Both the position numbers and the translations under genes were made by a program. A stretch of 64,000 nucleotides of DNA from Siculibacillus lacustris (lineage in GTDB: Bacteria; Pseudomonadota; Alphaproteobacteria; Rhizobiales; Ancalomicrobiaceae). The stretch spans positions 1-64,000 of the forward strand of contig NZ_SJFN01000024.1 in the NCBI RefSeq assembly GCF_004328075.1. Reading direction: 5' to 3'. Shown one piece after another: positions 1 to 64,000 of this stretch (within the stretch, counting starts at the first letter, position 1; each line of letters starts with the position of its first letter). The notes beneath the pieces were generated by a model, which was not told where the DNA came from, searched no databases, and saw only the letters and a list, made by a program, of their open reading frames with translations.

Positions 1-1491
1 GCCCGCGACGCCCTGGTCGCGGCGCCGCCGGCCTTGCGCGACCGCCTCGGCGCGGCGCTGGTCGACGAACCACCGCCGATCCGCCGCGACGGCGGCTTCG
101 TGCGCGCCGGCTTTTCGGCGCCGCTCGACGAGGCGCGCGAGCTCTCCGCCGACAGCCGCCGGCTGATCGCCCGGCTCGAGGCCGACTACGCGCTCGAGAC
201 CGGCATCCGCTCGCTGAAGATCCGCCACAACAACGTCCTCGGCTTCTTCGTCGACACCACGCCGGCCCATGCCGAGAAGCTGCAGACCCCGGCGCTCGCC
301 GGGCGTTTCTTCCATCGCCAGACGCTGGCCGGGGCGGTGCGCTTCGGCACCGTCGAACTGTCCGACCTCGAGGCGCGGATCGCCTCGGCCGGCGAGCGGG
401 CGCTCGGGCTCGAGGGCGAGATCTTCGACGACCTCGCCGCGCAGATCCTCGCCGAGGAATCGGCGATTCGCGCCGCGGCCCAGGCCTTCGCGGTGATCGA
501 CGTCGCCGCCGGGCTCGCCGAACTCGCCGACCGCGAGGCCTGGGTGCGGCCGACGGTCGAGGCCGGTCACGCCTTCCGCATCGTCGGTGGGCGCCATCCG
601 GTGGTCGAGCAGGCGCTGCGCGAGGGGTCGGGCGAGGCCTTCGTCGCCAACGACTGCGATCTCGGTCCGCGCGCCGGCGAGGTCGACGGGCGGCTGACCA
701 TCGTCACCGGCCCCAACATGGGCGGCAAATCGACCTATCTGCGCCAGAACGCGCTGATCGTCCTGCTCGCCCAGATCGGCGCCTTCGTGCCGGCGCGTTC
801 GGCGACGATCGGCGTCGTCGATCGGCTGTTCAGCCGCGTCGGGGCGGCCGACGACCTCGCCCGCGGGCGCTCGACCTTCATGGTCGAGATGGTCGAGACC
901 GCGGCGATCCTCAATCAGGCGGGGCCGGCGGCGCTGGTGATCCTCGACGAGATCGGCCGTGGCACCGCCACCTTCGACGGCCTGTCGATCGCCTGGGCGA
1001 CGATCGAACATCTGGTCGCGGTCAATCGTTGTCGGGCGCTGTTCGCCACCCACTACCACGAGCTGACGCGGCTGGCCGACCGCCTGCCGCGGGTCGCCAA
1101 CGTCACCTCGACGGTGCGCGAATGGAAGGGCGACGTGGTGTTCCTGCACGAGATCGTCGCCGGCGCCGCCGATCGCTCCTACGGCATCCAGGTGGCCCGC
1201 CTCGCGGGCCTGCCGGCCAAGGTGGTGGAGCGGGCGCGCCAAGTGCTGCGGCAGCTCGAGGAACAGGATCGGCGGCGGCCGACCGAAACGACGATCGACG
1301 ATCTGCCGCTGTTCTCGGCCGCCCGGCCGGTGCGGCCCGAGCCGGCGGCGCCGGTCGAAGACCCGCGCCTCGGTCTCCTGACCGCCGAGATCGCGGCGCT
1401 CGCCCCCGACGATCTGACCCCGCGCGAGGCCCTGGACGCGCTCTACCGGCTCAAGGCGCGGGCCGCCGCCATACTGCATTCATCCGACTAG
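1..1491 (+). CDS. mutS: DNA mismatch repair ATPase MutS, 3' part
   Basis: The C-terminal 496 residues of MutS, which recognises mismatched bases and starts mismatch repair. The reading frame is open from base 1, so the mismatch-binding N-terminal domains lie outside the window. Visible are part of the core/lever and clamp domains, then the ABC-type ATPase: Walker A GPNMGGKS at fragment residues 237-244, a signature region with RGRSTF, Walker [10 protein letters not shown], and the FATHYHEL motif. The C-terminal tail ([16 protein letters not shown]) is the usual dimerisation helix. The stop is TAG. No frameshift is seen, so the gene is probably intact upstream. MutS near olsB is a familiar arrangement in Hyphomicrobiales (recalled, not checked). 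Confidence 0.98.
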
Positions 1492-1554
1492 GGGATCGTC
1501 GACCCGGCAAACGGCGGCCGACGATGCTCGAGTCTCGTTCGGTGGGGGTTGTCG

Positions 1555-2298
1555 ATGGATCGATTCTTCCGTTTCGGCCTCATCGTCCTGGCGACCGCTT
1601 CGCTGCTGGTCGGCCGCGCTCAGGGCGGCAACGTCGCCGCCCCCGTCGAACGACACGGATCGCGGATCGCTTGCCTCGATCTGATGCGCACCAAGGACAT
1701 CGAGGGAGAGAATTTCCAGGCCGACGAAGCGGCTTGTTTCGCGACCGGCGAAGGTCTCCTGAAGCGGACGGGCGATGATCTCGAAATTCGCATCGCCGGT
1801 TCTGCGCCGTTGGTGCTGAAGGGCGACCTCGCGGCGTGTGACGCCGGCGACGAGGCGCTCTGCCGGTTCGCGAGCGTCGATTGCTTCGACCCGATTCGCC
1901 GATTCGTGATCGTGAACGTCGGCTACTACGAAATGCAGAACTACGAATTCATAAATCTCGATGATGGAAGCAGAACAACAATCTACGAAAGACCTGAATT
2001 TTCACCGGCCGGAGATCAATTCATCGTCATAAGCCGAGACATTATGAATGAACGCCCTGTCGATCTCGCAGTGTTTCAAATCGAAGGCGGGCATGTGAAA
2101 GAAGTCTTCGAATACAATAGTTCTGACTTCACACCGCCACGCGATGAAACCTGGTCTCTCATGTCCTGGCTGGACGAAGACCACATTGCGCTCTCCGTCG
2201 CGCCGAGCAACCCGATGGCCGATCCGGGCGAGAGCGTAGCCGTGGATCTCGTGAAGGATGCGGACGGCGAATGGCGTCTGCAAGACTGGCCGCGATGA
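1555..2298 (+). CDS. Secreted protein of unknown function
   Basis: A 247-residue protein I do not recognise. Start ATG 1555 is preferred over TTG 1549 because a GGTGGGGG tract (1541-1548) precedes it at good spacing. The N-terminus (MDRFFRFGLIVLATASLLVG) is a plausible Sec signal peptide, with cleavage near AQG at residues 22-24. The rest is soluble, acidic, and has several Cys residues that could form periplasmic disulfides. Base composition changes inside the gene: the first third is GC-rich like its neighbours, while about 1910-2130 is clearly richer in A and T. That suggests recombination or a recently acquired segment. It stands alone between mutS and the oppositely oriented olsB. Confidence 0.7.
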   Translation: MDRFFRFGLIVLATASLLVGRAQGGNVAAPVERHGSRIACLDLMRTKDIEGENFQADEAACFATGEGLLKRTGDDLEIRIAGSAPLVLKGDLAACDAGDEALCRFASVDCFDPIRRFVIVNVGYYEMQNYEFINLDDGSRTTIYERPEFSPAGDQFIVISRDIMNERPVDLAVFQIEGGHVKEVFEYNSSDFTPPRDETWSLMSWLDEDHIALSVAPSNPMADPGESVAVDLVKDADGEWRLQDWPR

Positions 2299-2332
2299 GC
2301 GAGGGCGACCGCCTGCCGCCACAAAGACGGCC

Positions 2333-3286
2333 TCAGCTCGCCCGGCGGCCGGCGTCGGCGCCGTAGAAGGCGATGTAGCGCTCGGAGATGTTGGCGACCG
2401 GCATGACGATGCAGACGTCGGTAGTGCCGAACTGGTGGTCGACCACCGCGCCGTCGCCGATGTAGGCACCCAGCCGCAGGTAGCCCTTGATCAGCGGCGG
2501 CAGTGCCTGGATCGCCGCGCGGGCGTCGACCGCCTCGCGGCTCAGCCGGTTCATGTCGGTGAAACGGTGCGGCAGGGCGCGGACCCGCCAGCCTTCGGGG
2601 GCCGGGCAGTTGTGGTGGAGGAAGGACAGCGGCAGGGCGAGGCGGCGCGGGTCGGTGCCCTCGAGGCTGGCGCAGCCGATCATCACGTCGATGCGGTGGC
2701 GCAGCACATAGGCCCAGATACCCTGCCACAGCAGCTCGACGGTGCGCTTGCCGCGATAGGCGGGCAACACGCAGGAGCGGCCGAGTTCGAGGAACTCCAG
2801 GCCGGGCTTGGAATCGATCAGCGGCTGGAGGTCGTATTCGCCGGCGGTGTAGAAACCGTCGTGGCGTTCGGCGACCGACTGGCGCAGCACCCGGTAGGTG
2901 CCGACGATGCGCGGGCGGGTCTTGCCGAAGGGCTTCACTTCCGGATTGGCGTGGTCGATCACCAGGATGTGGTCGCAGATCGCGTCCCAGGCGTCGGCGT
3001 CGCGCCGGGTCATCAGGGTGCGGGCGTCGGCGATCGCCGACATCTCCTCGTAGAACACCCGGTAGCGCAGCTCCTGGGCGCGCTTGACCTCGCCGACGGT
3101 GCGGGCGAGGCGGACCTCGAGCGAGCCGATGCGGCCGAGGCTGGCGTCGAGCGAGGAGCCGACCAGACGGCCGACCGGCATCGGAACGCCGATGCCGGGC
3201 AGCACGTTGATGCGGCCGGTGGGAAGGTGGCGCTGCGGCACGAAGCGGCCGAACAGACGACGGGGCGACAGAGCAGCGTTGGCCAT
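2333..3286 (-). CDS. olsB: L-ornithine N-alpha-acyltransferase (OlsB-type GNAT)
   Basis: A 317-residue acyltransferase of the OlsB family, formerly called putative hemolysin (COG3176). It moves a 3-hydroxyacyl group from acyl carrier protein to ornithine, making lyso-ornithine lipid, a phosphorus-free membrane lipid. Family traits seen are ELRYRVFYEEM, then D-HILVID, the IVGTYRVLR strand, and the ELGRSCVLPAYRGKRTVELLW acyl-CoA/ACP-binding segment, followed by IGCASLEGTDP. The start is ATG 3286; an in-frame GTG at 3310 is possible but adds only eight residues. No olsA is in the window. The gene is monocistronic and convergent with the secreted unknown. Confidence 0.88.
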   Translation of the reverse strand: MANAALSPRRLFGRFVPQRHLPTGRINVLPGIGVPMPVGRLVGSSLDASLGRIGSLEVRLARTVGEVKRAQELRYRVFYEEMSAIADARTLMTRRDADAWDAICDHILVIDHANPEVKPFGKTRPRIVGTYRVLRQSVAERHDGFYTAGEYDLQPLIDSKPGLEFLELGRSCVLPAYRGKRTVELLWQGIWAYVLRHRIDVMIGCASLEGTDPRRLALPLSFLHHNCPAPEGWRVRALPHRFTDMNRLSREAVDARAAIQALPPLIKGYLRLGAYIGDGAVVDHQFGTTDVCIVMPVANISERYIAFYGADAGRRAS

Positions 3287-3568
3287 GGACTTCTCGGACC
3301 TCGTTCCCACTCGTGTGGCCGGTCGTTCGAGCCCCGAAGGTGCGGGAGACCCCGCGACGGCGACTCGAAGTCGGCTCCGAACGTCCCTTCGTCAGATCAC
3401 GCTCCGCTGACAAGTCCATGACACGAAGACGACGGGAATGTGACGAAGTGACACCCGGCCGCCGCGCCGCCGCGACCTTCGACCAAAGAGGGGCAAAACC
3501 CCGGCTCGGCGCCGGCGAAGGGGGCGGAGGGATCGATTCGCTGGCGTGAAGACGCGGTTGCGGGCGAA

Positions 3569-5338
3569 TCAGCCGGCGGCGGAGCGATCCGCGGCCGGTG
3601 GAGCGGCGGAGCGCGGGACCGCGGCGAGCAGGGCGGCGAGGCGGTCGCGATCGATCGGCTTGACCAGGGTGGCGTCGGCGCCGCAGGCCACGGCCCGGGC
3701 GGCGGCGGCCGGGGTGGCGTCGGCGGTGACCGCGACCACGAAGGGCGTGGCGCCGCCGTCGCGGGCGCGCAGGGCACGAATGGTGGCGAAGCCGTCCATG
3801 CCGGGCATGTGCAGGTCCATCAGCACCACCGCGAAGGGCCGGCCGGCGGCCTCGGCGGCGGCGATCTCGGCGAGGGCGGACGGACCGTCGGCGGCGACGC
3901 GGGCACGATGGCCGAGATGGTCGAGCAGGGCGCGGCCGAGCAGGGCGTTGATCTCGTTGTCGTCGACCAGCAGCACGTCGTGGATTCGGCCGGCCGGAGC
4001 GGCGGCGATCGGGGCGGCGGCGGCTTCGCTCGCGGTCGCGCCGTCGAGCACGCGGACCAGCGAGGCGACGCGGATCGGTCGGACCAGGTGGCCGTCGAAG
4101 CCGGCGACCTTCAGCCGCTCGAGGTTGTCGCGATCGGCGGGGGCGATCAACACCACGGCGCGCGGCACTGCGGCGAGATGGGCGCGAGCGCGGACGAGGG
4201 CGTCGGCGGCATCGGCGCCGGGGCGATGATCGATCAGCACCACGTCGAAGGGTTCGTCCGGGGCGAGGCAGTCGGGGCTCGCGGCGAGCGTGGCGCCGGC
4301 GCCGAGCGCATGCAGGCGGCGCAGCAGCAGCGGCGGCTCGATCCGGCCCTGGGCGAGGATCAGCACGCGGCGCCCGGCCAGCGGGCGCAGCAGCGGTGGC
4401 GACGGTTCTGCGGCGGCGAGCGCCAGATCGAAGGCGAAACAGGCGCCGGCCCCGAGCCGGCTGTCGAGGCGGATCTCGCCGCCCAGGCGCTCGACGATGG
4501 CGCGGGCGATGGCGAGGCCGAGGCCGGAACCACCGCGGTCGCCGGCGGGTTCGGCGACGCGCTCGAATTCGGCGAAGATGCGTTCGGCGTCGGCCGGGGC
4601 GATGCCGATGCCGGTGTCGCGGATGCGGAAGGCGATGCGGCCGCGCGGCGCCGGTTCGACCTCGACGGCGACGCCGCCTTCTTGGGTGAACTTGACGGCG
4701 TTGCCGCCGAGATTGAGCAGAACCTGGCGCAACAGCAGGGGGTCGGCGACGACGCGGACGGGCAGGCCGGGGGCGACGAAGGCGGCGAGCTCGAGGCCCT
4801 TGGCATGGGCCCGCGGCGCCAGCAACTCGACGACGTCCTCGACCAGGGCGTCGAGGGCGACCGCTTCGGGCGGATGGGCGTCGCGACCGGCCTCGAGGCG
4901 GCCGAGATCGAGCACGTCGTCGACCAGCCCGAGCAGGGCGGTGCCGGAGCGCCGCATCGCGCCGACATAGGCCTGTTGTTCGGGGGTCAGGCCGGTACGG
5001 GCGAGGAGATCGGTGAAACCCAGGATGCCGTTCAAGGGGGTGCGCAACTCGTGGGCGGCGACGGCGATGCGGCGGGCGGCAGCGGGATCGTCCGCCTGGC
5101 CGACCGGGATCGCGGCGACGGTTGCCGGGCGGCGCAGCGCCACGGCGAGGCCGACGGCGCAGGCGCCGATCAGCGCGGCGGCGGCGAGGCGACCGATCTC
5201 GCCCTCGATCCCGAGGACGCAGATGCCGGCGGCGGCGAGGCCGATCCCCGCGGCGCCGACGACCCGCAGCCGATGGGCGCGGCGCGCGGGGTCGCGGCCG
5301 AGGTCGACGGGGGGGACGGGTTCGGGCGCTGCGGCCAT
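3569..5338 (-). CDS. Hybrid sensor histidine kinase with two receiver-like domains
   Basis: A 589-residue inner-membrane signalling protein. Two hydrophobic segments (about 27-45 and 51-69) form a short hairpin with almost no periplasmic loop, so the stimulus may be intramembrane or cytoplasmic. HisKA follows with AAHELRTP (phospho-acceptor His96), then HATPase_c with N box LGGNAVKFT (210-218), DTGIGIAPAD and GSGLGLAI. The first receiver-like region (about 321-435) has lost the acidic pair and its conserved Lys is replaced (LVRP), so it is probably a pseudo-receiver. The second (about 452-575) is complete, with DD459-460, Asp508 and Lys560. There is no HPt domain or output regulator next to it, so the partner is encoded elsewhere. 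Its stimulus is unknown. Confidence 0.92.
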   Translation of the reverse strand: MAAAPEPVPPVDLGRDPARRAHRLRVVGAAGIGLAAAGICVLGIEGEIGRLAAAALIGACAVGLAVALRRPATVAAIPVGQADDPAAARRIAVAAHELRTPLNGILGFTDLLARTGLTPEQQAYVGAMRRSGTALLGLVDDVLDLGRLEAGRDAHPPEAVALDALVEDVVELLAPRAHAKGLELAAFVAPGLPVRVVADPLLLRQVLLNLGGNAVKFTQEGGVAVEVEPAPRGRIAFRIRDTGIGIAPADAERIFAEFERVAEPAGDRGGSGLGLAIARAIVERLGGEIRLDSRLGAGACFAFDLALAAAEPSPPLLRPLAGRRVLILAQGRIEPPLLLRRLHALGAGATLAASPDCLAPDEPFDVVLIDHRPGADAADALVRARAHLAAVPRAVVLIAPADRDNLERLKVAGFDGHLVRPIRVASLVRVLDGATASEAAAAPIAAAPAGRIHDVLLVDDNEINALLGRALLDHLGHRARVAADGPSALAEIAAAEAAGRPFAVVLMDLHMPGMDGFATIRALRARDGGATPFVVAVTADATPAAAARAVACGADATLVKPIDRDRLAALLAAVPRSAAPPAADRSAAG

Positions 5339-5548
5339 CGGGGCTCACGAAGACGGGGGCGGGCCGGTCCGATGCGGACGACCCGGGCGATCGGCGGCCG
5401 TGGGAGACGGCGCCCGACACCGCTCTCCTTGTACCGCGCCGGGAGTTGCGAAAGATTTTACGAAACCCGATCGGCGGGAGGGATCGGCGCGCCGGAGATC
5501 GCACCCGTTGCGACCTCGGGCGACCGGAAAGGCCGCGGCGACCGCCGC

Positions 5549-7078
5549 TCAGGCGGCCTGCGACAGCGGGTCGGCGCCGCGGGCGCCGAGGGCTTCGGCG
5601 AGGTGGATGCGGCCGACGGTCGGGCGGTCGTCGAGATCGGCCAGCGTGCGGGCGACCTTGAGGACGCGGTGATAGGCGCGGGCCGACAGGCGCATGGCGG
5701 TGGCCGCGGCGGCGAGCAGATCGGCACCGGCGGCATCGGGCCGTGCCACCTCCTCGACCAGGGCCGCCGGCATGTCGGCGTTGGTGCGCACCCCGTCGAG
5801 GCCGAGGGCGGCGAAGCGGCGGCGCTGGACCAGTCGAGCGCGCGCCACCCGGGCGGCGACCTCGGCCGAGCCTTCGGTCGGCGGCGGCAGGATCAGATCC
5901 TGGGCGGAGACGGCGGCGACCTCGATGCGCAGATCGATGCGGTCGAGCAGCGGGCCGGACAGGCGGGCCTGATATTCGTCGGCGCAGCGGCGGCCGCGGC
6001 GACAGACGAAGCCGGGCGTGCCGGCATGGCCGCAGCGACAGGGGTTCATCGCGGCGATCAGCTGGATGCGGGCCGGGTAGCTGACCCGATGGTTGGCGCG
6101 GGCGATCACCACCTCGCCGCTCTCCAGCGGCTGGCGCAGCGAATCGAGCACCTGGGGCACGAATTCCGGCAGCTCGTCGAGGAACAGCACGCCATTGTGG
6201 GCGAGCGAGACCTCGCCGGGGCGGGCGCGCAGGCCGCCGCCGACCAGCGCCGCCATCGAGGCGGAATGGTGCGGGCTGCGGAACGGCCGCCGATCGGACA
6301 GCTTGCCGTCGGCGAGCTCGCCGGCGATCGAGGCGATCATCGAGACTTCGAGCAGTTCGCGCGGCTCGAGCGGCGGCAGGATCGACGGCAGGCGGGCGGC
6401 GAGCATCGACTTGCCGGAGCCGGGCGGGCCGACCATCAGGAGGTGGTGGCCGCCGGCGGCGGCGATCTCCAGAGCGCGCTTGGCGGTCTCCTGGCCCTTG
6501 ACGTCGCGCAGATCGGGCAGGCCGGCGACCGCCTCGCGGATCTTCGGGGTCGGCCGGGCGACGACCTGGGTGCCCTTGAAGTGGTTGGCGAGCTGGACGA
6601 GGCTGCGGCCGGCGACGATGGCGAGGTCGGGGCTGGCCCAGGCGGCCTCCGAGCCGGAATCGGCGGGGCAGATCAGGCCCTTGTCGAGGGCGGCGGCGGC
6701 GACCGCGGCGGGCAGCACGCCGGCGACCGCGGCGATGGTGCCGTCGAGCGACAATTCGCCGAGCGCGACATAGTCGAGCAACTGGTCGCCGGGCATGGCG
6801 CCGATCGCCGCGAGGATGGCGAGCGCGATCGGCAGATCGTAGTGGCTGCCCTCCTTGGGCAGGTCGGCCGGCGCCAGATTGACGGTGATCCGCCGCTGCG
6901 GCAGGGCGAGGCCGGCGGCGAACAGCGCGGCGCGGATCCGCTCGCGGCTCTCGCCGACCGTCTTGTCGGGCAGGCCGACCACCGCGAAGACCGGGTTGCC
7001 GGCGGTGATCTGCACCTGCACGTCGACGGGGACCGCTTCGATCCCCTGAAACGCGACCGTCGTCACCCGCGCCACCAT
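5549..7078 (-). CDS. comM: YifB/ComM family Mg-chelatase-like AAA+ ATPase
   Basis: A 509-residue ComM/YifB protein. In naturally transformable bacteria ComM is a hexameric helicase that drives branch migration during integration of incoming DNA. The order seen is an N-terminal ChlI-like (Lon-protease fold) domain, AAA+ with Walker A GPPGSGKS (217-224), Walker B GVLFLDELPEF, a zinc-ribbon-like insertion with four Cys (NPCRCGH ... CRRGRRC), and a C-terminal helical lid. ATG 7078 is chosen over the upstream in-frame codon at 7111 because GAGG sits six bases before it. A promoter-like sequence and repeated TTGCA motifs precede it. Many non-competent bacteria keep this gene, so it does not show competence. 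Confidence 0.93.
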   Translation of the reverse strand: MVARVTTVAFQGIEAVPVDVQVQITAGNPVFAVVGLPDKTVGESRERIRAALFAAGLALPQRRITVNLAPADLPKEGSHYDLPIALAILAAIGAMPGDQLLDYVALGELSLDGTIAAVAGVLPAAVAAAALDKGLICPADSGSEAAWASPDLAIVAGRSLVQLANHFKGTQVVARPTPKIREAVAGLPDLRDVKGQETAKRALEIAAAGGHHLLMVGPPGSGKSMLAARLPSILPPLEPRELLEVSMIASIAGELADGKLSDRRPFRSPHHSASMAALVGGGLRARPGEVSLAHNGVLFLDELPEFVPQVLDSLRQPLESGEVVIARANHRVSYPARIQLIAAMNPCRCGHAGTPGFVCRRGRRCADEYQARLSGPLLDRIDLRIEVAAVSAQDLILPPPTEGSAEVAARVARARLVQRRRFAALGLDGVRTNADMPAALVEEVARPDAAGADLLAAAATAMRLSARAYHRVLKVARTLADLDDRPTVGRIHLAEALGARGADPLSQAA

Positions 7079-7106
7079 GTTCGCCTCGATCGTCGATGGA
7101 CGCTCG

Positions 7107-7135
7107 ATCATGGAACATTAAGGGAACAATTGCAA
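7107..7135 (-). promoter_or_regulatory. Candidate sigma-70 promoter of comM
   Basis: On the minus strand, TTGCAA (7135-7130) is followed after exactly 17 bases by CATGAT (7112-7107). Four of six bases match each consensus hexamer. It lies about 30 bases upstream of the comM ATG. Judged by eye only. Confidence 0.45.
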
Positions 7136-7152
7136 CCTGGATTCTCGAAACC

Positions 7153-7171
7153 GGTTGCATCGGGTTGCATC
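7153..7171. repeat. Tandem GGTTGCATC repeat upstream of comM
   Basis: GGTTGCATC occurs at 7153-7161 and 7163-7171, exactly 10 bp apart, and a related inverted copy (TTGCAACC) lies at 7130-7137 on the comM -35 region. One-turn spacing on the same helix face suggests a protein-binding site. The regulator is unknown. Confidence 0.4.
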
Positions 7172-7199
7172 ACCGCGAACGGGGCGGGAACGCCGGCGC

Positions 7200-8147
7200 T
7201 CAGTCGGTGGTGCGGATCAGATCGGCGCGGGTGACCACGTCGAAGCCGACATAGACGATCTCCGGCGCCGGACGGCCGTGGGCGAGGGCGTCGAGGGTGT
7301 CGACGATGCGCGCGCCCATGTCGCCGGGGCGCTGGCCGACCAGGACGTGGCCGAGGCCGTCGCGCACCAATCGGCGCTCGACCGGCAGGGCGTCGGCGAC
7401 CACCACCACGGTGCGGGCGCGGTCGAAGCGCTCCTTGTGGCGGCGGGCGATCTCGCGCCAAGCGTCCTCGGCGAGGAACGGCCAGGCGCCGACCGAGATC
7501 ACCGCGTCGAGATCGGGATGGTCGAGGAGCAGGCGATCGACCAGACCGGCGGCCTCGCGGGCCTCGCCGGTGGTGGCGACCGGCGAGCCGGCGATCTCGG
7601 TCCAGCCGCTGCCGAGGGCGTCGCGCACCCCCTCGACCCGGTCGGCGAGGCTCGGAGTTGTGGCGGCGCCGGTCAGCACCGCGAAGCGGCCGCCGGCCGG
7701 CTTCCACCGTCGCAGCGAGGCGCCGAGCGCCCGGCCGAAATCGCGGGCGTTGGTGCCGATGAAGCTACGGCGCAGCTCCCCGGGCAGGTCGGCGTCGAAG
7801 GCGACCACCGGAATGCCGGCGGCGCGGGCCGCGGTGAGCGCCGGTCCCACCTCGGAGATCAGGGCCGGCGAGACGGCGAGCCCGTCGATCTTGTCGGCGA
7901 CCAACGCGGCGACGATCTCGCCCTGATTGCGCTTCTCCTCGCCGCCGGGGCCGAACAACACGCAGGTGATGCCGCCGCGAGCGACGGCGCGGGCCCGGCA
8001 GCCCTCGCCGACCGCATCGTAGAAGGCATTGCCGGCGACCGGCGCGACCACCGCGAAACGGGTCTCGGCCGAAGCCGCACCGGCGAAGAGGGCGAGAGCG
8101 AAGCCGATCGCGGCCGTCGCCGACCACCGGACGTCACGCGCTGCCAT
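7200..8147 (-). CDS. Periplasmic sugar-binding-type (Peripla_BP_4) protein
   Basis: A 315-residue exported binding protein of the ribose/galactose-binding class. A signal peptide is clear, with cleavage after ASA at residue 27. The mature part begins TRFAVVAPVAGNAFYDAVGEGC, as in family members, with the second strand IDGLAVSP, then GIPVVAFDAD and the hinge regions. ATG 8147 follows GAGGGG. The odd point is context: no permease or ATPase gene is adjacent, and it sits between gshB and comM. It may be a stand-alone sensor-type binding protein or may feed a transporter encoded elsewhere. The ligand cannot be deduced. Confidence 0.85.
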   Translation of the reverse strand: MAARDVRWSATAAIGFALALFAGAASAETRFAVVAPVAGNAFYDAVGEGCRARAVARGGITCVLFGPGGEEKRNQGEIVAALVADKIDGLAVSPALISEVGPALTAARAAGIPVVAFDADLPGELRRSFIGTNARDFGRALGASLRRWKPAGGRFAVLTGAATTPSLADRVEGVRDALGSGWTEIAGSPVATTGEAREAAGLVDRLLLDHPDLDAVISVGAWPFLAEDAWREIARRHKERFDRARTVVVVADALPVERRLVRDGLGHVLVGQRPGDMGARIVDTLDALAHGRPAPEIVYVGFDVVTRADLIRTTD

Positions 8148-8176
8148 GGTCCCCTCCCCGGTCGGTCGAGCCTGCA

Positions 8177-9133
8177 TCAGCCGGCGCGGGTCGCGGCGAT
8201 CTTGGCCTCGATGGCGTCCCAGATCACCGCGGCGACGTCGGGACCGCCGAGGCGGCGGATGGCGCGGATGCCGGTCGGCGAGGTGACGTTGATCTCGGTG
8301 AGGAAGTCGCCGATCACGTCGATGCCGACGAACAGCAGGCCGCGGGCCCGCAGGGCCGGGCCGATCCGCTCGCAGATCTCGCGTTCGCGCGGGGTCAGGT
8401 CGGTGGCCGCCGCCTGACCGCCGCGCACCATGTTGGAGCGCAGATCGTCGGCGGCCGGCACCCGGTTGACCGCGCCGGCGAAGACGCCGTCGACCAGGAT
8501 GATGCGCTTGTCGCCCTCGCGCACCTCCGGCAGGTAGCGCTGGATCACCCAGGGCTCGCGCCAGGTGGTCGAGAACATGTCCATCAGCGAGCCGAAGTTC
8601 TCGTCCTCGGAGCGCACCCGGAACACCGCGGCGCCGCCGTGGCCGTAGAGCGGCTTCATCACGATGTCGCGCTGCTCGGCGCGGAAGGCGCGGATCTCGT
8701 CGGCATCGCGGGAGATCAGGGTCGGCGGCATCAGGTCGGGGAATTCGGTGACGAAGATCTTCTCGGGCGCGTTGCGGACCTGGGCCGGATCGTTGACCAC
8801 CAGGGTCTTGGGATGGATCCGCTCGAGCAGATGAGTGGTCGTCACATAATTGAGGTCGAAGGGCGGGTCCTGGCGCAGCAGCACCGCATCGAAGCGCGTC
8901 AGATCGACCCGCTCGCGGGCACCGAGAGTGAAGTGATCGCCGGCGACGTCGCGCACCGTCAGGGTCTCGACCGCGGCGAAGACCCGGCCGCCGGCCAGCG
9001 CCAGCCGATCGGGGGTGTAATGCCACAGGCGGTGGCCGCGGGCCTGAGCCTCGAGCAGCAGGGCGAAGGTCGAATCCCCGGCGACGCGGATCGAGGCGAT
9101 GTGGTCCATCTGAACGGCGACGGCGAGCGACAT
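8177..9133 (-). CDS. gshB: Glutathione synthetase
   Basis: A 318-residue cytoplasmic ATP-grasp ligase that joins gamma-glutamylcysteine and glycine, the second step of glutathione synthesis. The start [15 protein letters not shown] is typical. Other family signatures are the N-terminal domain with [14 protein letters not shown], the ATP-grasp loop [16 protein letters not shown], the [16 protein letters not shown] strand, and the metal-binding [13 protein letters not shown] near the C-terminus. Length matches the family. The neighbouring binding-protein gene starts 29 bases downstream, so the two may be cotranscribed. gshA is not in the window. Confidence 0.97.
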
Positions 9134-9210
9134 GACCGATCCTTCGGGTTGTTGAGCGCCCGTTCTATCCCGGGATGCCGGAGCCGACAACGGGGCCGGA
9201 GCGCAGCCGC

Positions 9211-9615
9211 TCAGCGCCGGGCGGCGAAGGGCAGATCGAGGTCGTCGCCGCGGAAGGCGTCGCGGCGATGAATCGGCCAGCGGCCGGGCACCACCAGCAC
9301 CACGTCGAAGCGGCGATCGCAGTCGGCCCAGCGCGGATGGCGGGCGACCCAGACGTCGGCGGCGGCGAGGATGCGGGCGCGGCTGCGGGCGGTCACCGCA
9401 TCGAGCGCCGCTTCGGGCGTCGCCCGCGCCTTGACCTCGACGAACACCAGGGTGCGGCCGCGCCGGGCGATCAGATCGATCTCGCCGGCCGGGCAGCGGA
9501 AACGTCGTTCGAGGATGGCATGGGCCTTCAGCCGCAGGGCCCAGGCCGCCCAGGTCTCGGCGGCGAGGCCGTGGGCTTCGGCGCGACGCCGCTCGGAGGC
9601 GTCGCGGCGGGTCAC
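9211..9615 (-). CDS. YraN family (UPF0102) putative endonuclease-fold protein
   Basis: A 134-residue member of the UPF0102/YraN family, which has a restriction-endonuclease-like fold related to archaeal Holliday-junction resolvases but no settled function. The core motif [24 protein letters not shown] (described here as its E-ID and EVK elements) is present near residues 41-64 with the acidic and Lys residues expected of the fold. It starts at GTG 9615, which overlaps the rsmI stop in a GTGA junction, so translation is probably coupled. The rsmI-yraN pairing is widely conserved. Confidence 0.9.
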
Positions 9616-10565
9616 CGGCCGCCCCCGCGTTCGGCGCGCAGTTCCAGCGATCGGGCATAGAGCGTGCGGCGGTCGGCGCCGGTCAGGCGGGCGACTTCGG
9701 CCACCGCCGGACCGGGGGCGAGCCGGGCGAGCGCGGCGCGCAGCATGGCGTCGACGTCGGCTTCGCTGGTGGCGATCTCGGCCGGCGCGCCGACCATCAG
9801 CACCACCTCGCCCTTGACGGTGCGGGTGGCAAAGATCCCCGCGAGTTCGCCGAGGGTGCCGCGCACCGTTTCCTCGAAGGTCTTGGTGAGTTCGCGGGCG
9901 ACCACCGCCGGACGGTCGGCGCCGAGCACCGCGACCAGATCGGCGAGGCTCTCGGCGAGGCGATGGGGCGATTCGTAGAAGATCAGGGTGGCCGGGACGC
10001 GGGCCAGTTCCTCGATGCGGCGGCGACGGGCCTCGGCGCGGGCGGAGAGGAAACCGGCGAACAGGAAGGCGTCGGTGGGCAGGCCGGACAGGACGAGTGC
10101 TGCGAGCATCGCCGAGGCGCCGGGCACCGGGATCACCCGATGGCCGGCGGCGACGCAGTCGGCGACCAGGCGGTAGCCGGGATCGGAGACCAGCGGCGTG
10201 CCGGCGTCGGAGACCAGCGCGACCACCTTGCCCTCGGCCAGCGCGGCGAGAAGTCGCGGCCGACGCTCGCCGGCATTGTGGTCGTTGTAGGAGATCAGGC
10301 GATTGCGGATGCCGTAGCGGTCGAGCAGGACGCGGGTGGTGCGGGTGTCCTCGCAGGCGACGAGGTCGGCGGCGGCCAGCGTCTCCAGCGCCCGCAGCGA
10401 GACGTCGCCGAGATGGCCGATCGGTGTGGCGACGACGTGGAGGCCGGGATCGAGACGGTGGGCGGGAAAGGCGGCGGCACCGATGCGGAAACCGTGCCGG
10501 CCTTCGTCGCCGCCGGAGTCCTCGAGATCGTCGCGGTCGTCGGGGGTCGGCAGATCGTCGGTCAT
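9612..10565 (-). CDS. rsmI: 16S rRNA (cytidine1402-2'-O)-methyltransferase
   Basis: A 317-residue tetrapyrrole-methylase-fold enzyme that uses SAM to 2'-O-methylate C1402 in the ribosomal decoding centre. Signatures are [54 protein letters not shown] and FYESPHRL. The N-terminus carries an acidic extension of about 40 residues before the core. ATG 10565 is used; GTG 10598 would add 11 residues. Neither has a strong ribosome-binding site. It is divergent from the lipoprotein gene at 10739, an arrangement also seen for rsmI and lpoA-like genes in other proteobacteria. Confidence 0.95.
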
Positions 10566-10654
10566 CGGGGTATCCGGGAGGTGGGAGAAGGCTTTCACGC
10601 GGTTCGGGCGCGACGAGAAGCCCGGGGAAAGGCGCGTTTCAGTCGAAGGGCGTT

Positions 10655-10683
10655 TTGACTCGGGGTCTTGCTGGGGCCAAGAT
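10655..10683 (+). promoter_or_regulatory. Candidate promoter of the LpoA-like gene
   Basis: TTGACT (10655-10660) and CAAGAT (10678-10683) are separated by 17 bases in the divergent rsmI/lipoprotein gap, 55 bases before the chosen GTG start. The -35 matches five of six consensus bases and the -10 is weaker. Confidence 0.45.
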
Positions 10684-10738
10684 CGTCGGCAACAAACGCA
10701 TCGGATTTTCCGTATCGTCGAGAAGAGGTCGTCCTCCC

Positions 10739-11956
10739 GTGGTCCGCACCGAACGCCCCCTCACCGGCCGTCGCCGGTTCGTCGCTCTCGCGCTCGGCGG
10801 CAGCCTGGTCCTTGCCGGCTGCGGCAGCAACTTCGGCTCCGGTGGCCTGTCGAGCGGCGGTGATGCCTTCCCCGAGCCTACACCGACCACCCCGCCCCTC
10901 GCCAGTGGCGACACGATCGGCGCCGGTTCGGTGCGGGTCGGGCTGGTGTTGCCCAAGTCGGCGGGCGGGCAGTCGGCCCAGATCGCCGCGCAGTTGCGCA
11001 ATGCCGCGGAATTGGCGCTGAAGGACTTCCCCAACGCCGACATCCAGATCACCGTGCTCGACGACGCCGGCACCACCGAAGGCGGTCAGGCGGCGGCGTC
11101 GCAGGCGGTGGCCGAGGGCGCGCAGCTGATCATCGGACCGCTCAACGCGGTGTCGGCGCGCGGCGTCGCCGGGCCGGCGCGCGCGGCCGGCCTGCCGGTG
11201 GTGGCCTTCACCACCGACACCTCGGTGGCGACGCGCGGGGTCTATCTGATCGGCTTCCTGCCGGCGGTCGATGCCGAGCGCATCGTCTCCTACGCGGCCT
11301 CGCAGAACCGCAAGTCGGTGGCGGCGATCGTTCCCGACGACGCCTACGGGCTGGTGATCGAGGCGGCGTTCCGCGAAGCGGCGGCGCGCTACGGCATGCG
11401 GGTGATGGGGGTCGAACGCTACAAGGGCGATCCCGTCGACATGCAGACCAAGGCGGCGGCGATCGCCAAGTTCGGCGCGCAGATCGATTCGGTGTTCGTG
11501 CCGGATGCGCCGCAGAACGCTCAGGCGGTGGTCCAGGCGATGTTCTCGGCCGGGCTCGACCGCACCCGGGTCAAGCTGCTCGGTTCGGGCCGGTGGAACG
11601 ATCCGACCGCCTTCGCCTCGCCGGTTCTGGCCGGCGGCTGGTTCCCCGGCGCCGATTCGACCGGCATCGACGGGTTCCGCGCCCGCTATCGCGCCAGCTT
11701 CCAGTCCGAGGCCGGTCCCCTGGCGGTGCTCGGCTACGAGGCGGTGTTCCTGTCGGCGGGTCTGGTGCGCAACGCCGGAGCGCGGCCGTTCCGCGACGAA
11801 TCGCTCTTGTCACGCAACGGCTTCCTCGGGGTCACCGGCCTGTTCCGGTTCAAGCCCGACGGCACCTCGGAACGCGGCCTCGCGGTGTTCGAGATCGGCG
11901 GCGGCACGGCCCGGACGATTTCGCCGGCGCCGAAGCAGTTCCCCGCGGGGACGTGA
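10739..11956 (+). CDS. LpoA-like lipoprotein (penicillin-binding protein activator)
   Basis: A 405-residue lipoprotein with a periplasmic-binding-protein fold (Peripla_BP_6), of the group annotated as penicillin-binding protein activators. In gammaproteobacteria LpoA stimulates PBP1A from the outer membrane; whether alphaproteobacterial relatives do so is not established. The start GTG 10739 follows AAGAGG. The signal sequence ends in lipobox LAGC (Cys28), followed by a Gly/Ser/Pro-rich linker. The binding domain begins at VRVGLVLPKSAGGQSAQIAAQL and contains LIIGPLNAVSA and GLPVVAF. It is the usual divergent neighbour of rsmI. A transport role as a solute receptor is the alternative, but there is no permease nearby. 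Confidence 0.8.
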   Translation: MVRTERPLTGRRRFVALALGGSLVLAGCGSNFGSGGLSSGGDAFPEPTPTTPPLASGDTIGAGSVRVGLVLPKSAGGQSAQIAAQLRNAAELALKDFPNADIQITVLDDAGTTEGGQAAASQAVAEGAQLIIGPLNAVSARGVAGPARAAGLPVVAFTTDTSVATRGVYLIGFLPAVDAERIVSYAASQNRKSVAAIVPDDAYGLVIEAAFREAAARYGMRVMGVERYKGDPVDMQTKAAAIAKFGAQIDSVFVPDAPQNAQAVVQAMFSAGLDRTRVKLLGSGRWNDPTAFASPVLAGGWFPGADSTGIDGFRARYRASFQSEAGPLAVLGYEAVFLSAGLVRNAGARPFRDESLLSRNGFLGVTGLFRFKPDGTSERGLAVFEIGGGTARTISPAPKQFPAGT

Positions 11957-11968
11957 GACGAGCCGGCC

Positions 11969-12421
11969 TCACGCATTCTCGTCGATCACCTCCGCCAGGT
12001 CCCGCAGCGTCGCGCGCAGGGCGTCGAGACGCGCGCGGCCGAGGCGGGCGGCGGCGCGGGATTCTTCGCGTTCGCTGAGGTCGATCAGCGCCGCCCACAC
12101 CGCGTGGCCGCGGTCGGTCAGGCGGACCCGCTTGGCGCGGCGGTCGTCGGGGTCGCCGGCGATCGTCACATAGCCGAGATCGGCGAGCGCCTGGGCGAGA
12201 TAGGCCATGCTCTGCTTGGTCATGCCGGCGCGTTCGGCGAGATCGACGACCCGCGAGCCGCCCGGCAGGATGTAGCGCAGAACCGCGGAATGGGCCGGCC
12301 GCACGTCGGCGAAGCCGCGCGCCGCGAGGCCGGCATAGACCCGCGCCTGCAGCCGTTCATAGGGCCGCCGCAGCAGCGCCCCGAGGGTCGCCTGGGCCTC
12401 TGAAATCGTCGCTTCCGTCAT
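11969..12421 (-). CDS. MarR family transcriptional regulator
   Basis: A 150-residue winged-helix regulator. The DNA-binding region runs from about 40 to 110, with the recognition segment VVDLAERAGMTKQSMAYLAQALADLGYV followed by the wing DPDDRRAKRVRLTDRG (family-typical DxRxxR pattern). MarR proteins act as dimers that usually repress their own gene and a divergent target until a ligand or oxidant releases them. The divergent gap to the SnoaL-like gene is 69 bp and holds two inverted repeats, so autoregulation and control of 12491-13356 are likely inferences. The ligand is unknown. Confidence 0.92.
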   Translation of the reverse strand: MTEATISEAQATLGALLRRPYERLQARVYAGLAARGFADVRPAHSAVLRYILPGGSRVVDLAERAGMTKQSMAYLAQALADLGYVTIAGDPDDRRAKRVRLTDRGHAVWAALIDLSEREESRAAARLGRARLDALRATLRDLAEVIDENA

Positions 12422-12434
12422 CGCAGTCCCTATT

Positions 12435-12474
12435 GACAGACGTTCTGTCCATTTGTAGACAGTTCGTCTGTCTA
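12435..12474. promoter_or_regulatory. Double inverted-repeat operator between marR and SnoaL-like gene
   Basis: Two palindromes sit in the 69-bp divergent gap: GACAGA-CGT-TCTGTC at 12435-12449 and TAGACAG-TTCGT-CTGTCTA at 12456-12474. Their centres are 23 bp apart, about two helical turns. TTGACA at 12433-12438 could be the -35 of the rightward promoter and overlaps the first site. Their position suggests MarR binding. Confidence 0.65.
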
Positions 12475-12490
12475 TATAGGGAGACGGGGC

Positions 12491-12913
12491 GTGACGGAAG
12501 ACCCGACGGCGACCAATCTGGCGATCGTCGATGCCCACATCCGCGGCGAGGCCCGCGATCCGGCGTCGATCCTGGATCTCTACACCGACGACGTGGTGTT
12601 GGAGATGCCGACGCGCGGCCTGCGCTTCGAAGGCAAACCGGCGATCGAGGCCAATTATCGGCGGATGTTCGGGGCGATCGAGCTCCTGGAGATCGAGACC
12701 CTCGAGCGTTTCGCCACGCCGACCCGGGTGGTCGACGACAGCCGGGCGCGATTCCGGCTGGTCGGCGAGGGATTCGACGGCGCGCCGCTGCCGATCGGCA
12801 GTCTGGTGGAGCTGCGGCTCCTGCACGTCTTCCACATGCGCGACGGCGCGATCGCCCGCGAACAGGTGTTCGAAGGCTGGACGCGGATCGACCGATCCGA
12901 GGGTTTCACATGA
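12491..12913 (+). CDS. SnoaL-like / NTF2-fold protein
   Basis: A 140-residue protein with the pattern of the nuclear-transport-factor-2 superfamily (SnoaL-like domain). It has N-terminal helices, then DLYTDDVVLEMPTRGLRFEGKPAIEANYRRMF, and a curved sheet ending in the ELRLLHVFHMRDGAIAREQVFEGW segment. Such domains serve as small-molecule isomerases, hydrolases or binding pockets; no specific activity can be assigned. It starts at GTG 12491 after a GGGAGACGGGG tract. The next gene's reading frame begins within its stop codon region, so the two form an operon divergent from marR. Regulation by that MarR protein is inferred from the operator. Confidence 0.8.
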   Translation: MTEDPTATNLAIVDAHIRGEARDPASILDLYTDDVVLEMPTRGLRFEGKPAIEANYRRMFGAIELLEIETLERFATPTRVVDDSRARFRLVGEGFDGAPLPIGSLVELRLLHVFHMRDGAIAREQVFEGWTRIDRSEGFT

Positions 12914-12930
12914 AACGAGGAGGGGATTTC

Positions 12931-13356
12931 ATGGTTTCGAAGTGGTTTCTGCGCGTCGCGGTGCTGTTCGCGCTCGCCGGCATGGGGCTCGGCATCTTCA
13001 TGGCGGCGGCGGCCGACCACCGGCTGTCGCCGGTCCACGCCCATGTCAATCTGATCGGCTGGGTCGGGATGTTCCTGGCCGGGCTGTTCTACCGGACCCA
13101 TCCGGCCTCGGAGGGCCGCGCCGCGCGCTGGCATCTCGGCACGGCGATCGTCGGCCTGACGATCCTGGCGCCGGGCATCGCCGGGGTCCATCTCGGCCTG
13201 CCCTGGGGCGAGCCGCTGGCCGGAATCGGGTCGCTCTTGACGCTCGCCGCGATGGTGCTGTTCGCGACGATCGTGGTGCGCGGCACCGCGGCGCCGGCGA
13301 GCGAGCAGGTCGACTTCACGGCTCCCGGGCGAACGGCAGCGGCGCGCACGGCCTGA
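12931..13356 (+). CDS. Small four-helix membrane protein with oxidase-like His motif
   Basis: A 141-residue integral membrane protein with four predicted helices (about 5-27, 38-57, 73-92 and 96-117). The second helix starts with PVHAHVNLIGWVGMFLAG, which resembles a haem-ligating helix of cytochrome-oxidase subunit I/NorB-type proteins. Similar short proteins are annotated as cytochrome c oxidase subunit I-like in alphaproteobacteria, but their function is not known to me. ATG 12931 is preferred over ATG 12910 because AGGAGGGG lies just before it. The longer start would overlap the previous stop as ATGA. The tail is polar and Ala/Thr-rich. It is probably co-regulated with the SnoaL-like gene. 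Confidence 0.7.
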   Translation: MVSKWFLRVAVLFALAGMGLGIFMAAAADHRLSPVHAHVNLIGWVGMFLAGLFYRTHPASEGRAARWHLGTAIVGLTILAPGIAGVHLGLPWGEPLAGIGSLLTLAAMVLFATIVVRGTAAPASEQVDFTAPGRTAAARTA

Positions 13357-13379
13357 TGCGGCGAAGCGGTCGCCGTCGC

Positions 13380-14546
13380 TCACGCCGCGAGGTCGGCGAC
13401 CACCGCGTCGAGCACCACGAAACCGCCCGGCGTGGCGCGGACGCGGCGGCGGCCGTTCTCGTCGATCACCACCTCGACCATGCCGTGGTGGACCAGATCG
13501 GCGAGGCGGGCGGGATCGAGAACGCGGCCGGAGATCACCTCCCAGCGGTCGAGATCGATGCCTTCGTCGAGACGCAGGCCCATCAGCAGATATTCGTCGC
13601 CCTGTTCCTCGAAGGTGAGGAGATCGTCGGCGACCCGGGCGTGGCCGCGGCTCTCGACGGCGCGCAGCCAGGCTTCCGGGTTCTTCTCGTCGGCGGTGGC
13701 GCGGCGGCCTTCGGCCAGCGCGAGGCGGCCGTGGGCGCCGGCGCCGACCCCGACATATTCGCCGTAGCGCCAATAGACCAGATTGTGCCGGCATTCGGCG
13801 CCGGGCGCGGCGTGGTTGGAGATCTCGTAGGCGCGCAGGCCCGCCGCGTCGAGAACGTCGTGGGTGGCGTCCCAGAGGTCGGCGGCGGCGTCCATGTCGG
13901 GGACGATCAGCTTGCCGGCGCGGTGGAGATCGGCGAAGCGGGTCTCCTCCTCGATGGTCAGCTGGTAGACCGACAGGTGATCGGCGGCGAGATCGACCGC
14001 GGTCTTCAGCTCCGCGCGCCAGTCGGCGACGGTCTGGTCGGGGCGGGCGTAGATCATGTCGAAGGACATGCGCGGAAAGGTCGCACGCGCCAGGCGAATC
14101 GCGTCGAGTGCCTCGGCGACGTCGTGGAGGCGGCCGAGGCGCTTGAGATCGCGGTCGTTCAGCGCCTGGACGCCGAGCGACACGCGGTTGACGCCGGCGG
14201 CGCGGTAGCCGGTGAAGCGGGCGGCGTCGACGCTCGACGGATTGGCCTCGAGGCTGACCTCGACGTTGCGATCGACCGACCACAGCCCGCCGATGGCGTC
14301 TAGCACGGTGGCGACCGTCTCGGGTTCCATCAGCGACGGCGTGCCGCCGCCGAAGAAGATCGACGAGACGGTGCGGCCGGGGGTGCGCGCCGCGTCGTGG
14401 GTGAGTTCGGCGACCAGGGCGCGGGCGTAGCGGGCCTGATCGATCGGGGTCAGCCGGACGTGGCTGTTGAAATCGCAGTAGGGACATTTGGACGCGCAGA
14501 ACGGCCAATGGATGTAAACGCCGAAACCCGGCTCACCGGCACTCAT
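13380..14546 (-). CDS. hemW: HemW, radical SAM haem chaperone
   Basis: A 388-residue radical SAM protein of the HemW family (formerly called oxygen-independent coproporphyrinogen oxidase-like). HemW binds haem and delivers it to target proteins; it lacks HemN activity. The 4Fe-4S motif is CASKCPYC (Cys17, Cys21, Cys24), preceded by YIHWPF. Further motifs are SIFFGGGTPSL, EANPSS, RVSLGVQALND and the HemN C-terminal domain (GDEYLLMGLRL). The start MSAGEPGFGVYIHWPF agrees with the family. It is the last gene of the leftward rph-rdgB-hemW group, a widely shared order. Confidence 0.95.
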   Translation of the reverse strand: MSAGEPGFGVYIHWPFCASKCPYCDFNSHVRLTPIDQARYARALVAELTHDAARTPGRTVSSIFFGGGTPSLMEPETVATVLDAIGGLWSVDRNVEVSLEANPSSVDAARFTGYRAAGVNRVSLGVQALNDRDLKRLGRLHDVAEALDAIRLARATFPRMSFDMIYARPDQTVADWRAELKTAVDLAADHLSVYQLTIEEETRFADLHRAGKLIVPDMDAAADLWDATHDVLDAAGLRAYEISNHAAPGAECRHNLVYWRYGEYVGVGAGAHGRLALAEGRRATADEKNPEAWLRAVESRGHARVADDLLTFEEQGDEYLLMGLRLDEGIDLDRWEVISGRVLDPARLADLVHHGMVEVVIDENGRRRVRATPGGFVVLDAVVADLAA

Positions 14547-14657
14547 GGATCCACCTTCCCTGTCGCGACGACCGAGGTCGTCCGGCGGCGCGAATCGCCC
14601 ATCTCCCAGATTGCCCGATCCGCATGACCGGCGCTCGTCGGACGCGCCGGCGATCGC

Positions 14658-15281
14658 TCACAGACAGCGCGCGGCGAAGCGGGCGAAGGCCCGGGCGCGG
14701 TGGGACAGGCCCTCTTCGCCGGGTCTCAAGCCGTGTTTCTCCTCGGCGGTCATCTCGCCGAAGGTGCGGTCGTGGCCTTCCGGACGGAACATTGGATCAT
14801 AGCCGAAACCGGCGGTGCCGCGGGGCGGCCACACCAGCTCGCCGTGGACCTCGCCGCGCACCGTCTCGACGTGACCGTCGGGCCAGGCGAGGCACAGGGC
14901 GGCGACGAAATGGGCGCGGCGATCGCCCGATCCGTCCTGCTGCAGCAGTTCCTCGATCGAGCGCATGGCGCGGGCGAAGTCCTTGTCTTCGCCGGCCCAG
15001 CGTGCCGACAGGACGCCGGGCTGGCCGCCGAGCGCGGCGACGCAGAGGCCGGAATCGTCGGCCAGCGCCGGCAGGCCGGAGGCGATCGCCGCGGCCAGCG
15101 CCTTGATCGCGGCATTGGCCTCGAAGGTCGTGCCGGTCTCGTCCGGCTCGGGCAGCGCGAGCTCGCCGGCCGAGGTCGCCTCGATCCCGTATGGCGCGAG
15201 GAGATCGCGGATCTCGGCCAGTTTGCCGGCGTTGTGGGTGGCGACGACGAGTTTCCCACCTTCGAGACGACGTCGGGTCAT
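14658..15281 (-). CDS. rdgB: XTP/dITP pyrophosphatase (RdgB/HAM1)
   Basis: A 207-residue house-cleaning nucleotidase that hydrolyses dITP, dXTP and similar non-canonical purine nucleotides to monophosphates. Family motifs are [13 protein letters not shown] near residues 12-24, the [14 protein letters not shown] helix, [22 protein letters not shown] (active-site Asp pair), [12 protein letters not shown] and the C-terminal [11 protein letters not shown] 15281 has an AGGAG ribosome-binding site seven bases upstream. It lies 20 bp after rph and before hemW on the same strand, so an operon is likely. Confidence 0.97.
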
Positions 15282-15301
15282 GCGCTCCTCCCTCCCCGCC
15301 T

Positions 15302-16015
15302 TCAGGCGATCGCCTGTTTCTGCAAGTCGACGAGCCGGGCGATGCCGCCCTTGGCGAGGCCGAGCAGGGTGCCGAGTTCGGCTTCGGTGAAGGGCTTGCC
15401 CTCGGCGGTGCCCTGGATCTCGACGATTCCGCCGGAGCCGGTCATCACGAAGTTGGCGTCGGTCTCGGCGGCGGAATCCTCGACGTAGTCGAGATCGAGC
15501 ACCGCCTCGCCCTTGACGATGCCGCAGGAAATCGCCGCCACGTGGTCTTTCAGGACCTCGGTCTTGATCATCTCGCGGGTGCGCATCCAGGTGAGGCAGT
15601 CGCGCAGGGCGATCCAGGCGCCGGTGATCGCCGCGGTGCGGGTGCCGCCGTCGGCCTGGATGACGTCGCAGTCGATCGAGATCTGGCGCTCGCCGAGCGC
15701 CTGCAGGTCGACCACCGCCCGCAGGCTGCGGCCGATCAGCCGCTGGATCTCCTGGGTGCGGCCCGAGGGCTTGCCGGAGGTCGACTCGCGGCGCATGCGC
15801 TCGTGGGTGGCGCGCGGCAGCATGCCGTATTCGGCGGTGACCCAGCCGCGGCGCTGGCCGCGCAGCCAGCCGGGGACGTTCTCCTCGAGGCTGGCGGTGC
15901 ACAGCACGTGGGTGTCGCCGAAGCGGACGAGGCAGGACCCTTCGGCGTGTTTGGAGAAGCCGCGCTCGAGGCTGACGGGTCTCAGTTCATCGGCGGCACG
16001 CTTCGACGGACGCAT
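15302..16015 (-). CDS. rph: Ribonuclease PH
   Basis: A 237-residue phosphorolytic 3'-to-5' exoribonuclease that trims tRNA precursors using inorganic phosphate. Clear signatures are [14 protein letters not shown] at the N-terminus, [72 protein letters not shown], and [21 protein letters not shown]. Its length equals family norm. It is divergent from hrcA, and the rdgB-rph-hrcA order is a classic alphaproteobacterial arrangement. Confidence 0.98.
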
Positions 16016-16212
16016 GGGGGCGGGACCTCGGTACTTTTCGGGAGTTGGTCCCGATCACCTAGCCCGGCCGCGGCCGGGCGTAAAGGGCGGCGGCCGCCGC
16101 GGGACGATTTGCCGAGAGCGGGTGCCGGCCGGACGTCGGGGATTTGCCAGGACCGCGGCGGCGTGGTTCCATCGGCATCGCCCTCTCTCATCCCGAGGAT
16201 CCGTCGACGCCC

Positions 16213-17283
16213 ATGCCGACCCCGCCCTTGCCCACCGGTTCGAGTCTGGCGCAGATCGACGAGCGATCGCGCGAGATCTTCCGCCAGATCGTCGAAACCT
16301 ATCTCGACACCGGCGAACCGGTCGGCTCGCGCAATCTGTCCAAGCTGCTGCCGATGGCGCTGTCGCCGGCGTCGATCCGCAACGTCATGGCCGATCTCGA
16401 GCAGGCCGGGCTGATCTATGCGCCGCACACCTCGGCCGGGCGCCTGCCGACCGAGGTCGGCCTGCGCTTCTTCGTCGACGCGCTGCTCGAGATCGGCGAC
16501 CTCGGCGACGACGAGCGCCGCCGCATCGAGGCGGAGGTGCGGGCCTCGGCGCGCAGCCCCGAACAGGTGCTGACCGAGGCCAGCCAGATGCTGTCGGGCC
16601 TGTCGCGCGGCGCCGGGGTGGTGCTGTCGCACAGCGCCGATCTGCGCCTCAAGCACATCGAGTTCGTCCGCCTGGAGCCGACCAAGGGTCTGGTGGTGCT
16701 GGTCGGCGAGGACGGCACGGTGGAGAACCGGGTGATCGATCTGCCGCTCGGCCTGCCGCCGTCGGCGCTGATCGAGGCGACCAATTTCCTCAACGCCCAT
16801 ATCCGCGGCCGCACGCTGGCCGAGGCGCGGGCCGAGCTCGAGCGGCTGCAGGGCGAACGCCAGGCCGAGCTCGACCGGCTGACCGCGCGGGTGGTCGAGG
16901 CGGGGCTCGCCACCTGGGCCGGAGCGACCGAGGGCCGGCCGACCCAACTGATCGTGCGCGGCCGCGCCAATCTGCTCGAGGATCTGCGGGCGGTCGACGA
17001 TCTCGAACGGATCCGCTCGCTGTTCGACGACCTGGAGCGCAACCGCGACCTGATCGAGCTGCTCGGAGACGCCGAGCGCGGCCACGGCGTGCGCATCTTC
17101 ATCGGCTCGGAATCCAAGCTGTTCTCGCTGTCGGGGTCGTCGCTGGTGGTCTCGCCCTACCACGACAAGGAGGCGCGGATCGTCGGGGTGATCGGGGTGA
17201 TCGGCCCGACCCGCCTCAACTACGGCCGCATCATCCCGATGGTCGACTACACCGCCAAGCTGGTCGGGCGACTGCTGGGGTGA
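16213..17283 (+). CDS. hrcA: Heat-inducible transcription repressor HrcA
   Basis: A 356-residue repressor that binds CIRCE operators upstream of groESL or dnaK operons and is kept active by GroEL. It has an N-terminal winged helix with [37 protein letters not shown] and [19 protein letters not shown], then the GAF-like dimerisation region and a C-terminal part with [15 protein letters not shown] and [27 protein letters not shown] 16213 matches the usual family start; an in-frame ATG at 16144 would add 23 atypical residues. No CIRCE element was seen in the window. grpE, the usual next gene, is absent here; an AT-rich unknown follows instead. Confidence 0.96.
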
Positions 17284-17317
17284 GGATGGGTGCTCCATAA
17301 TATTCAGTGGGCTTAAA

Positions 17318-17800
17318 ATGAAGAATATTATAGATATACTGTACGACCCAATTTCATTCAGAGCAAAAAAGCTGCTGTATCAGAAATTCTTGCCGCTGAT
17401 AGTTAGCGATCGATTGCAGATAATTCGACGCGCTAGATATATCATTAAGTTTTCCATTCTTTTATCTATTGTATTTTTAATAGTAAGCGTACTTTTGAGA
17501 TCTCCCCGATTCATGAATATGTCAGGCCTTCTTCTTGATTTTGCGGGCATCTCAAGAATATTTATAAGCGACGAATGGGATGATATTATAGGAAATTACA
17601 CCGATGAAAATAAATATCCTTTTGGTCCTCCTTCTTATATAACTCGCGAGATATTTATTGACGACGATCCAGAAATATTTGCGTCGAAAGATGGTGAATA
17701 CAAATCAATGCCGACCTCTCAACATCTGTATTATAATCGTGGAATAATACTTATTGCTGCCGGCTTTTTATTCCAATTCCTTTCTTCGCTATTTGGATAG
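17318..17800 (+). CDS. AT-rich two-helix membrane protein of unknown function
   Basis: A 160-residue protein in a stretch conspicuously richer in A and T than the surrounding DNA, with codons such as ATA, AGA and TTA that are rare in the neighbours. It has an N-terminal helix at about 43-61 and a C-terminal one at about 141-158. Between them is a soluble loop with a central YPFGPPSYITR motif and acidic clusters (DEWDD, DDDPE). I do not recognise a named family, though proteins with this architecture occur as isolated hypotheticals. It starts 34 bp after hrcA. The composition marks it as horizontally acquired, inserted between hrcA and hslV. Function unknown. Confidence 0.75.
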   Translation: MKNIIDILYDPISFRAKKLLYQKFLPLIVSDRLQIIRRARYIIKFSILLSIVFLIVSVLLRSPRFMNMSGLLLDFAGISRIFISDEWDDIIGNYTDENKYPFGPPSYITREIFIDDDPEIFASKDGEYKSMPTSQHLYYNRGIILIAAGFLFQFLSSLFG

Positions 17801-17816
17801 ATATTTTGAAATATGT

Positions 17817-17828
17817 AAATCGCGATTT
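17817..17828. repeat. AAATCGCGATTT palindrome
   Basis: A perfect 12-bp palindrome just after the AT-rich gene's stop and about 160 bp before hslV. It lies at the edge where composition returns to normal. It may be a regulatory site or chance; no terminator T-run follows. Confidence 0.3.
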
Positions 17829-17986
17829 GGCTTTGTTTCGCGACTTCAGGTCCCGCGAACGGTTTGAGGTCCACTCGTAAGGGGCTGCCGTCATTTGCAT
17901 CCCGCGTTGGAGTTCCTACATGTGGTCGACCGACGGGGCGCCCGGCGCCGCCGTCGTTCTCGTCCCCACGATCCGGAGCGCTTGCC

Positions 17987-18556
17987 ATGTCCGATTCTCC
18001 CGCCGCCGACGGTTCCGGCCCCGCATCCTGGCACGGCACCACCATTCTCGCGGTGCGCAAGGGCGGGCGCGTGGTGGTCGCCGGCGACGGGCAGGTGACG
18101 CTCGGCGCGACGGTGATCAAGTCGACGGCGCGCAAGGTGCGCCCGATCGGCAAGGGCGACGTGATCGGCGGCTTCGCCGGGGCGACCGCCGACGCCTTCA
18201 CCCTGTTCGAGCGGCTGGAGAAGAAGCTCGAGCAATATCCCGCGCAACTGACCCGGGCCTGCGTCGAACTGGCCAAGGACTGGCGCACCGACCGCTACCT
18301 GCGCCGGCTGGAGGCGATGATGATCGTCGCCGACCGCACCACCACGCTGGTGCTGACCGGCAACGGCGATGTGCTGGAGCCGGAAGAAGGCGTCGCCGGC
18401 ATCGGTTCGGGCGGGACCTATGCGCTGGCCGCGGCCCGCGCCCTGATGGATCAGGACCTCGACGCCGAGGCGATCGCCCGGCGCGCCATGAAGATCGCCG
18501 CCGAGATCTGCATCTACACCAACACCAACGTCGTGGTGGAGAGCCTGGGCGCATGA
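17987..18556 (+). CDS. hslV: HslV, ATP-dependent protease proteolytic subunit
   Basis: A 189-residue proteasome-beta-like peptidase that forms two stacked hexamers capped by HslU. A short propeptide ends at Gly17, exposing the catalytic Thr18 of [23 protein letters not shown]. Further landmarks are [44 protein letters not shown] and [19 protein letters not shown] 17987 is preceded by GGAG at about nine bases. The stop overlaps the next gene's ATG (ATGA), so translation is coupled to a membrane protein and then to hslU. Heat-shock control is expected from the family, but I cannot point to a convincing sigma-32 promoter. Confidence 0.97.
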
Positions 18557-19650
18557 GCGACGTGCGGCCGGGCGACGGCGCCGACCGATCCGATGCGACG
18601 ACCGCCGATCTCGACGCGGCGGTGGCGGCCGGTATCGTCTCGGCCGATCAGGCGCGCCGGCTGGGTGTGTTCTTCGCCGAACGGCGTCGGGGGTCCGACT
18701 CGGTGCCGATGCCGGCCGATCCGTCCGCCGACGAAGAAAACGTGCGCTTCGTCACCTCGTTCAACGACGTCTTCGTCACTTTGGGTATTCTGCTGCTGGT
18801 CGGTGCCGTGGCCTTTCTCGGGGCCAAGACCTCGCTGCTGGTCGCGGCGACGGCCTCGGTCGTCGTCGTCTGGGCCCTGTCGGAAGTCTTCTCGCGGCAT
18901 TGGCGGATGGCCTTTCCGAGCATCGTGCTGACCGCCGGACTGGTCGGCGCCGGCGGCATCGCCGGTGCGCAGGCGGCGGAAGCGGTCGGCCTCGGGCACG
19001 GCGGTGGCGGCATCGCGGCAGGGGTGACCGCCGTCGCGCTCGGCTTCGCCCATTGGCGGCGGTTCGGCGTGCCGATATCCGTCGCCGCAGCGGTGGCCGG
19101 TGCGGCGACGACCCTGTTCGCCGTCCTCCACGCCACCGTCCCGACGCTGGTCGATCGCCACCCGTCGCCGGTGATGCTGGTCGTCGGGCTCGCGGTCTTC
19201 GCCTTGGCGATGCGCTGGGACTCCTCCGATCGCCAACGGCGGACGCGGCGCACCGACGTCGCGTTCTGGCTCCATATCCTGGCGGCACCGCTGATCGTCC
19301 ATCCGCTGGTCTCGGCCACAGGAACGGCCTTGGGCGACATCCGTCCGGACGGGGCGGCGATCATCCTCGCCCTGTTCGCCGGCCTCGCCTTCGTCGCCCT
19401 GGTGGTCGACCGCCGAGCTCTGCTCGTCTCGGGTCTGATCTATCTCGGCGCCACCATCGGCACCTTGATCGAACGGCTCGGTTGGGCGGCCGCGTCGAGC
19501 GGTCCCCTGGCGGCCGGCGCCGTCGGGGCCGTCGTGCTGGTGCTCGCCATCGGCTGGACGCCCTTGCGCGCTCTTGCGCTGCGGCTGGTTCCGGCCTCGC
19601 TCCGGGCCCTGGTGCCCGAACCCCGCTCTCTTCACGGACGGACCCCATGA
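18553..19650 (+). CDS. Polytopic membrane protein between hslV and hslU
   Basis: A 365-residue protein with a polar N-terminal cytosolic part of about 70 residues, containing a short helical [23 protein letters not shown] segment as seen at the start of DUF2157-type membrane proteins, followed by about ten hydrophobic helices and a basic C-terminal end. The function is unknown. It is joined by ATGA overlaps to hslV (18553-18556) and to hslU (19647-19650), so all three are probably translated from one message. hslV and hslU are normally adjacent or separated by an acetyltransferase gene in relatives, so a large membrane protein here is unusual. It could be a membrane partner or merely a co-expressed passenger. 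Confidence 0.8.
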
Positions 19651-20948
19651 CCAATTTCTCCCCGCGCGAGATCGTCTCGGAACTCGATCGCCACATCGTC
19701 GGCCAGAAGGACGCCAAGCGCGCCGTGGCGATCGCGCTCCGCAACCGCTGGCGCCGGCAGCAGCTCGAAGGGCCGCTGCGCGACGAGGTGCTGCCCAAGA
19801 ACATCCTGATGATCGGGCCCACGGGTGTCGGCAAGACCGAGATCTCGCGGCGGCTCGCCCGCCTCGCCAATGCGCCGTTCCTCAAGGTCGAGGCGACCAA
19901 GTTCACCGAGGTCGGCTATGTCGGCCGCGACGTCGAGAGCATCGTGCGCGATCTGGTCGAGATCGGCATCGGCCAGGTGCGCACCGCCAAGCGCGCCCAG
20001 GTCAAGGCCAAGGCCGAGCTCGGGGCGGAAGAGCGGGTGCTCGACGCGCTGGTCGGCAAGTCGGCCTCGCCCGCCACCCGCGAGAGCTTCCGCACCAAGC
20101 TCCGGGCCGGCGATCTCGCCACCAAGGAGATCGAGATCGAGGTCAGCGGCGGGCCGCAGATGCCGAACTTCGAGATGCCGGGCATGCCCGGCGCGACGAT
20201 CGGCGTGATGAACCTCGGCGACATGCTCGGCAAGGCCTTCGGCGGCGCCAAGAAGACCCGCAAGGTGACGGTCGCCGACAGCTACGACCTGTTGATCGGC
20301 GAGGAATCCGACAAGCTGCTCGACCAGGACCAGCTGGTCCAGGAAGCGCTGCGCGCGGTCGAGGAGAACGGCATCGTGTTCCTCGACGAGATCGACAAGA
20401 TCTGCGGCCGCGAGGGCCGCGGCGCCGACGTCAGCCGCGAGGGCGTTCAGCGCGATCTCTTGCCGCTGATCGAGGGCACCACGGTCTCGACCAAATACGG
20501 GCCGGTCAAGACCGACCACGTGCTGTTCATCGCGTCGGGCGCCTTCCACGTCGCCACCCCGGCCGATCTCCTGCCGGAGCTCCAGGGCCGTCTGCCGATC
20601 CGGGTCGAACTGAAGCCGCTCGACCGCTCCGACTTCGAGCGCATCCTGGTCGACACCGAAGCGAGCCTGATCAAGCAGTACGTGGCGCTGATGGCCACCG
20701 AGGGGGTGACGCTGGAGGTCACCGCCGACGCGATCGGCGAGATCGCCCAGATCGCCGTCGACATCAATTCGTCGGTCGAGAACATCGGCGCGCGGCGGCT
20801 GCAGACGGTGATGGAGCGGATCCTCGACGAGATCTCGTTCACCGCCCCGGATCGCTCCGGCGAGACCATCGTCATCGACGCGGCGCTGGTGCGCACCAAC
20901 ATCGGCGATCTCGCCAAGAACACCGACCTCAGCCGCTTCATCCTGTGA
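19647..20948 (+). CDS. hslU: HslU, ATPase subunit of HslVU protease
   Basis: A 433-residue AAA+ unfoldase that feeds substrates to HslV. The start [37 protein letters not shown] is canonical. Walker A is GPTGVGKTE, followed by the pore motif GYVGRDVES, the inserted I-domain (about 110-240), Walker [11 protein letters not shown], sensor regions and the C-terminal helix ending NTDLSRFIL, which docks into HslV. The ATG overlaps the preceding stop. An 11-bp stem-loop follows the gene. Confidence 0.98.
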
Positions 20949-20957
20949 CGGCCGCCG

Positions 20958-20985
20958 GAGACGGCCGCGGCAGGGCGGCCGTCTC
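20958..20985. terminator. Stem-loop between hslU and xre
   Basis: GAGACGGCCGC and its perfect complement GCGGCCGTCTC enclose a six-base loop, between two convergent genes. There is no T-run, so it may be a 3'-end stabiliser or a Rho-assisted terminator rather than a classic intrinsic one. Confidence 0.6.
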
Positions 20986-21011
20986 GGGCACATTCGGACG
21001 GAGAGAAGGGA

Positions 21012-21383
21012 TCAGGGCCGGGAGCGGACCGAGGCGGCGCGCAGGCGCAACACCAGATCCTTGAGCGACGCCTTCGACAGGGTGCGGACGCGCTGGGCGA
21101 GCAGATTGGCGAGTTCGGTCGCCTCCGGATCGAGGCCGGCGGTGTCGACCACGACGCGCGGGTCGGACAATTCGGCGAGGCGCTGCAATTCCTCGGCCTC
21201 GTCCCAGATCACGTTGAAATAGGCGATGATGCGCTGGACCATGTACCAGGTCGGGCGGCCGCGCTTGCCGTGTTCGAGCGCCGAGAGATAGGCCGGCGAG
21301 CAGCCCAGCGCCGCGGCCATGTCCTTCAGGGTGGCGCCGCGCTCCTGGCGCAGCAGGCGGATCTTGGCCCCGAACGGCGTCAT
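21012..21383 (-). CDS. XRE family helix-turn-helix regulator
   Basis: A 123-residue protein with an N-terminal Cro/C1-type HTH: IRLLRQERGATLKDMAAALGCSPAYLSALEHGKRGRPT (quoted in parts; HTH at about 8-45), followed by a helical region rich in Leu and Glu (DEAEELQRLAELSDPRVV) and a basic tail. Homologues follow smr and mltA in many Hyphomicrobiales, but the target genes are not known to me. The ATG overlaps the smr stop (ATGA at 21380-21383), so it is the last gene of the mltA-smr-xre operon. It could be a housekeeping regulator of envelope genes; this is inference from linkage only. Confidence 0.88.
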   Translation of the reverse strand: MTPFGAKIRLLRQERGATLKDMAAALGCSPAYLSALEHGKRGRPTWYMVQRIIAYFNVIWDEAEELQRLAELSDPRVVVDTAGLDPEATELANLLAQRVRTLSKASLKDLVLRLRAASVRSRP

Positions 21384-22090
21384 GCCGGCCTCCCGCCACG
21401 CGGGCGACGCAAGCGGACATAGATCGCCCCGGCGCCACCATGGGCGAGATGGGCCTCCTCGAAGCCGATCACCAGATCGCGGACGTCGCTGTCTGCGAGC
21501 CAATGGGGCACCGCACGGCGCAACACGCCGCGGTCCCAGGGCGATTCGCCCGGGCCGCCGCGGCCCTTGCCGGTAATCACCAGGACGATGCGGGCACCGG
21601 CGCCCCGCGCCCGCACGAGGAAGTGGCGCAGCGCCGAATGGGCGGCCTCCTGGGTCATGCCGTGGAGATCGAGGCGGGCGTCGATCGCCACCAGACCGCG
21701 GGCGAGGCGGCGGCGGGTGCGGTCGTCGAGGGCGGCGAGCGACGGCGGCGCGGCCACCGGCGGCGCCAGACCTTCCGGCGTCGGGGTGTGTTTCACGTGA
21801 ATCGTCGCCGCCGCGCGCGCGGGTTCCCGCCGGGTCGGGCCGGTCGGCCGGACGATCCGCGGCACGCGCTTTTCCTTCGGCGGCTCGGGCGCGGCCGGCG
21901 GCGGCGGTACCGCGGCTTCGACGACCGGCGGCGATTCGGGCGCGGGATGGCTCTCCACGGGCGGGCGGCGCGAACGGCGGTGGGGCCGGGCATCGCCGAG
22001 CGGATCGATGGTCTCGGTGACCTTGTCCCACAGGCGGCGTTCGTCGTCGCCGAGGGCGCGGGGACGGCGGCGGCGAAAGGTCGGGATCAT
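21380..22090 (-). CDS. Smr domain protein
   Basis: A 236-residue protein with a disordered Pro/Arg-rich N-terminal half and a C-terminal Smr domain. The domain motifs are IDARLDLHGMTQEAAHSAL (LDLHG) and VLVITGKGRGG (TGKG). Smr domains are endonucleases or RNA/DNA-nicking modules that occur at the C-terminus of MutS2 and as stand-alone proteins; the substrate of this short type is unknown. It overlaps mltA by ATGA (22087-22090) and xre by ATGA. A 14/16 parS-like site lies in its coding sequence (21789-21804), in the linker region. Confidence 0.9.
   Translation of the reverse strand: MIPTFRRRRPRALGDDERRLWDKVTETIDPLGDARPHRRSRRPPVESHPAPESPPVVEAAVPPPPAAPEPPKEKRVPRIVRPTGPTRREPARAAATIHVKHTPTPEGLAPPVAAPPSLAALDDRTRRRLARGLVAIDARLDLHGMTQEAAHSALRHFLVRARGAGARIVLVITGKGRGGPGESPWDRGVLRRAVPHWLADSDVRDLVIGFEEAHLAHGGAGAIYVRLRRPRGGRPA
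21789..21804. other. parS-like site (14/16) within smr
   Basis: TGTTTCACGTGAATCG matches the ParB-binding consensus TGTTTCACGTGAAACA at 14 of 16 positions, differing only in the right arm. It is about 17 kb from parB. It lies in the low-complexity linker part of smr, where the sequence is under weak protein-level constraint. Confidence 0.6.
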
Positions 22091-23205
22091 CGCGCCCCTC
22101 CCGTCGCCGGGTCGCGCGGCGCCAGCACCACGAAGCAGCGCGGCGCGTGGCGCAGGCGCCCGGCGATCACCCCGGCATCTGCCCCGAGACCGACGAAGAC
22201 GTCGCCGCGGGCGGCACCGACGATCGCCGAGCCGGTGTCGTCGGCGATCATCAATCGGGCGAAGGGCTGCTCCGGGCCGTCCGCGTCGAGCGGCAGGTCG
22301 GCGGCGACGAAAATCGGCGTGCCCCAGGTGTGCAGCCGGTGGTCGACGGCGAGCGAAAACCCGGGGGTCAGCGGCACGCCGGCGGCCCCGAGGGCGCCGA
22401 GGGAGGGGTCGAGACCGGACTGTTGGCGGAAGAACACGAAGGAGCGGTTCTCGCGCATCAGCGCCTCGGCCGCGTCCGGGTGGGCCTTCAGCCAGGCCCG
22501 CAGGGTTTCCGCGGTCATCGCCTCGGCGGCGATCAGGCCGCGCGCCACGGCGAGGCGGCCGATCGAAGTATAGGGATGGCCGGATTTGGCGGCATAGGCG
22601 AGGCGCAACTCGCCGCCTTCGGCGAGGCGGATCCGCGCCGAGCCCTGGACGTGGACGAAATAGGCGTCGACCGGATCCTCCAGCCAGACCAGTTCGAGAC
22701 CGCGGGCCGCGAGCGCCCCGTCGGCGATCGCCGGCCGGTCGGGGCACGGTTCGAGGCCGTGCCTCGTGCTTCGGGCGAAGGCGAAGCCGGGGGCGAGTCC
22801 CGGCGGCGGCGCGGCCGGATCGATCGCCACGAGGTCGTCGGGGGGGGCGAGGAGGGGCACGCGGAACCGCGCGGAGGGCTGGCGCGAACCCGGCAGATCG
22901 GGCTCGAAATAGCCGGTCAGGAAGGCCGGCGGATCACGCGGTTCGACGGCGAAGGGGACGAATCGGGCTTCGAAGAAGGCGCGGGCGGCGGCGCGATCGT
23001 ATCCCGCCGGCAGGTCGGCGGCGGCGCGAGCGACCGCGGCGAGCGCAACTCCGTCGACGCCCAGGGCGCCGGTCGCGGGCGGCGGTGCGTCGGCGGCGCG
23101 GGCGTGGCGGCGCAGCGCGACGAGGCTCGCCTCGAGTGCGGCCTCACCCCAGCCGGGGAGATCGGCGAAGGAGAGGCGCCGCAGATCGGCGCTCGGCTCG
23201 CTCAT
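22087..23205 (-). CDS. mltA: Lytic murein transglycosylase MltA
   Basis: A 372-residue enzyme of the MltA family that cleaves the MurNAc-GlcNAc bond of peptidoglycan to give 1,6-anhydro ends. Seen are the N-terminal LSFADLPGW, the FEARFVPFAV and LTGYFEPDLPGS segments, the MltA barrel with YFVHVQGSARIRLAEGG, YTSIGRLAVARG and the 3D domain LMIADDTGSAIVGAARGDVFVGLG with conserved Asp residues. ATG 23205 has GGAG before it. Neither this start nor the one at 23232 gives a recognisable signal peptide or lipobox, which is odd for a periplasmic enzyme. Alphaproteobacterial members with this N-terminus exist. It starts the mltA-smr-xre operon. Confidence 0.92.
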   Translation of the reverse strand: MSEPSADLRRLSFADLPGWGEAALEASLVALRRHARAADAPPPATGALGVDGVALAAVARAAADLPAGYDRAAARAFFEARFVPFAVEPRDPPAFLTGYFEPDLPGSRQPSARFRVPLLAPPDDLVAIDPAAPPPGLAPGFAFARSTRHGLEPCPDRPAIADGALAARGLELVWLEDPVDAYFVHVQGSARIRLAEGGELRLAYAAKSGHPYTSIGRLAVARGLIAAEAMTAETLRAWLKAHPDAAEALMRENRSFVFFRQQSGLDPSLGALGAAGVPLTPGFSLAVDHRLHTWGTPIFVAADLPLDADGPEQPFARLMIADDTGSAIVGAARGDVFVGLGADAGVIAGRLRHAPRCFVVLAPRDPATGGAR

Positions 23206-23250
23206 CGTCGTCTCCCCTCCCCTCGCCGCCACCGTCGGGGGCGGACCGCG

Positions 23251-23955
23251 TCAGGCGACCGCCCGGGTCTCGACCAGACGCCAGTTGGGATCGGAGGATG
23301 CGGCCTCGCGGGCGAAGGTCCAGACGTCGAGCAGATCGGACAGGCGGCCGGCGTCGCCGTCGACGATGGTGCCGTCGGCGGCGCGGGTCAGCGAGATCAC
23401 CTTGGCGGCGAAGCGCACGGTGATCCGGGCGAAGCCGTCGACCAGGGCGGCTTCGACGATGTCGGCCTTGTCGAGACCGACGAAGGTGAACTCGACCTTC
23501 TCGCCCTTCTTTTCGCGCTCGTCGATGCCGCGACCGAAGCTGTCCATCACCTCCTTGGAGAGGAGGGTCTTGAGGGTCTTGCGGTCGCCGGCGGCATAGG
23601 CGGTGACGATCATCTCGTAGGCCGCCTTGGCGCCGGTGACGAAATGGGTCGGCTCGAAGTTGCGGTCGGCAGCGACGACGGTGCGCAGCGCCGCGGCGAG
23701 CGAGGAACCCGGCACGGCGAGCGGATCGACGGTCGCCGGGTCGGCGGGCTCGCGGCGCGGCGCGGCGTCGACCTGACGCGGCAGCGAGATGACGTTGTCG
23801 TTGCCGGCCGATCCGTCGTCGACCCGGTCGCGATGATCGTCGGGGACGAAGGGCGGCTTCTCCGCGCCGGTCTTGGTGCCGAGCACGCGGTAGAGGCGGA
23901 CGAAGATCACCACCGCGATGGCGAAGAAGACGATGGTGTAGATGTCGACGTTCAT
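23251..23955 (-). CDS. Tim44/TimA-like inner-membrane protein
   Basis: A 234-residue protein with an N-terminal membrane anchor (about 5-23) followed by a charged linker and a C-terminal Tim44-like (NTF2-fold) domain starting near [32 protein letters not shown]. The domain includes [13 protein letters not shown] and a final [23 protein letters not shown], which is diagnostic. Mitochondrial Tim44 tethers Hsp70 to the import pore; in alphaproteobacteria the homologue (TimA) is a membrane-bound protein proposed as an ancestral adaptor, and its role is poorly known. It faces secB divergently, with a 232-bp gap. The link to secB is common in Hyphomicrobiales. Confidence 0.92.
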
Positions 23956-24187
23956 TCTGGGCCCGTCCCGTACCGACTCCGTCCGCCGTCGGAGGCGGGT
24001 CACGGATGCGCGAAGTGCGTCCGGCCGGCGGCCGGATCGTCGTCGCCCCTTATTTAGCAACTCCGAGGCCGCGGTGCGAGGGGCGCGGCGTCGACGACGT
24101 CCGACTGCTTGTGCCGCCGCGGCTTCCCATGCTAGCGAAACGCCGGCCCGTCGCTCGCGCGACGCGCGAGCACCCGGAGAACCATCG

Positions 24188-24664
24188 ATGACCGACGCCT
24201 CCAATGCGACGCCTCCGACCGAAGCCCCGTCGCTCAACGTCCTCGCCCAATACGTGAAGGATCTCTCCTTCGAGAATCCCAACGCCCCCAATTCGCTCGC
24301 TCCCCAGCCCGAAGGTCCGCAGATCACGATCAACGTCAACGTCGGCGCGCAGCCGCTGTCGGCGACCGAGTTCGAGGTCGAGCTGAAGATCACGGCGCAG
24401 GCCGGCGGCGCCGCCGAATCGGTGCTGTTCAACGTCGAACTGCTCTACGCCGGCCTGTTCCGGATCCAGAACGTGCCCGAGCAGCATCTGCACCCCTTTG
24501 TGCTGATCGAATGCCCGCGGCTGCTGTTCCCCTTCGCCCGGGCGATCCTGGCCGATGCGACCCGCAACGGCGGCTTCCCGCCGCTGATGCTCGACCCGAT
24601 CGATTTCGTCGCGCTCTATCAGCAGAACGCGGCCCAGACGGCGGCGGCCGGCGCGGTCAACTGA
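24188..24664 (+). CDS. secB: Protein-export chaperone SecB
   Basis: A 158-residue tetrameric cytosolic chaperone that holds preproteins unfolded and passes them to SecA. Signatures are [19 protein letters not shown] near residues 17-35, INVNV strand, [28 protein letters not shown] and the central [46 protein letters not shown] 24188 has GGAGA eight bases upstream. A strong hairpin terminator follows. Typical of the alphaproteobacterial core genome. Confidence 0.98.
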
Positions 24665-24686
24665 TCGCCCGTACCGACGTCCCCAG

Positions 24687-24739
24687 ACGATGCGAAGTCC
24701 CGATGCGGGTCCTCACGGACCGGATCGGGACTTCGTCGT
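24687..24739. terminator. Terminator between secB and dnaQ
   Basis: Long near-perfect hairpin: arms containing CGAAGTCCCGAT and its complement ATCGGGACTTCG, extended by GGTCC/GGACC, with a TCAC loop, then TTTC on the plus strand. It lies between two convergent genes and may serve both. Confidence 0.85.
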
Positions 24740-24760
24740 TTCAGGGGCCGGATCTCGGCC

Positions 24761-25471
24761 TCAGTCTTCGGCCCATTGGTGCCACAGGGCGCGCTCGCCG
24801 AGTTCGGCGAGGAAGGCGCGGTGGGCGGCGAGCTCCTCGGGATGGAGGCGCGACGGCAGCGGCGACGGGCGGCGGCGCGGGTGGCCGGCCGTCTCGACGA
24901 AGCCACCCGAGGCGTCGGTCTCCCGGGGGCTGGCGTCGGTGACCAGGGTCAGCGCCGCCTGACGGCCGCCGATCAGCTCGACATAGACCTCGGCCAAGAG
25001 CTCGCTGTCGAGCAGCGCGCCGTGGAAGTCGCGGCGGGTGTTGTCGATGCCGTAGCGATTGCACAGGGCGTCGAGGGAATTGGGTCCGGCGGGATGGCGG
25101 CGGCGGGCCAGCGCCAGGGTGTCGACCACCCGGTCGGAGCCGATCGGCGGCCGACCGACCCGGGCGAGCTCGGCGTTGAGGAAGCGGATGTCGAAGTCGG
25201 CGTTGTGGGCGACCAGGCGGGCGCCGTCGATGAAGGCGACGAAGTCGTCGACGATCTCGGCGAATTTCGGCTTGTCGGCGAGGAAGGCATCGGACAGGCC
25301 GTGCACGTCGAAGGCGCCGCGCGGCATGGTCCGCTCGGGGTTGAGATAGACGTGGAAGGTCTGGCCGGTGACGATGTGATTGACCAGCTCGACGCAGCCG
25401 ATCTCGACCACCCGATCACCCTGACGGGGATCGAGGCCGGTGGTCTCGGTATCGAAGACGATTTCGCGCAA
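24761..25471 (-). CDS. dnaQ: DNA polymerase III epsilon subunit (proofreading exonuclease)
   Basis: A 236-residue 3'-5' exonuclease of the DEDDh class that proofreads within the replicative polymerase core. Exo I is VFDTETTGLDP (Asp7, Glu9), Exo II HNADFDIRFLN, and Exo III is the DFHGALLDSELLAEVY segment with the catalytic His and Asp. The C-terminal tail (about 180-236) is Pro/Arg-rich and would hold the clamp- or alpha-binding part. The start is TTG 25471, preceded by GGGAG at eight bases; no in-frame ATG is near. A TTG start may limit expression. Next are coaE, aroE and maf on the same strand. Confidence 0.95.
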   Translation of the reverse strand: MREIVFDTETTGLDPRQGDRVVEIGCVELVNHIVTGQTFHVYLNPERTMPRGAFDVHGLSDAFLADKPKFAEIVDDFVAFIDGARLVAHNADFDIRFLNAELARVGRPPIGSDRVVDTLALARRRHPAGPNSLDALCNRYGIDNTRRDFHGALLDSELLAEVYVELIGGRQAALTLVTDASPRETDASGGFVETAGHPRRRPSPLPSRLHPEELAAHRAFLAELGERALWHQWAED

Positions 25472-25563
25472 GAGACAGACTCCCGTCGTCCGTTCGCGGA
25501 CCGACCGATCGAATCAGGGGTGAGCCGCTCGCGCAAGGGTGTCGATCGGGCGGCGGACGGCGG

Positions 25564-26154
25564 TCAGCGGCTCATCCCCTGAAAAGCGCGCAGCCAGCCG
25601 GCCACCTGACGGCGCGCGGCCTCGAGGCCGTCGGAGGTGTCGATCACCCCGTGGGCGCGGCGGCGTTTCTCGGCGTCGGGCATCTGGCGGGCGAGGATCT
25701 GGGCGAAGCGCTCCTCTGTCATGCCGGGGCGGGCGAGGACGCGGGCGCGTTGAATCTCAGGTCGGGCGGTGACGGTCAGCACCACGTCGACCCGGGCGGC
25801 GCCGCCGATCTCGAGGAGCAGCGGCACGTCGAGGGCGACGATGCGGCAGCCGGCGCGGCGGGCGGCGGCACGGAAGGCGTCTTCCGCCGTACGCACCAGC
25901 GGATGGACGATCCCCTCGAGGCGGGCCACGGCGGCGGCGTCCCCGAGGACGCGGGCGGCCAGCGCGGCGCGGTCGACGACCCCGGTGCGGGTGGTGCCGG
26001 GAAAGGCCGCCTCGATCGGCGCCACCGCGGCGCCGCGATAGAGGGCGTGGACGGCGGCATCGGCGTCGTGGACCGGCACGCCCTCGGCGCGCAGGAAGCC
26101 GGCGGTGGTCGTCTTGCCCATGCCGATCGAGCCGGTCAGACCGAGGACGATCAT
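25564..26154 (-). CDS. coaE: Dephospho-CoA kinase
   Basis: A 196-residue P-loop kinase that phosphorylates the 3'-hydroxyl of dephospho-CoA, the last step of coenzyme A synthesis. The start [18 protein letters not shown] carries Walker A (8-17). Also seen are VHDADAAVH, the [10 protein letters not shown] helix, [11 protein letters not shown] and the lid [32 protein letters not shown] 26154 overlaps the aroE stop in ATGA. The coaE-dnaQ neighbourhood is conserved in alphaproteobacteria. Confidence 0.97.
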
Positions 26155-26990
26155 CCCGCCCTCGCCATGTCGGCGAGGATCACCGCGCGCAGCGCCGGGG
26201 TCACCGCCGGGCGGACCCCGAACCAGCGTTCGAAGCCCGGCACCGCCTGATGCAGCAACATGCCGAGACCGTCGACGGTGGCCAGTCCGCGGGCGCGCGC
26301 GGCGGCGAGCAGTGGCGTCTCGAGCGGCACATAGACGATGTCGGTGACCAGGGCATCGCGGGGAAGCGGCGCCAGATCGAGGTCGAGCGGCTCCTTGCCG
26401 ACCATGCCGAGCGAGGTGGTGTTGACCAGCAGCCGGGCCTCGGAGAGGAGTTTCGGCAGGTCGGCCCAGGGGTGGGCGGCGACGCCCGACCCGAGCCGGG
26501 CGGCGAGGGCTTCGGCGCGGGCGGCGGTGCGATTGACCAGGCGGACGGCGAAGCCGCGGGCCGCCAATCCCCAGGCGACGGCGCTGGCCGCGCCGCCGGC
26601 GCCGAGCACCACGACCGGTCCGGGCGAGCGGTCCCAACCCGGGCTCTCGGCATCGAGATTGGCGAGAAAGCCGGGACCGTCGGTGTTGCCGCCGCACAGT
26701 CGTCCACCGTCGATCCATAGGGTGTTCACCGCGCCGGTGGCGGTGGCGACCGCGTCCCTTTCGGCGGCGATCCGAAAAGCCGCCTCCTTGTGCGGCACGG
26801 TGACGTTGCCGCCGACGAAGCCCGAGGTCGGCAGATCGCGCAGGAAAGCGTCGATCGAATCGGGCGCCACGGCGATGCGCTCGTAGGAGCCGGCGAGGCC
26901 ATGTTCGGCGAGCCAGTGGCCGTGGATCAGCGGCGAGCGGGAATGGGCGATCGGCCAGCCGATCACGAAGGCGCGCGGGGAATGGGTCAC
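26151..26990 (-). CDS. aroE: Shikimate dehydrogenase (NADP+)
   Basis: A 279-residue enzyme that reduces 3-dehydroshikimate to shikimate in aromatic amino-acid synthesis. Substrate-binding elements are [18 protein letters not shown] (Ser-Arg-Ser) and [13 protein letters not shown] with the catalytic Lys. NADP-binding elements are [17 protein letters not shown] and [13 protein letters not shown]. It ends with [20 protein letters not shown]. Start GTG 26990 overlaps the maf stop (GTGA) with GGAGG nine bases upstream, and the stop overlaps coaE. It is therefore the middle gene of a tightly coupled maf-aroE-coaE operon. Confidence 0.97.
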
Positions 26991-27583
26991 GACGGCAGTC
27001 CTCCGCGGCGGCGCAGTTCGGCGAGCAGCGGCAGGAGCGGCAGGCCGAGGATGGTGAAATAGTCGCCGTCGATCACCTCGAACAGGGTGATGCCGAGGCC
27101 TTCGAGCTGATAGCAGCCGACGCTCGCCCGCACCGCGTCGCCGACCCGGGCGAGATAGTCGTCGAGGAAGGCGTCGCCGAAGGCCCGCATGGTCAGGCCG
27201 GCGACCTCGACGGTGCGCCACACCACGCTGTCGCCCTCCGCCAGGGCCAGAGCCGAATGCAGCGTATGGCGGCGGCCGCGCAGGCGTTCGAGCTGGCGGC
27301 GAGCGTCGGCGGCACTCTCCGGCTTGACGAAACGTTCGCCGTCGAGGCCGAGGGTCTGGTCGCAGCCGAGCACCAGGGCGTCGGGAAACCGCGCCGCGAC
27401 GGCCAGCGCCTTGGCTTCGGCGAGATGGAGGGCCAGCGTGCCGGGATCGGCGCCGGCGGCGAGCAACGGCGCCTCGACCGCGCGTTCGTCGACGTCGGAG
27501 GGTTCGAGCGCGAAATCGAGGCCGGCGCCGGCGAGAAGGGCGGCGCGCGACGGGCTCTTGGAGGCGAGGATCAGACGGGTCAT
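26987..27583 (-). CDS. maf: Maf-family nucleoside triphosphate pyrophosphatase
   Basis: A 198-residue Maf protein, a pyrophosphatase acting on modified or non-canonical nucleotides (dTTP/UTP or m7GTP in characterised members). Motifs are [49 protein letters not shown] (active-site Asp) and [33 protein letters not shown]. Which subfamily (YhdE or YceF) it belongs to is not decided. The GTGA overlap with aroE indicates coupling. No symbol beyond maf is justified. Confidence 0.93.
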
Positions 27584-27634
27584 GGGATCTCGGATGGGAG
27601 GTCGCGGGGGAGGCCGGGGCGGACTGGGGTCGGG

Positions 27635-28462
27635 TCAGCCGTGCCGCCGGGTGCGCAGCAGGGCGATGATGGCGGCGGCGGTCTCTTCGATCGAGCGGCG
27701 GCTGACGTCGATCACCGGCCATTCGTTGTCGGTACAGATCCGCCGCATCAGAGTCAGCTCGGCGGCGATCGAGGCGCGATCGACATAGGCGTGGTCGAAG
27801 CTCTTGGAGCCCAGCGTCAGGATGCGGTTCTCGCGAATATGGGCGATGCGGTCGGGGCTGGCGACCAGTCCGACGACCAGCGGTCGCGACACCGAGAACA
27901 GGGTCGGCGGCGGCGGAATGTCGAGGACGATCGGCACATTCGCGACCTTGAGGCCGCGATTGGCGAGATAGATCGAGGTCGGGGTCTTGGAGGTTCGCGA
28001 AATGCCGAGGACGACGATGTCGGCTTCGTCGAGATCGGCGGGCAACTGGCCGTCGTCATGGGCCATGGTGAAGTTCATCGCCTCGATTCGCTTGAAGTAG
28101 TCGGCATCGAGGGCGTGCTGGGCGCCGGCCCGGTGGGTCTGGGTGAGGTTCAGGAACGACTGGAAGATGTCGAGCACCGGCGCCAGCACCGAGACGCAAG
28201 GCAGGCCCTGCTCGAGGCAGAAACGCTCGAGCCGGGTGGCGAGGTCGGCCGAGACCAGGGTGTAGAGGACGATGCCGGGGAACTGCTCGATCTCGACCAG
28301 CGCCTTGTCGAGGTGGCGGTCGGTGCGCACCAGCGGGTGGACGTGTTCGATCGGTTCGATCGCTTCGTACTGGGCCGCGGCGGCGCGGGCGACGGTGATC
28401 AGAGTCTCGCCGGTCGAATCCGAAATCAGATGGAGATGGAAGAAGTTGGACGAGGTCTTCAC
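27635..28462 (-). CDS. PPSR: pyruvate, water/phosphate dikinase regulatory protein
   Basis: A 275-residue bifunctional ADP-dependent kinase/Pi-dependent pyrophosphorylase (DUF299 family) that switches pyruvate phosphate dikinase or PEP synthetase on and off by threonine phosphorylation. The start [15 protein letters not shown] is characteristic. The P-loop-like segment [21 protein letters not shown] and [22 protein letters not shown] follow. GTG 28462 is chosen because family members begin a few residues before FHLHL; the longer start at 28498 adds 12 unconserved residues. It lies beside the origin region, as in many alphaproteobacteria (PPSR/hemE flank). Confidence 0.93.
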
Positions 28463-28668
28463 AGGTTTGTCCCCAGCACCCGGACCGGACCGGAACAACT
28501 CCTCGATTCCGGCGGCCGAGGGTCACTCTCTCCCGTTCGACCAAAACGATCAACAGATCCGATCGTCCGGGGCCGAACGGGCCGGTCCGCGAGGGGTCGG
28601 TGGAGAAGATCGGCGGCGCGGGCGTCATCGACTCCTCGTCCACAGCCCGCGGTATCCGAGGGATCTCG

Positions 28669-28704
28669 TTAAGGGCTTGGTAACCTTCGTTAACGAATGG
28701 TTAA
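28669..28704. promoter_or_regulatory. Two CtrA-type boxes
   Basis: TTAA-N7-GTAA at 28669-28683 and a perfect TTAA-N7-TTAA at 28690-28704, the published consensus for the cell-cycle regulator CtrA. They are 21 bp apart in the same orientation, i.e. two helical turns. They lie in the PPSR/hemE gap. Confidence 0.65.
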
Positions 28705-28760
28705 CGAGGCGGGCGGTGGACAACCCGTCGAATCGGCGTCGACACGACCTCGAGAGCGGG

Positions 28761-28776
28761 TGTTTCACGTGAGTCA
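28761..28776. other. parS-like site (14/16) in the origin region
   Basis: TGTTTCACGTGAGTCA matches the parS consensus at 14 of 16 positions; the whole left arm and the CACGTG core are intact. It is 57 bp from the second CtrA box. It is noncoding, so protein coding does not explain it. Confidence 0.7.
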
Positions 28777-28866
28777 TTGTGGACGGCGCTTGATCCCGGT
28801 AATCCACCGACTAAGAGTCATAGAAATTCTTCCTTCGAAGAAGATCTGTAAGAGGGAGGGCTGTGG

Positions 28867-29919
28867 GTGAGTTCGGTGGGTGAGCGCAAGGTGCTGGCGG
28901 TGTTGGCGGGCGAACGGATGTTCCCGCCGCCGATCTGGATGATGCGGCAGGCTGGGCGCTATCTCCCGGAGTATCGGGCGACCCGGGCTCAGGCCGGCGG
29001 ATTCCTCGATCTGTGCTATTCGCCGAAGCTCGCGACCGAGGTCACGCTGCAGCCGATCCGGCGCTACGGCTTCGATGCGGCGATCCTGTTCTCCGACATC
29101 CTGGTGGTGCCCGACGCGCTCGGTCGTAAAGTGGCTTTCGTCGAAGGCGAAGGGCCACGGCTCGAGCCGCTCGATCTCTCGGAGGTCGGTCGACTCGATC
29201 TCGACGGCATCGCCCGGCGCCTGGGACCGGTCTACGAGGCGATCGAACTGATCCGGGCGGGGTTGCCCTACGAGACCACCCTGCTCGGCTTCTGCGGGGC
29301 GCCCTGGACCGTGGCGACCTATATGATCGCCGGACGGGGAACCCCCGATCAGGCGCCGGCCCGCCGCGCCGCTCTGACCGACCCGGAGGGCTTCGCGCAG
29401 TTGATCGATGTGCTGGTCGCCGCCTCGATCGCGTATCTCTCGGCGCAGGTTTCGGCCGGCGTCGATGCGGTGCAGATCTTCGACACCTGGGCCGGGGTCC
29501 TCGATCCGTCCGAACTGCGGCGCTGGGTGATCGACCCGACGGCGCGGATCGTCGCCGGGCTCCGGGCGCAGCATCCCGGTATCCGGGTGATCGGCTTTCC
29601 GAAGGGCGTGCAGGCGGGTCTGGTCGATTTCGTCACATCCACCGGAGTCGATGCGGTCGGTCTCGATTGGACGATTCCCTCGGCCTTCGTTCGCGCCGAG
29701 GTCCAGCCGCGAGTTGCGGTCCAGGGCAATCTCGATCCGATGCGGGTGGTGATCGGCGGTCGGGCGCTCGACGAGGGTGTCGACCGGGTGCTCGCCGAAC
29801 TCGGTGACGGCCGGCTGATCTTCAACCTCGGTCACGGCATCACGCCCGACGCCGATCCGGCCCATGTGGCGCGGATGGTCGAGCGGGTGCGCAGCGCCGG
29901 GACGAGGGCGACCGCATGA
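28867..29919 (+). CDS. hemE: Uroporphyrinogen decarboxylase
   Basis: A 350-residue enzyme converting uroporphyrinogen III to coproporphyrinogen III in haem synthesis. Motifs are [20 protein letters not shown] (the two conserved Arg), [16 protein letters not shown] (Asp in the active site), [35 protein letters not shown] and QGNLDPMRV. The start is GTG 28867 after GAGGG; a second GTG three codons on is possible. The hemJ ATG overlaps its stop (ATGA). It flanks the likely replication origin, as in Caulobacter. Confidence 0.97.
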
Positions 29920-30443
29920 ACGCCGACGTGCCGAATCGCCTGCGCCGGACGCTGATCTGGCTGGTCACGGCCGGTCTCGCCTTCGCAGGCCTCGCGATCT
30001 ACGTGCCGGTGACCTCGTCGTCCTATGCCTGGATCAAGGTGCTGCACATCCTGGCGGTGATCTCGTGGATGGCCGGGATGCTCTATCTGCCGCGGCTGTT
30101 CGTCTACCATTGTGGCGCCGAGATCGGCTCGGTCCAGTCGGAGACGTTCAAGGTGATGGAGCGGCGCCTGCTGCGCGGCATCATCAATCCGGCGATGGTC
30201 GTGGCCTGGGTCGCCGGTCTCTGGCTCGCCTGGAAGATCCATGAGTTTCAAGGCGCTTGGCTGCACGCCAAACTGGCCGGCGTGGTGATCCTGTCGGGGG
30301 TGCACGGCTACTTCGCCAAGGCGGTCGCCGACTTCGCCCGCGATCAGGGCCGACGGGTGGCACGGCACTGGCGGCTGATGAACGAAGTGCCGACCCTGCT
30401 GATGATCGTGATCGTGATCCTGGTGGTGGTCCAGCCGTTCTGA
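29916..30443 (+). CDS. hemJ: Protoporphyrinogen oxidase HemJ
   Basis: A 175-residue membrane protein of the UPF0093/HemJ family, which oxidises protoporphyrinogen IX to protoporphyrin IX and replaces HemY/HemG in most alphaproteobacteria. Four or five helices are seen. The conserved haem-binding helix is [26 protein letters not shown], and the family segments [30 protein letters not shown] and [20 protein letters not shown] follow. ATG 29916 overlaps the hemE stop, so the two haem genes are coupled. hemH, often next, is absent. Confidence 0.94.
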
Positions 30444-30759
30444 GGTCTCGAAAGCCCGTTCGAGCGATCTCGCAGCAATCTCTGTCGGGGGGTCTTGTCG
30501 AGCGCCGCGCAGCAGACTATTTTCCCCGTGCTCTCCCGAAGCAGACGACCCCGTATTCGGAATCGAATGCGCCCTTCCGGGGCGACCGAATCGGACAAGA
30601 GGCCCGGCCGCCCGAGCCGCTCTGCACGTCCGCTCCCTCCCTTCTCGAACGTCGCGCGACAGACTTCCGTACCGCGCGAAGGTTCACCCCCCTTCCGACG
30701 TCTCGACCGCCGACTCCGAGTCGGGCGGTCACGTGCTCATACTCGAGAGACCGCTTCTC
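30444..30759 (+). promoter_or_regulatory. Rho leader region with hairpin
   Basis: A 316-bp gene-free interval before rho. Its clearest element is a perfect stem GACCGCC(G)ACTC ... GAGTC(G)GGCGGTC at 30705-30730, which ends 29 bases before the rho ATG. Rho genes in other bacteria are autoregulated by Rho-dependent termination in the leader, so the long leader is compatible with that. The first half contains pyrimidine-rich stretches, but I see no other structured element or small ORF that I trust. Confidence 0.45.
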
Positions 30760-32025
30760 ATGCAGCAATTGAAACTCCAGGACCTCAAGGGCAAGTCGCC
30801 GACCGATCTGCTCGCCTTCGCCGAGGAGCTCGAGGTCGAGAACGCCAGCACCATGCGCAAGCAGGAGCTGATGTTCGCGATTCTCAAGCAGCTCGCGGCG
30901 CGCGACGTCGAGATCATCGGCGAGGGTGTGGTCGAGGTCCTGCAGGACGGGTTCGGCTTCCTGCGGTCGCCGGACGCCAACTACCTGGCGGGTCCTGACG
31001 ACATCTACGTGTCGCCGTCGCAGATCCGGCGGTTCTCGCTCAGGACCGGCGACACGGTCGAAGGCCACATCCGCAGCCCCAAGGAGGGCGAGCGCTATTT
31101 CGCGCTGCTGAAGGTCAACACGATCAATTTCGAGGATCCGGAGAAGACCCGTCACAAGGTCCACTTCGACAATCTGACGCCGCTCTATCCCGACGAGCGC
31201 TTCAAGATGGAGCCCGAGGAGCCGACCTCCAAGGACAACTCCGCCCGCGTCATCGACATCGTCACGCCGCTCGGCAAGGGTCAGCGCGCGCTGATCGTCG
31301 CCCCGCCGCGCACCGGCAAGACGGTGTTGCTGCAGAACATCGCCAAGTCGATCACCTCGAATCACCCGGACTGTTTCCTGATCGTCCTGTTGATCGACGA
31401 GCGGCCCGAGGAAGTCACCGACATGCAGCGCACGGTGAAGGGCGAGGTGGTGTCCTCGACCTTCGACGAGCCGGCCTCGCGTCACGTTGCGGTCGCCGAA
31501 ATGGTCATCGAGAAGGCCAAGCGCCTGGTCGAACACGGCCGCGACGTGGTCATCCTGCTCGATTCGATCACTCGTCTCGGGCGCGCCTACAACACTGTGG
31601 TGCCGTCGTCCGGCAAGGTGCTGACCGGCGGCGTCGACGCCAACGCCCTGCAGCGGCCGAAGCGCTTCTTCGGCGCGGCCCGCAACATCGAGAACGGCGG
31701 CTCGCTGACGATCATCGCCACGGCGCTGATCGAAACCGGCAGCCGCATGGACGAGGTGATCTTCGAAGAGTTCAAGGGCACCGGCAACTCGGAAATCATC
31801 CTCGACCGCAAGGTGGCCGACAAGCGGGTGTTCCCGTCGATCGACATCACCCGCTCGGGCACCCGCAAGGAAGAGCTCCTGGTGCCGCCCGACGTGCTCA
31901 AGAAGATGTACGTCCTGCGCCGCATCCTCACACCGATGGGCACCGTCGACGCGATCGAGTTCCTGCTCGACAAGCTGCGCCAGACCAAGCGCAACGCCGA
32001 CTTCTTCGATTCGATGAACACCTGA
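30760..32025 (+). CDS. rho: Transcription termination factor Rho
   Basis: A 421-residue hexameric RNA helicase that terminates transcription. It has the N-terminal three-helix domain ([25 protein letters not shown]), the cold-shock-like RNA-binding fold ([37 protein letters not shown]), the RecA-like ATPase with Walker A APPRTGKT, Walker [17 protein letters not shown] and the R and Q loops ([27 protein letters not shown]). ATG 30760 is used because [10 protein letters not shown] matches the normal start; 30733 is an in-frame alternative. A hairpin precedes it and a strong terminator follows. Position beside hemE-hemJ and mnmE is the usual alphaproteobacterial order. Confidence 0.98.
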
Positions 32026-32063
32026 GCTGCCGATCCGGCGATTCGGATCCGAACCGATCGGTC

Positions 32064-32103
32064 GACCCGCCCGGACACTCGTCCCGGCGGGTCGTTTCGT
32101 TTT
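32064..32103 (+). terminator. Rho gene terminator
   Basis: GACCCGCC ... GGCGGGTC stem at 32064-32093, with further pairing GGA/TCC next to a CACTCG loop, followed by GTTTCGTTTT. It separates rho from the convergent thioredoxin-domain gene and is a convincing intrinsic terminator. Confidence 0.88.
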
Positions 32104-32106
32104 CGC

Positions 32107-34134
32107 TCATACCGGCCGACCGGTCTCCAGCAGCGTGCGCAGCGGGCTCGGTTCGGTGACCGGCAGGCCGCAGGCACCGTCGCGGCAGACCCAGGCGGTG
32201 GGCAGGCCCTGGACCGCCGGTTTGCCGGCGGCGGGATGATCGGCGGCGAGGCCGGCGGTCGATTCGGTTTCGAACAGAACGACGCGCGGGTCGTTCGATT
32301 CGAACACGACACGACGCAGGGCCTCGCCGTCGGTGCCGGCGGGTACGATCAGCACCACCTCGATCAGACCCAGCAGGGTGTCGAGCGCCGCGCCGAGCCC
32401 GGCGGTGGCGTAGATGTCGGCGAGCATGGCGCCCGACAGGCCGTCGAGAGCGGCCTCGGCGCGGGCCGTCCAAGTGGCGTCGCCGGTGAACACCGCCAGG
32501 CGCACCAGGGCATCGACGGCCACCGCATTGGGATTGGGCACCGCGTCGTCCTTGGCCGAGCGCGGCCGGACGATCAGCGCCTCGGCATCGTCGGCGGTGA
32601 CGAACCAGCCACCGCTCGGATCGGCATGATGGCGCTCGAGGGCGCGGGCCCAGCGCAGGGCGTCGTCGAGATAGCCGGCGGCGCGGGTGGTCTCGTAGAG
32701 GGTGAGGGCGGCGCGGATCATGTGAGCGTGGTCGCCCGACAGGCCGGGGTACAGCAGCCGGCCGGCGCGCCAGCAATGGCCGAGGCGATCGCCGCGGGTC
32801 ATCGATTCGGCGATGAAACGATAGGCCGCGGTCGCCCGATCCAGCCAGTCCGGCCGATCGAGCCGGCGGGCGGCGAGCGCCAGCGCATGGATCATCGCGC
32901 CGTTCCAGTCGGCGAGCACCTTGTCGTCGGTGGCCGGGCGGATGCGGCCGGCGCGGCGGGCGAGCAGAGCGGCGCGCGAGGCGGCGAGGCGGGCCTCGCG
33001 GGCGCGGTCCCAGGGCCGATCGTCGGCGCTGCGGTTGAGGATGGTCTTGCCTTCCCAGTTGCCGCCCGGCCGCACGTCGTAGGCGGCGGCGAACTCGTCG
33101 AAGGCCGGCCCCAGCACCTCGACGATCTCCTCCGCGCTCCAGACGTAGAAACGGCCCTCTTCGTGTTCGCTGTCGGCGTCGATGGCCGAGGCGAAGGCGC
33201 CGCCGGGCAAGGTCATCTCGTCGGAAAGCCAGGTCACGATGCCTTCGATTCGCTCCCGGAACAGTGGCAGGCCGGCGGTGCCCCAGGCCCGCCCGAGAAG
33301 CTCGAGGATCTGGGCATTGTCGTAGAGCATCTTTTCGAAATGCGGGACCAACCACACCTCGTCGGTGGAATAGCGGGCGAAGCCGCCGCCGAGGTGGTCC
33401 CAGATGCCGCCACGGCTCATCCGCTCGAGGGTCAGCAAGGTGGCGGCGACGCCGTCCTCGGACGGGCCGCGGCGCCCGGCGCGCCAGAACAGTTCGAGCA
33501 GGTTGGTCTGGGGGAACTTCGGTGCGCCGCGGGTGCCGCCGTGACGCGGGTCGACCAGTTCCAGCAGACGCTCGGCGGCGGCGTCGAGGAAGTCGCGGCC
33601 GAGCACCCCGGGGCCGGCGCCGGCCTGTTGTTCGAGACGCCGGCGGATCGCCGCGGCGTTCTTGGCGACCTTCTGCGGCTCCTCGGCGTGGATGCGAGCC
33701 ATCTCGTGGAGCACCTGGACGAAGCCGGGGCGACCCCACTTCGGCTCCTTGGGGAAATAGGTGCCTCCCCAGAACGGCCCGCCGGTGCTATCGAGGAACA
33801 GAGTCATCGGCCAGCCGCCCTGTTCGCCGAAGGCGTGGAGCGCGGCCATGTAGATCTGATCGATGTCGGGACGCTCCTCGCGATCGACCTTGATGTTGAC
33901 GAACAGGGCGTTCATCACCGCCGCGACGTCAGGGTCCTCGAAGGATTCGTGGGCCATGACATGGCACCAGTGGCAGGCGGCGTAGCCGACCGAGAGCAGG
34001 ATCGGTTTGCCGGTGGCCTGCGCTTCGGCGAGGGCTTCCGGCCCCCAGGGGCGCCAGTGGACCGGGTTGGCGGCATGCTGGAGCAGGTAGGGGCTGGTGG
34101 CGTCGGCGAGCAGATTGGCGGCGGGGTGGGTCAC
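32107..34134 (-). CDS. Thioredoxin-domain DUF255 protein (YyaL/SSP411 family)
   Basis: A 675-residue cytosolic protein with an N-terminal thioredoxin-like domain and a long (alpha/alpha)6-barrel-like region similar to N-acylglucosamine 2-epimerases. The redox motif is CHWCHVM (CxxC) following [12 protein letters not shown], then [44 protein letters not shown]. Its function is not known; the human relative is SPATA20. The start GTG 34134 has a GAGGAG tract upstream; the longer frame to 34239 carries an unconserved Arg-rich extension. It is a single gene convergent with rho. Confidence 0.93.
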
Positions 34135-34220
34135 GGAGCGCTCCTCGCGTCGGTCGGCGACGCACACGACACCCACAGTAGCGCGACGAGCGCGCGAGGA
34201 AAGGCCGGGTCTCGAGCGGA

Positions 34221-35549
34221 ATGGACACGATCTATGCACTTTCGAGCGGCGGCCTGCCGGCGGCGATCGCGGTGATCCGGGTCTCCGGCCCGGCCTGCCG
34301 GACGGTGCTCGTCGGCCTCGTCGGCGGCGTGCCGGTGCCGCGCCGGGCGGTGCTGCGGTCGCTGGTCGACGGGAACGGCCGCGTGCTCGACCGCGGTCTG
34401 GTTCTGTGGTTCCCGGGCCCGGGCAGCGCCACCGGCGAAGATCTCGCCGAGTTGCAGGTGCATGGTGGCCGGGCGGTGGTCGCGGCGGTGCTGCGCCGGC
34501 TCGGGAGCTTCGACGGGGTGCGGCCGGCGGTGGCCGGCGAATTCACCCGGCGGGCGTTGATCGCCGGGCGGATGGACCTCACCCAGGTCGAGGGCCTCGC
34601 CGATCTCCTGGCGGCCGAGACCGAGGCTCAGCATCGCCAGGCGTTGCGCCAGGCCGACGGGGACTTGCGGCGGCTCTACGAAAGCTGGCGGGCGCAAGTG
34701 ATCCGGGCCCGGGCGCTGGTCGAGGCGCAATTCGATTTTTCGGATGAAGAGGACATTCCCGGCGACACGGCGGAGGCGGCCTGGGGCATCGCCGGTGCGC
34801 TCGCGGCGGCGATCCGACGGCATCTCGACGACGGCCGGCGGGGCGAACGGCTGCGCTCCGGCTATCAGGTGGTGTTGATGGGGCCGCCCAATGTCGGCAA
34901 GTCGAGCCTGCTGAACGCTCTTGCCCGGCGCGAAGCGGCGATTGTCACCGCCGAGCCGGGCACCACCCGCGATCCGATCGAGGTGCACCTCGATCTCGCC
35001 GGGGTTCCGGTGACGGTGATCGACACCGCCGGACTGCGGAGCGACGGGTCCGGTCCGATCGAAGCCGAGGGGATGCGGCGGGCGCGAGCGCGCGGGGCGG
35101 CGGCGGATCTCGTGCTGTGGATGAGCGCGCCGGACGTCGCGGCGTCCGAGCCGGGGGACGTCGGGACGGCGTTGCTGTGGCGCGTGGATGCCAAGACCGA
35201 TCTCGGCGCCGTGGTGACCGAGTCGGGTCCGGAACGGTATGATCGGCGATTCGCGGTCTCGGTGCGGACCGGAGCCGGGGTCGATGCTCTCGTGACGGCG
35301 ATGGCGGCGGAGGCGGAATCGGGTGCCGGCGGCGGGGCGGATCTCGGTCCGACCCGGGAGCGGCACCGGATCGAACTCGCAGGAACTGCGGCGGCGCTCG
35401 ATTCGGCAGCGCTGAGAGCGGATCTGCCGGCGGAACTGCGTGCGGAGGACCTGCGGACTGCCGCCGATCGGCTCGGTCGGCTGACCGGGGCGATCGGCGT
35501 CGACGACCTGCTCGACGTGATCTTCGGCGAGTTCTGCATCGGCAAATGA
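34221..35549 (+). CDS. mnmE: tRNA modification GTPase MnmE
   Basis: A 442-residue GTPase that acts with MnmG to place the (carboxymethyl)aminomethyl group at U34 of certain tRNAs. The tetrahydrofolate-binding N-domain runs [27 protein letters not shown], then [20 protein letters not shown]. The G domain has [43 protein letters not shown], and a slightly shortened switch region. The C-terminal FCIGK contains the conserved Cys. The C-terminal part is rather short compared with E. coli MnmE (454 residues). It stands 91 bp before mnmG, and a perfect parS site lies in between. Confidence 0.96.
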
Positions 35550-35570
35550 CTCGATTCGGACTCGGAACAG

Positions 35571-35586
35571 TGTTTCACGTGAAACA
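35571..35586. other. parS: Perfect parS site
   Basis: TGTTTCACGTGAAACA, a perfect 16/16 match to the chromosomal parS consensus that ParB binds. It lies in the mnmE-mnmG gap, 2.7 kb from parA. Its length makes a chance match in 64 kb very unlikely. Confidence 0.93.
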
Positions 35587-35640
35587 TTGATTCGACTCCG
35601 GATCGATCGAGGAAGACGCAAATCCCATGGGGACGATTCG

Positions 35641-37536
35641 GTGACGACATCAGATTCGACGATCGACGTGGTGGTGATCGGTGGCGGACACGCCGGCTGC
35701 GAAGCCGCGGCGGCGGCGGCGCGGGTCGGCGCGCGCGTCGTCCTGCTCACCCACAAACGGTCGACGATCGGGGCGATGTCGTGCAATCCGGCGATCGGCG
35801 GGCTCGGCAAGGGCCACCTGGTGCGCGAGATCGACGCGCTGGACGGGTTGATGGGGCGGGTGGCCGATCAGGGCGGAATTCAGTTTCGATTGCTCAACCG
35901 CCGCAAGGGGCCGGCGGTGCGGGGCCCGCGGGCCCAGGCCGACCGCCGGCTCTATGCGGCGGCGATGCAGCAGGAACTGGCGGCGATTGCCGGTCTGACG
36001 GTCGTCGAAGGCGAAGCGGCGCGGCTGGTGTGCGACGGCCGGCGGGTGGTCGGGGTGGAACTCGGCGACGGCCGGTCGCTCGCCTGCGGTGCCGTGGTGA
36101 TCGCCACCGGCACTTTTCTCAACGGGCTGATGCACATCGGCGACCAGCGCAGCGTCGGCGGGCGGGTCGGCGATCCGGCGGCGCTGCGTCTGTCGTCGAG
36201 CCTCGCGGACCTCGGTCTGCAGCTCGGCCGGCTCAAGACCGGGACGCCGGCGCGGCTCGATGGACGGACCATCGACTGGGCGGCGGTGGAGCGCCAGGAG
36301 GGCGACGCCGAGCCGGTGCCCTTCTCGACTCTGACCGAGGGTCTACCCAACCCGCAGATCGCCTGTGGCGTGACCCGGACGACGCCGGAGACCCACCGGA
36401 TCATCCGCGACAATCTCGGTCGCTCGGCGATGTACGGCGGCCATATCGACAGCCGCGGTCCGCGCTATTGTCCGTCGATCGAGGACAAGATCGTCCGCTT
36501 CGGCGATCGCGATGGCCACCAGATCTTTCTCGAGCCGGAAGGACTCGACGATCCGACGGTCTATCCCAACGGCTTGTCGACGTCGCTGCCCGCCGATGCC
36601 CAAGAGGCGATGCTGCGCTCGATCCCCGGGCTCGAACGGGTGGAGATGATCCGCCCCGGCTATGCCATCGAATACGACCACATCGATCCGCGCGAGCTGA
36701 CGCCGGATCTGGCATTGCGGCGGGCCGAAGGGCTCTATCTCGCCGGTCAGATCAACGGCACCACCGGCTACGAGGAGGCGGCGGCGCAAGGGCTGGTCGC
36801 CGGGCTCAACGCCGCCCGATTCGCCTCCGGAACGAGTCCGGCGGTGTTCGCGCGAGAGACCAGTTACATCGGGGTGATGATCGACGACCTGACCACCCAA
36901 GGGATCTCCGAGCCCTACCGGATGTTCACGTCGCGGGCGGAATATCGCCTGTCGCTGCGCGCCGACAATGCCGATCGGCGGCTGACTCCGATGGGTGAGA
37001 CGCTCGGGCTGATCGGCGCCCGGCGAGCGACGGCGTTCGCGGCCAAGACTGCGGCGATCGACGGCGCGCTCGCCTGGGCGCAGTCGATCTCGGTCAGCCC
37101 GAACGAGGCGGGGCGGCTCGGGCTGACGGTCAATCGCGACGGGGTGCGGCGCAGCCTGTTCGACCTGCTGCGGCAGCCCGACATCGATCTGAAGAGGCTC
37201 GCGGCGATCTGGCCGGAGATCGGCATGTGGCGCGCCGACGTCGCCGAGCAGGTGGAGACCGACGGGCTCTACGCGGTCTATCTCGACCGACAGGCGTCCG
37301 ACGTCGAGATCCTGCGGCGCGATGAGGCGGTGCGGCTGGACGACGGGCTCGACTATGCGACGGTGCCGGGGTTGTCCAACGAGCTGCGCCAGAAGCTCGA
37401 TCGGGTGCGGCCGGAGACCCTCGGCCGAGCGGGGCGCATCGACGGCATGACCCCGGCGGCGCTGACGCTGCTGCTCGCCCATGCCCGCAAGGCCGATCTG
37501 CGCGCCGCCGACGCGCGGACGGCGGATGCGGATTGA
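35641..37536 (+). CDS. mnmG: tRNA modification FAD enzyme MnmG (GidA)
   Basis: A 631-residue FAD/NADH enzyme, partner of MnmE in tRNA U34 modification. The N-terminal Rossmann motif is [22 protein letters not shown]. Family signatures are [71 protein letters not shown], and [18 protein letters not shown]. The start is GTG 35641, close to the normal family N-terminus; an upstream ATG frame to 35587 would add residues and overlap the parS site. It is followed closely by rsmG. Confidence 0.97.
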
Positions 37537-37570
37537 TGCGCGGACGGGGTCTCGGTAGACTCTCGCCGAG

Positions 37571-38254
37571 ATGTCGTCGCACCGCCGACGATCGATTCGA
37601 AAGCGATCCGACGTGACGACCGACGACCTCCGCTGCGTGAGCGATATTTACCCTGTTTCACGTGAAACGGCCGAGCGCCTGACGATCTATGTCGACCTCG
37701 TCGTGAAGTGGCAGAAGAGCCAGAATCTGGTGGCGCCGGGAACCTTGCCGCAGATCTGGCGGCGCCATGTCGCCGATTCGGTCCAGGTGGCGGCGATCCG
37801 GCCGGAGGCGACGCGCTGGCTCGATCTCGGATCGGGAGCGGGTTTTCCCGGCCTGGTGACGGCGATCGTCAATGCCGACCGGCCGGGTGCGGTGGTTCAT
37901 CTGGTCGAGAGCAACCACGGCAAAGCGGCCTTCCTGCGCACCGTGGCGCGGGAGACCGGCGTCGCAGCGATCGTTCATACGGTGCGGATCGAGGAGTTCG
38001 TCGCCGATTTCGCCGAGCCGATCGAGGCGATTTCCGCCCGAGCGCTGGCGCCATTGGTGCGCTTGATCCCGATGGTGGCGCCGTTGGTTGGCCGCGGCGC
38101 CGTCGCGGTTTTCCACAAGGGTCAAGATTTTGCGTCCGAGCTGGCGGATGCCACTGCATCTTGGGACCTGAATCTGGTAGAACATCCCAGTCGGATCGAA
38201 CCGGGAAGCCGTCTGGTGGAAATCCGCGGGATCGCGCCGCGCGCCCCGACCTGA
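37571..38254 (+). CDS. rsmG: 16S rRNA (guanine527-N7)-methyltransferase RsmG (GidB)
   Basis: A 227-residue SAM methyltransferase that modifies G527 of 16S rRNA. Motif I is WLDLGSGAGFPGLVTAI, then LVESNHGKAAFLRTVARETG and ISARALAPLVRLIPMVAP. The N-terminal segment PVSRETAERLTIYVDLVVKWQKSQNLVAP is typical of alphaproteobacterial RsmG. A near-perfect parS site encodes residues 29-33 (VSRET). The start is uncertain: ATG 37571, or GTG 37613 which gives 213 residues. The stop shares a base with an upstream ATG of parA, so parA follows directly. Confidence 0.95.
   Translation: MSSHRRRSIRKRSDVTTDDLRCVSDIYPVSRETAERLTIYVDLVVKWQKSQNLVAPGTLPQIWRRHVADSVQVAAIRPEATRWLDLGSGAGFPGLVTAIVNADRPGAVVHLVESNHGKAAFLRTVARETGVAAIVHTVRIEEFVADFAEPIEAISARALAPLVRLIPMVAPLVGRGAVAVFHKGQDFASELADATASWDLNLVEHPSRIEPGSRLVEIRGIAPRAPT
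37654..37669. other. parS: Near-perfect parS site (15/16) inside rsmG
   Basis: TGTTTCACGTGAAACG matches the parS consensus at 15 of 16 positions, only the last base differing. It encodes VSRET of rsmG, about 0.6 kb from parA. Confidence 0.88.
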
Positions 38255-38268
38255 TGGAGCGTCGTTCA

Positions 38269-39096
38269 ATGGCCTCGCTACCGAAATTGCCTCGCGTCCT
38301 GTCGCTCGCCAACCAGAAGGGCGGCGTTGGCAAGACGACGACCGCCATCAACCTCGGCACGGCGCTGGCGGCGATCGGCGAAGAGGTGCTGATCGTCGAT
38401 CTCGATCCGCAGGGCAATGCCTCGACCGGCCTCGGCATCGACCGCCGGTCGCGCAGGCTCTCGACCTATGACGTACTGGTCGGCGACAGCGGCCTCGACG
38501 AGGTGCTGATCGAAACCGCCGTGCCGCGCCTGTGGGTGGCGCCGTCGACCCTCGATCTGCTCGGGGTCGAGCTGGAGATCGCCGCGACCGCCGACCGCGC
38601 CTTCCGGCTGCGCAAGGCGCTGCAGCACTATGGCGAGATCGCCGGGCCCGATCGGCCGCAGTTCACCTATGTGCTCGTCGATTGCCCGCCGTCGCTCAAT
38701 CTCCTGACGATCAACGCGATGAGCGCGTCGCATTCGGTGCTGGTGCCGCTGCAGTGCGAGTTCTTCGCGCTGGAGGGCCTGTCGCAGCTTCTGTCGACGG
38801 TCGAGCAGGTCAAGGGGGCGCTGAACCCGGAACTGTCGATCCACGGCATCGTGCTGACCATGTACGACGCGCGCAACAATCTCTCGGGCCAGGTGGTCGC
38901 CGACGTGCGCCAGCACATGGGCGACACGGTCTACGACACGATCATCCCGCGAAATGTCCGCGTGTCGGAGGCGCCGTCCTACGGCAAGCCGGTGCTGCTC
39001 TATGATCTCAAGTCGGCGGGCAGCCAGGCCTATCTCCGTCTCGCTTCCGAAATCATCCAGCGCGAACGGCGCCTGCGGGCAGCCGCGGCGGCGTGA
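38269..39096 (+). CDS. parA: Chromosome-partitioning ATPase ParA (Soj)
   Basis: A 275-residue Walker-type ATPase that forms an ATP-dependent DNA-bound gradient pulling ParB-parS complexes apart. The deviant Walker A motif is NQKGGVGKTTTAINLGTALA, followed by LIVDLDPQGNASTGLG and YVLVDCPPSLNLLTINAM. ATG 38269 is preferred: GGAG sits eight bases before it. An upstream ATG at 38254 overlaps the rsmG stop by one base and would add five residues. The operon order rsmG-parA-parB is conserved near alphaproteobacterial origins. Confidence 0.98.
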   Translation: MASLPKLPRVLSLANQKGGVGKTTTAINLGTALAAIGEEVLIVDLDPQGNASTGLGIDRRSRRLSTYDVLVGDSGLDEVLIETAVPRLWVAPSTLDLLGVELEIAATADRAFRLRKALQHYGEIAGPDRPQFTYVLVDCPPSLNLLTINAMSASHSVLVPLQCEFFALEGLSQLLSTVEQVKGALNPELSIHGIVLTMYDARNNLSGQVVADVRQHMGDTVYDTIIPRNVRVSEAPSYGKPVLLYDLKSAGSQAYLRLASEIIQRERRLRAAAAA

Positions 39097-39176
39097 CGCG
39101 CAGCCCGGGCGACCGGGCGACAACCAATTCCGATCGCCGCTCGCGAAGGCCGATCATCGAAGTGTGGGAGGCGAAG

Positions 39177-40046
39177 GTGGAAGAACGCAGGCGTCTGGGA
39201 CGAGGACTGGCGGCTCTGCTCGGCGACGTGGCCGAGCCGGAGCTGGTGGGCGCCGATCGCTCGGGTGGGCAGAAGCGCGTGCCGATCGAGCTGATCCACC
39301 CCAATCCGCGCAATCCGCGGCGGCAGTTCGGCGAGCAGGATCTCGCCGATCTCGCCCAGTCGATCCGCGAGAAGGGCGTGGTTCAGCCGATCCTGGTGCG
39401 ACCGGCCAAGAACGCCCCTAACCACTATGAGATCATCGCGGGCGAGCGGCGCTGGCGGGCCTCGCAGCGGGCCGGGCAGCACGAGATCCCGGTGATCGTC
39501 CAGGACGTCTCCGACAAGGAGGCGCTGGAGCTGGCGATCATCGAGAACGTCCAGCGTTCCGACCTCAATCCGATCGAAGAGGCCTTCGGCTACGACCAGC
39601 TGATCGCCGAATTCGGTTACACCCAGCAGGACCTGGGGCAGGTGATCGGCAAGAGCCGGTCCCATGTCGCCAACACGCTGCGCCTGTTGAAGCTGCCGGA
39701 GGCTGTCAAGGAGCACCTGCGCGAGGGTCGGCTGACCGCCGGCCATGCTCGCGCGCTGGTCGGCACCGAGGATCCGGAAGGCTTGGCGGCGACGATCGTC
39801 GACAAAGGCCTGACGGTGCGCGACGCCGAGGCGCTCGCCGCGGCGCCGAAGGCCAGCGAGCCGGCCAAGCCGGCGCGCGGCAAGGTCAAGGACGCCGATA
39901 CGATGGCGCTGGAGAAGTCGCTGTCCGACATTCTCGGGCTGGTGGCGACGATCGAGCATCGCCCCGACGGATCGGGTGAATTGCGGCTGCGCTATCGCAC
40001 CCTGGAACAGCTCGACGACCTGTGCCGGCGCCTGCAGCGCGGCTGA
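39177..40046 (+). CDS. parB: Chromosome-partitioning protein ParB (Spo0J)
   Basis: A 289-residue CTP-dependent DNA clamp that loads at parS and spreads along the chromosome. The start GTG 39177, with GGGAGG upstream, gives the standard N-terminus MEERRRLGRGLAALLGD. The CTP-binding part contains NPRNPRRQFGEQDLADLAQSIREKGVVQPILVR and GERRWRAS. The helix-turn-helix TQQDLGQVIGKSRSHVANTLRLL and AGHARAL follow, and a C-terminal dimerisation domain ends the protein. A longer frame from 39093 overlapping the parA stop lacks family similarity. Its binding sites are the four parS-type sites in the window. Confidence 0.97.
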   Translation: MEERRRLGRGLAALLGDVAEPELVGADRSGGQKRVPIELIHPNPRNPRRQFGEQDLADLAQSIREKGVVQPILVRPAKNAPNHYEIIAGERRWRASQRAGQHEIPVIVQDVSDKEALELAIIENVQRSDLNPIEEAFGYDQLIAEFGYTQQDLGQVIGKSRSHVANTLRLLKLPEAVKEHLREGRLTAGHARALVGTEDPEGLAATIVDKGLTVRDAEALAAAPKASEPAKPARGKVKDADTMALEKSLSDILGLVATIEHRPDGSGELRLRYRTLEQLDDLCRRLQRG

Positions 40047-40164
40047 TCCGGGCTCGAGCCATCGAGGAGACAACGGAGGCGGGTCGGCAACGGCCCGCCT
40101 TCGGCATTTCCAGCTCCGCGCCGGGCTCCGTTTCGGCAATCCGATTCGCGACCGCAACGATTTC

Positions 40165-41202
40165 TCAGCGTCGCGCGGCGGCGCGGGCGACCCGGGCGAG
40201 GGTGACGACCGCGTCGGCGATCACCGCGTCGGCGAGCAGCGGCATGCGGCGAGAGCGCAGCATCGCCTCGTCGAGGAGATCGAGGGCGCGGCCGAGGCGT
40301 TCGCGAGTCCACAGGCCGAGTTGGCGGACGATCTCGGGGCGGCGGCGGAAGAAGATCGGCGGCTGCAGAGCGCCGACCACGTCGGAGGCCGAACGGCCGG
40401 GGCCGACCTCGGCGCGGATGCGCTGCAACAGCTGGAAATGGCGGATCAGCATGGTACCGGCGACCGAGGCGTTGGTGCCGGCGGCGGCGAGCTTGCGCAG
40501 CACCATGTCGGCGGCCGCGAGGTCGCCGCCGGCCGCGGCGTCGAGCAATTCGTCGACGGCGAAGGCCGAGGCGTCGCCGACCACGGCAGTGACGTCGGCG
40601 AGGCCGATCCGTGCGCGGCCGTGGGCATAGAGGCAGAGCTTGCGGATCTCGCCGCGCGAGGCGAGGCGGTCGGCGCCGAGATGGGCCTCGAGCACCTCGC
40701 GGGCGTCGCGATCGATGGTCATGCGGAACTCGGCGAGCTCGCGGTCGATCAGTCGCGACAGCTCCTCGGCGCCGTCGGAATAGCAGGGCAGGGCGATGGC
40801 GTTCGGATGGTCCTCGACGCGCTTGCGCAGGCCCGTGCCCTTCTTGAGGTCGCCGGCTTCGATCACCACCAGGCTGGCGGTATCGGGGCGGTCGAGCAGG
40901 GGCTGGACGGCGGAAAGGATATTGCGGCTGCCGGCATCGCGGATCCAGACGATGCGGCGGGCGCCGAACAGCGACACGGTCGAGGCCTCGTCGATCAGCC
41001 GGGAGGGATCGTCCACCAGGGTGGCGCCGTCGAGGCGGACGAGGGAGAAGGGATCGTCGCTGCGGCCGCCGGCGGCGGCGACCAATTGGACCCCGCGTTC
41101 GGCGACGAGACCGTCGTCGGGGCCGTAGATCAGCACCAGACTGGCCCGATCCCCGGGGCGGCGCAGGAAGCCGTCGATCTCCGAACCCTTCAGCGCGACC
41201 AT
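40165..41202 (-). CDS. holA: DNA polymerase III delta subunit
   Basis: A 345-residue clamp-loader subunit that opens the sliding clamp. Family traits are MVALKGSEIDGFL, the LVLIYGPDDGLVAERGVQLVAAA segment with a degenerate P-loop, DDPFSLVRLDG, the LVVIEAGDLKKGTGLRKRVED region and the C-terminal RHFQLLQRIRAEVGPG with FRRRPEIVRQLGLWTRERLGRALDLLDEAM. It is convergent with parB, and its stop is followed by lptE's downstream side. The holA-lptE-leuS order is conserved in Hyphomicrobiales. Confidence 0.95.
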   Translation of the reverse strand: MVALKGSEIDGFLRRPGDRASLVLIYGPDDGLVAERGVQLVAAAGGRSDDPFSLVRLDGATLVDDPSRLIDEASTVSLFGARRIVWIRDAGSRNILSAVQPLLDRPDTASLVVIEAGDLKKGTGLRKRVEDHPNAIALPCYSDGAEELSRLIDRELAEFRMTIDRDAREVLEAHLGADRLASRGEIRKLCLYAHGRARIGLADVTAVVGDASAFAVDELLDAAAGGDLAAADMVLRKLAAAGTNASVAGTMLIRHFQLLQRIRAEVGPGRSASDVVGALQPPIFFRRRPEIVRQLGLWTRERLGRALDLLDEAMLRSRRMPLLADAVIADAVVTLARVARAAARR

Positions 41203-41257
41203 GGATTCGACTCCGAAACGACACCGATCGCGCCGACGGGGGCCGGATCGGCGCCGG

Positions 41258-41800
41258 TCAACGGCGGTTGGCGAAGTAGAGCGAGATCTTGTTGCGAATG
41301 TCGCCGGCGATCACCCCGGCGGCGCGGTTCTCGGCGTCGCGATGGGCGCGGATGTCGGCGAAACGCTGCTGGGAATAGTCGTAGGAGGCGTTGGCGAAGG
41401 CGGAGCCGGTGGCGACGGTGTGGCCGCTCGAGATCTCGGTCAGGACGAAGGTGGCGGAGATCTGCTCGACATAGGCCGAGGGCAGATTCTGGTTGCGCAC
41501 TACGCCGATGGCGTTGGCGCTCGAGGTCACGGTCAGTTCCAACCGGTGGGTCGCCGGGGTCGTGACATCGCCGGCGCCGCCGTAGAAGGCGAAGACCAGC
41601 TCGTTGCGGATCTGCTGGCCGATGCGGTCCGGCCCCGGACCGATGTCGACATGGCGGATCGCCTCGACGGTGGCGCCGCCCTGGAGCGAGCCGTAGAGCG
41701 GCCGGATGTCGGCGCCGCAGGCGCCGAGACCGAGCACGAGGGCGGCGCAGGGCAGAAGGCGGGCGAGGGCGCGGCGGCCGGAGCGGTCAGGCGACGACAT
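41258..41800 (-). CDS. lptE: LPS-assembly lipoprotein LptE
   Basis: A 180-residue outer-membrane lipoprotein that plugs the LptD pore and helps insert lipopolysaccharide. The N-terminus [28 protein letters not shown] (in parts) is a lipoprotein signal with Cys28 as the acylated residue, followed by [11 protein letters not shown], typical for alphaproteobacterial LptE. The later segment has [30 protein letters not shown] and [50 protein letters not shown] 41800 lies 14 bp inside leuS, so translation is probably coupled. Confidence 0.93.
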
Positions 41801-44408
41801 TGACGATCCTCTGCGGCACGACGATGATCTTCTTCGGCGGACGCCCGTCGAGCGCGGCGCGGACGGCGTCGAGGGCGAGGGTCGCCTCGCGCACCTCCGC
41901 CTCGCTCGCCGCGCGGGCGATGGTCAGTTCCGCCCGCTTCTTGCCGTTGATCTGCACCGGCAAGGTCACGGTGTCGTCGACCACCAGGGCCGGGTCGGCG
42001 ACCGGCCATGGGGTCTCGGAGACCAGACCATCCCGGCCGAGCACTGTCCAGCACTCTTCGGCGAGATGCGGCATCATCGGCGCCACCAGCCGCACCAGGG
42101 CGTCGAGGGCCTCGGCCAGAGCCGCGGTGAGGGTCGCGTCGGCGGCGACCGGCTCGGGCGTGGCGATGGTGCGGCCGATGGCATTGGCGAATTCGTAGAG
42201 GCGGGCGACCGCGCGGTTGAAGCCGAGCTTTTCGACGTCGTCGCCGACCGCGGCGATGGTCTTGTGGGTGATCTTGGCGAGCGCCAGGGCGGCGGGCGAG
42301 CGATCGGCGCCGGTATGAGCCCCGGCGATCAGCTCGGCGCCGTCGCCGATCAGTCGCCAGACGCGCTGGACGAAGCGATGGGCGCCTTCGACGCCGGCCT
42401 CGGTCCAGATCACGTCGCGATCGGGCGGGCTGTCGGAGAGCACGAACCAGCGGGCGGTGTCGGCCCCCCAGGTGGCGATGATGTCCGAGGGGTCGACGGT
42501 GTTCTTCTTCGACTTCGACATCTTCTCGATCGAGCCGATCGCCACCGGGCTGCCGTCGGCCTTGAGGCGGGCGGTGCGCACGCCGTCGACGTCGTCGACG
42601 ACGCATTCGGCCGGCGAGACCCAATGGCCTTCGGCGTTCTTGTAGGTCTCGTGGACCACCATGCCTTGCGTGAACAGGCCGGCGAAGGGCTCGTCGAGGC
42701 CGACGTGGCCGGTGGCCTTCATGGCGCGGGTGAAGAAGCGCGAATAGAGCAGGTGCAGAATCGCGTGCTCGATGCCGCCGATGTACTGATCGACCGGCAG
42801 CCAGCGGTCGGCGGCGGCACGGGTGGTCGGCGCCTCGGTGTTCCACGGGTCGGTGAAGCGGGTGTAGTACCAGGACGAATCGACGAAGGTGTCCATGGTG
42901 TCGGTTTCGCGCCGCGCCGGCTTGCCGCAGACCGGACAGGCGACGTGTTTCCAGGTCGGATGGTGGTCGAGGGGATTGCCCGGCCGGTCGAAGGTGGCAT
43001 CGTCGGGCAGCAGCACCGGCAGTTGCTCGACCGGGACCGGAACGGTACCGCAGTCGTCGCAGTGGATCATCGGGATCGGGCAACCCCAGTAGCGCTGGCG
43101 CGAGATCAGCCAATCGCGCAGGCGGAAGTTCACCCGGCGCCGACCCTGGGGGTGGCCCGCGACGGTCGTCGATTCGAGTCGCGCGGCGACGGTCTCGAAG
43201 GCGGCGTCGACCGCCAGTCCATCGAGGAAGTCGGAATTGAACAGCGTGCCCTCGCCGTCGAAGGCGACGTCGGCGACCGTGAAGGTCGCCGGATCGGCGC
43301 CGGTCGGCAGCACGACGGGCGTGACTTCGAGGCCGTATTTGCGGGCGAAGTCGAGGTCGCGCTGGTCATGGGCCGGGCAGCCGAAGATCGCGCCGGTGCC
43401 GTAGTCCATCAGGATGAAGTTGGCGATGAACACCGGCAGAGTCTTGCCGGCCACGAAGGGGTGTTTCACCCGCAGGCCGGTGTCGTAGCCGAGCTTCTCG
43501 GCGGTCTCCAGTACCGCGACCGAGGTGCCCATGCGCCGGCAGTCGTCCTGGAAGGCGGCGGCGGCGGGATCGACGGCGCCGACCGCGCGGGCCAGCGGGT
43601 GATCGGCGGCGATCGCCAGGAAGGACGCGCCGAACAGGGTGTCCGGACGGGTGGTGAAGATCTCCAGCGTGGTGTCGCTGGCCGGGGTCGGCCCGGCGAA
43701 TTCGAAGCGCACTTCGAGCCCGACCGACTTGCCGATCCAGTTGCGCTGCATCAGCCGGACCTTGTCGGGCCAGCGGTCGAGGCTGTCGAGGGAGGTGAGC
43801 AACTCGTCGGAGAAGGCGGTGATGCGGAAATTCCACTGCACCAGCTCGCGCTGTTCGACCAGGGCGCCGGAGCGCCAGCCGCGGCCGTCGACGACCTGCT
43901 CGTTGGCGAGCACGGTCATGTCGACCGGATCCCAGTTGACCTTGGAGGTGCGGCGATAGGCGAGCCCGGCCTTGAAGAAATCGACGAACATCTTCTGCTG
44001 ATGACGATAGTAGCTCGGATCGCAGGTGGCGATCTCGCGCTTCCAATCGAGCGAAAGGCCCATAACCTTGAGCTGTCCGCGCATGTAGTCGATGTTCTCA
44101 TAGGTCCACTTGGCGGGATGGACCTTCTTTTCCATGGCGGCGTTCTCGGCCGGCAGGCCGAAGGCGTCCCAGCCCATGGGATGGAGCACGGCGAAACCCT
44201 TGGCGCGCTTGTAACGCGCGACGACGTCGCCCATCGTGTAGTTGCGCACGTGGCCCATGTGGATGCGCCCGGAAGGATAGGGGAACATCTCGAGGACGTA
44301 GTACTTGGGGCGGGGATCGTCGTTGCGGGTCGAGAAGACGTCACCTTGGGCCCAGATCGTCTGCCACTTCGGTTCGGCTTCGCGGGGATTGTAGCGCTCG
44401 GCTGCCAT
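41787..44408 (-). CDS. leuS: Leucyl-tRNA synthetase
   Basis: An 873-residue class I synthetase that charges tRNA-Leu. The start [19 protein letters not shown] is standard. Catalytic motifs are [15 protein letters not shown] (HIGH-type) and [12 protein letters not shown] (KMSKS). The CP1 editing domain spans roughly residues 220-430 with [16 protein letters not shown], and the zinc-binding-like segment near [10 protein letters not shown] is present. The C-terminal end ([26 protein letters not shown]) is the tRNA-binding domain. lptE begins within its last 14 bases. Confidence 0.98.
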
Positions 44409-44624
44409 GGATCTCGTCGCAGTTGAAGGCGGGGGAGAGCGCGCGGGGCGGCCGGTCGGGGCGGCGACGCGCGTCACGGGACTCCGGGGCGACCTTCACC
44501 AGAAAGCAGCCGGTGGGTCAATGGCCGCGGCGGATTTCCGAGGTCCCGCCGACGCCCGTGGTGTCGCGAGGGGCGGGCGAACGTGCTATGGCCGGGGCTC
44601 CCCGGAGCGAGAGAGAGTGAGCCG

Positions 44625-45308
44625 ATGACCGCCGCCGACCGTCTGGCCGAGATCCGCAAACGCATCGAACGGGCCGAGCGCATCGCCGGCCGAGCGACGG
44701 GAGCGGTGACCCTGGTCGCGGTCTCCAAGACCTTCGACGCGCCGGACATCGCGCCGCTGATCGCCGCCGGCCAACGGCAGTTCGGCGAGAACCGGGTGCA
44801 GGAGGCGGCGCGCAAGTGGCCGGCGCTCAAGGAGGCGACGCCGGGGATCGTGCTGCATCTGATCGGTCCGTTGCAGTCGAACAAGGCGGCGGAGGCGGTG
44901 GCGCTGTTCGACGTGATCCACACCATCGACCGCGACAAGATCGCCGGGGCGATCGCCGCGGAAGCAGCGCGCCAGGGACGGGCGCCGCGGTGCTTCGTCC
45001 AGGTCAACACCGGGGCCGAGCCGCAGAAGGCCGGGGTCGACGCCCGCGAGGCGGTGGGTTTCGCGGCGCGCTGCCGCGAGGTCCATGGTTTGGCGATCGC
45101 CGGGCTGATGTGCATCCCGCCGGTCGAGGAGTCGCCGGGGCCGCATTTCGCGCTGCTGCGCAAGCTCGCCGAGGAGGCGGGACTGGCGGCGTTGTCGATG
45201 GGCATGTCGGCGGACTTCGAGACGGCGATCGATTTCGGGGCGACCCACGTACGGGTCGGCAGCGCGCTGTTCGGGACACGGACCGCGCCGGCGCCGTCTG
45301 CAGCCTGA
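44625..45308 (+). CDS. YggS family pyridoxal-phosphate homeostasis protein
   Basis: A 227-residue PLP-binding protein of the YggS/PROSC family (fold type III, single domain), which keeps vitamin B6 and amino-acid pools in balance; no enzyme activity is agreed. The PLP-binding Lys35 lies in TLVAVSKTF, followed by GQRQFGENRVQEA, HLIGPLQSNKAAEAV, VNTGAEPQKAGV, GLMCIPP and LSMGMSADFETAIDFGATHVRVGSALFG. ATG 44625 has GAGAGAG upstream. It is divergent from leuS and convergent with the L,D-transpeptidase. Confidence 0.96.
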   Translation: MTAADRLAEIRKRIERAERIAGRATGAVTLVAVSKTFDAPDIAPLIAAGQRQFGENRVQEAARKWPALKEATPGIVLHLIGPLQSNKAAEAVALFDVIHTIDRDKIAGAIAAEAARQGRAPRCFVQVNTGAEPQKAGVDAREAVGFAARCREVHGLAIAGLMCIPPVEESPGPHFALLRKLAEEAGLAALSMGMSADFETAIDFGATHVRVGSALFGTRTAPAPSAA

Positions 45309-45415
45309 GCGAGTCGGCGGATTCGATTCGTCCGAGAATTGATTTCGAATACGAAACGACCGGCTCGTTTGCAGACTCACCGGCAGGCGTTTCGGAGGTG
45401 GTCCGGCTCATGGTG

Positions 45416-45434
45416 CGGCCGCGTCTCGCGGCCG
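45416..45434. terminator. Short hairpin between YggS and L,D-transpeptidase
   Basis: CGGCCGCG-TCT-CGCGGCCG, a perfect 8-bp stem with a three-base loop in the 217-bp gap between two convergent genes. No T-run follows. The rest of that gap shows no gene. Confidence 0.4.
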
Positions 45435-45525
45435 TCGGCGGGGCTGCGGAGGGCCTTGGCGGCGACGTCGATTCGCAGGCGGAACGGCACCGGCGAAACG
45501 ACGCCGTCACCGGGCGCGCGGGCGT

Positions 45526-46086
45526 TCAGACGACCACGAAGGCGGCCCGACGCCCGAGCCGGCCGAGGAGGCGCGTGAGATCGGGCGCGGCCAGCGCGAT
45601 GCAGCCGGCGGTCGGCGCGTAGTCGGGTCGGGCCTGATGCAGGAAGATCGCGCTGCCGGCGCCGAGCCGGCGGCGGCGAACGTTCCAGTCGAGAATGCCG
45701 ATCCGGTCGTAGAGCGCGTCGTCGCGTCGAAGGCCTTCGTGCGATCCGGCGAAGGGCAGGCGGACCGGCCGGTTGTAGCGGCCGTCGCTCGGGTCGTCGC
45801 TCCAGCCGGCGTCGGCGCGGATCGGTGTCAGCGTCAGGGCGGCGCGTGGTGGCAGGGCGCGGTCGGCGCGCCACAGGGCCGAGAGCAGCTGGAGCCGTCC
45901 CGCCGGGGTGGCGCCGTCGCCCTCGCGCTTGAAGCGGGTGATGCCGGTGCGGCCGAGGGCGCAGGGCAGGCGGAGGCCCGCGACGGTGATCACGCCGAGA
46001 TGGAGCGTGCCGGGGCGGCGGTGGACGCGGATGCGGGTCGGGCGTCGGGCGGGGCGGGAGGCGGGCGCGAAGAAGGCTGCGGTCAT
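45526..46086 (-). CDS. L,D-transpeptidase-like (YkuD) family protein
   Basis: A 186-residue protein with a single YkuD-type catalytic domain. The characteristic segment is GSAIFLHQARPDYAPTAGCIAL, with His150 and the catalytic Cys162, as in L,D-transpeptidases of the COG3786 type. Upstream are GITRFKREGDGATPAGRLQLL and WSDDPSDGRYNRPVRLPF. No signal peptide is present at ATG 46086 or at the longer frame start. It may therefore be exported by another route, or act differently from classical peptidoglycan cross-linkers. It is convergent with YggS and divergent from the OmpR-type regulator. Confidence 0.87.
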   Translation of the reverse strand: MTAAFFAPASRPARRPTRIRVHRRPGTLHLGVITVAGLRLPCALGRTGITRFKREGDGATPAGRLQLLSALWRADRALPPRAALTLTPIRADAGWSDDPSDGRYNRPVRLPFAGSHEGLRRDDALYDRIGILDWNVRRRRLGAGSAIFLHQARPDYAPTAGCIALAAPDLTRLLGRLGRRAAFVVV

Positions 46087-46333
46087 CCAATTCTCGCCAT
46101 GGTTTCCGTCGACACGTCGCCTTCCGATGCCGAATCCGGGCTCGAGACCGGTGGACGACCGCAGTATGACCCGATTCCGGTGTGGTGTCGTGGGCGCGCC
46201 CGATCGGCGCCTTGCGTCCACTTCGGAAGGGTGGTCTGTTGGCGGCGGCCCGTGCGCCGCGTCGGCGGCGGGATCCGTGCCTTTCGGCGCGAGTCGTCGC
46301 CGGAGCGCCCGAGGGACGAGACGAGAGGTGACC

Positions 46334-47017
46334 ATGGCGGCCCGCAAGATCCTCATCTGCGACGACGATGCCGATCTGCGCGAGGCGCTGGTCGAGCAAT
46401 TGTCGCTCTACGAGGAATTCGAGACGCAGGCCGCCGACGGCGCGACCCGCGCCATCCAGATCGCCCGCACCGAGCCGGTCGATCTGCTGATCATGGACGT
46501 CGGCCTGCCCGAGATGGACGGGCGCGAGGCGGTCAAGCTGCTGCGCAAGGGCGGCTTCAAGGCGCCGATCATCATGCTGACCGGCCACGACACCGAATCC
46601 GACACGATCCTCGGCCTGGAGGCGGGCGCCAACGACTATGTCGTCAAGCCGTTCAAGTTCGCCGTGCTGCTCGCCCGGCTGCGCGCCCACCTGCGCCAGC
46701 ACGAGCAAACGGAAGACGCGGTGTTCACCATCGGCCGCTATTCCTTCCGGCCCTCGGCCAAGCTGCTGGTCGACGACAAGGGCGCCAAGGTGCGCCTGAC
46801 CGAGAAGGAAACCGGCATCCTCAAATATCTCTACCGGGCCGGCGAACGGCCGGTGTCGCGCGAGGTGCTGCTGCACGAGGTGTGGGGCTACAATTCCGGC
46901 GTGACCACCCACACGCTCGAGACCCACATCTATCGGCTGCGGCAGAAGATCGAACGCGATCCGTCGAACGCCGAACTTCTCGTCACCGAGGCCGGCGGCT
47001 ACAAGCTGGTTCCCTGA
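46334..47017 (+). CDS. OmpR-family response regulator
   Basis: A 227-residue two-component regulator. The receiver has the acidic cluster DDD10-12, phospho-acceptor Asp55 in LLIMDVGLPEMDG, and Lys105 in YVVKPF. The C-terminal winged helix contains RLTEKETGILKYLYRAGERPVSREVLLHEVWGYNSGVTTHTLETHIYRLRQKIERDPSNAELLVTEAGGYKLVP (in parts). This type is highly conserved across alphaproteobacteria and resembles the envelope regulator CenR by recollection; I do not assign the symbol. No histidine kinase is adjacent. ATG 46334 follows GAGAGG. The next gene, a cyclic-nucleotide-binding protein, starts 48 bp on. Confidence 0.93.
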   Translation: MAARKILICDDDADLREALVEQLSLYEEFETQAADGATRAIQIARTEPVDLLIMDVGLPEMDGREAVKLLRKGGFKAPIIMLTGHDTESDTILGLEAGANDYVVKPFKFAVLLARLRAHLRQHEQTEDAVFTIGRYSFRPSAKLLVDDKGAKVRLTEKETGILKYLYRAGERPVSREVLLHEVWGYNSGVTTHTLETHIYRLRQKIERDPSNAELLVTEAGGYKLVP

Positions 47018-47064
47018 CGCCCGCGTCGGCTTCCCGCCGGCGCCCTGGAGCCGTTTCCGCCGCC

Positions 47065-47532
47065 ATGTCCCTCGAGCGCGACATCGATCTCCTCCGCAAC
47101 GTGCCGTTCTTCGACGGGATCCCGTCGGAAGCGCTGCGTCTGCTCGCCTTCAGCGCCGATCCGCGCGACTACGGCGACGGCGCGCGGCTGTTCTCGGCCG
47201 GCGACGTCGCCGAGGGCGGGGCGATCGTGATCGACGGGTGGATCGACCTCCTCGACGAGCGCGAGAACCCGCCGCGGGTGATCGAGCGGCTGGGGCCGGG
47301 CGCCCTGATCGGCGAACTGGCGCTGATCGTCGAGACCACGCGATCGGTGGCGGCGCTGTCGAACGGCCGCTCGCGGGTGCTGGCGGTGCGCCGCTCGCTG
47401 TTCCGGCGGATGCTCGAGGAATATCCCTCGATCGCCGTGACCCTGCACGACCGCATCGCCGAGCGGCTGACCTCGCTGTCGCCGGTGGTCGGGCGGATCG
47501 GCGCCGATCTCGCGGCGATCGACCGCGACTGA
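47065..47532 (+). CDS. Cyclic-nucleotide-binding domain protein
   Basis: A 155-residue single-domain CNB protein. It has an N-terminal helix (LRNVPFFDGIPSEALRLLAFSADPR), the beta roll with LFSAGDVAEGGAIVIDGWIDLL and the phosphate-binding cassette GALIGELALIVETTRSVAAL, and a C-helix with FRRMLEEYPSIAVTLHDRIAERL. There is no DNA-binding helix-turn-helix, so it is not a CRP-type transcription factor. It may bind cAMP or cGMP and act by protein contact. It follows the response regulator with a 48-bp gap on the same strand, so they may be co-transcribed; this pair is also common in relatives. Confidence 0.85.
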   Translation: MSLERDIDLLRNVPFFDGIPSEALRLLAFSADPRDYGDGARLFSAGDVAEGGAIVIDGWIDLLDERENPPRVIERLGPGALIGELALIVETTRSVAALSNGRSRVLAVRRSLFRRMLEEYPSIAVTLHDRIAERLTSLSPVVGRIGADLAAIDRD

Positions 47533-47554
47533 CTCCTTTCCCGCCGGATGTGGA

Positions 47555-47588
47555 ACGACCGCCGCCCCCTCGCGAGGACGGCGGTCGT
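47555..47588. terminator. Hairpin between CNB gene and htpG
   Basis: ACGACCGCCG ... CGGCGGTCGT: a 10-bp perfect stem with a 14-base loop that could itself pair (CTCGCGAG). It lies between two convergent genes and could terminate both. Confidence 0.65.
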
Positions 47589-47614
47589 GCATTCGTTGCG
47601 AAGGCGGGGTCGCC

Positions 47615-49501
47615 TCAGGCCCCCAGCGCCTTTTCCAGGACGTGGGCGAGGCGGCGGCCGAAGTCGGCGGGATCGTCGGGGGCTTCGCCGTCGGCGACCC
47701 GGGCCTGACCGAGCAGCAGTACCGCGGCGTCTTCGACCAGGGATTCGTCACCGCCGAGCTTGGCCACCACCGCCAGGATCAGCGGATGGCGCGGATTGAT
47801 CTCGAGCACCGGCTTGCCGAAGGGCGCGGCGCCCTGATGGCGGGCCATGATCTTCTCGAACTGCTTGTCGGGCCCGTATTCCGGCGCGACCAGGCAGGAC
47901 GGGCTGGAGGCCAGGCGGTTGGAGGTGCGCACGTCGGAGACCTTGTCGCCGAGCAGTTCCTTCAGCCGGGCGACCAGCGCGACGGTGCCGGTCGCGGTCT
48001 CGGCGTCGGGGGTGGGCTCCGCGGCGTCGACCAGCGGAATGGCGTCGAGATCGCTCGCCCCTTGGGTCACCGACTGGAAGGGCTTGCCCTCGAAGCCGAG
48101 GGCAGTGCGCACCCAGAAGGCGTCGACCGGGTCGGTCAAGAGCAGCACTTCGACGCCGCGGCCGGCGAAGCCCTCGAGATGGGGGCTGGCGGCGGCGCGG
48201 GCCGGGTCGTCGGCGAGGAGATAGTAGATCTTGGTCTGGTTCTCCTTGAGGCCGGCGACGTAGTCGGCGAGGGTGCGGGTCGCCTCGCCGCTCGCGGTGG
48301 TGCGGAAGCGGACGATCTTGAACAATTCGTCGCGCCGCTCGGCGTCCTCGTAGAGGCCTTCCTTGAGCACCGGGCCGAAGGCCTCCCAAATCTCGGCGAA
48401 CTTGGCGGCATCGGATTCGGCGAGCTTGGCGAGTTCGGACAAGAGCCGCGAGGTGACGTTCTTGCGGATCGCCTCCAGCACCGGATTGTGCTGCAGCATT
48501 TCGCGCGACAGGTTGAGCGGCAGATCTTCGCTGTCGACGACGCCGCGGGCGAAGCGCAGCCAATGGGGCAGAAGATCGACGTCGTCGGCGATGAACACCC
48601 GGCGGACGTAGAGCTTGAGATGGCCTTTGCGCGCCGGATCGAACAGATCGAACGGCTTCATCGACGGCACGAACAGCAGCACGCTGTACTCGTGGCGGCC
48701 TTCGGCCTTGTAGTGGATGGTCATCGCCGGCTCGTCCCACTGGCCGGAGACGTTGCCGTAGAACTCCTTGTAGGCTTCCTTGGTGATCTCCGACTTCGGC
48801 TTGGCCCACAACGCCGAGCCGTCGGACAGCGCCTTGGCGTCCTCGCCGGCCTTGACGAAGGTCACCGGCACCGGGACATGGGCCGAATAGGTCTCGACGA
48901 TCCGCTCCACCGTCGCCTCGTCGGCGTAGGTGGTGCTCTCGTCGTTGAGCTCGAGGCGGATGACGGTGCCGCGGGCCGGCGCTTCGTCGCCTTCGGCCGG
49001 GCGGATGTCGTAGCCGTTGATGCCGTCGGAGATCCAGGTCCAGGCCTGGTCGGAGCCGGCGCGGCGCGAGGTGACGACGACGCGGCTCGCCACCATGAAG
49101 GCCGAATAGAAGCCGACGCCGAACTGGCCGATCAGGTTCGACGACTTGGCGCCCTCGCCGACCGCCTTGAGGAAGGCCTTGGTGCCCGACTTGGCGATGG
49201 TGCCGAGGTTCTCGATCAGCTCGTCGCGGGTCATGCCGATGCCGTTGTCGGCGACGGTGAGGGTCTTGGCGGCGGGGTCGGCGGCGAGCGTGATGGCGAG
49301 ATTGCCGTCGTCGCCGAGCAGTGCCGGGGTCTCCAGCGCCAGATAGCGCAGCTTCTCGCAGGCGTCGGCGGCGTTGGAGATCAGTTCGCGCAGGAAGATG
49401 TCGCGGTTGGAATAGACCGAATGCACCATGAGATGCAGGAGGCGCGAGACCTCGGCCTGGAAGGCATGGGTTTCGGTCGGGCGATCGAGCGTGTCGGTCA
49501 T
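47615..49501 (-). CDS. htpG: Chaperone HtpG (Hsp90)
   Basis: A 628-residue bacterial Hsp90. The ATP-binding domain has EVSRLLHLMVHSVYSNRDIFLRELISNAADACEKLRYLA, VADNGIGMTRDELIENLGTIAKSGT, and GQFGVGFYSAFMVA. The middle domain includes YVRRVFIADDVDLLPHWLRFARGVVDSEDLPLNLSREMLQ, and the C-terminal dimerisation region ends KALGA. ATG 49501 is the family-like start; the longer frame adds 30 unconserved residues. A heat-shock promoter would be expected but I cannot identify one. The upstream neighbour at 49679 lies in AT-rich DNA and points away. Confidence 0.97.
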   Translation of the reverse strand: MTDTLDRPTETHAFQAEVSRLLHLMVHSVYSNRDIFLRELISNAADACEKLRYLALETPALLGDDGNLAITLAADPAAKTLTVADNGIGMTRDELIENLGTIAKSGTKAFLKAVGEGAKSSNLIGQFGVGFYSAFMVASRVVVTSRRAGSDQAWTWISDGINGYDIRPAEGDEAPARGTVIRLELNDESTTYADEATVERIVETYSAHVPVPVTFVKAGEDAKALSDGSALWAKPKSEITKEAYKEFYGNVSGQWDEPAMTIHYKAEGRHEYSVLLFVPSMKPFDLFDPARKGHLKLYVRRVFIADDVDLLPHWLRFARGVVDSEDLPLNLSREMLQHNPVLEAIRKNVTSRLLSELAKLAESDAAKFAEIWEAFGPVLKEGLYEDAERRDELFKIVRFRTTASGEATRTLADYVAGLKENQTKIYYLLADDPARAAASPHLEGFAGRGVEVLLLTDPVDAFWVRTALGFEGKPFQSVTQGASDLDAIPLVDAAEPTPDAETATGTVALVARLKELLGDKVSDVRTSNRLASSPSCLVAPEYGPDKQFEKIMARHQGAAPFGKPVLEINPRHPLILAVVAKLGGDESLVEDAAVLLLGQARVADGEAPDDPADFGRRLAHVLEKALGA

Positions 49502-49678
49502 CGGGAATCTCACCGGGGTGGTCGTTCGGGGACGAGGCGGCGGCGCGCCGCCGTCCGCCGAGCTGACCGTGATATCGGGGAATATGCCCAACGTTTCAAG
49601 AGGCGAGAGGTTTGCCCTAGCGTTGTGATACCGTTGGGCTACACTAACGCGATCAATGGGTTCTGGGGGAAATCAGAC

Positions 49679-50314
49679 ATGGCTCGCCTGAGTGTTTTCG
49701 TTGCGTGCCCGTATTTATCGATCCCGCAGGATGACTATAGAAAGGTTTACGAGACCGTTTCTAAAGCATATCCGGTGGATTTCCGATTTGCCGATGAACG
49801 TATAACTAATAACCATATTTTGGTGAAAGTATCGAATTACATCAGAGATAATGAATTTTCTCTATTTGACATAACTGGTTGGAATCCAAATGTCGCATTG
49901 GAGCTCGGCATTGCTGTTGGTCTTGGAAAGAAATATTTTATCCTATTTAATCCTAGAATGGACGGCAATAAAGATGCGCCGTCTGATATTCGCGGTCTGG
50001 ACCGAATCCAATATGCATCAAACAGCGAGCTAGAGTCGAAGTTAATGCTACTTATTAAGCAAGAACTTCCCGCAGAGACTGAGAAATCCGAATCCGCTTA
50101 CGCTCGCGGAAAAGAACGTATTCTTCAATCCCTAATCGAAACGCCTGGTCTTCGTCTCGGAGAAATTGCTGATAGCATAAATGAAGATAAAGCGATCGTT
50201 CAGTCAATTATAAAGTCAATGATGATTAATTCGGAGTTGAAGACTCGTGGGATAAGAAGAGGAACGAAGTATTATACCTTCGATACAGATCTACGCCGAG
50301 TGGTGCGTGACTAA
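49679..50314 (+). CDS. TIR/deoxyribosyltransferase-like domain fused to a winged helix
   Basis: A 211-residue protein in AT-rich DNA unlike its neighbours. Residues 4-92 form a Rossmann-like domain: strand VFVACPYL, a helix, FRFADE, then SLFDITGWNPNVALELGIAVGLGKKYFILF. The D-x-T-x-x-N-P-N-V-x-x-E-L-G signature (Asp64, Asn71, Glu76) is shared by nucleoside deoxyribosyltransferase and TIR-like nucleotide-binding proteins, many of which hydrolyse NAD or bind nucleotides in antiphage defence. Residues about 142-200 look like a winged helix (RILQSLIETPGLRLGEIADSINEDKAIVQSIIKSMMINSELKTRG). ATG 49679 has GGGGGA upstream. No partner gene is adjacent. A defence role is inference from the domain and the foreign composition. 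Confidence 0.72.
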   Translation: MARLSVFVACPYLSIPQDDYRKVYETVSKAYPVDFRFADERITNNHILVKVSNYIRDNEFSLFDITGWNPNVALELGIAVGLGKKYFILFNPRMDGNKDAPSDIRGLDRIQYASNSELESKLMLLIKQELPAETEKSESAYARGKERILQSLIETPGLRLGEIADSINEDKAIVQSIIKSMMINSELKTRGIRRGTKYYTFDTDLRRVVRD

Positions 50315-50544
50315 ATGTCATGCCTAGGCAACTTTCTAACGTTATGAATATTCTCGGTTTCAATTTTTGCGTCATATTTTCATACTCGATGCCTTGAGAG
50401 TGCAGCGTCCTTTTGCTTTATGCTCAGTTAGGGATGGCATCGGCTACGGCCGGGCTGACGATATATGTGCGATCCATCGCGAGCGACGGCGGTTGCCCCA
50501 GGCCGGGGAACCCGACGCCGAACCGATCGTCGCGGCCGACGGCC
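50315..50544. other. AT-rich noncoding tail of the island
   Basis: The first 110 bases after the TIR-like gene stay AT-rich (e.g. TTTTTGCGTCATATTTTCATACT), then composition returns to normal near 50460. No gene, terminator or transposase remnant is visible; flanking direct repeats were not found by eye. Confidence 0.5.
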
Positions 50545-52251
50545 TCAGGCGGCGCGGATGGTGCGCAGGAAGTCGCGCATCTCGCTGCGCAGCTGGTTCG
50601 ACTGGCGCGCCAGTTCGGAGGCGTGGGACATGATCTCGTTGGAGGCTTCGCTGGAGTCGTGGGCGGCGTGAGTGACGCCGTTGATGTTGGCCGAGACTTC
50701 CGACGTGCCGCGCGCCGCCTGCTGGACGTTGCGGGCGATTTCGGTGGTCGCCGCGCCCTGTTCTTCGACGGCGGCGGCGATCGCCCCGGACAGGCCGCTC
50801 ATCCGGGTGATGGTGTCGGCGATCTCGCCGATCGCCTCGGTCGAGGCATGGGTGGCGCCCTGGATGTCGGAGATGTGCGAGGAGATCTCCTGGGTCGCCT
50901 TGGAGGTCTGCTCGGCGAGGTTCTTGACCTCGGCGGCGACCACCGCGAAGCCGCGGCCGGCTTCCCCCGCCCGCGCCGCCTCGATGGTGGCGTTGAGGGC
51001 GAGAAGGTTGGTCTGGCCGGCGATGTCGTTGATCAACCCGACGATCGAGCCGATCTTTTCGGCGGCGACGGCGAGCCGGCCGACGGTGGTCGACGAGGTC
51101 TCGGCGTCGCGGGTGGCCTTGTCGGCCATGTCGGTCGACTGCGACACTTGGCGGGCGATCTCGACGATCGACGCCGACAGTTCTTCGGACGCCGCGGCGA
51201 CGGTCTGGACGTTGCCGGAGGCCTGTTCGGAGGCCGCGGCGACGGCGACCGACTGGCGCGAGGTCTCCTCGGCCGCGGCGCTGGTGGTCTGGGCGGCGGA
51301 CTGCAACTGGGTGGCGGACGCCGCCAGGGTGTCGACGATGCCGCCGACCGCCCGTTCGAGCTGGTCGGCGAGACCGAGCATGGCGCGGCGCCGTTCGGCC
51401 TCGGCGCGGGTCTTGGCTTCCGAGGCTTCCGCCTCGAGGCGACGGGTGTTCAGGGCATTCTCCTTGAACACCGCGAGGCCCTTGGCGACGTCGCCGCATT
51501 CGTCGCCGCGGGTCGCGCCGGTGACCGCGAAGCCGAGATCGCCGGCGGCCAGACGGTTCAGCTCGTCGACCGAGCGGCCGAGCGGCTTCGACACCGCATA
51601 GGTGGCGAACAGCCAGCCGAAGATCATGCCCAGGACCGTGCCGGCGGCGGCGACCGCGATCATCAGAGTGACGGCGAAGGCGGCGGCGTCCTTCGAGCCG
51701 TCGCTGATCGTCTGGCCCTTCTTGTCGAGCGCGTCGACATAGTCCTTGACCGTCGCCTGGAGCTTGTCGGCGATCGCGCGGCTGGCGACGACGGTGGCGT
51801 AGATGTCGTGCTGCGCCTTCTGCAACTCGATCGACGCGCCGGTGCGCTCGGCGACTTCGTAGGTCTTGCGAATGCTGTCGGCATAGGTCCGGTAATCGGC
51901 CTCGATCCGATCGAGCGTCGCCCGGTCTTCCGGCAAGGCGAGCGCGCGCGATTTGGCCAAGCGGTCTTCGAAGGTCTTGGCGTTGGTCTGCCAGACCTCG
52001 CGGGCGCCGCGAACGTTTTCGGGCGAGGGATCGGCGGCGACGCGGTATTCGGAACGATTGAGGATGATCAGGTTCTGGTTCATGCGGGCGCCGAGCAACG
52101 AGACGTCGCCCAGTTCGTCGATGGTCGCGAGATCCGCGGAGATCGATTTGAGGCGCGAAACGCCGACGGCGGCGACGATGGCCGTCACACAACTCATACA
52201 GACGATGATCAACAGCAGCTTGGTCTTGATCTTCAGATCGCTGATGCGCAT
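50545..52251 (-). CDS. Methyl-accepting chemotaxis protein
   Basis: A 568-residue chemoreceptor. TM1 is at about 11-31 and TM2 at about 189-215. The periplasmic domain between them (about 155 residues) is helical and of the four-helix-bundle MCP class, with no identifiable ligand motif. A HAMP domain follows ([26 protein letters not shown]), then a long signalling coiled coil whose tip is [50 protein letters not shown]. No cheA or cheW is adjacent, so it would join receptors encoded elsewhere. The 5' region is AT-richer than average, typical of promoter DNA, and it is leftward-transcribed. Confidence 0.96.
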
Positions 52252-52587
52252 GTCCCGTCCTCGCGAATCCGAACGAGAGCTGTTCTCGTTTTTCGTGACG
52301 CAAGGAGAATGCGAATCTGTTAATCAATCGTTACGATCGGCTGACATTACATGTATTGACGCAAGGTCACTACGTTTTATGACGATGATGGGACCCTCAA
52401 AAACCAGGCTTCGAAGTATCTGACGGGGCATTCGAGCGGATACTCTTCGTTCCTGGCCGAACCGAGACGTCTCCGGTTCGATTCAGCGCGACGGGCGTGC
52501 CGATTCCCCGAGGGAAGACCCGAGCCGTGTGAGCGACACGCCGGCGTCTGGCCCGGTAGGGCCTGCCGCGGGCCGGCATCGACGAAA
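52252..52587. promoter_or_regulatory. Intergenic region upstream of the chemoreceptor
   Basis: Part of the 398-bp gap between the chemoreceptor and leuC. The first 170 bases are AT-richer and should hold the chemoreceptor promoter; I could not fix a single -35/-10 pair. No gene is supported here. Confidence 0.4.
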
Positions 52588-52614
52588 GAGCCGGAGTGCG
52601 ATGCACCCCGGCTC
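52588..52614 (-). terminator. leuC terminator
   Basis: GAGCCGG ... CCGGCTC with an inner GTGC/GCAC pair and a three-base loop. On the minus strand it is followed by TTTCGTC, 36 bases after the leuC stop, so it is placed and oriented as the leuC terminator. Confidence 0.8.
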
Positions 52615-52649
52615 GTCGTTCGGTCGGACGAGGGACGGCGACGCCGGCC

Positions 52650-54053
52650 TCAGACGAGGTCGCGGATGTCGACGAAATGGCCGGCGATCGCGGCGGCGGC
52701 GGCCATGGCCGGGCTGACCAGATGGGTGCGGCCCTTGAAGCCCTGACGACCTTCGAAGTTGCGGTTCGAGGTCGAGGCCGAGCGTTCGCCGGGCGACAGC
52801 CGGTCGGCGTTCATCGCCAGGCACATCGAACAGCCGGGCTCGCGCCATTCGAAGCCGGCGGCGACGAAGATCTTGTCGAGGCCTTCGGCTTCCGCCTGGT
52901 CCTTGACCAGACCCGAACCGGGCACGGCGAGGGCGCGCACGCCCGCCTTGACGGTGCGGCCCTCGACCACCTTGGCGGCGGCGCGGAAGTCCTCGATGCG
53001 GCCGTTGGTGCAGGAGCCGATGAACACCGTATCGATGGCGATGTCGGTGATCTTCTGGCCGGGCTTCAGCCCCATGTAGTCGAGCGCCCGCCACTTGGAG
53101 GCGCGCTTGCCCTCGTCGGCGATCAGGTCGGGGTCGGGGACCACGCCGGTCACCGCGACGACGTCCTCGGGGCTGGTGCCCCAGGTGACGATCGGCGTCA
53201 GGCGGGCGGCGTCGAGACGGACCTCGGCGTCGAAATGGGCGTCGTCGTCGGAGCGCAGGGTCTGCCAATAGGCCACCGCGGCGTCCCAGGCGGCGCCGGT
53301 CGGCGCCTTGGGGCGGCCCTGGAAATAGGCGATGGTCTTGTCGTCGGGGGCGATCAGACCGGCGCGGGCGCCGGCTTCGATCGACATGTTGCACACCGTC
53401 ATGCGGCCTTCGATCGACAGGGCGCGGATCGCCGAGCCGGTGTATTCGATGACGTAGCCGGTGCCGCCGGCGGTGCCGAGCTCGCCGATGATCGCCAGCA
53501 CGACGTCCTTGGCGGTGACGCCGTCGGGCAGTTCGCCGTCGACCACCACCCGCATGTTCTTGGCCTTGGACTGGACCAGGGTCTGGGTGGCGAGCACGTG
53601 CTCGACTTCCGAGGTGCCGATGCCGTGGGCCAGCGCCCCGAAGGCGCCGTGGGTCGAGGTGTGGCTGTCGCCGCAGACGATGGTGGTGCCGGGCAAGGTG
53701 AAGCCCTGCTCGGGGCCGATGACGTGGACCACGCCCTGGCGCTTGTCGTGTTCATTGTAATATTCGAGGCCGAAATCGGCGGCGTTGCGGGCGAGGGTGG
53801 CGACCTGCAGCGCCGATTCGGGATCGGCGATGCCGACCGAGCGATCGGTGGTCTGAACGTTGTGATCGACGACCAGCAGGGTCTTGCCCGGCGCCCGGAC
53901 CGCGCGGTGGGCGAGCCGCAGGCCTTCGAAGGCCTGGGGGCTGGTGACCTCGTGGACGAGATGACGGTCGATGTAGAGGAGGCAGGTCCCGTCGGGCTGA
54001 GTGGCGACGAGATGATCGTCCCAGATCTTGTCGTAGAGCGTACGCGGGGCCAT
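52650..54053 (-). CDS. leuC: 3-isopropylmalate dehydratase large subunit
   Basis: A 467-residue aconitase-family enzyme, the large subunit of isopropylmalate isomerase, third step of leucine synthesis. Start [46 protein letters not shown] is canonical. Motifs include [51 protein letters not shown] and GCSMCLAMN, which hold the three Cys that ligate the 4Fe-4S cluster. leuD is not in the window. The gene has its own terminator and is likely monocistronic here. Confidence 0.98.
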
Positions 54054-54233
54054 CGGTGCGTCCTTGGTCGACGAGGGAAGAGAGACGGGTCATTTAGAAC
54101 AGTTGGGGCCGCAGTGAAAGGGCCGTGACGCTTGCCATCGCGCGGGAATGTCGGTATCCAGCGTGCGTTCCGGCGTGATCGCGCCGCGGGCCGGCGCGTC
54201 GTCGCGCCCCGCCCGACGCGAGAACGCAGGCGT

Positions 54234-54309
54234 GCCGCGGTAGCTCAGCTGGTAGAGCATCGCATTCGTAATGCGAGGGTCGGGGGTTCGAATCCCTTCC
54301 GCGGCACCA
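54234..54309 (+). tRNA. tRNA-Thr (anticodon CGU)
   Basis: A 76-base cloverleaf with encoded CCA: acceptor GCCGCGG pairs perfectly with CCGCGGC, D arm GCTCAGCTGGTAGAGC, anticodon stem TCGCA/TGCGA around loop TTCGTAA with anticodon CGT (reads ACG), T arm with GGTTCGAAT and discriminator A. The anticodon loop and stem are regular. It is an isolated gene, downstream of leuC's divergent promoter region. Confidence 0.97.
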
Positions 54310-54569
54310 TTTCATCAATTAAATCAAAGCGTTGCTGTTCTCCCGCAGAATCGACGGGGGGCTCTTGGCGTGTGCCGTGCCATCGGTGGCGTCGGACCAT
54401 CGAGTGCATCTGGGTAGAATCCGAAGCTTTCGCTCGCCGGTGGGGGGGCTAGGCTGATGCGCGGTTCTCTTTCGTGCGGCCGCAGTCGAGCGCGGTGGAG
54501 TGCGTTCGATCTGCGGTCCCGTCGGATCCGATCGCGGCCCGCGATACGACGACCGAAGGGAACCCGGCC

Positions 54570-55769
54570 ATGGACGATTCCGAAGCGACGGTGCGCAAAC
54601 TCCGGCGACAACAGGCGGCGCTGGCGGGATTCGGCAGTTTCGCCCTGCGGCAGAGCGATCTGTTGAAGGTCCTGACCGAAGCCGCCGAAGTGTGCGCGCA
54701 CTGCATGGACGTGCCCTTCTCCAAGGTCTGCCGCTACCGTCCGGACGAAAACGATCTGCTGGTCGAAGCCGGATACGGATGGAAGAACGGCGTCATCGGC
54801 AACGTGGTGTCGCGCGCCGACGCCAGTTCGCCGCAAGGCCGGGCGTTCAGCACCGGCCGACCGTCGATCTGCCGCGATCTGCGCGCCGACGGCGAGTTCG
54901 TCCTCCCGGGATTCTACGCCGAGCACGGCGTCATCTCGACGGTCGACGTGATCATCAAGGGCAACGGCGAACCCTTCGGCGTGCTCGAAATCGACAACGA
55001 CCACCAGTCCGACTACGACCAGCACGACATCGACTTTCTCACCGGTTTCGCCAACGTCATCGCCGAGGCGGTGGCGACCTCGGCGCGCACCGATCTGTTG
55101 CGCTCGACCCTCGCGGTGATGACCACGGCGGTCGACGAGAAGGACCGGTTGCTCGATCAGAAGAACGTTCTGGCGGAGGAATTGCAGCACAGGGTGCGCA
55201 ACAATCTCCAGCTGATCTATGGGATGTTGTACAAACAGCTCTACGACACGCAAGACGTCGACGGCCGGCGCGGGCTGAAGGCGATCGCCCGCCGGGTCTC
55301 GACGCTGGCGCAGGTCTACGATCATCTGCTCGGCAGCGAAATGACCCGAACCACCGACTTCGGCGCCTATGTGACGTCGCTCTGTGTCAGCCTGGGGGAG
55401 ATCCAGGCGACGACGGGCGGGTCGATCGCCCTGACCTGCGAAAGCGAGACGATCCTCATCGATCTCGATGCGGTGACGGCGCTGGGCCTGATCGTCACCG
55501 AGCTGGCCGCCAACAGTTTCGATCACGCCTATCCCGGCGGCCGGGGCACGATCGCGGTCGCGGTGCACGAAGTGCCGGGCGATCCGGAGACCGGGATCCT
55601 GACGGTGCGCGACGACGGCCCGGGCTTCACCGTCGATCCGGAGGGCAGACGCCACGGGCTCGGTCTGGTCCGGCGCCTGGTCGAACAGCTCGGCGGATCG
55701 GTGACCGTCGACTTCACGCCCGGAACGCTGTGGACGATCCGCTTTCCGATCCGCTCGGCGGCCGCCTGA
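54570..55769 (+). CDS. GAF-domain HisKA_2 sensor histidine kinase
   Basis: A 399-residue cytosolic kinase with no membrane segment. The N-terminal GAF domain (about 28-168; includes FGVLEIDNDHQSDYDQHDIDFLTGFANVIAEAV) is a small-molecule sensor. The dimerisation domain is HisKA_2 type with LQHRVRNNLQLIYGMLYKQ (His207), and the ATPase has LIVTELAANSFDHAYPGGRG, DDGPGF and GLGLVRRLVEQLGGSVTV. This kinase class serves general-stress and light/redox pathways in alphaproteobacteria. ATG 54570 has AAGGGA upstream. It is convergent with a single-domain receiver, a plausible partner. The signal is unknown; there are no obvious haem-type Cys/His residues. Confidence 0.93.
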   Translation: MDDSEATVRKLRRQQAALAGFGSFALRQSDLLKVLTEAAEVCAHCMDVPFSKVCRYRPDENDLLVEAGYGWKNGVIGNVVSRADASSPQGRAFSTGRPSICRDLRADGEFVLPGFYAEHGVISTVDVIIKGNGEPFGVLEIDNDHQSDYDQHDIDFLTGFANVIAEAVATSARTDLLRSTLAVMTTAVDEKDRLLDQKNVLAEELQHRVRNNLQLIYGMLYKQLYDTQDVDGRRGLKAIARRVSTLAQVYDHLLGSEMTRTTDFGAYVTSLCVSLGEIQATTGGSIALTCESETILIDLDAVTALGLIVTELAANSFDHAYPGGRGTIAVAVHEVPGDPETGILTVRDDGPGFTVDPEGRRHGLGLVRRLVEQLGGSVTVDFTPGTLWTIRFPIRSAAA

Positions 55770-55817
55770 GCGGTGCCGCCGCGGTCGCACCCGGGTCCGG
55801 CGACGCGCGACGGCGTG

Positions 55818-56258
55818 TCAGCCGCCGTGCGCGGCGTTCGCGCGGGCCTCGCCGTGCAGCAGTTGGAAGCCGCGGGGAAAGGGTGCGGTCGCGGTGCCGC
55901 CGGCGACCAGCGCCGTGACGATCGCGAGGCTGCGCTGAAGATCGGCGCCGTTGTAGGGTTTGGTCAGGCAGGCGTCGCCGACCGCGCCGGACTGCATGAG
56001 GAAGATCGGATTGCCGGTGGCATAGAGGATGCCGATCCGATCGAGATCGGCCCAGCGCTCGGGAATGTCGATGCCGAGCCCGCCGCCGGCGAGGCGGACG
56101 TCGATGACCGCCAAGTCCGGTTGGTGCAACCGGCCGAGGGCGGCGGCATCCTCGACGGTGCGGGCGATGCCGCACACTTCGTAACCGCCGTCGACGAGCA
56201 TCTCCTCGACCATGTCGGCGATCATCAGTTCGTCTTCGACGATCAGAACTTTGAGCAT
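55818..56258 (-). CDS. Single-domain response regulator
   Basis: A 146-residue receiver without a DNA-binding domain. Acidic residues Glu8 and Asp9, phospho-acceptor Asp53 in LAVIDVRLAGGGLG, Thr81 of YATGNPIF and Lys100 in LTKPYN are in place. The C-terminal tail is Gly/Arg-rich and unstructured. ATG 56258 is chosen; the longer start (56297) adds 13 unconserved residues. It is convergent with the GAF kinase, 49 bp away. The pair could form a small phosphorelay in which the receiver acts as a phosphate sink or a regulator by contact. Confidence 0.9.
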   Translation of the reverse strand: MLKVLIVEDELMIADMVEEMLVDGGYEVCGIARTVEDAAALGRLHQPDLAVIDVRLAGGGLGIDIPERWADLDRIGILYATGNPIFLMQSGAVGDACLTKPYNGADLQRSLAIVTALVAGGTATAPFPRGFQLLHGEARANAAHGG

Positions 56259-56442
56259 CGGGAAATTTCTCGGCCCCGGGGGCCGTGCGCGGCGCATGCA
56301 GGGCGGCGACGACGGGGTGATCGGCGCCGGCGGGAAGCCTCGGTCTCACGCGAGCGACGCGACCGAGCCGGGAGCCCGGCCGGCGACGGAGCGCGTCGGC
56401 GGGGCTCGGTGCGTGGAATCTTCCTCGGCGACGCGCGCCGGA

Positions 56443-56868
56443 TCAGGCGAGCACTTCGACGTCCAACGAGATGTCGGCCTTCAGCAGCTTGGAGACCGGG
56501 CAGCCGACCTTCGCCTTGTCGGCCAGCGCGACGACCGTCGCGCGATCGGCGCCGGGGACGCGGGCGCGCAGGATCAGGTGCACGGCGGGAATCGCCCAGC
56601 CGTCGGCGACCTTGACCAGCGACACCTCGGCGGTGGTCTCCAACAGCTCGGCGGTCAGGCCGGCTTCGCCGAGGATGCCGGACAGCGCCATGGTGAAACA
56701 GCCGGCATGGGCCGCGCCGAGCAGTTCCTCGGGGTTGGTCCCCGGCTTGCCGTCGAAGCGGGCCGCGAAACCGTACGAGGCCTCGACCAGCGCGCCGCTC
56801 TCGGTGGAGATGGCGCCCTTGCCGTCCTTGATGCCGCCGTGCCAGACGGCCTTGCCGAACTTCTTCAT
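56443..56868 (-). CDS. OsmC-family peroxiredoxin
   Basis: A 141-residue OsmC/OhrA-fold protein that reduces organic hydroperoxides. The two redox Cys are visible: Cys57 in [13 protein letters not shown] and Cys123 in [16 protein letters not shown]. This short form with [17 protein letters not shown] at the start is close to OsmC rather than Ohr by length and pattern. ATG 56868 has no strong ribosome-binding site visible. It is probably single; the gap to the receiver on its 3' side is 184 bp. Confidence 0.94.
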
Positions 56869-56918
56869 CGTTCACCTCACGGATTGCGTGCGGGGATCCG
56901 GCCGCACCCGGTCGGACG

Positions 56919-57323
56919 TCACAGACGATCGATTTCGAACTCTTCGAGCGACAAGCCGAGCGCCGACACCGCTTCCTCGAGATAGTCGGCGAGCAGGGGC
57001 GTGCCGAGCAGATAGTCGGCCTCCGACGCCGTGCGGCTCTCGCGCGCCTGGGCCATCGCCGCCGGCCATTCGGCGGCGGTGAAGTCGCCGCGCCCGAGCC
57101 AGACCAGCGCGAGCAGTTCTTCTTGCTCGTCGGTGTTGAGCCCCTTGATGGCCTCGCGCAGTTCTTCCGCGGTGCCGTTGTCGGGGGTGTCGAGGAGGAT
57201 GTCGGTCTCGCCGTCGTCGCTGGCGTTGGAGCCGAGATCGCCGGGATCGGCCGGAACCTCGGCGTCGTATTCCCGCGCCTTCTCGATCAGGAACGCGAGT
57301 TTCTGGAGAGGAATGGTCAACAT
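56919..57323 (-). CDS. DUF3775-like acidic protein
   Basis: A 134-residue acidic protein resembling DUF3775. The pattern is [22 protein letters not shown], a Gly/Asp-rich linker, then [61 protein letters not shown]. These proteins are common in alphaproteobacteria and have no assigned function. The helices are amphipathic and no membrane segment is seen. ATG 57323 has a weak ribosome-binding site. No operon partner is evident. Confidence 0.85.
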
Positions 57324-57487
57324 GCGCGTCGAACTTTCGGGTTGCCGCTGCCGCTGTCGGGGGAAACGCCGATCGAGCGGTTGGGGTTCCGTCATTTCGT
57401 CACGCCGGCGTTCGACGGCGATCGCCGGCCGCGGTCGGAGCGGCCGGCGAGGGCAGGGAGCGGATCGGGATCGGGCGGATCGGGCGA

Positions 57488-57742
57488 TCAGCCGCCGGTG
57501 GCGTCGGTGACGCACTTCTTGGTGAAGCTGGTGCGGGCGGCGCCGAACAGCTTCTTCTCGGTGGCGGCGGCGTCGCACTTGGCGGCGGCGTCGGTCTCGC
57601 ACTTCTTGGTGAAGCTGTTCAGCGCCGCGCCGGCGAGCTTCTTTTCGGTCGCCTGCGACTTGCAGGTGACGGTGGCGTCGAGGGCCTGGGCGGCGGTGCC
57701 GGCGGCGAAGATCAGGGCGAGAGCGAGGGCGAGCGACTTCAT
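57488..57742 (-). CDS. PsiF-repeat secreted protein
   Basis: An 84-residue exported protein. The signal peptide MKSLALALALIFAAGTAAQA is followed by two copies of the PsiF repeat: residues 27-48 and 56-77, each starting and ending with Cys in the pattern C-x20-C with a central Gly-Ala-Ala segment and ending SFTKKC. PsiF is a phosphate-starvation-inducible protein of unknown function in E. coli. Both repeats have the Cys spacing conserved, so two intrachain disulfides are likely. ATG 57742 follows a GAGG-like tract. No Pho box was identified. Confidence 0.9.
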   Translation of the reverse strand: MKSLALALALIFAAGTAAQALDATVTCKSQATEKKLAGAALNSFTKKCETDAAAKCDAAATEKKLFGAARTSFTKKCVTDATGG

Positions 57743-57907
57743 CGGCGAGGTCCTTGGGGCTTCGGCGTCGGGCATCGCGCCGTTCCAGGCACGAGAAGAG
57801 CACATCCGCCGCCGCCGCTCCAGAGGGCGCCGATCGCGCCCCGCGCGGGTCGGCGAGGGCGGGCGGCGGTCGCCGCCGGCTTGTCCGCCGGAGGGCTTTG
57901 CGCTAGC

Positions 57908-57927
57908 TTGCTGCTACGACGCAGCAA
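57908..57927. promoter_or_regulatory. Inverted repeat upstream of the sugar operon
   Basis: TTGCTGC-TACGAC-GCAGCAA, a perfect 7-6-7 inverted repeat ending 15 bp before the kinase ATG. It could be the operator of one of the two LacI regulators encoded downstream, or overlap the transcription start. It is not followed by a T-run. Confidence 0.6.
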
Positions 57928-57942
57928 ACAAGAAGACGTCCC

Positions 57943-59562
57943 ATGGAAACGCTCGGCACCCCCCTCTTCGTCGGCATCGACATCGGCTCGGCCAGTGTCC
58001 GCGCCGGCCTCTACGACCCCACCGGACGGCGGCTCGCCTTCCACGTCGGGCCGATTCTGCAGTTCCGGCCGCGCGCCGGATTCGTCGAGCAGTCCTCCGC
58101 CGACATCTGGGCCAACGCCTGCGCCGCGGTGCGCGGGGCGCTGGCGGAAGCCGGCGTCGACGGCGCGCGGGTCGCGGCGATCGGCGTCGACGCCACCTGC
58201 TCCCTGGTCGCGGTCGGCGACGACGGGCCGATCTCGGTGTCGGAGGCCGGCGAGCCCGACCACGACGTGATCATGTGGATGGACCACCGGGCCGGCGACG
58301 AGACGGCGGCGATCAACGCCACCGACGACCCGGCGCTGGCCTATGTCGGCGGCGAAGTGTCGATCGAGATGGAACTGCCCAAGGTGCTGTGGCTGAAACG
58401 GCACTTCCCCGCGCGCCATGCGAAGGTGCGGCGCTATCACGACCTCGCCGACCATATCGTGTGGCGAGCGACCGGCGCCGACGTCGCCAGCGTGTGCACG
58501 CTCGGCTGCAAATGGAACTGGCTGGCCCACGAGCGCCGCTTTCCCCTGGCGATGCTGGCGGCGGTCGGGCTCGACGATCTGCCGGGCAAGGTGCCGGCGG
58601 AGGTCCTGCCGCTCGGCTCGGTCGCCGGGGGGCTCTCCGCCGCGGCAGCCGCCGAGATGGGCCTGACGCCCGGCATCGCGGTGGCCACCGGGATCATCGA
58701 CGCCCATGCCGGCGGCCTCGCCCTGGTCGGCGCCACGCCGCAGGGCACGTTGGCGCTGATCGGCGGCACCTCCAACTGCCACATGGTGGTGGCCCGCGAT
58801 CCGGTGATGGTGCCGGGGGTGTGGGGCCCCTATTTCGGCGCGATGCTGCCGGGCTGGTGGCTGAACGAGGGCGGTCAGAGCGCCGCCGGGGCGCTGCTCG
58901 ACTGGACGATCCGCCAATCGTCGGCCTACCCCGACGTGGCCGCCCGGGCCGCGGCGGAGGATCGCAACATCCACGCCGTGCTCGGCGAGCTGGTCGCGGC
59001 GCTCGAGGCGCGCGAGCCGCGGCCGACCCGCGATCTCCACGTCCTGCCCGACCATCACGGCAATCGCTCGCCGCGCGCCGATCCGGAAGCCCGCGGCAGT
59101 CTCGTCGGCCTCACCCTGGAGGAGGGGCCGGACGCGCTGGCGCGGCTCTATCTGGCGACGATCCAGGCGCTGGCCTATGGTACCCGGCACATCCTCGAAG
59201 CGATGAACGCCGCCGGCCATCGGATCGATCGCTTGGTGATGTGCGGCGGCGGGACCAAGAATCCGCTGCTGTTGCGCGAACATGCCGACGCCGTCGGCTG
59301 CGACATCCATCTCGTCGAAGACGAGGATGCGGTGACGCTCGGCGCCGGTCTGCTGGCGGCGGTGGCCGCCGGGCATTTCCCCGACATCCCCGCGGCCGCC
59401 GCGGCGATGGTGCGCCCGGGCGCGACGATCGTCGCCGACCCGGCCGCGCGGGCCTTCCACGACGCCAAGTACCAAGTGTTCCTCGAACTCTACGACCAAC
59501 AGAAGCGCTGTCGCGATCTCATGGACGAACAGTGCCGACCCAAGGGAGACTGCCGATGCTGA
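57943..59562 (+). CDS. FGGY-family carbohydrate kinase, ribulokinase type
   Basis: A 539-residue sugar kinase of the FGGY superfamily. The first ATP-binding segment is FVGIDIGSASVRAGLYD; IIDAHAGGLALVGATPQGTLALIGGTSNCHMVV and LVMCGGGTKNPLLLREHADAVG are the later phosphate- and adenosine-binding segments. The pattern is that of the D-ribulokinase/FGGY subgroup rather than xylulokinase or glycerol kinase, but substrate cannot be proved. Its 7-bp overlap with a fucose-isomerase-family gene suggests a pathway in which the isomerase makes a ketose for this kinase. ATG 57943; an inverted repeat lies just upstream. Confidence 0.88.
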   Translation: METLGTPLFVGIDIGSASVRAGLYDPTGRRLAFHVGPILQFRPRAGFVEQSSADIWANACAAVRGALAEAGVDGARVAAIGVDATCSLVAVGDDGPISVSEAGEPDHDVIMWMDHRAGDETAAINATDDPALAYVGGEVSIEMELPKVLWLKRHFPARHAKVRRYHDLADHIVWRATGADVASVCTLGCKWNWLAHERRFPLAMLAAVGLDDLPGKVPAEVLPLGSVAGGLSAAAAAEMGLTPGIAVATGIIDAHAGGLALVGATPQGTLALIGGTSNCHMVVARDPVMVPGVWGPYFGAMLPGWWLNEGGQSAAGALLDWTIRQSSAYPDVAARAAAEDRNIHAVLGELVAALEAREPRPTRDLHVLPDHHGNRSPRADPEARGSLVGLTLEEGPDALARLYLATIQALAYGTRHILEAMNAAGHRIDRLVMCGGGTKNPLLLREHADAVGCDIHLVEDEDAVTLGAGLLAAVAAGHFPDIPAAAAAMVRPGATIVADPAARAFHDAKYQVFLELYDQQKRCRDLMDEQCRPKGDCRC

Positions 59563-61205
59563 CCCTCAAGCTTCCGCTCGAACCGGCGATTCTGACGCCT
59601 GCCGCCGACGAAGTCCTGTTCGTCACCAACGCCGATTTGCGCGAGAGCGCCAACGTCGCCTGCTGGCCGGTCGAGGCCAAGTACGAGGCCCTGCTCGCCG
59701 AGGCGCTGACCACCCACTTCGGCAAGCGGCTGGTGCGCGCCCATGCGATCAAGGCCGACAAGGGCCACGGCTTCATCTCCGGCCAGCGCGAGGGCAGCGA
59801 CGTGTTCGCGGCGATCGATCCGGATGCGCCGGTGATCGTGCTGCTGACCGCCTGGCAATATTCCCATCACCTCGCGCCGAGCCTGGCGCTGCATCGCGGG
59901 CCGGTGCTGCTGCTGGCCAATTTCGACGGCACCTGGCCGGGTCTGGTCGGCATGCTGTGCATGGCCGGGACTCTGACCGGTCTCGGCAAGCCCTATGCGC
60001 GGCTGTGGTCGGAGAATTTCGACGACGCCTTCTTCCTCGACGGGCTGAAGTCGTGGCTGACCACCGGCGAGATCCGGCACGATCTCGGCCATCTCCACGA
60101 CGTCGACGCCTCGCACCCGGTGATGACGTCGCCGGCGGGGCAGATCGGCGTGGCGGTCGGCCGTCACATCCTGCGCCACAAGGAAATCCTCGGCCTGTTC
60201 GACAGCTACTGCATGGGCATGATGAACGGCGTGTTCCCGCAGAAGGCGCTGGCCGAGATCGGCATGCCGCTGGAGAGCCTGTCGCAGTCCGATCTGCTGG
60301 TCGAGATGGCCAAGGTGCCGACGGCGCTGCGCGAGGAGTGCCTCGCCTGGTACGAGGCGCGCGGCATGAAGTTCCAGTTCGGTACCGACGAGGCGACCGA
60401 ATTGACCCGAGCGCAGGTGCTCGAGCAATGCGCGATGATGATCGCCATGGCCCGCTTCACCGAGCGCTACGGCCTGTCCTGCGTCGGCGTGCAGTATCAG
60501 CAGGGCCTGGCGCGCGCCTGCGCGGCCTCCGACTTCGCGGAAGGGGCGATCGGCAATGCCGAACGCTTCCCGATCCCCAACGAGGCCGGGGCGATCATCC
60601 GCCCGGGCAAGCCGATCCCTTGCGCCAACGAAGTCGACATGGGTACGGCGATCCCGCAGACCATGCTGTTCCGTCTGCTCGACGGGCTCGGCCTGCCGTC
60701 GGAGACGACGCTGCACGACATCCGCTGGGGCAGCGTGTTCGAAGGGCGGTTCTACTGGGATCTGGAGATCTCCGGCTCGGTGCCCTTCGCGCATCTCAAG
60801 GGCGGCATCGCCGGGGCGACCGGCTACCGGCAGCCGCCGATGTACTTCCCCAAGGGCGGCTCGACCATCGCCGGCCAGGGCAAGCAGGGCCGCCTGATCT
60901 GGGCGCGGGCCCATTACGAGGGTACGTCGGTGGTGCTCCACGTCGGCACCGGCCATGCGGTCGAACTGCCGACCCAGGAGTTCGATCGTCGCCACAATGC
61001 CACCAGCCCGCAGTGGCCGCTGCTCAACGCCGAGCTCGACGGCTTGTCGCGCGACGCGCTGATGGCCGGCCACCAGTCCAACCACATCTCGATCGCCTAT
61101 GTCGACGAAGCCCATCTCGCCGACGTGGTGCGGGCCTTCGTGGCCCAGGCGATCACCCAGAACATCGCGGTCAAGGTGGCGGGCGACGCCTTCGCCTTGC
61201 TGTGA
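59556..61205 (+). CDS. L-fucose/D-arabinose isomerase-family protein
   Basis: A 549-residue protein of the L-fucose isomerase fold, which interconverts an aldose and ketose using Mn2+. Two N-terminal Rossmann-like domains (about 1-340) are followed by a C-terminal fucose-isomerase-like domain with NEVDMGTAIPQTMLFRLLDGLGLP, WGSVFEGRFYWDLEISGSVPFAHLKGG and SNHISIAY near the end. Fucose isomerases also act on D-arabinose, and the adjacent ribulokinase-type enzyme fits D-arabinose to D-ribulose better than the L-fucose route. L-fuculose kinase and aldolase genes are not visible. ATG 59556 has AAGGGAG upstream. Substrate assignment is inference. Confidence 0.78.
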   Translation: MLTLKLPLEPAILTPAADEVLFVTNADLRESANVACWPVEAKYEALLAEALTTHFGKRLVRAHAIKADKGHGFISGQREGSDVFAAIDPDAPVIVLLTAWQYSHHLAPSLALHRGPVLLLANFDGTWPGLVGMLCMAGTLTGLGKPYARLWSENFDDAFFLDGLKSWLTTGEIRHDLGHLHDVDASHPVMTSPAGQIGVAVGRHILRHKEILGLFDSYCMGMMNGVFPQKALAEIGMPLESLSQSDLLVEMAKVPTALREECLAWYEARGMKFQFGTDEATELTRAQVLEQCAMMIAMARFTERYGLSCVGVQYQQGLARACAASDFAEGAIGNAERFPIPNEAGAIIRPGKPIPCANEVDMGTAIPQTMLFRLLDGLGLPSETTLHDIRWGSVFEGRFYWDLEISGSVPFAHLKGGIAGATGYRQPPMYFPKGGSTIAGQGKQGRLIWARAHYEGTSVVLHVGTGHAVELPTQEFDRRHNATSPQWPLLNAELDGLSRDALMAGHQSNHISIAYVDEAHLADVVRAFVAQAITQNIAVKVAGDAFALL

Positions 61206-61353
61206 CCCCGACCGCCCGCCGTCACCGCGAGCGTCGGTGACGAGACGAAGGCGACGGGCGGCGGCGTCTCCCCTGAGGACGCCGCCGTTCCCCATTCCAC
61301 GCGGGTCGGCGTCGCCGTCGGGCGACCGCCGCCCGGGCGCCGAGGCGCGAGAC

Positions 61354-62403
61354 GTGACCGAACCCGAAACCCCCGCCGCTGACGATCCCAAGACGATCGA
61401 CCAGATCGCCGCCGTCCTCGGTCTGTCGCGCACCACCGTCCGCGCGGTGGTCGGTGGGCAGGCCGAACGCTACCGGATCAAGGCCGAGACCTGCGCCCGG
61501 GTCGAGGCCTATGTCGCCGAACACGGCGTGGCGGTGAACCACACCGCCCGCAGCCTCAAGCTCAAGCGCAGCGAGGCGGTGGGCCTGGTGGTCCCCGATC
61601 TCGCCAATGCCTTCTTCGCGCGGCTGACCGCCGAACTCGAGGAGCGCTGCAGCGGCCAGCGTCTGGTGTTGCTGACGGCGTCGTCGCAGGAGGATCCCGA
61701 CCGCGAGGCGCGGGCGATCGAAGGGCTGACGGCACGCGGCGTCGACGGGCTGGTGATCGCCTCGTGCCGGCCGGCCGATGCCTTCCGGCCGTTGCGCCGG
61801 CGCGGCGGCTGCGCGGTGGTGATGGTCGACCGGGCCTTTCCCGGAACGCCGTTTCCGGCGGTGGTCGGCGACAACGAACAGGCGGCGCGGCGGCTGACCG
61901 CCGAATTGCTGCGGGTCGGCGACGGGCGGGTCGATTTTCTCCACGCCTCGGCCGGGCTGCCGAGCATCCAGGCCCGACTGGAGGGCTTCGCCGCGGCCCA
62001 TGCGAGCGCCGGCATCGGCAATCTCGCCGGGCGTCTGCACCGCATCGAGGTCGACGACGTTGCAGCCGCGGCGCGCGCCATGGCCGGACTGATCACTGCG
62101 CGCGGGCGGGTGCCGGAGGTGTTCATGTGCTCGTCGCTGCTGGTGCTCGAAGGGGCGCTGCAGGCGATCGTCGCCTTCGCCGGGCGCCTGCCCAAGGGGG
62201 TGGTGATCGGCACCTTCGACCACCACCCGCTGCTCGACGTGGTGCCCAACCGCATCCTGTCGGTGCGCCAGGACGAACGCGGCATCGCCGAACGGGCGTT
62301 CCGCTGCCTGATCGAGCAGATGGAGGGCGCGCCGGCCCTGCCCGAACGCCATGTCGTGCCGGGCTGGCTGACCGATCACCGGGTCGAGGGCCCGGCCCGC
62401 TGA
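61354..62403 (+). CDS. LacI-family regulator, FruR/Cra-like
   Basis: A 349-residue regulator with an N-terminal helix-turn-helix (TIDQIAAVLGLSRTTVRAVV), a hinge helix (ARSLKL) and a sugar-binding domain. The hinge and first strand are VGLVVPDLANAFFARLTAELEERCSGQRLVLLTASSQEDPDREARAIEGLTARGVDGLVIASC, close to the FruR/Cra type. The HTH is slightly atypical (TVRAVV for the usual TVSRVL). The start is GTG 61354 with GAGGCG upstream. It follows the isomerase by 148 bp and is convergent with the second LacI gene. It may regulate the kinase-isomerase genes. Confidence 0.9.
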   Translation: MTEPETPAADDPKTIDQIAAVLGLSRTTVRAVVGGQAERYRIKAETCARVEAYVAEHGVAVNHTARSLKLKRSEAVGLVVPDLANAFFARLTAELEERCSGQRLVLLTASSQEDPDREARAIEGLTARGVDGLVIASCRPADAFRPLRRRGGCAVVMVDRAFPGTPFPAVVGDNEQAARRLTAELLRVGDGRVDFLHASAGLPSIQARLEGFAAAHASAGIGNLAGRLHRIEVDDVAAAARAMAGLITARGRVPEVFMCSSLLVLEGALQAIVAFAGRLPKGVVIGTFDHHPLLDVVPNRILSVRQDERGIAERAFRCLIEQMEGAPALPERHVVPGWLTDHRVEGPAR

Positions 62404-62411
62404 GGGCGGCG

Positions 62412-63422
62412 TCAGGCGACGATCGGGCCGCAGCTTTCGCCGAGCATCAGGGCGGGCTGGAACACCACGTTGCGCGGCGGCGGATCGTTGCCGCGATCGA
62501 TGCGATCGACCAGCAGGCGCAGCGCCTCGTTGGTCATTTCGGTGATCGGGTGTTCGGTGCGGGTCAGGCGCGGCTGCAGACCACCGATGCCGCTGATCGT
62601 GTCGGTCGAGGCGATCGAGATGTCGCGCGGGCACTCCAGGCCGAGGTCGGCGAGCACCCGCATCACGCCCAACGCCATGACGCCGTTGGCGACGTAGAGG
62701 GCGGTCGGCCGATCGGGCCGCTCCAGGATCTCGCGGGCGACCGAATAGGCCACTTCCTCGCGGAATTCGCCGGAGCGCACGTGTTCGGGGGCCGGCGTCA
62801 GGCCGCGGGCCTGCATCGCCTGGATCATGCCGTCGAAGCGGCCGCGGCCGGTGGTCAGGTGGAGCGGGCCGGTGATCGTGCCGACGCGGCGATGGCCGAG
62901 ATCGAGCAGGTAGTTGGTGACCAGCCGGCCGGCGGCGACGTTGTCGATGGTCACGGTGTCGGCGCGCTTGTCGTCGACCGAACGGCCGAACAGCACCATC
63001 GGCATGGCCTTGCCGTCGAAGTCGCGCTGATCGCGATGGGTGGCGGGGCCGACCGGCACCATCACCACGCCGTCGCAGGACAGCGCGCGGATGCGGGTGA
63101 GGATGCGGCGCTCGTTCTCCGGCTTCTCGTCGGAATTGTACACCACCAGCGAATAGCCCCAGGCGGCGACCGCGGCCTCCGCGGCCCAGACGACGCGGGC
63201 GAAGAACGGGTTGGCGAGATCGGACACCACCAGCGCGATCAGCTGGCTGCGCCCGTGTTTGAGACTGCGGGCGGCCTGCGACGGCGTGTAGTGGAGCTCG
63301 CGCACCGCGGCGAGCACCCGCTCGCGCAACTGCGGGCTGACGAAGGCCGTGTCGTTGATCACCGCCGACACCGTCGCGGTCGAAACGCCGGCCTGCCGAG
63401 CTACGTCCCTGATCGTTGCCAC
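62412..63422 (-). CDS. LacI-family regulator
   Basis: A 336-residue repressor. The HTH is ATIRDVARQAGVSTATVSAVIN (typical LacI), followed by hinge helix PSQAARSLKHGRS and the effector domain beginning LIALVVSDLANPFFARVVWAAEAAVAAWGYSLVVYNSDEKPENER. GTG 63422 is the start; the longer frame to 63500 carries unrelated residues. It is divergent from the ABC sugar-binding gene, so it is the most likely controller of that transporter, with repeats in the intervening gap as candidate operators. The effector is unknown; a sugar or sugar phosphate is expected. Confidence 0.93.
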   Translation of the reverse strand: MATIRDVARQAGVSTATVSAVINDTAFVSPQLRERVLAAVRELHYTPSQAARSLKHGRSQLIALVVSDLANPFFARVVWAAEAAVAAWGYSLVVYNSDEKPENERRILTRIRALSCDGVVMVPVGPATHRDQRDFDGKAMPMVLFGRSVDDKRADTVTIDNVAAGRLVTNYLLDLGHRRVGTITGPLHLTTGRGRFDGMIQAMQARGLTPAPEHVRSGEFREEVAYSVAREILERPDRPTALYVANGVMALGVMRVLADLGLECPRDISIASTDTISGIGGLQPRLTRTEHPITEMTNEALRLLVDRIDRGNDPPPRNVVFQPALMLGESCGPIVA

Positions 63423-63509
63423 CCAACACCCATCTAAACGGTTCGCTATGGTCGGCCCCGTGCCGCCATCACATTTTGCCGAGGTTCTGCGGAATTGCAA
63501 AGAATTTTC

Positions 63510-63569
63510 TTGCCTGAGACCGCTTGTTCGCTAAAATCGCCGAAACGGTAAGGCGATGTTCGCTGAACA
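63510..63569. promoter_or_regulatory. Promoter and repeats before the ABC sugar-binding gene
   Basis: TTGCCT (63510-63515) and TAAAAT (63532-63537), 16 bases apart, form a candidate rightward promoter. TGTTCGCT recurs at 63525-63532 and 63557-63564, 32 bp apart (three helical turns), and the second copy belongs to the palindrome TGTTC-GCT-GAACA at 63557-63569. The first copy overlaps the -10. These look like operator sites for the divergent LacI regulator. Confidence 0.6.
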
Positions 63570-63619
63570 AGACCGGCCGATCGACCGCGCTCCAGACGCG
63601 GACCCAAGGGAGAGAACCG

Positions 63620-64000
63620 ATGACTCGTCACCTGCTCGCAATCCTGCTCGCCGGCGTCGCGACCGCTGCCGCACCGGCCTTCGCGGCCGAAGCGCCGTTG
63701 CTCGGAATCGTGTCGATCGCCGCCACCGAGGCCAACAACGTCCGCTACATCACCGGCGCCACCGCGGCCGCCAAGGAAGAGGGCTGGACGGTCTCGGTGA
63801 TCGATGCGGCCGGCAACGCCGATCAGGCCAATGCGGCGATCCAGAACTTCGCCGGACGCGGCGCCGGGGCGATCATCGACATGGTGTTCCCCTATTCGTC
63901 GATCGGCGCCGGCCTCGCCTCGGCCAAGGCCGCCGGCATCCCGGTGGTGACCTGGGGCGGCGGCATCGGCGGCACGGTGGCGGCGACCAACGGCTCGGGC
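63620..64000 (+). CDS. ABC sugar transporter substrate-binding protein (5' part)
   Basis: The first 127 codons of a gene that runs off the window. ATG 63620 is preceded by GGGAGAG at eight bases. A signal peptide ends at AFA (residue 22). The mature region LLGIVSIAATEANNVRYITGATAAAKEEGWTVSVIDAAGNADQANAAIQNFAGRGAGAIIDMVF (in parts) matches the ribose/xylose-type periplasmic binding proteins (Peripla_BP_4). It would feed the sugar metabolised by the adjacent kinase and isomerase; permease and ATPase genes should follow downstream. Confidence 0.9.
   Translation, partial: MTRHLLAILLAGVATAAAPAFAAEAPLLGIVSIAATEANNVRYITGATAAAKEEGWTVSVIDAAGNADQANAAIQNFAGRGAGAIIDMVFPYSSIGAGLASAKAAGIPVVTWGGGIGGTVAATNGSG

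Follow-up and report, generated by a model that had tools for sequence, protein, structure and literature searches.

The replication origins published for Caulobacter and Rickettsia are flanked by the gene pair hemE/COG1806 (PMC1914354). The Caulobacter crescentus origin, Cori, measures about 400 bp and holds a perfect TTAA-N7-TTAA box among its five CtrA boxes, weak DnaA boxes, the W-box core TCCCCA (PMC4285127) and an AT-richer stretch (PMC4285127, PMC1914354); parAB and parS are nearby. The Rickettsia prowazekii origin has the same boundaries and also contains CtrA sites (PMC1914354). Origins between hemE and PPSR are likewise described in the Rhizobiaceae and Brucella (S. meliloti, B. abortus); the S. 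meliloti origin was reported without a CtrA motif (PMC4433202), and Brucella CtrA does not bind the Brucella origin (PMC2877005).

The window analyzed here is the first 64 kb of a 75.7-kb contig (C17) from the 5.02-Mb draft genome, in 99 contigs, of a Hyphomicrobiales bacterium, probably of the family Ancalomicrobiaceae. It contains a 404-bp intergenic region of oriC type (28463-28866), hereafter the gap, which is very probably the chromosomal origin of this bacterium, given the motifs found in it and the placement of KOPS and parS in relatives. Its left boundary is PPSR, the pyruvate,phosphate dikinase/PEP synthase regulator (COG1806, DUF299; 27635-28462, minus strand; PF03618 E=5e-89, NF003742 E=2e-98), which starts with GTG at 28462. 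Its right boundary is hemE, uroporphyrinogen decarboxylase (28867-29919, plus strand; PF01208 E=4e-110, TIGR01464 E=2e-115), which starts with GTG at 28867. Start codons and profile matches agree with the initial annotation, which had placed a probable origin at these coordinates between these two genes. The neighbors it listed, rho, mnmE, mnmG, rsmG, parA (38278-39096, plus strand; PF13614 E=1e-54), parB (39093-40046, plus strand; PF02195, PF17762, PF23552; TIGR00180) and holA, are all present by Pfam, the last with a weak match (PF06144 E=8e-5). A point against the assignment is that the dnaA gene is on another contig (C1), although a dnaA gene far from the origin is common in the alphaproteobacteria.

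The origin itself is of a known kind, the Caulobacter/Rickettsia type. The gap shares with Cori every feature named above except the number of CtrA boxes, of which it has two, and it differs further in having neither a perfect G-box (TGATCCACA) nor a consensus IHF site and in carrying a parS-like site inside the origin. It resembles the R. prowazekii origin in its hemE/COG1806 boundaries and CtrA sites, although its host is a free-living organism with a high-GC genome. With the Rhizobiaceae and Brucella origins it shares the gene pair, a similar length and a DnaA box offset of about 178 from PPSR, whereas those origins are without CtrA boxes (1/59 of the clade has one) and many have perfect TTATNCACA boxes.

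Alphaproteobacterial origins of this type have been recognized by adjacency to hemE, COG1806 or both, an AT content above the genome average, CtrA sites of the form TTAA-N7-TTAA, DnaA boxes TTATNCACA, IHF sites and the lack of a rival gap with such sites elsewhere (PMC1914354). The first three are found in the gap. As had been claimed from the letters alone, it is AT-richer than its surroundings, with 60% GC against about 70% (39.6% against about 30% AT), and an AT content this high is reached by only 4% of 400-bp stretches in the window. Its AT-richest stretch, a candidate unwinding element at 28812-28853, reaches 67% AT over 30 bp and adjoins hemE. The IHF consensus WATCAN5WTR has no exact match in the gap and two matches with one mismatch (P=0.08); hence, assignment to the oriC class rests on position and on the remaining features. 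This consensus is loose, and its site counts differ among accepted hemE/COG1806 origins. A Caulobacter-type IHF/CtrA dual site was also considered and rejected: the CtrA box TTAACGAATGGTTAAC has a similar layout, but the Cori IHF site is unmatched at up to three mismatches.

Both CtrA-type boxes of the initial annotation are present, one with a single mismatch to TTAA-N7-TTAA (TTAAGGGCTTGGTAA, 28669-28683) and one perfect (TTAACGAATGGTTAA, 28690-28704), where 0.05 matches are expected in dinucleotide shuffles (P<0.001). At the aligned position of the perfect box, 12 of the 14 family members have a match with 0-1 mismatch. The scan of the 5.02-Mb draft for rival gaps covered perfect CtrA boxes, of which there are only 25, against 10 for a control pattern.

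The gap has no DnaA box matching TTATNCACA with 0-1 mismatch. At two mismatches, however, TTATCCACA has five matches where 0.49 are expected in dinucleotide shuffles (P=0.001), and it is in this form that the degenerate DnaA boxes proposed earlier exist. Several of them are kept in register among family members. The first element, TTGTCCCCA (28467-28475, plus strand), contains TCCCCA, and TCCCCA(G) is kept in the family. The DnaA-like box TCGTCCACA (28636-28644, plus strand) lies at offset 177-180 from PPSR; relatives have one-mismatch DnaA boxes at the same offset, and many Rhizobiaceae origins have DnaA boxes there as well (about 178). Motif matching and the family alignment give two more, TTGTCCACC (28715-28723, minus strand), 10 bp past the CtrA box, and the conserved TAATCCACC (28800-28808, plus strand). 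The analogy to Caulobacter drawn in the initial annotation is apt, but the overlap of CtrA and DnaA sites that it invoked is not evident in the gap, where about 24 and 10 bp separate the CtrA boxes from the nearest DnaA-like sites.

The gap is common to 14 family members, across which its elements of CtrA, DnaA-like, promoter-like and AT-rich type keep their register. Counted from PPSR, the order of blocks is TCCCCAG, GATCAACAG, the DnaA-like TCCACAG at offset 177-180, the CtrA box region, GTTTCACGTGA[GA]TC, TTGTGG-N17-TAATCC followed by CAC, and the AT-rich stretch. The GATCAACAG block (28548-28556, plus strand) contains TCAACAG in 14/14 family members; the whole block is kept in most of these 14 origins and occurs in several other families.

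The motif TTGTGG-N17-TAATCC (28777-28805, plus strand), kept in the family, points toward hemE and is by its sequence a plausible sigma-70-type promoter for that gene, so part of the conservation may serve transcription. Within it, TGTGGA and TAATCCAC double as DnaA-like half sites. Given that this element stands in the most conserved block, the gap might be only a divergent, CtrA-regulated promoter region of PPSR and hemE, with the true origin elsewhere within about 30 kb, e.g., closer to parAB or beyond the left end of the window. Against this stand the several DnaA-like boxes in register, one of them at the offset of Rhizobiaceae origins, an AT content above that of 96% of window stretches, and a position orthologous to that of published origins. 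We consider such a promoter-only region improbable, and the polarity of the chromosome, considered below, also bears on it.

Position on the chromosome was assessed with the KOPS motif GGGNAGGG in relatives, the first being the near-complete G006, whose 5,002,800-bp contig was sampled as 40 stretches of 20 kb. KOPS polarity was 52 plus and 8 minus in the right half and 4 plus and 43 minus in the left half (P=7.5e-17), flipping at the hemE locus and about opposite to it. The fitted switches lie at 4.131-4.145 and 1.620-1.733 Mb, with hemE at 4.172 Mb and its antipode at 1.671 Mb. The best likelihood falls 27-41 kb to the left of hemE and beats the hemE position by about 3 log units, which counts against the gap; KOPS in G006 resolves the switch no more closely than to some tens of kb, which is compatible with an origin outside the gap. 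In G007, however, the KOPS switch falls at 3.096-3.106 Mb and hemE at 3.1067 Mb, at most 11 kb apart, and GC skew is negative in 9/9 20-kb samples on the left and turns positive at the KOPS switch, which argues for an origin at or close to the gap. Farther right of hemE the G007 signal is mixed. The strand polarity of a bacterial origin is therefore found in both relatives. On the contig itself, only seven KOPS occur, and all but one agree with an origin at the gap: minus at 8152, 15290 and 23215, plus at 40786, 57451 and 72414, and the one exception, minus at 62336.

GC skew had been put forward in the initial annotation as a check of the origin, and on this point the outcome was unfavorable, as well as being a point for a promoter-only region: no sign change of the skew occurs in the contig at 28.5 kb, both flanks of the gap being positive. 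At four-fold sites, the mean of both gene strands is 0.04 at 20-28.4 kb and 0.24 at 28.9-40 kb, a step within the same sign. Given the genome is a 99-contig draft, its own skew is unreadable end to end. GC skew was dropped as the main test, since its signal is too weak and both codon-position bias and rearrangement confound it; it was also insufficient in several alphaproteobacteria of the Rickettsiales origin study (PMC1914354). The genes to the left of about 21 kb stand in a rearranged order relative to G006, with the gene at 5549-7111 inverted, and this rearrangement likely contributes to the missing flip. Skew over positions 1-21000 of the window is positive, the reverse of the sign that the left side of an origin should show.

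The rearranged order left of about 21 kb, together with the 99-contig state of the draft, could also mean that contig C17 fuses unrelated pieces at the gap. As G006 has the same gene order over the interval of about 22-54 kb that contains the gap, and the gap recurs in 14 family members, such an assembly artefact is exceedingly improbable.

At up to two mismatches, a motif search of the whole 5.02-Mb draft finds only four parS sites, at 21.8, 28.8, 35.6 and 37.7 kb of C17, all at most 9 kb from the gap. They are a site with two mismatches and an embedded GAATC (21789-21804), the site inside the gap (28761-28776), a perfect site (35571-35586) and one with a single mismatch (37654-37669). Likewise, parS lies at most about 20 kb from hemE in 16/17 relatives. 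In another relative, G048, hemE is displaced from the origin by 1.9 Mb, to 7.09 Mb, while PPSR (0.957 Mb) and parS (0.961 Mb) remain together (loci L164, L178). The KOPS switch of G048, at 0.93-0.96 Mb, stays with PPSR and parS and not with hemE, which indicates that hemE is a useful but not essential neighbor of the origin.

This clustering of parS, and a KOPS switch that tracks parS and PPSR in G048, would also be expected of a centromere-like region at which no initiation takes place, parS and KOPS marking segregation and terminus polarity. However, par lies close to the origin as a rule in the alphaproteobacteria (PMC8116508), and a step in GC skew, which is a signal of replication, is likewise seen at hemE in G007 and near hemE in G006. 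A purely centromere-like locus is accordingly very improbable, and the gap is retained as the very probable origin.

The proposal of an origin beside hemE is therefore supported by the gene pair, the parS clustering, the KOPS flip in two relatives and the G048 exception. The analysis shows the KOPS position in the two relatives, the clustered parS sites, the conserved elements and the presence of genes for DnaA, a CtrA orthologue (83% to a query used as a probe only) and a RAMA-domain CcrM-like methylase. All binding to the gap and firing from it we infer. This assignment would establish where replication begins in an alphaproteobacterial family that has been little studied.

In the mechanism we propose, low-affinity boxes distributed along the gap (at 28467, 28636, 28715 and 28778-28808) would be the assembly sites of DnaA, which would then open the AT-rich stretch adjoining hemE, beside which the promoter-like element toward hemE stands. 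Phosphorylated CtrA would occupy the box pair at 28669-28704, between the two flanking DnaA-like boxes, and by analogy to Caulobacter it would restrain initiation in the non-replicating cell type. ParB bound at the parS sites around the origin would segregate it.

The initial annotation had also noted a parS-like site in the gap. This is TGTTTCACGTGAGTCA (28761-28776), which exceeds chance in dinucleotide shuffles and is not a consensus parS: it matches the centromere sites (TGTTTCACGTGAAACA) in 14/16 bases, including the CACGTG core, but differs in one arm and in lying inside the origin. Given that this arm is changed to GAGTC or GAATC, a CcrM site (GANTC, here at 28771-28775) falls within the parS-like site. 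A parS-like site is present at the equal offset in 12/14 family members, against 0/82 other origins, and the altered arm is GAGTC in nine of the twelve and GAATC in three, both GANTC. Such a GANTC-bearing parS-like site, kept inside the origin across a family, is unusual and modestly new at the level of sequence.

The same annotation counted at least five GANTC sites in the gap. The count of five is right, but it is not above chance for this single sequence (P=0.24 against dinucleotide shuffles), and the GANTC richness of the sequence alone was rejected as origin evidence. Over the whole family set GANTC is enriched, with 68 sites against about 42 expected.

Among 15 family genomes, GTTTCACGTGANTC occurs 38 times, with no control hits, and its sites are near hemE wherever the two share a contig. 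The motif is widespread in Hyphomicrobiales (209/397 genomes). In the same 150 genomes there are about 160 GTTTCACGTGANTC-type sites against 18 with the two other bases at that position (about 9-fold), these being counts of sites related by descent and not independent. The preference for GANTC-bearing parS may reflect tolerance by ParB, selection for GANTC, or both. Earlier work had already measured GANTC sites at the parS locus of Caulobacter (PMC5172544); a literature search for the GTTTCACGTGAATC variant found no paper naming it. The parS/GANTC element in the origin offers a concrete lead on how segregation, methylation and initiation may be coupled.

A speculative extension, which we regard as unlikely, is that the family origin holds a ParB site with one arm serving as a CcrM methylation site, full or half methylation setting the access of ParB, DnaA or both beside the unwinding element, so that methylation of a single composite element would couple initiation with segregation. 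If so, the preference for GAATC parS variants across Hyphomicrobiales would be part of the same methylation link.

In a HemE+PPSR tree built from 96 loci, 21/37 origins outside the Rhizobiaceae/Phyllobacteriaceae/Brucella clade have a perfect CtrA box, against 1/59 inside it. This clade difference in sequence is modestly new, and it fits the S. meliloti (PMC4433202) and Brucella (PMC2877005) reports. Presence and absence of the box require at least 12 changes on the tree, which indicates a clade trend and not a single event. The layout of Caulobacter, a perfect CtrA box between DnaA-like boxes, is thus found in much of Hyphomicrobiales outside the clade of Sinorhizobium, Agrobacterium and Brucella, the usual models, whose origins are without it. 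When direct control of initiation by CtrA was lost or gained becomes testable. We also considered whether CtrA boxes and strong DnaA boxes trade off against each other, as the raw counts suggest: 19 origins have only a CtrA box, 38 only a strong DnaA box, and three both. This was rejected in favor of a clade difference only, since independent tree pairs are unsupportive (median p=1). One locus (L062), a hemE-PPSR origin of Hyphomicrobiales, belongs to a record with the title Bacillus subtilis SK6B4, which points to a mislabelled or contaminated assembly.
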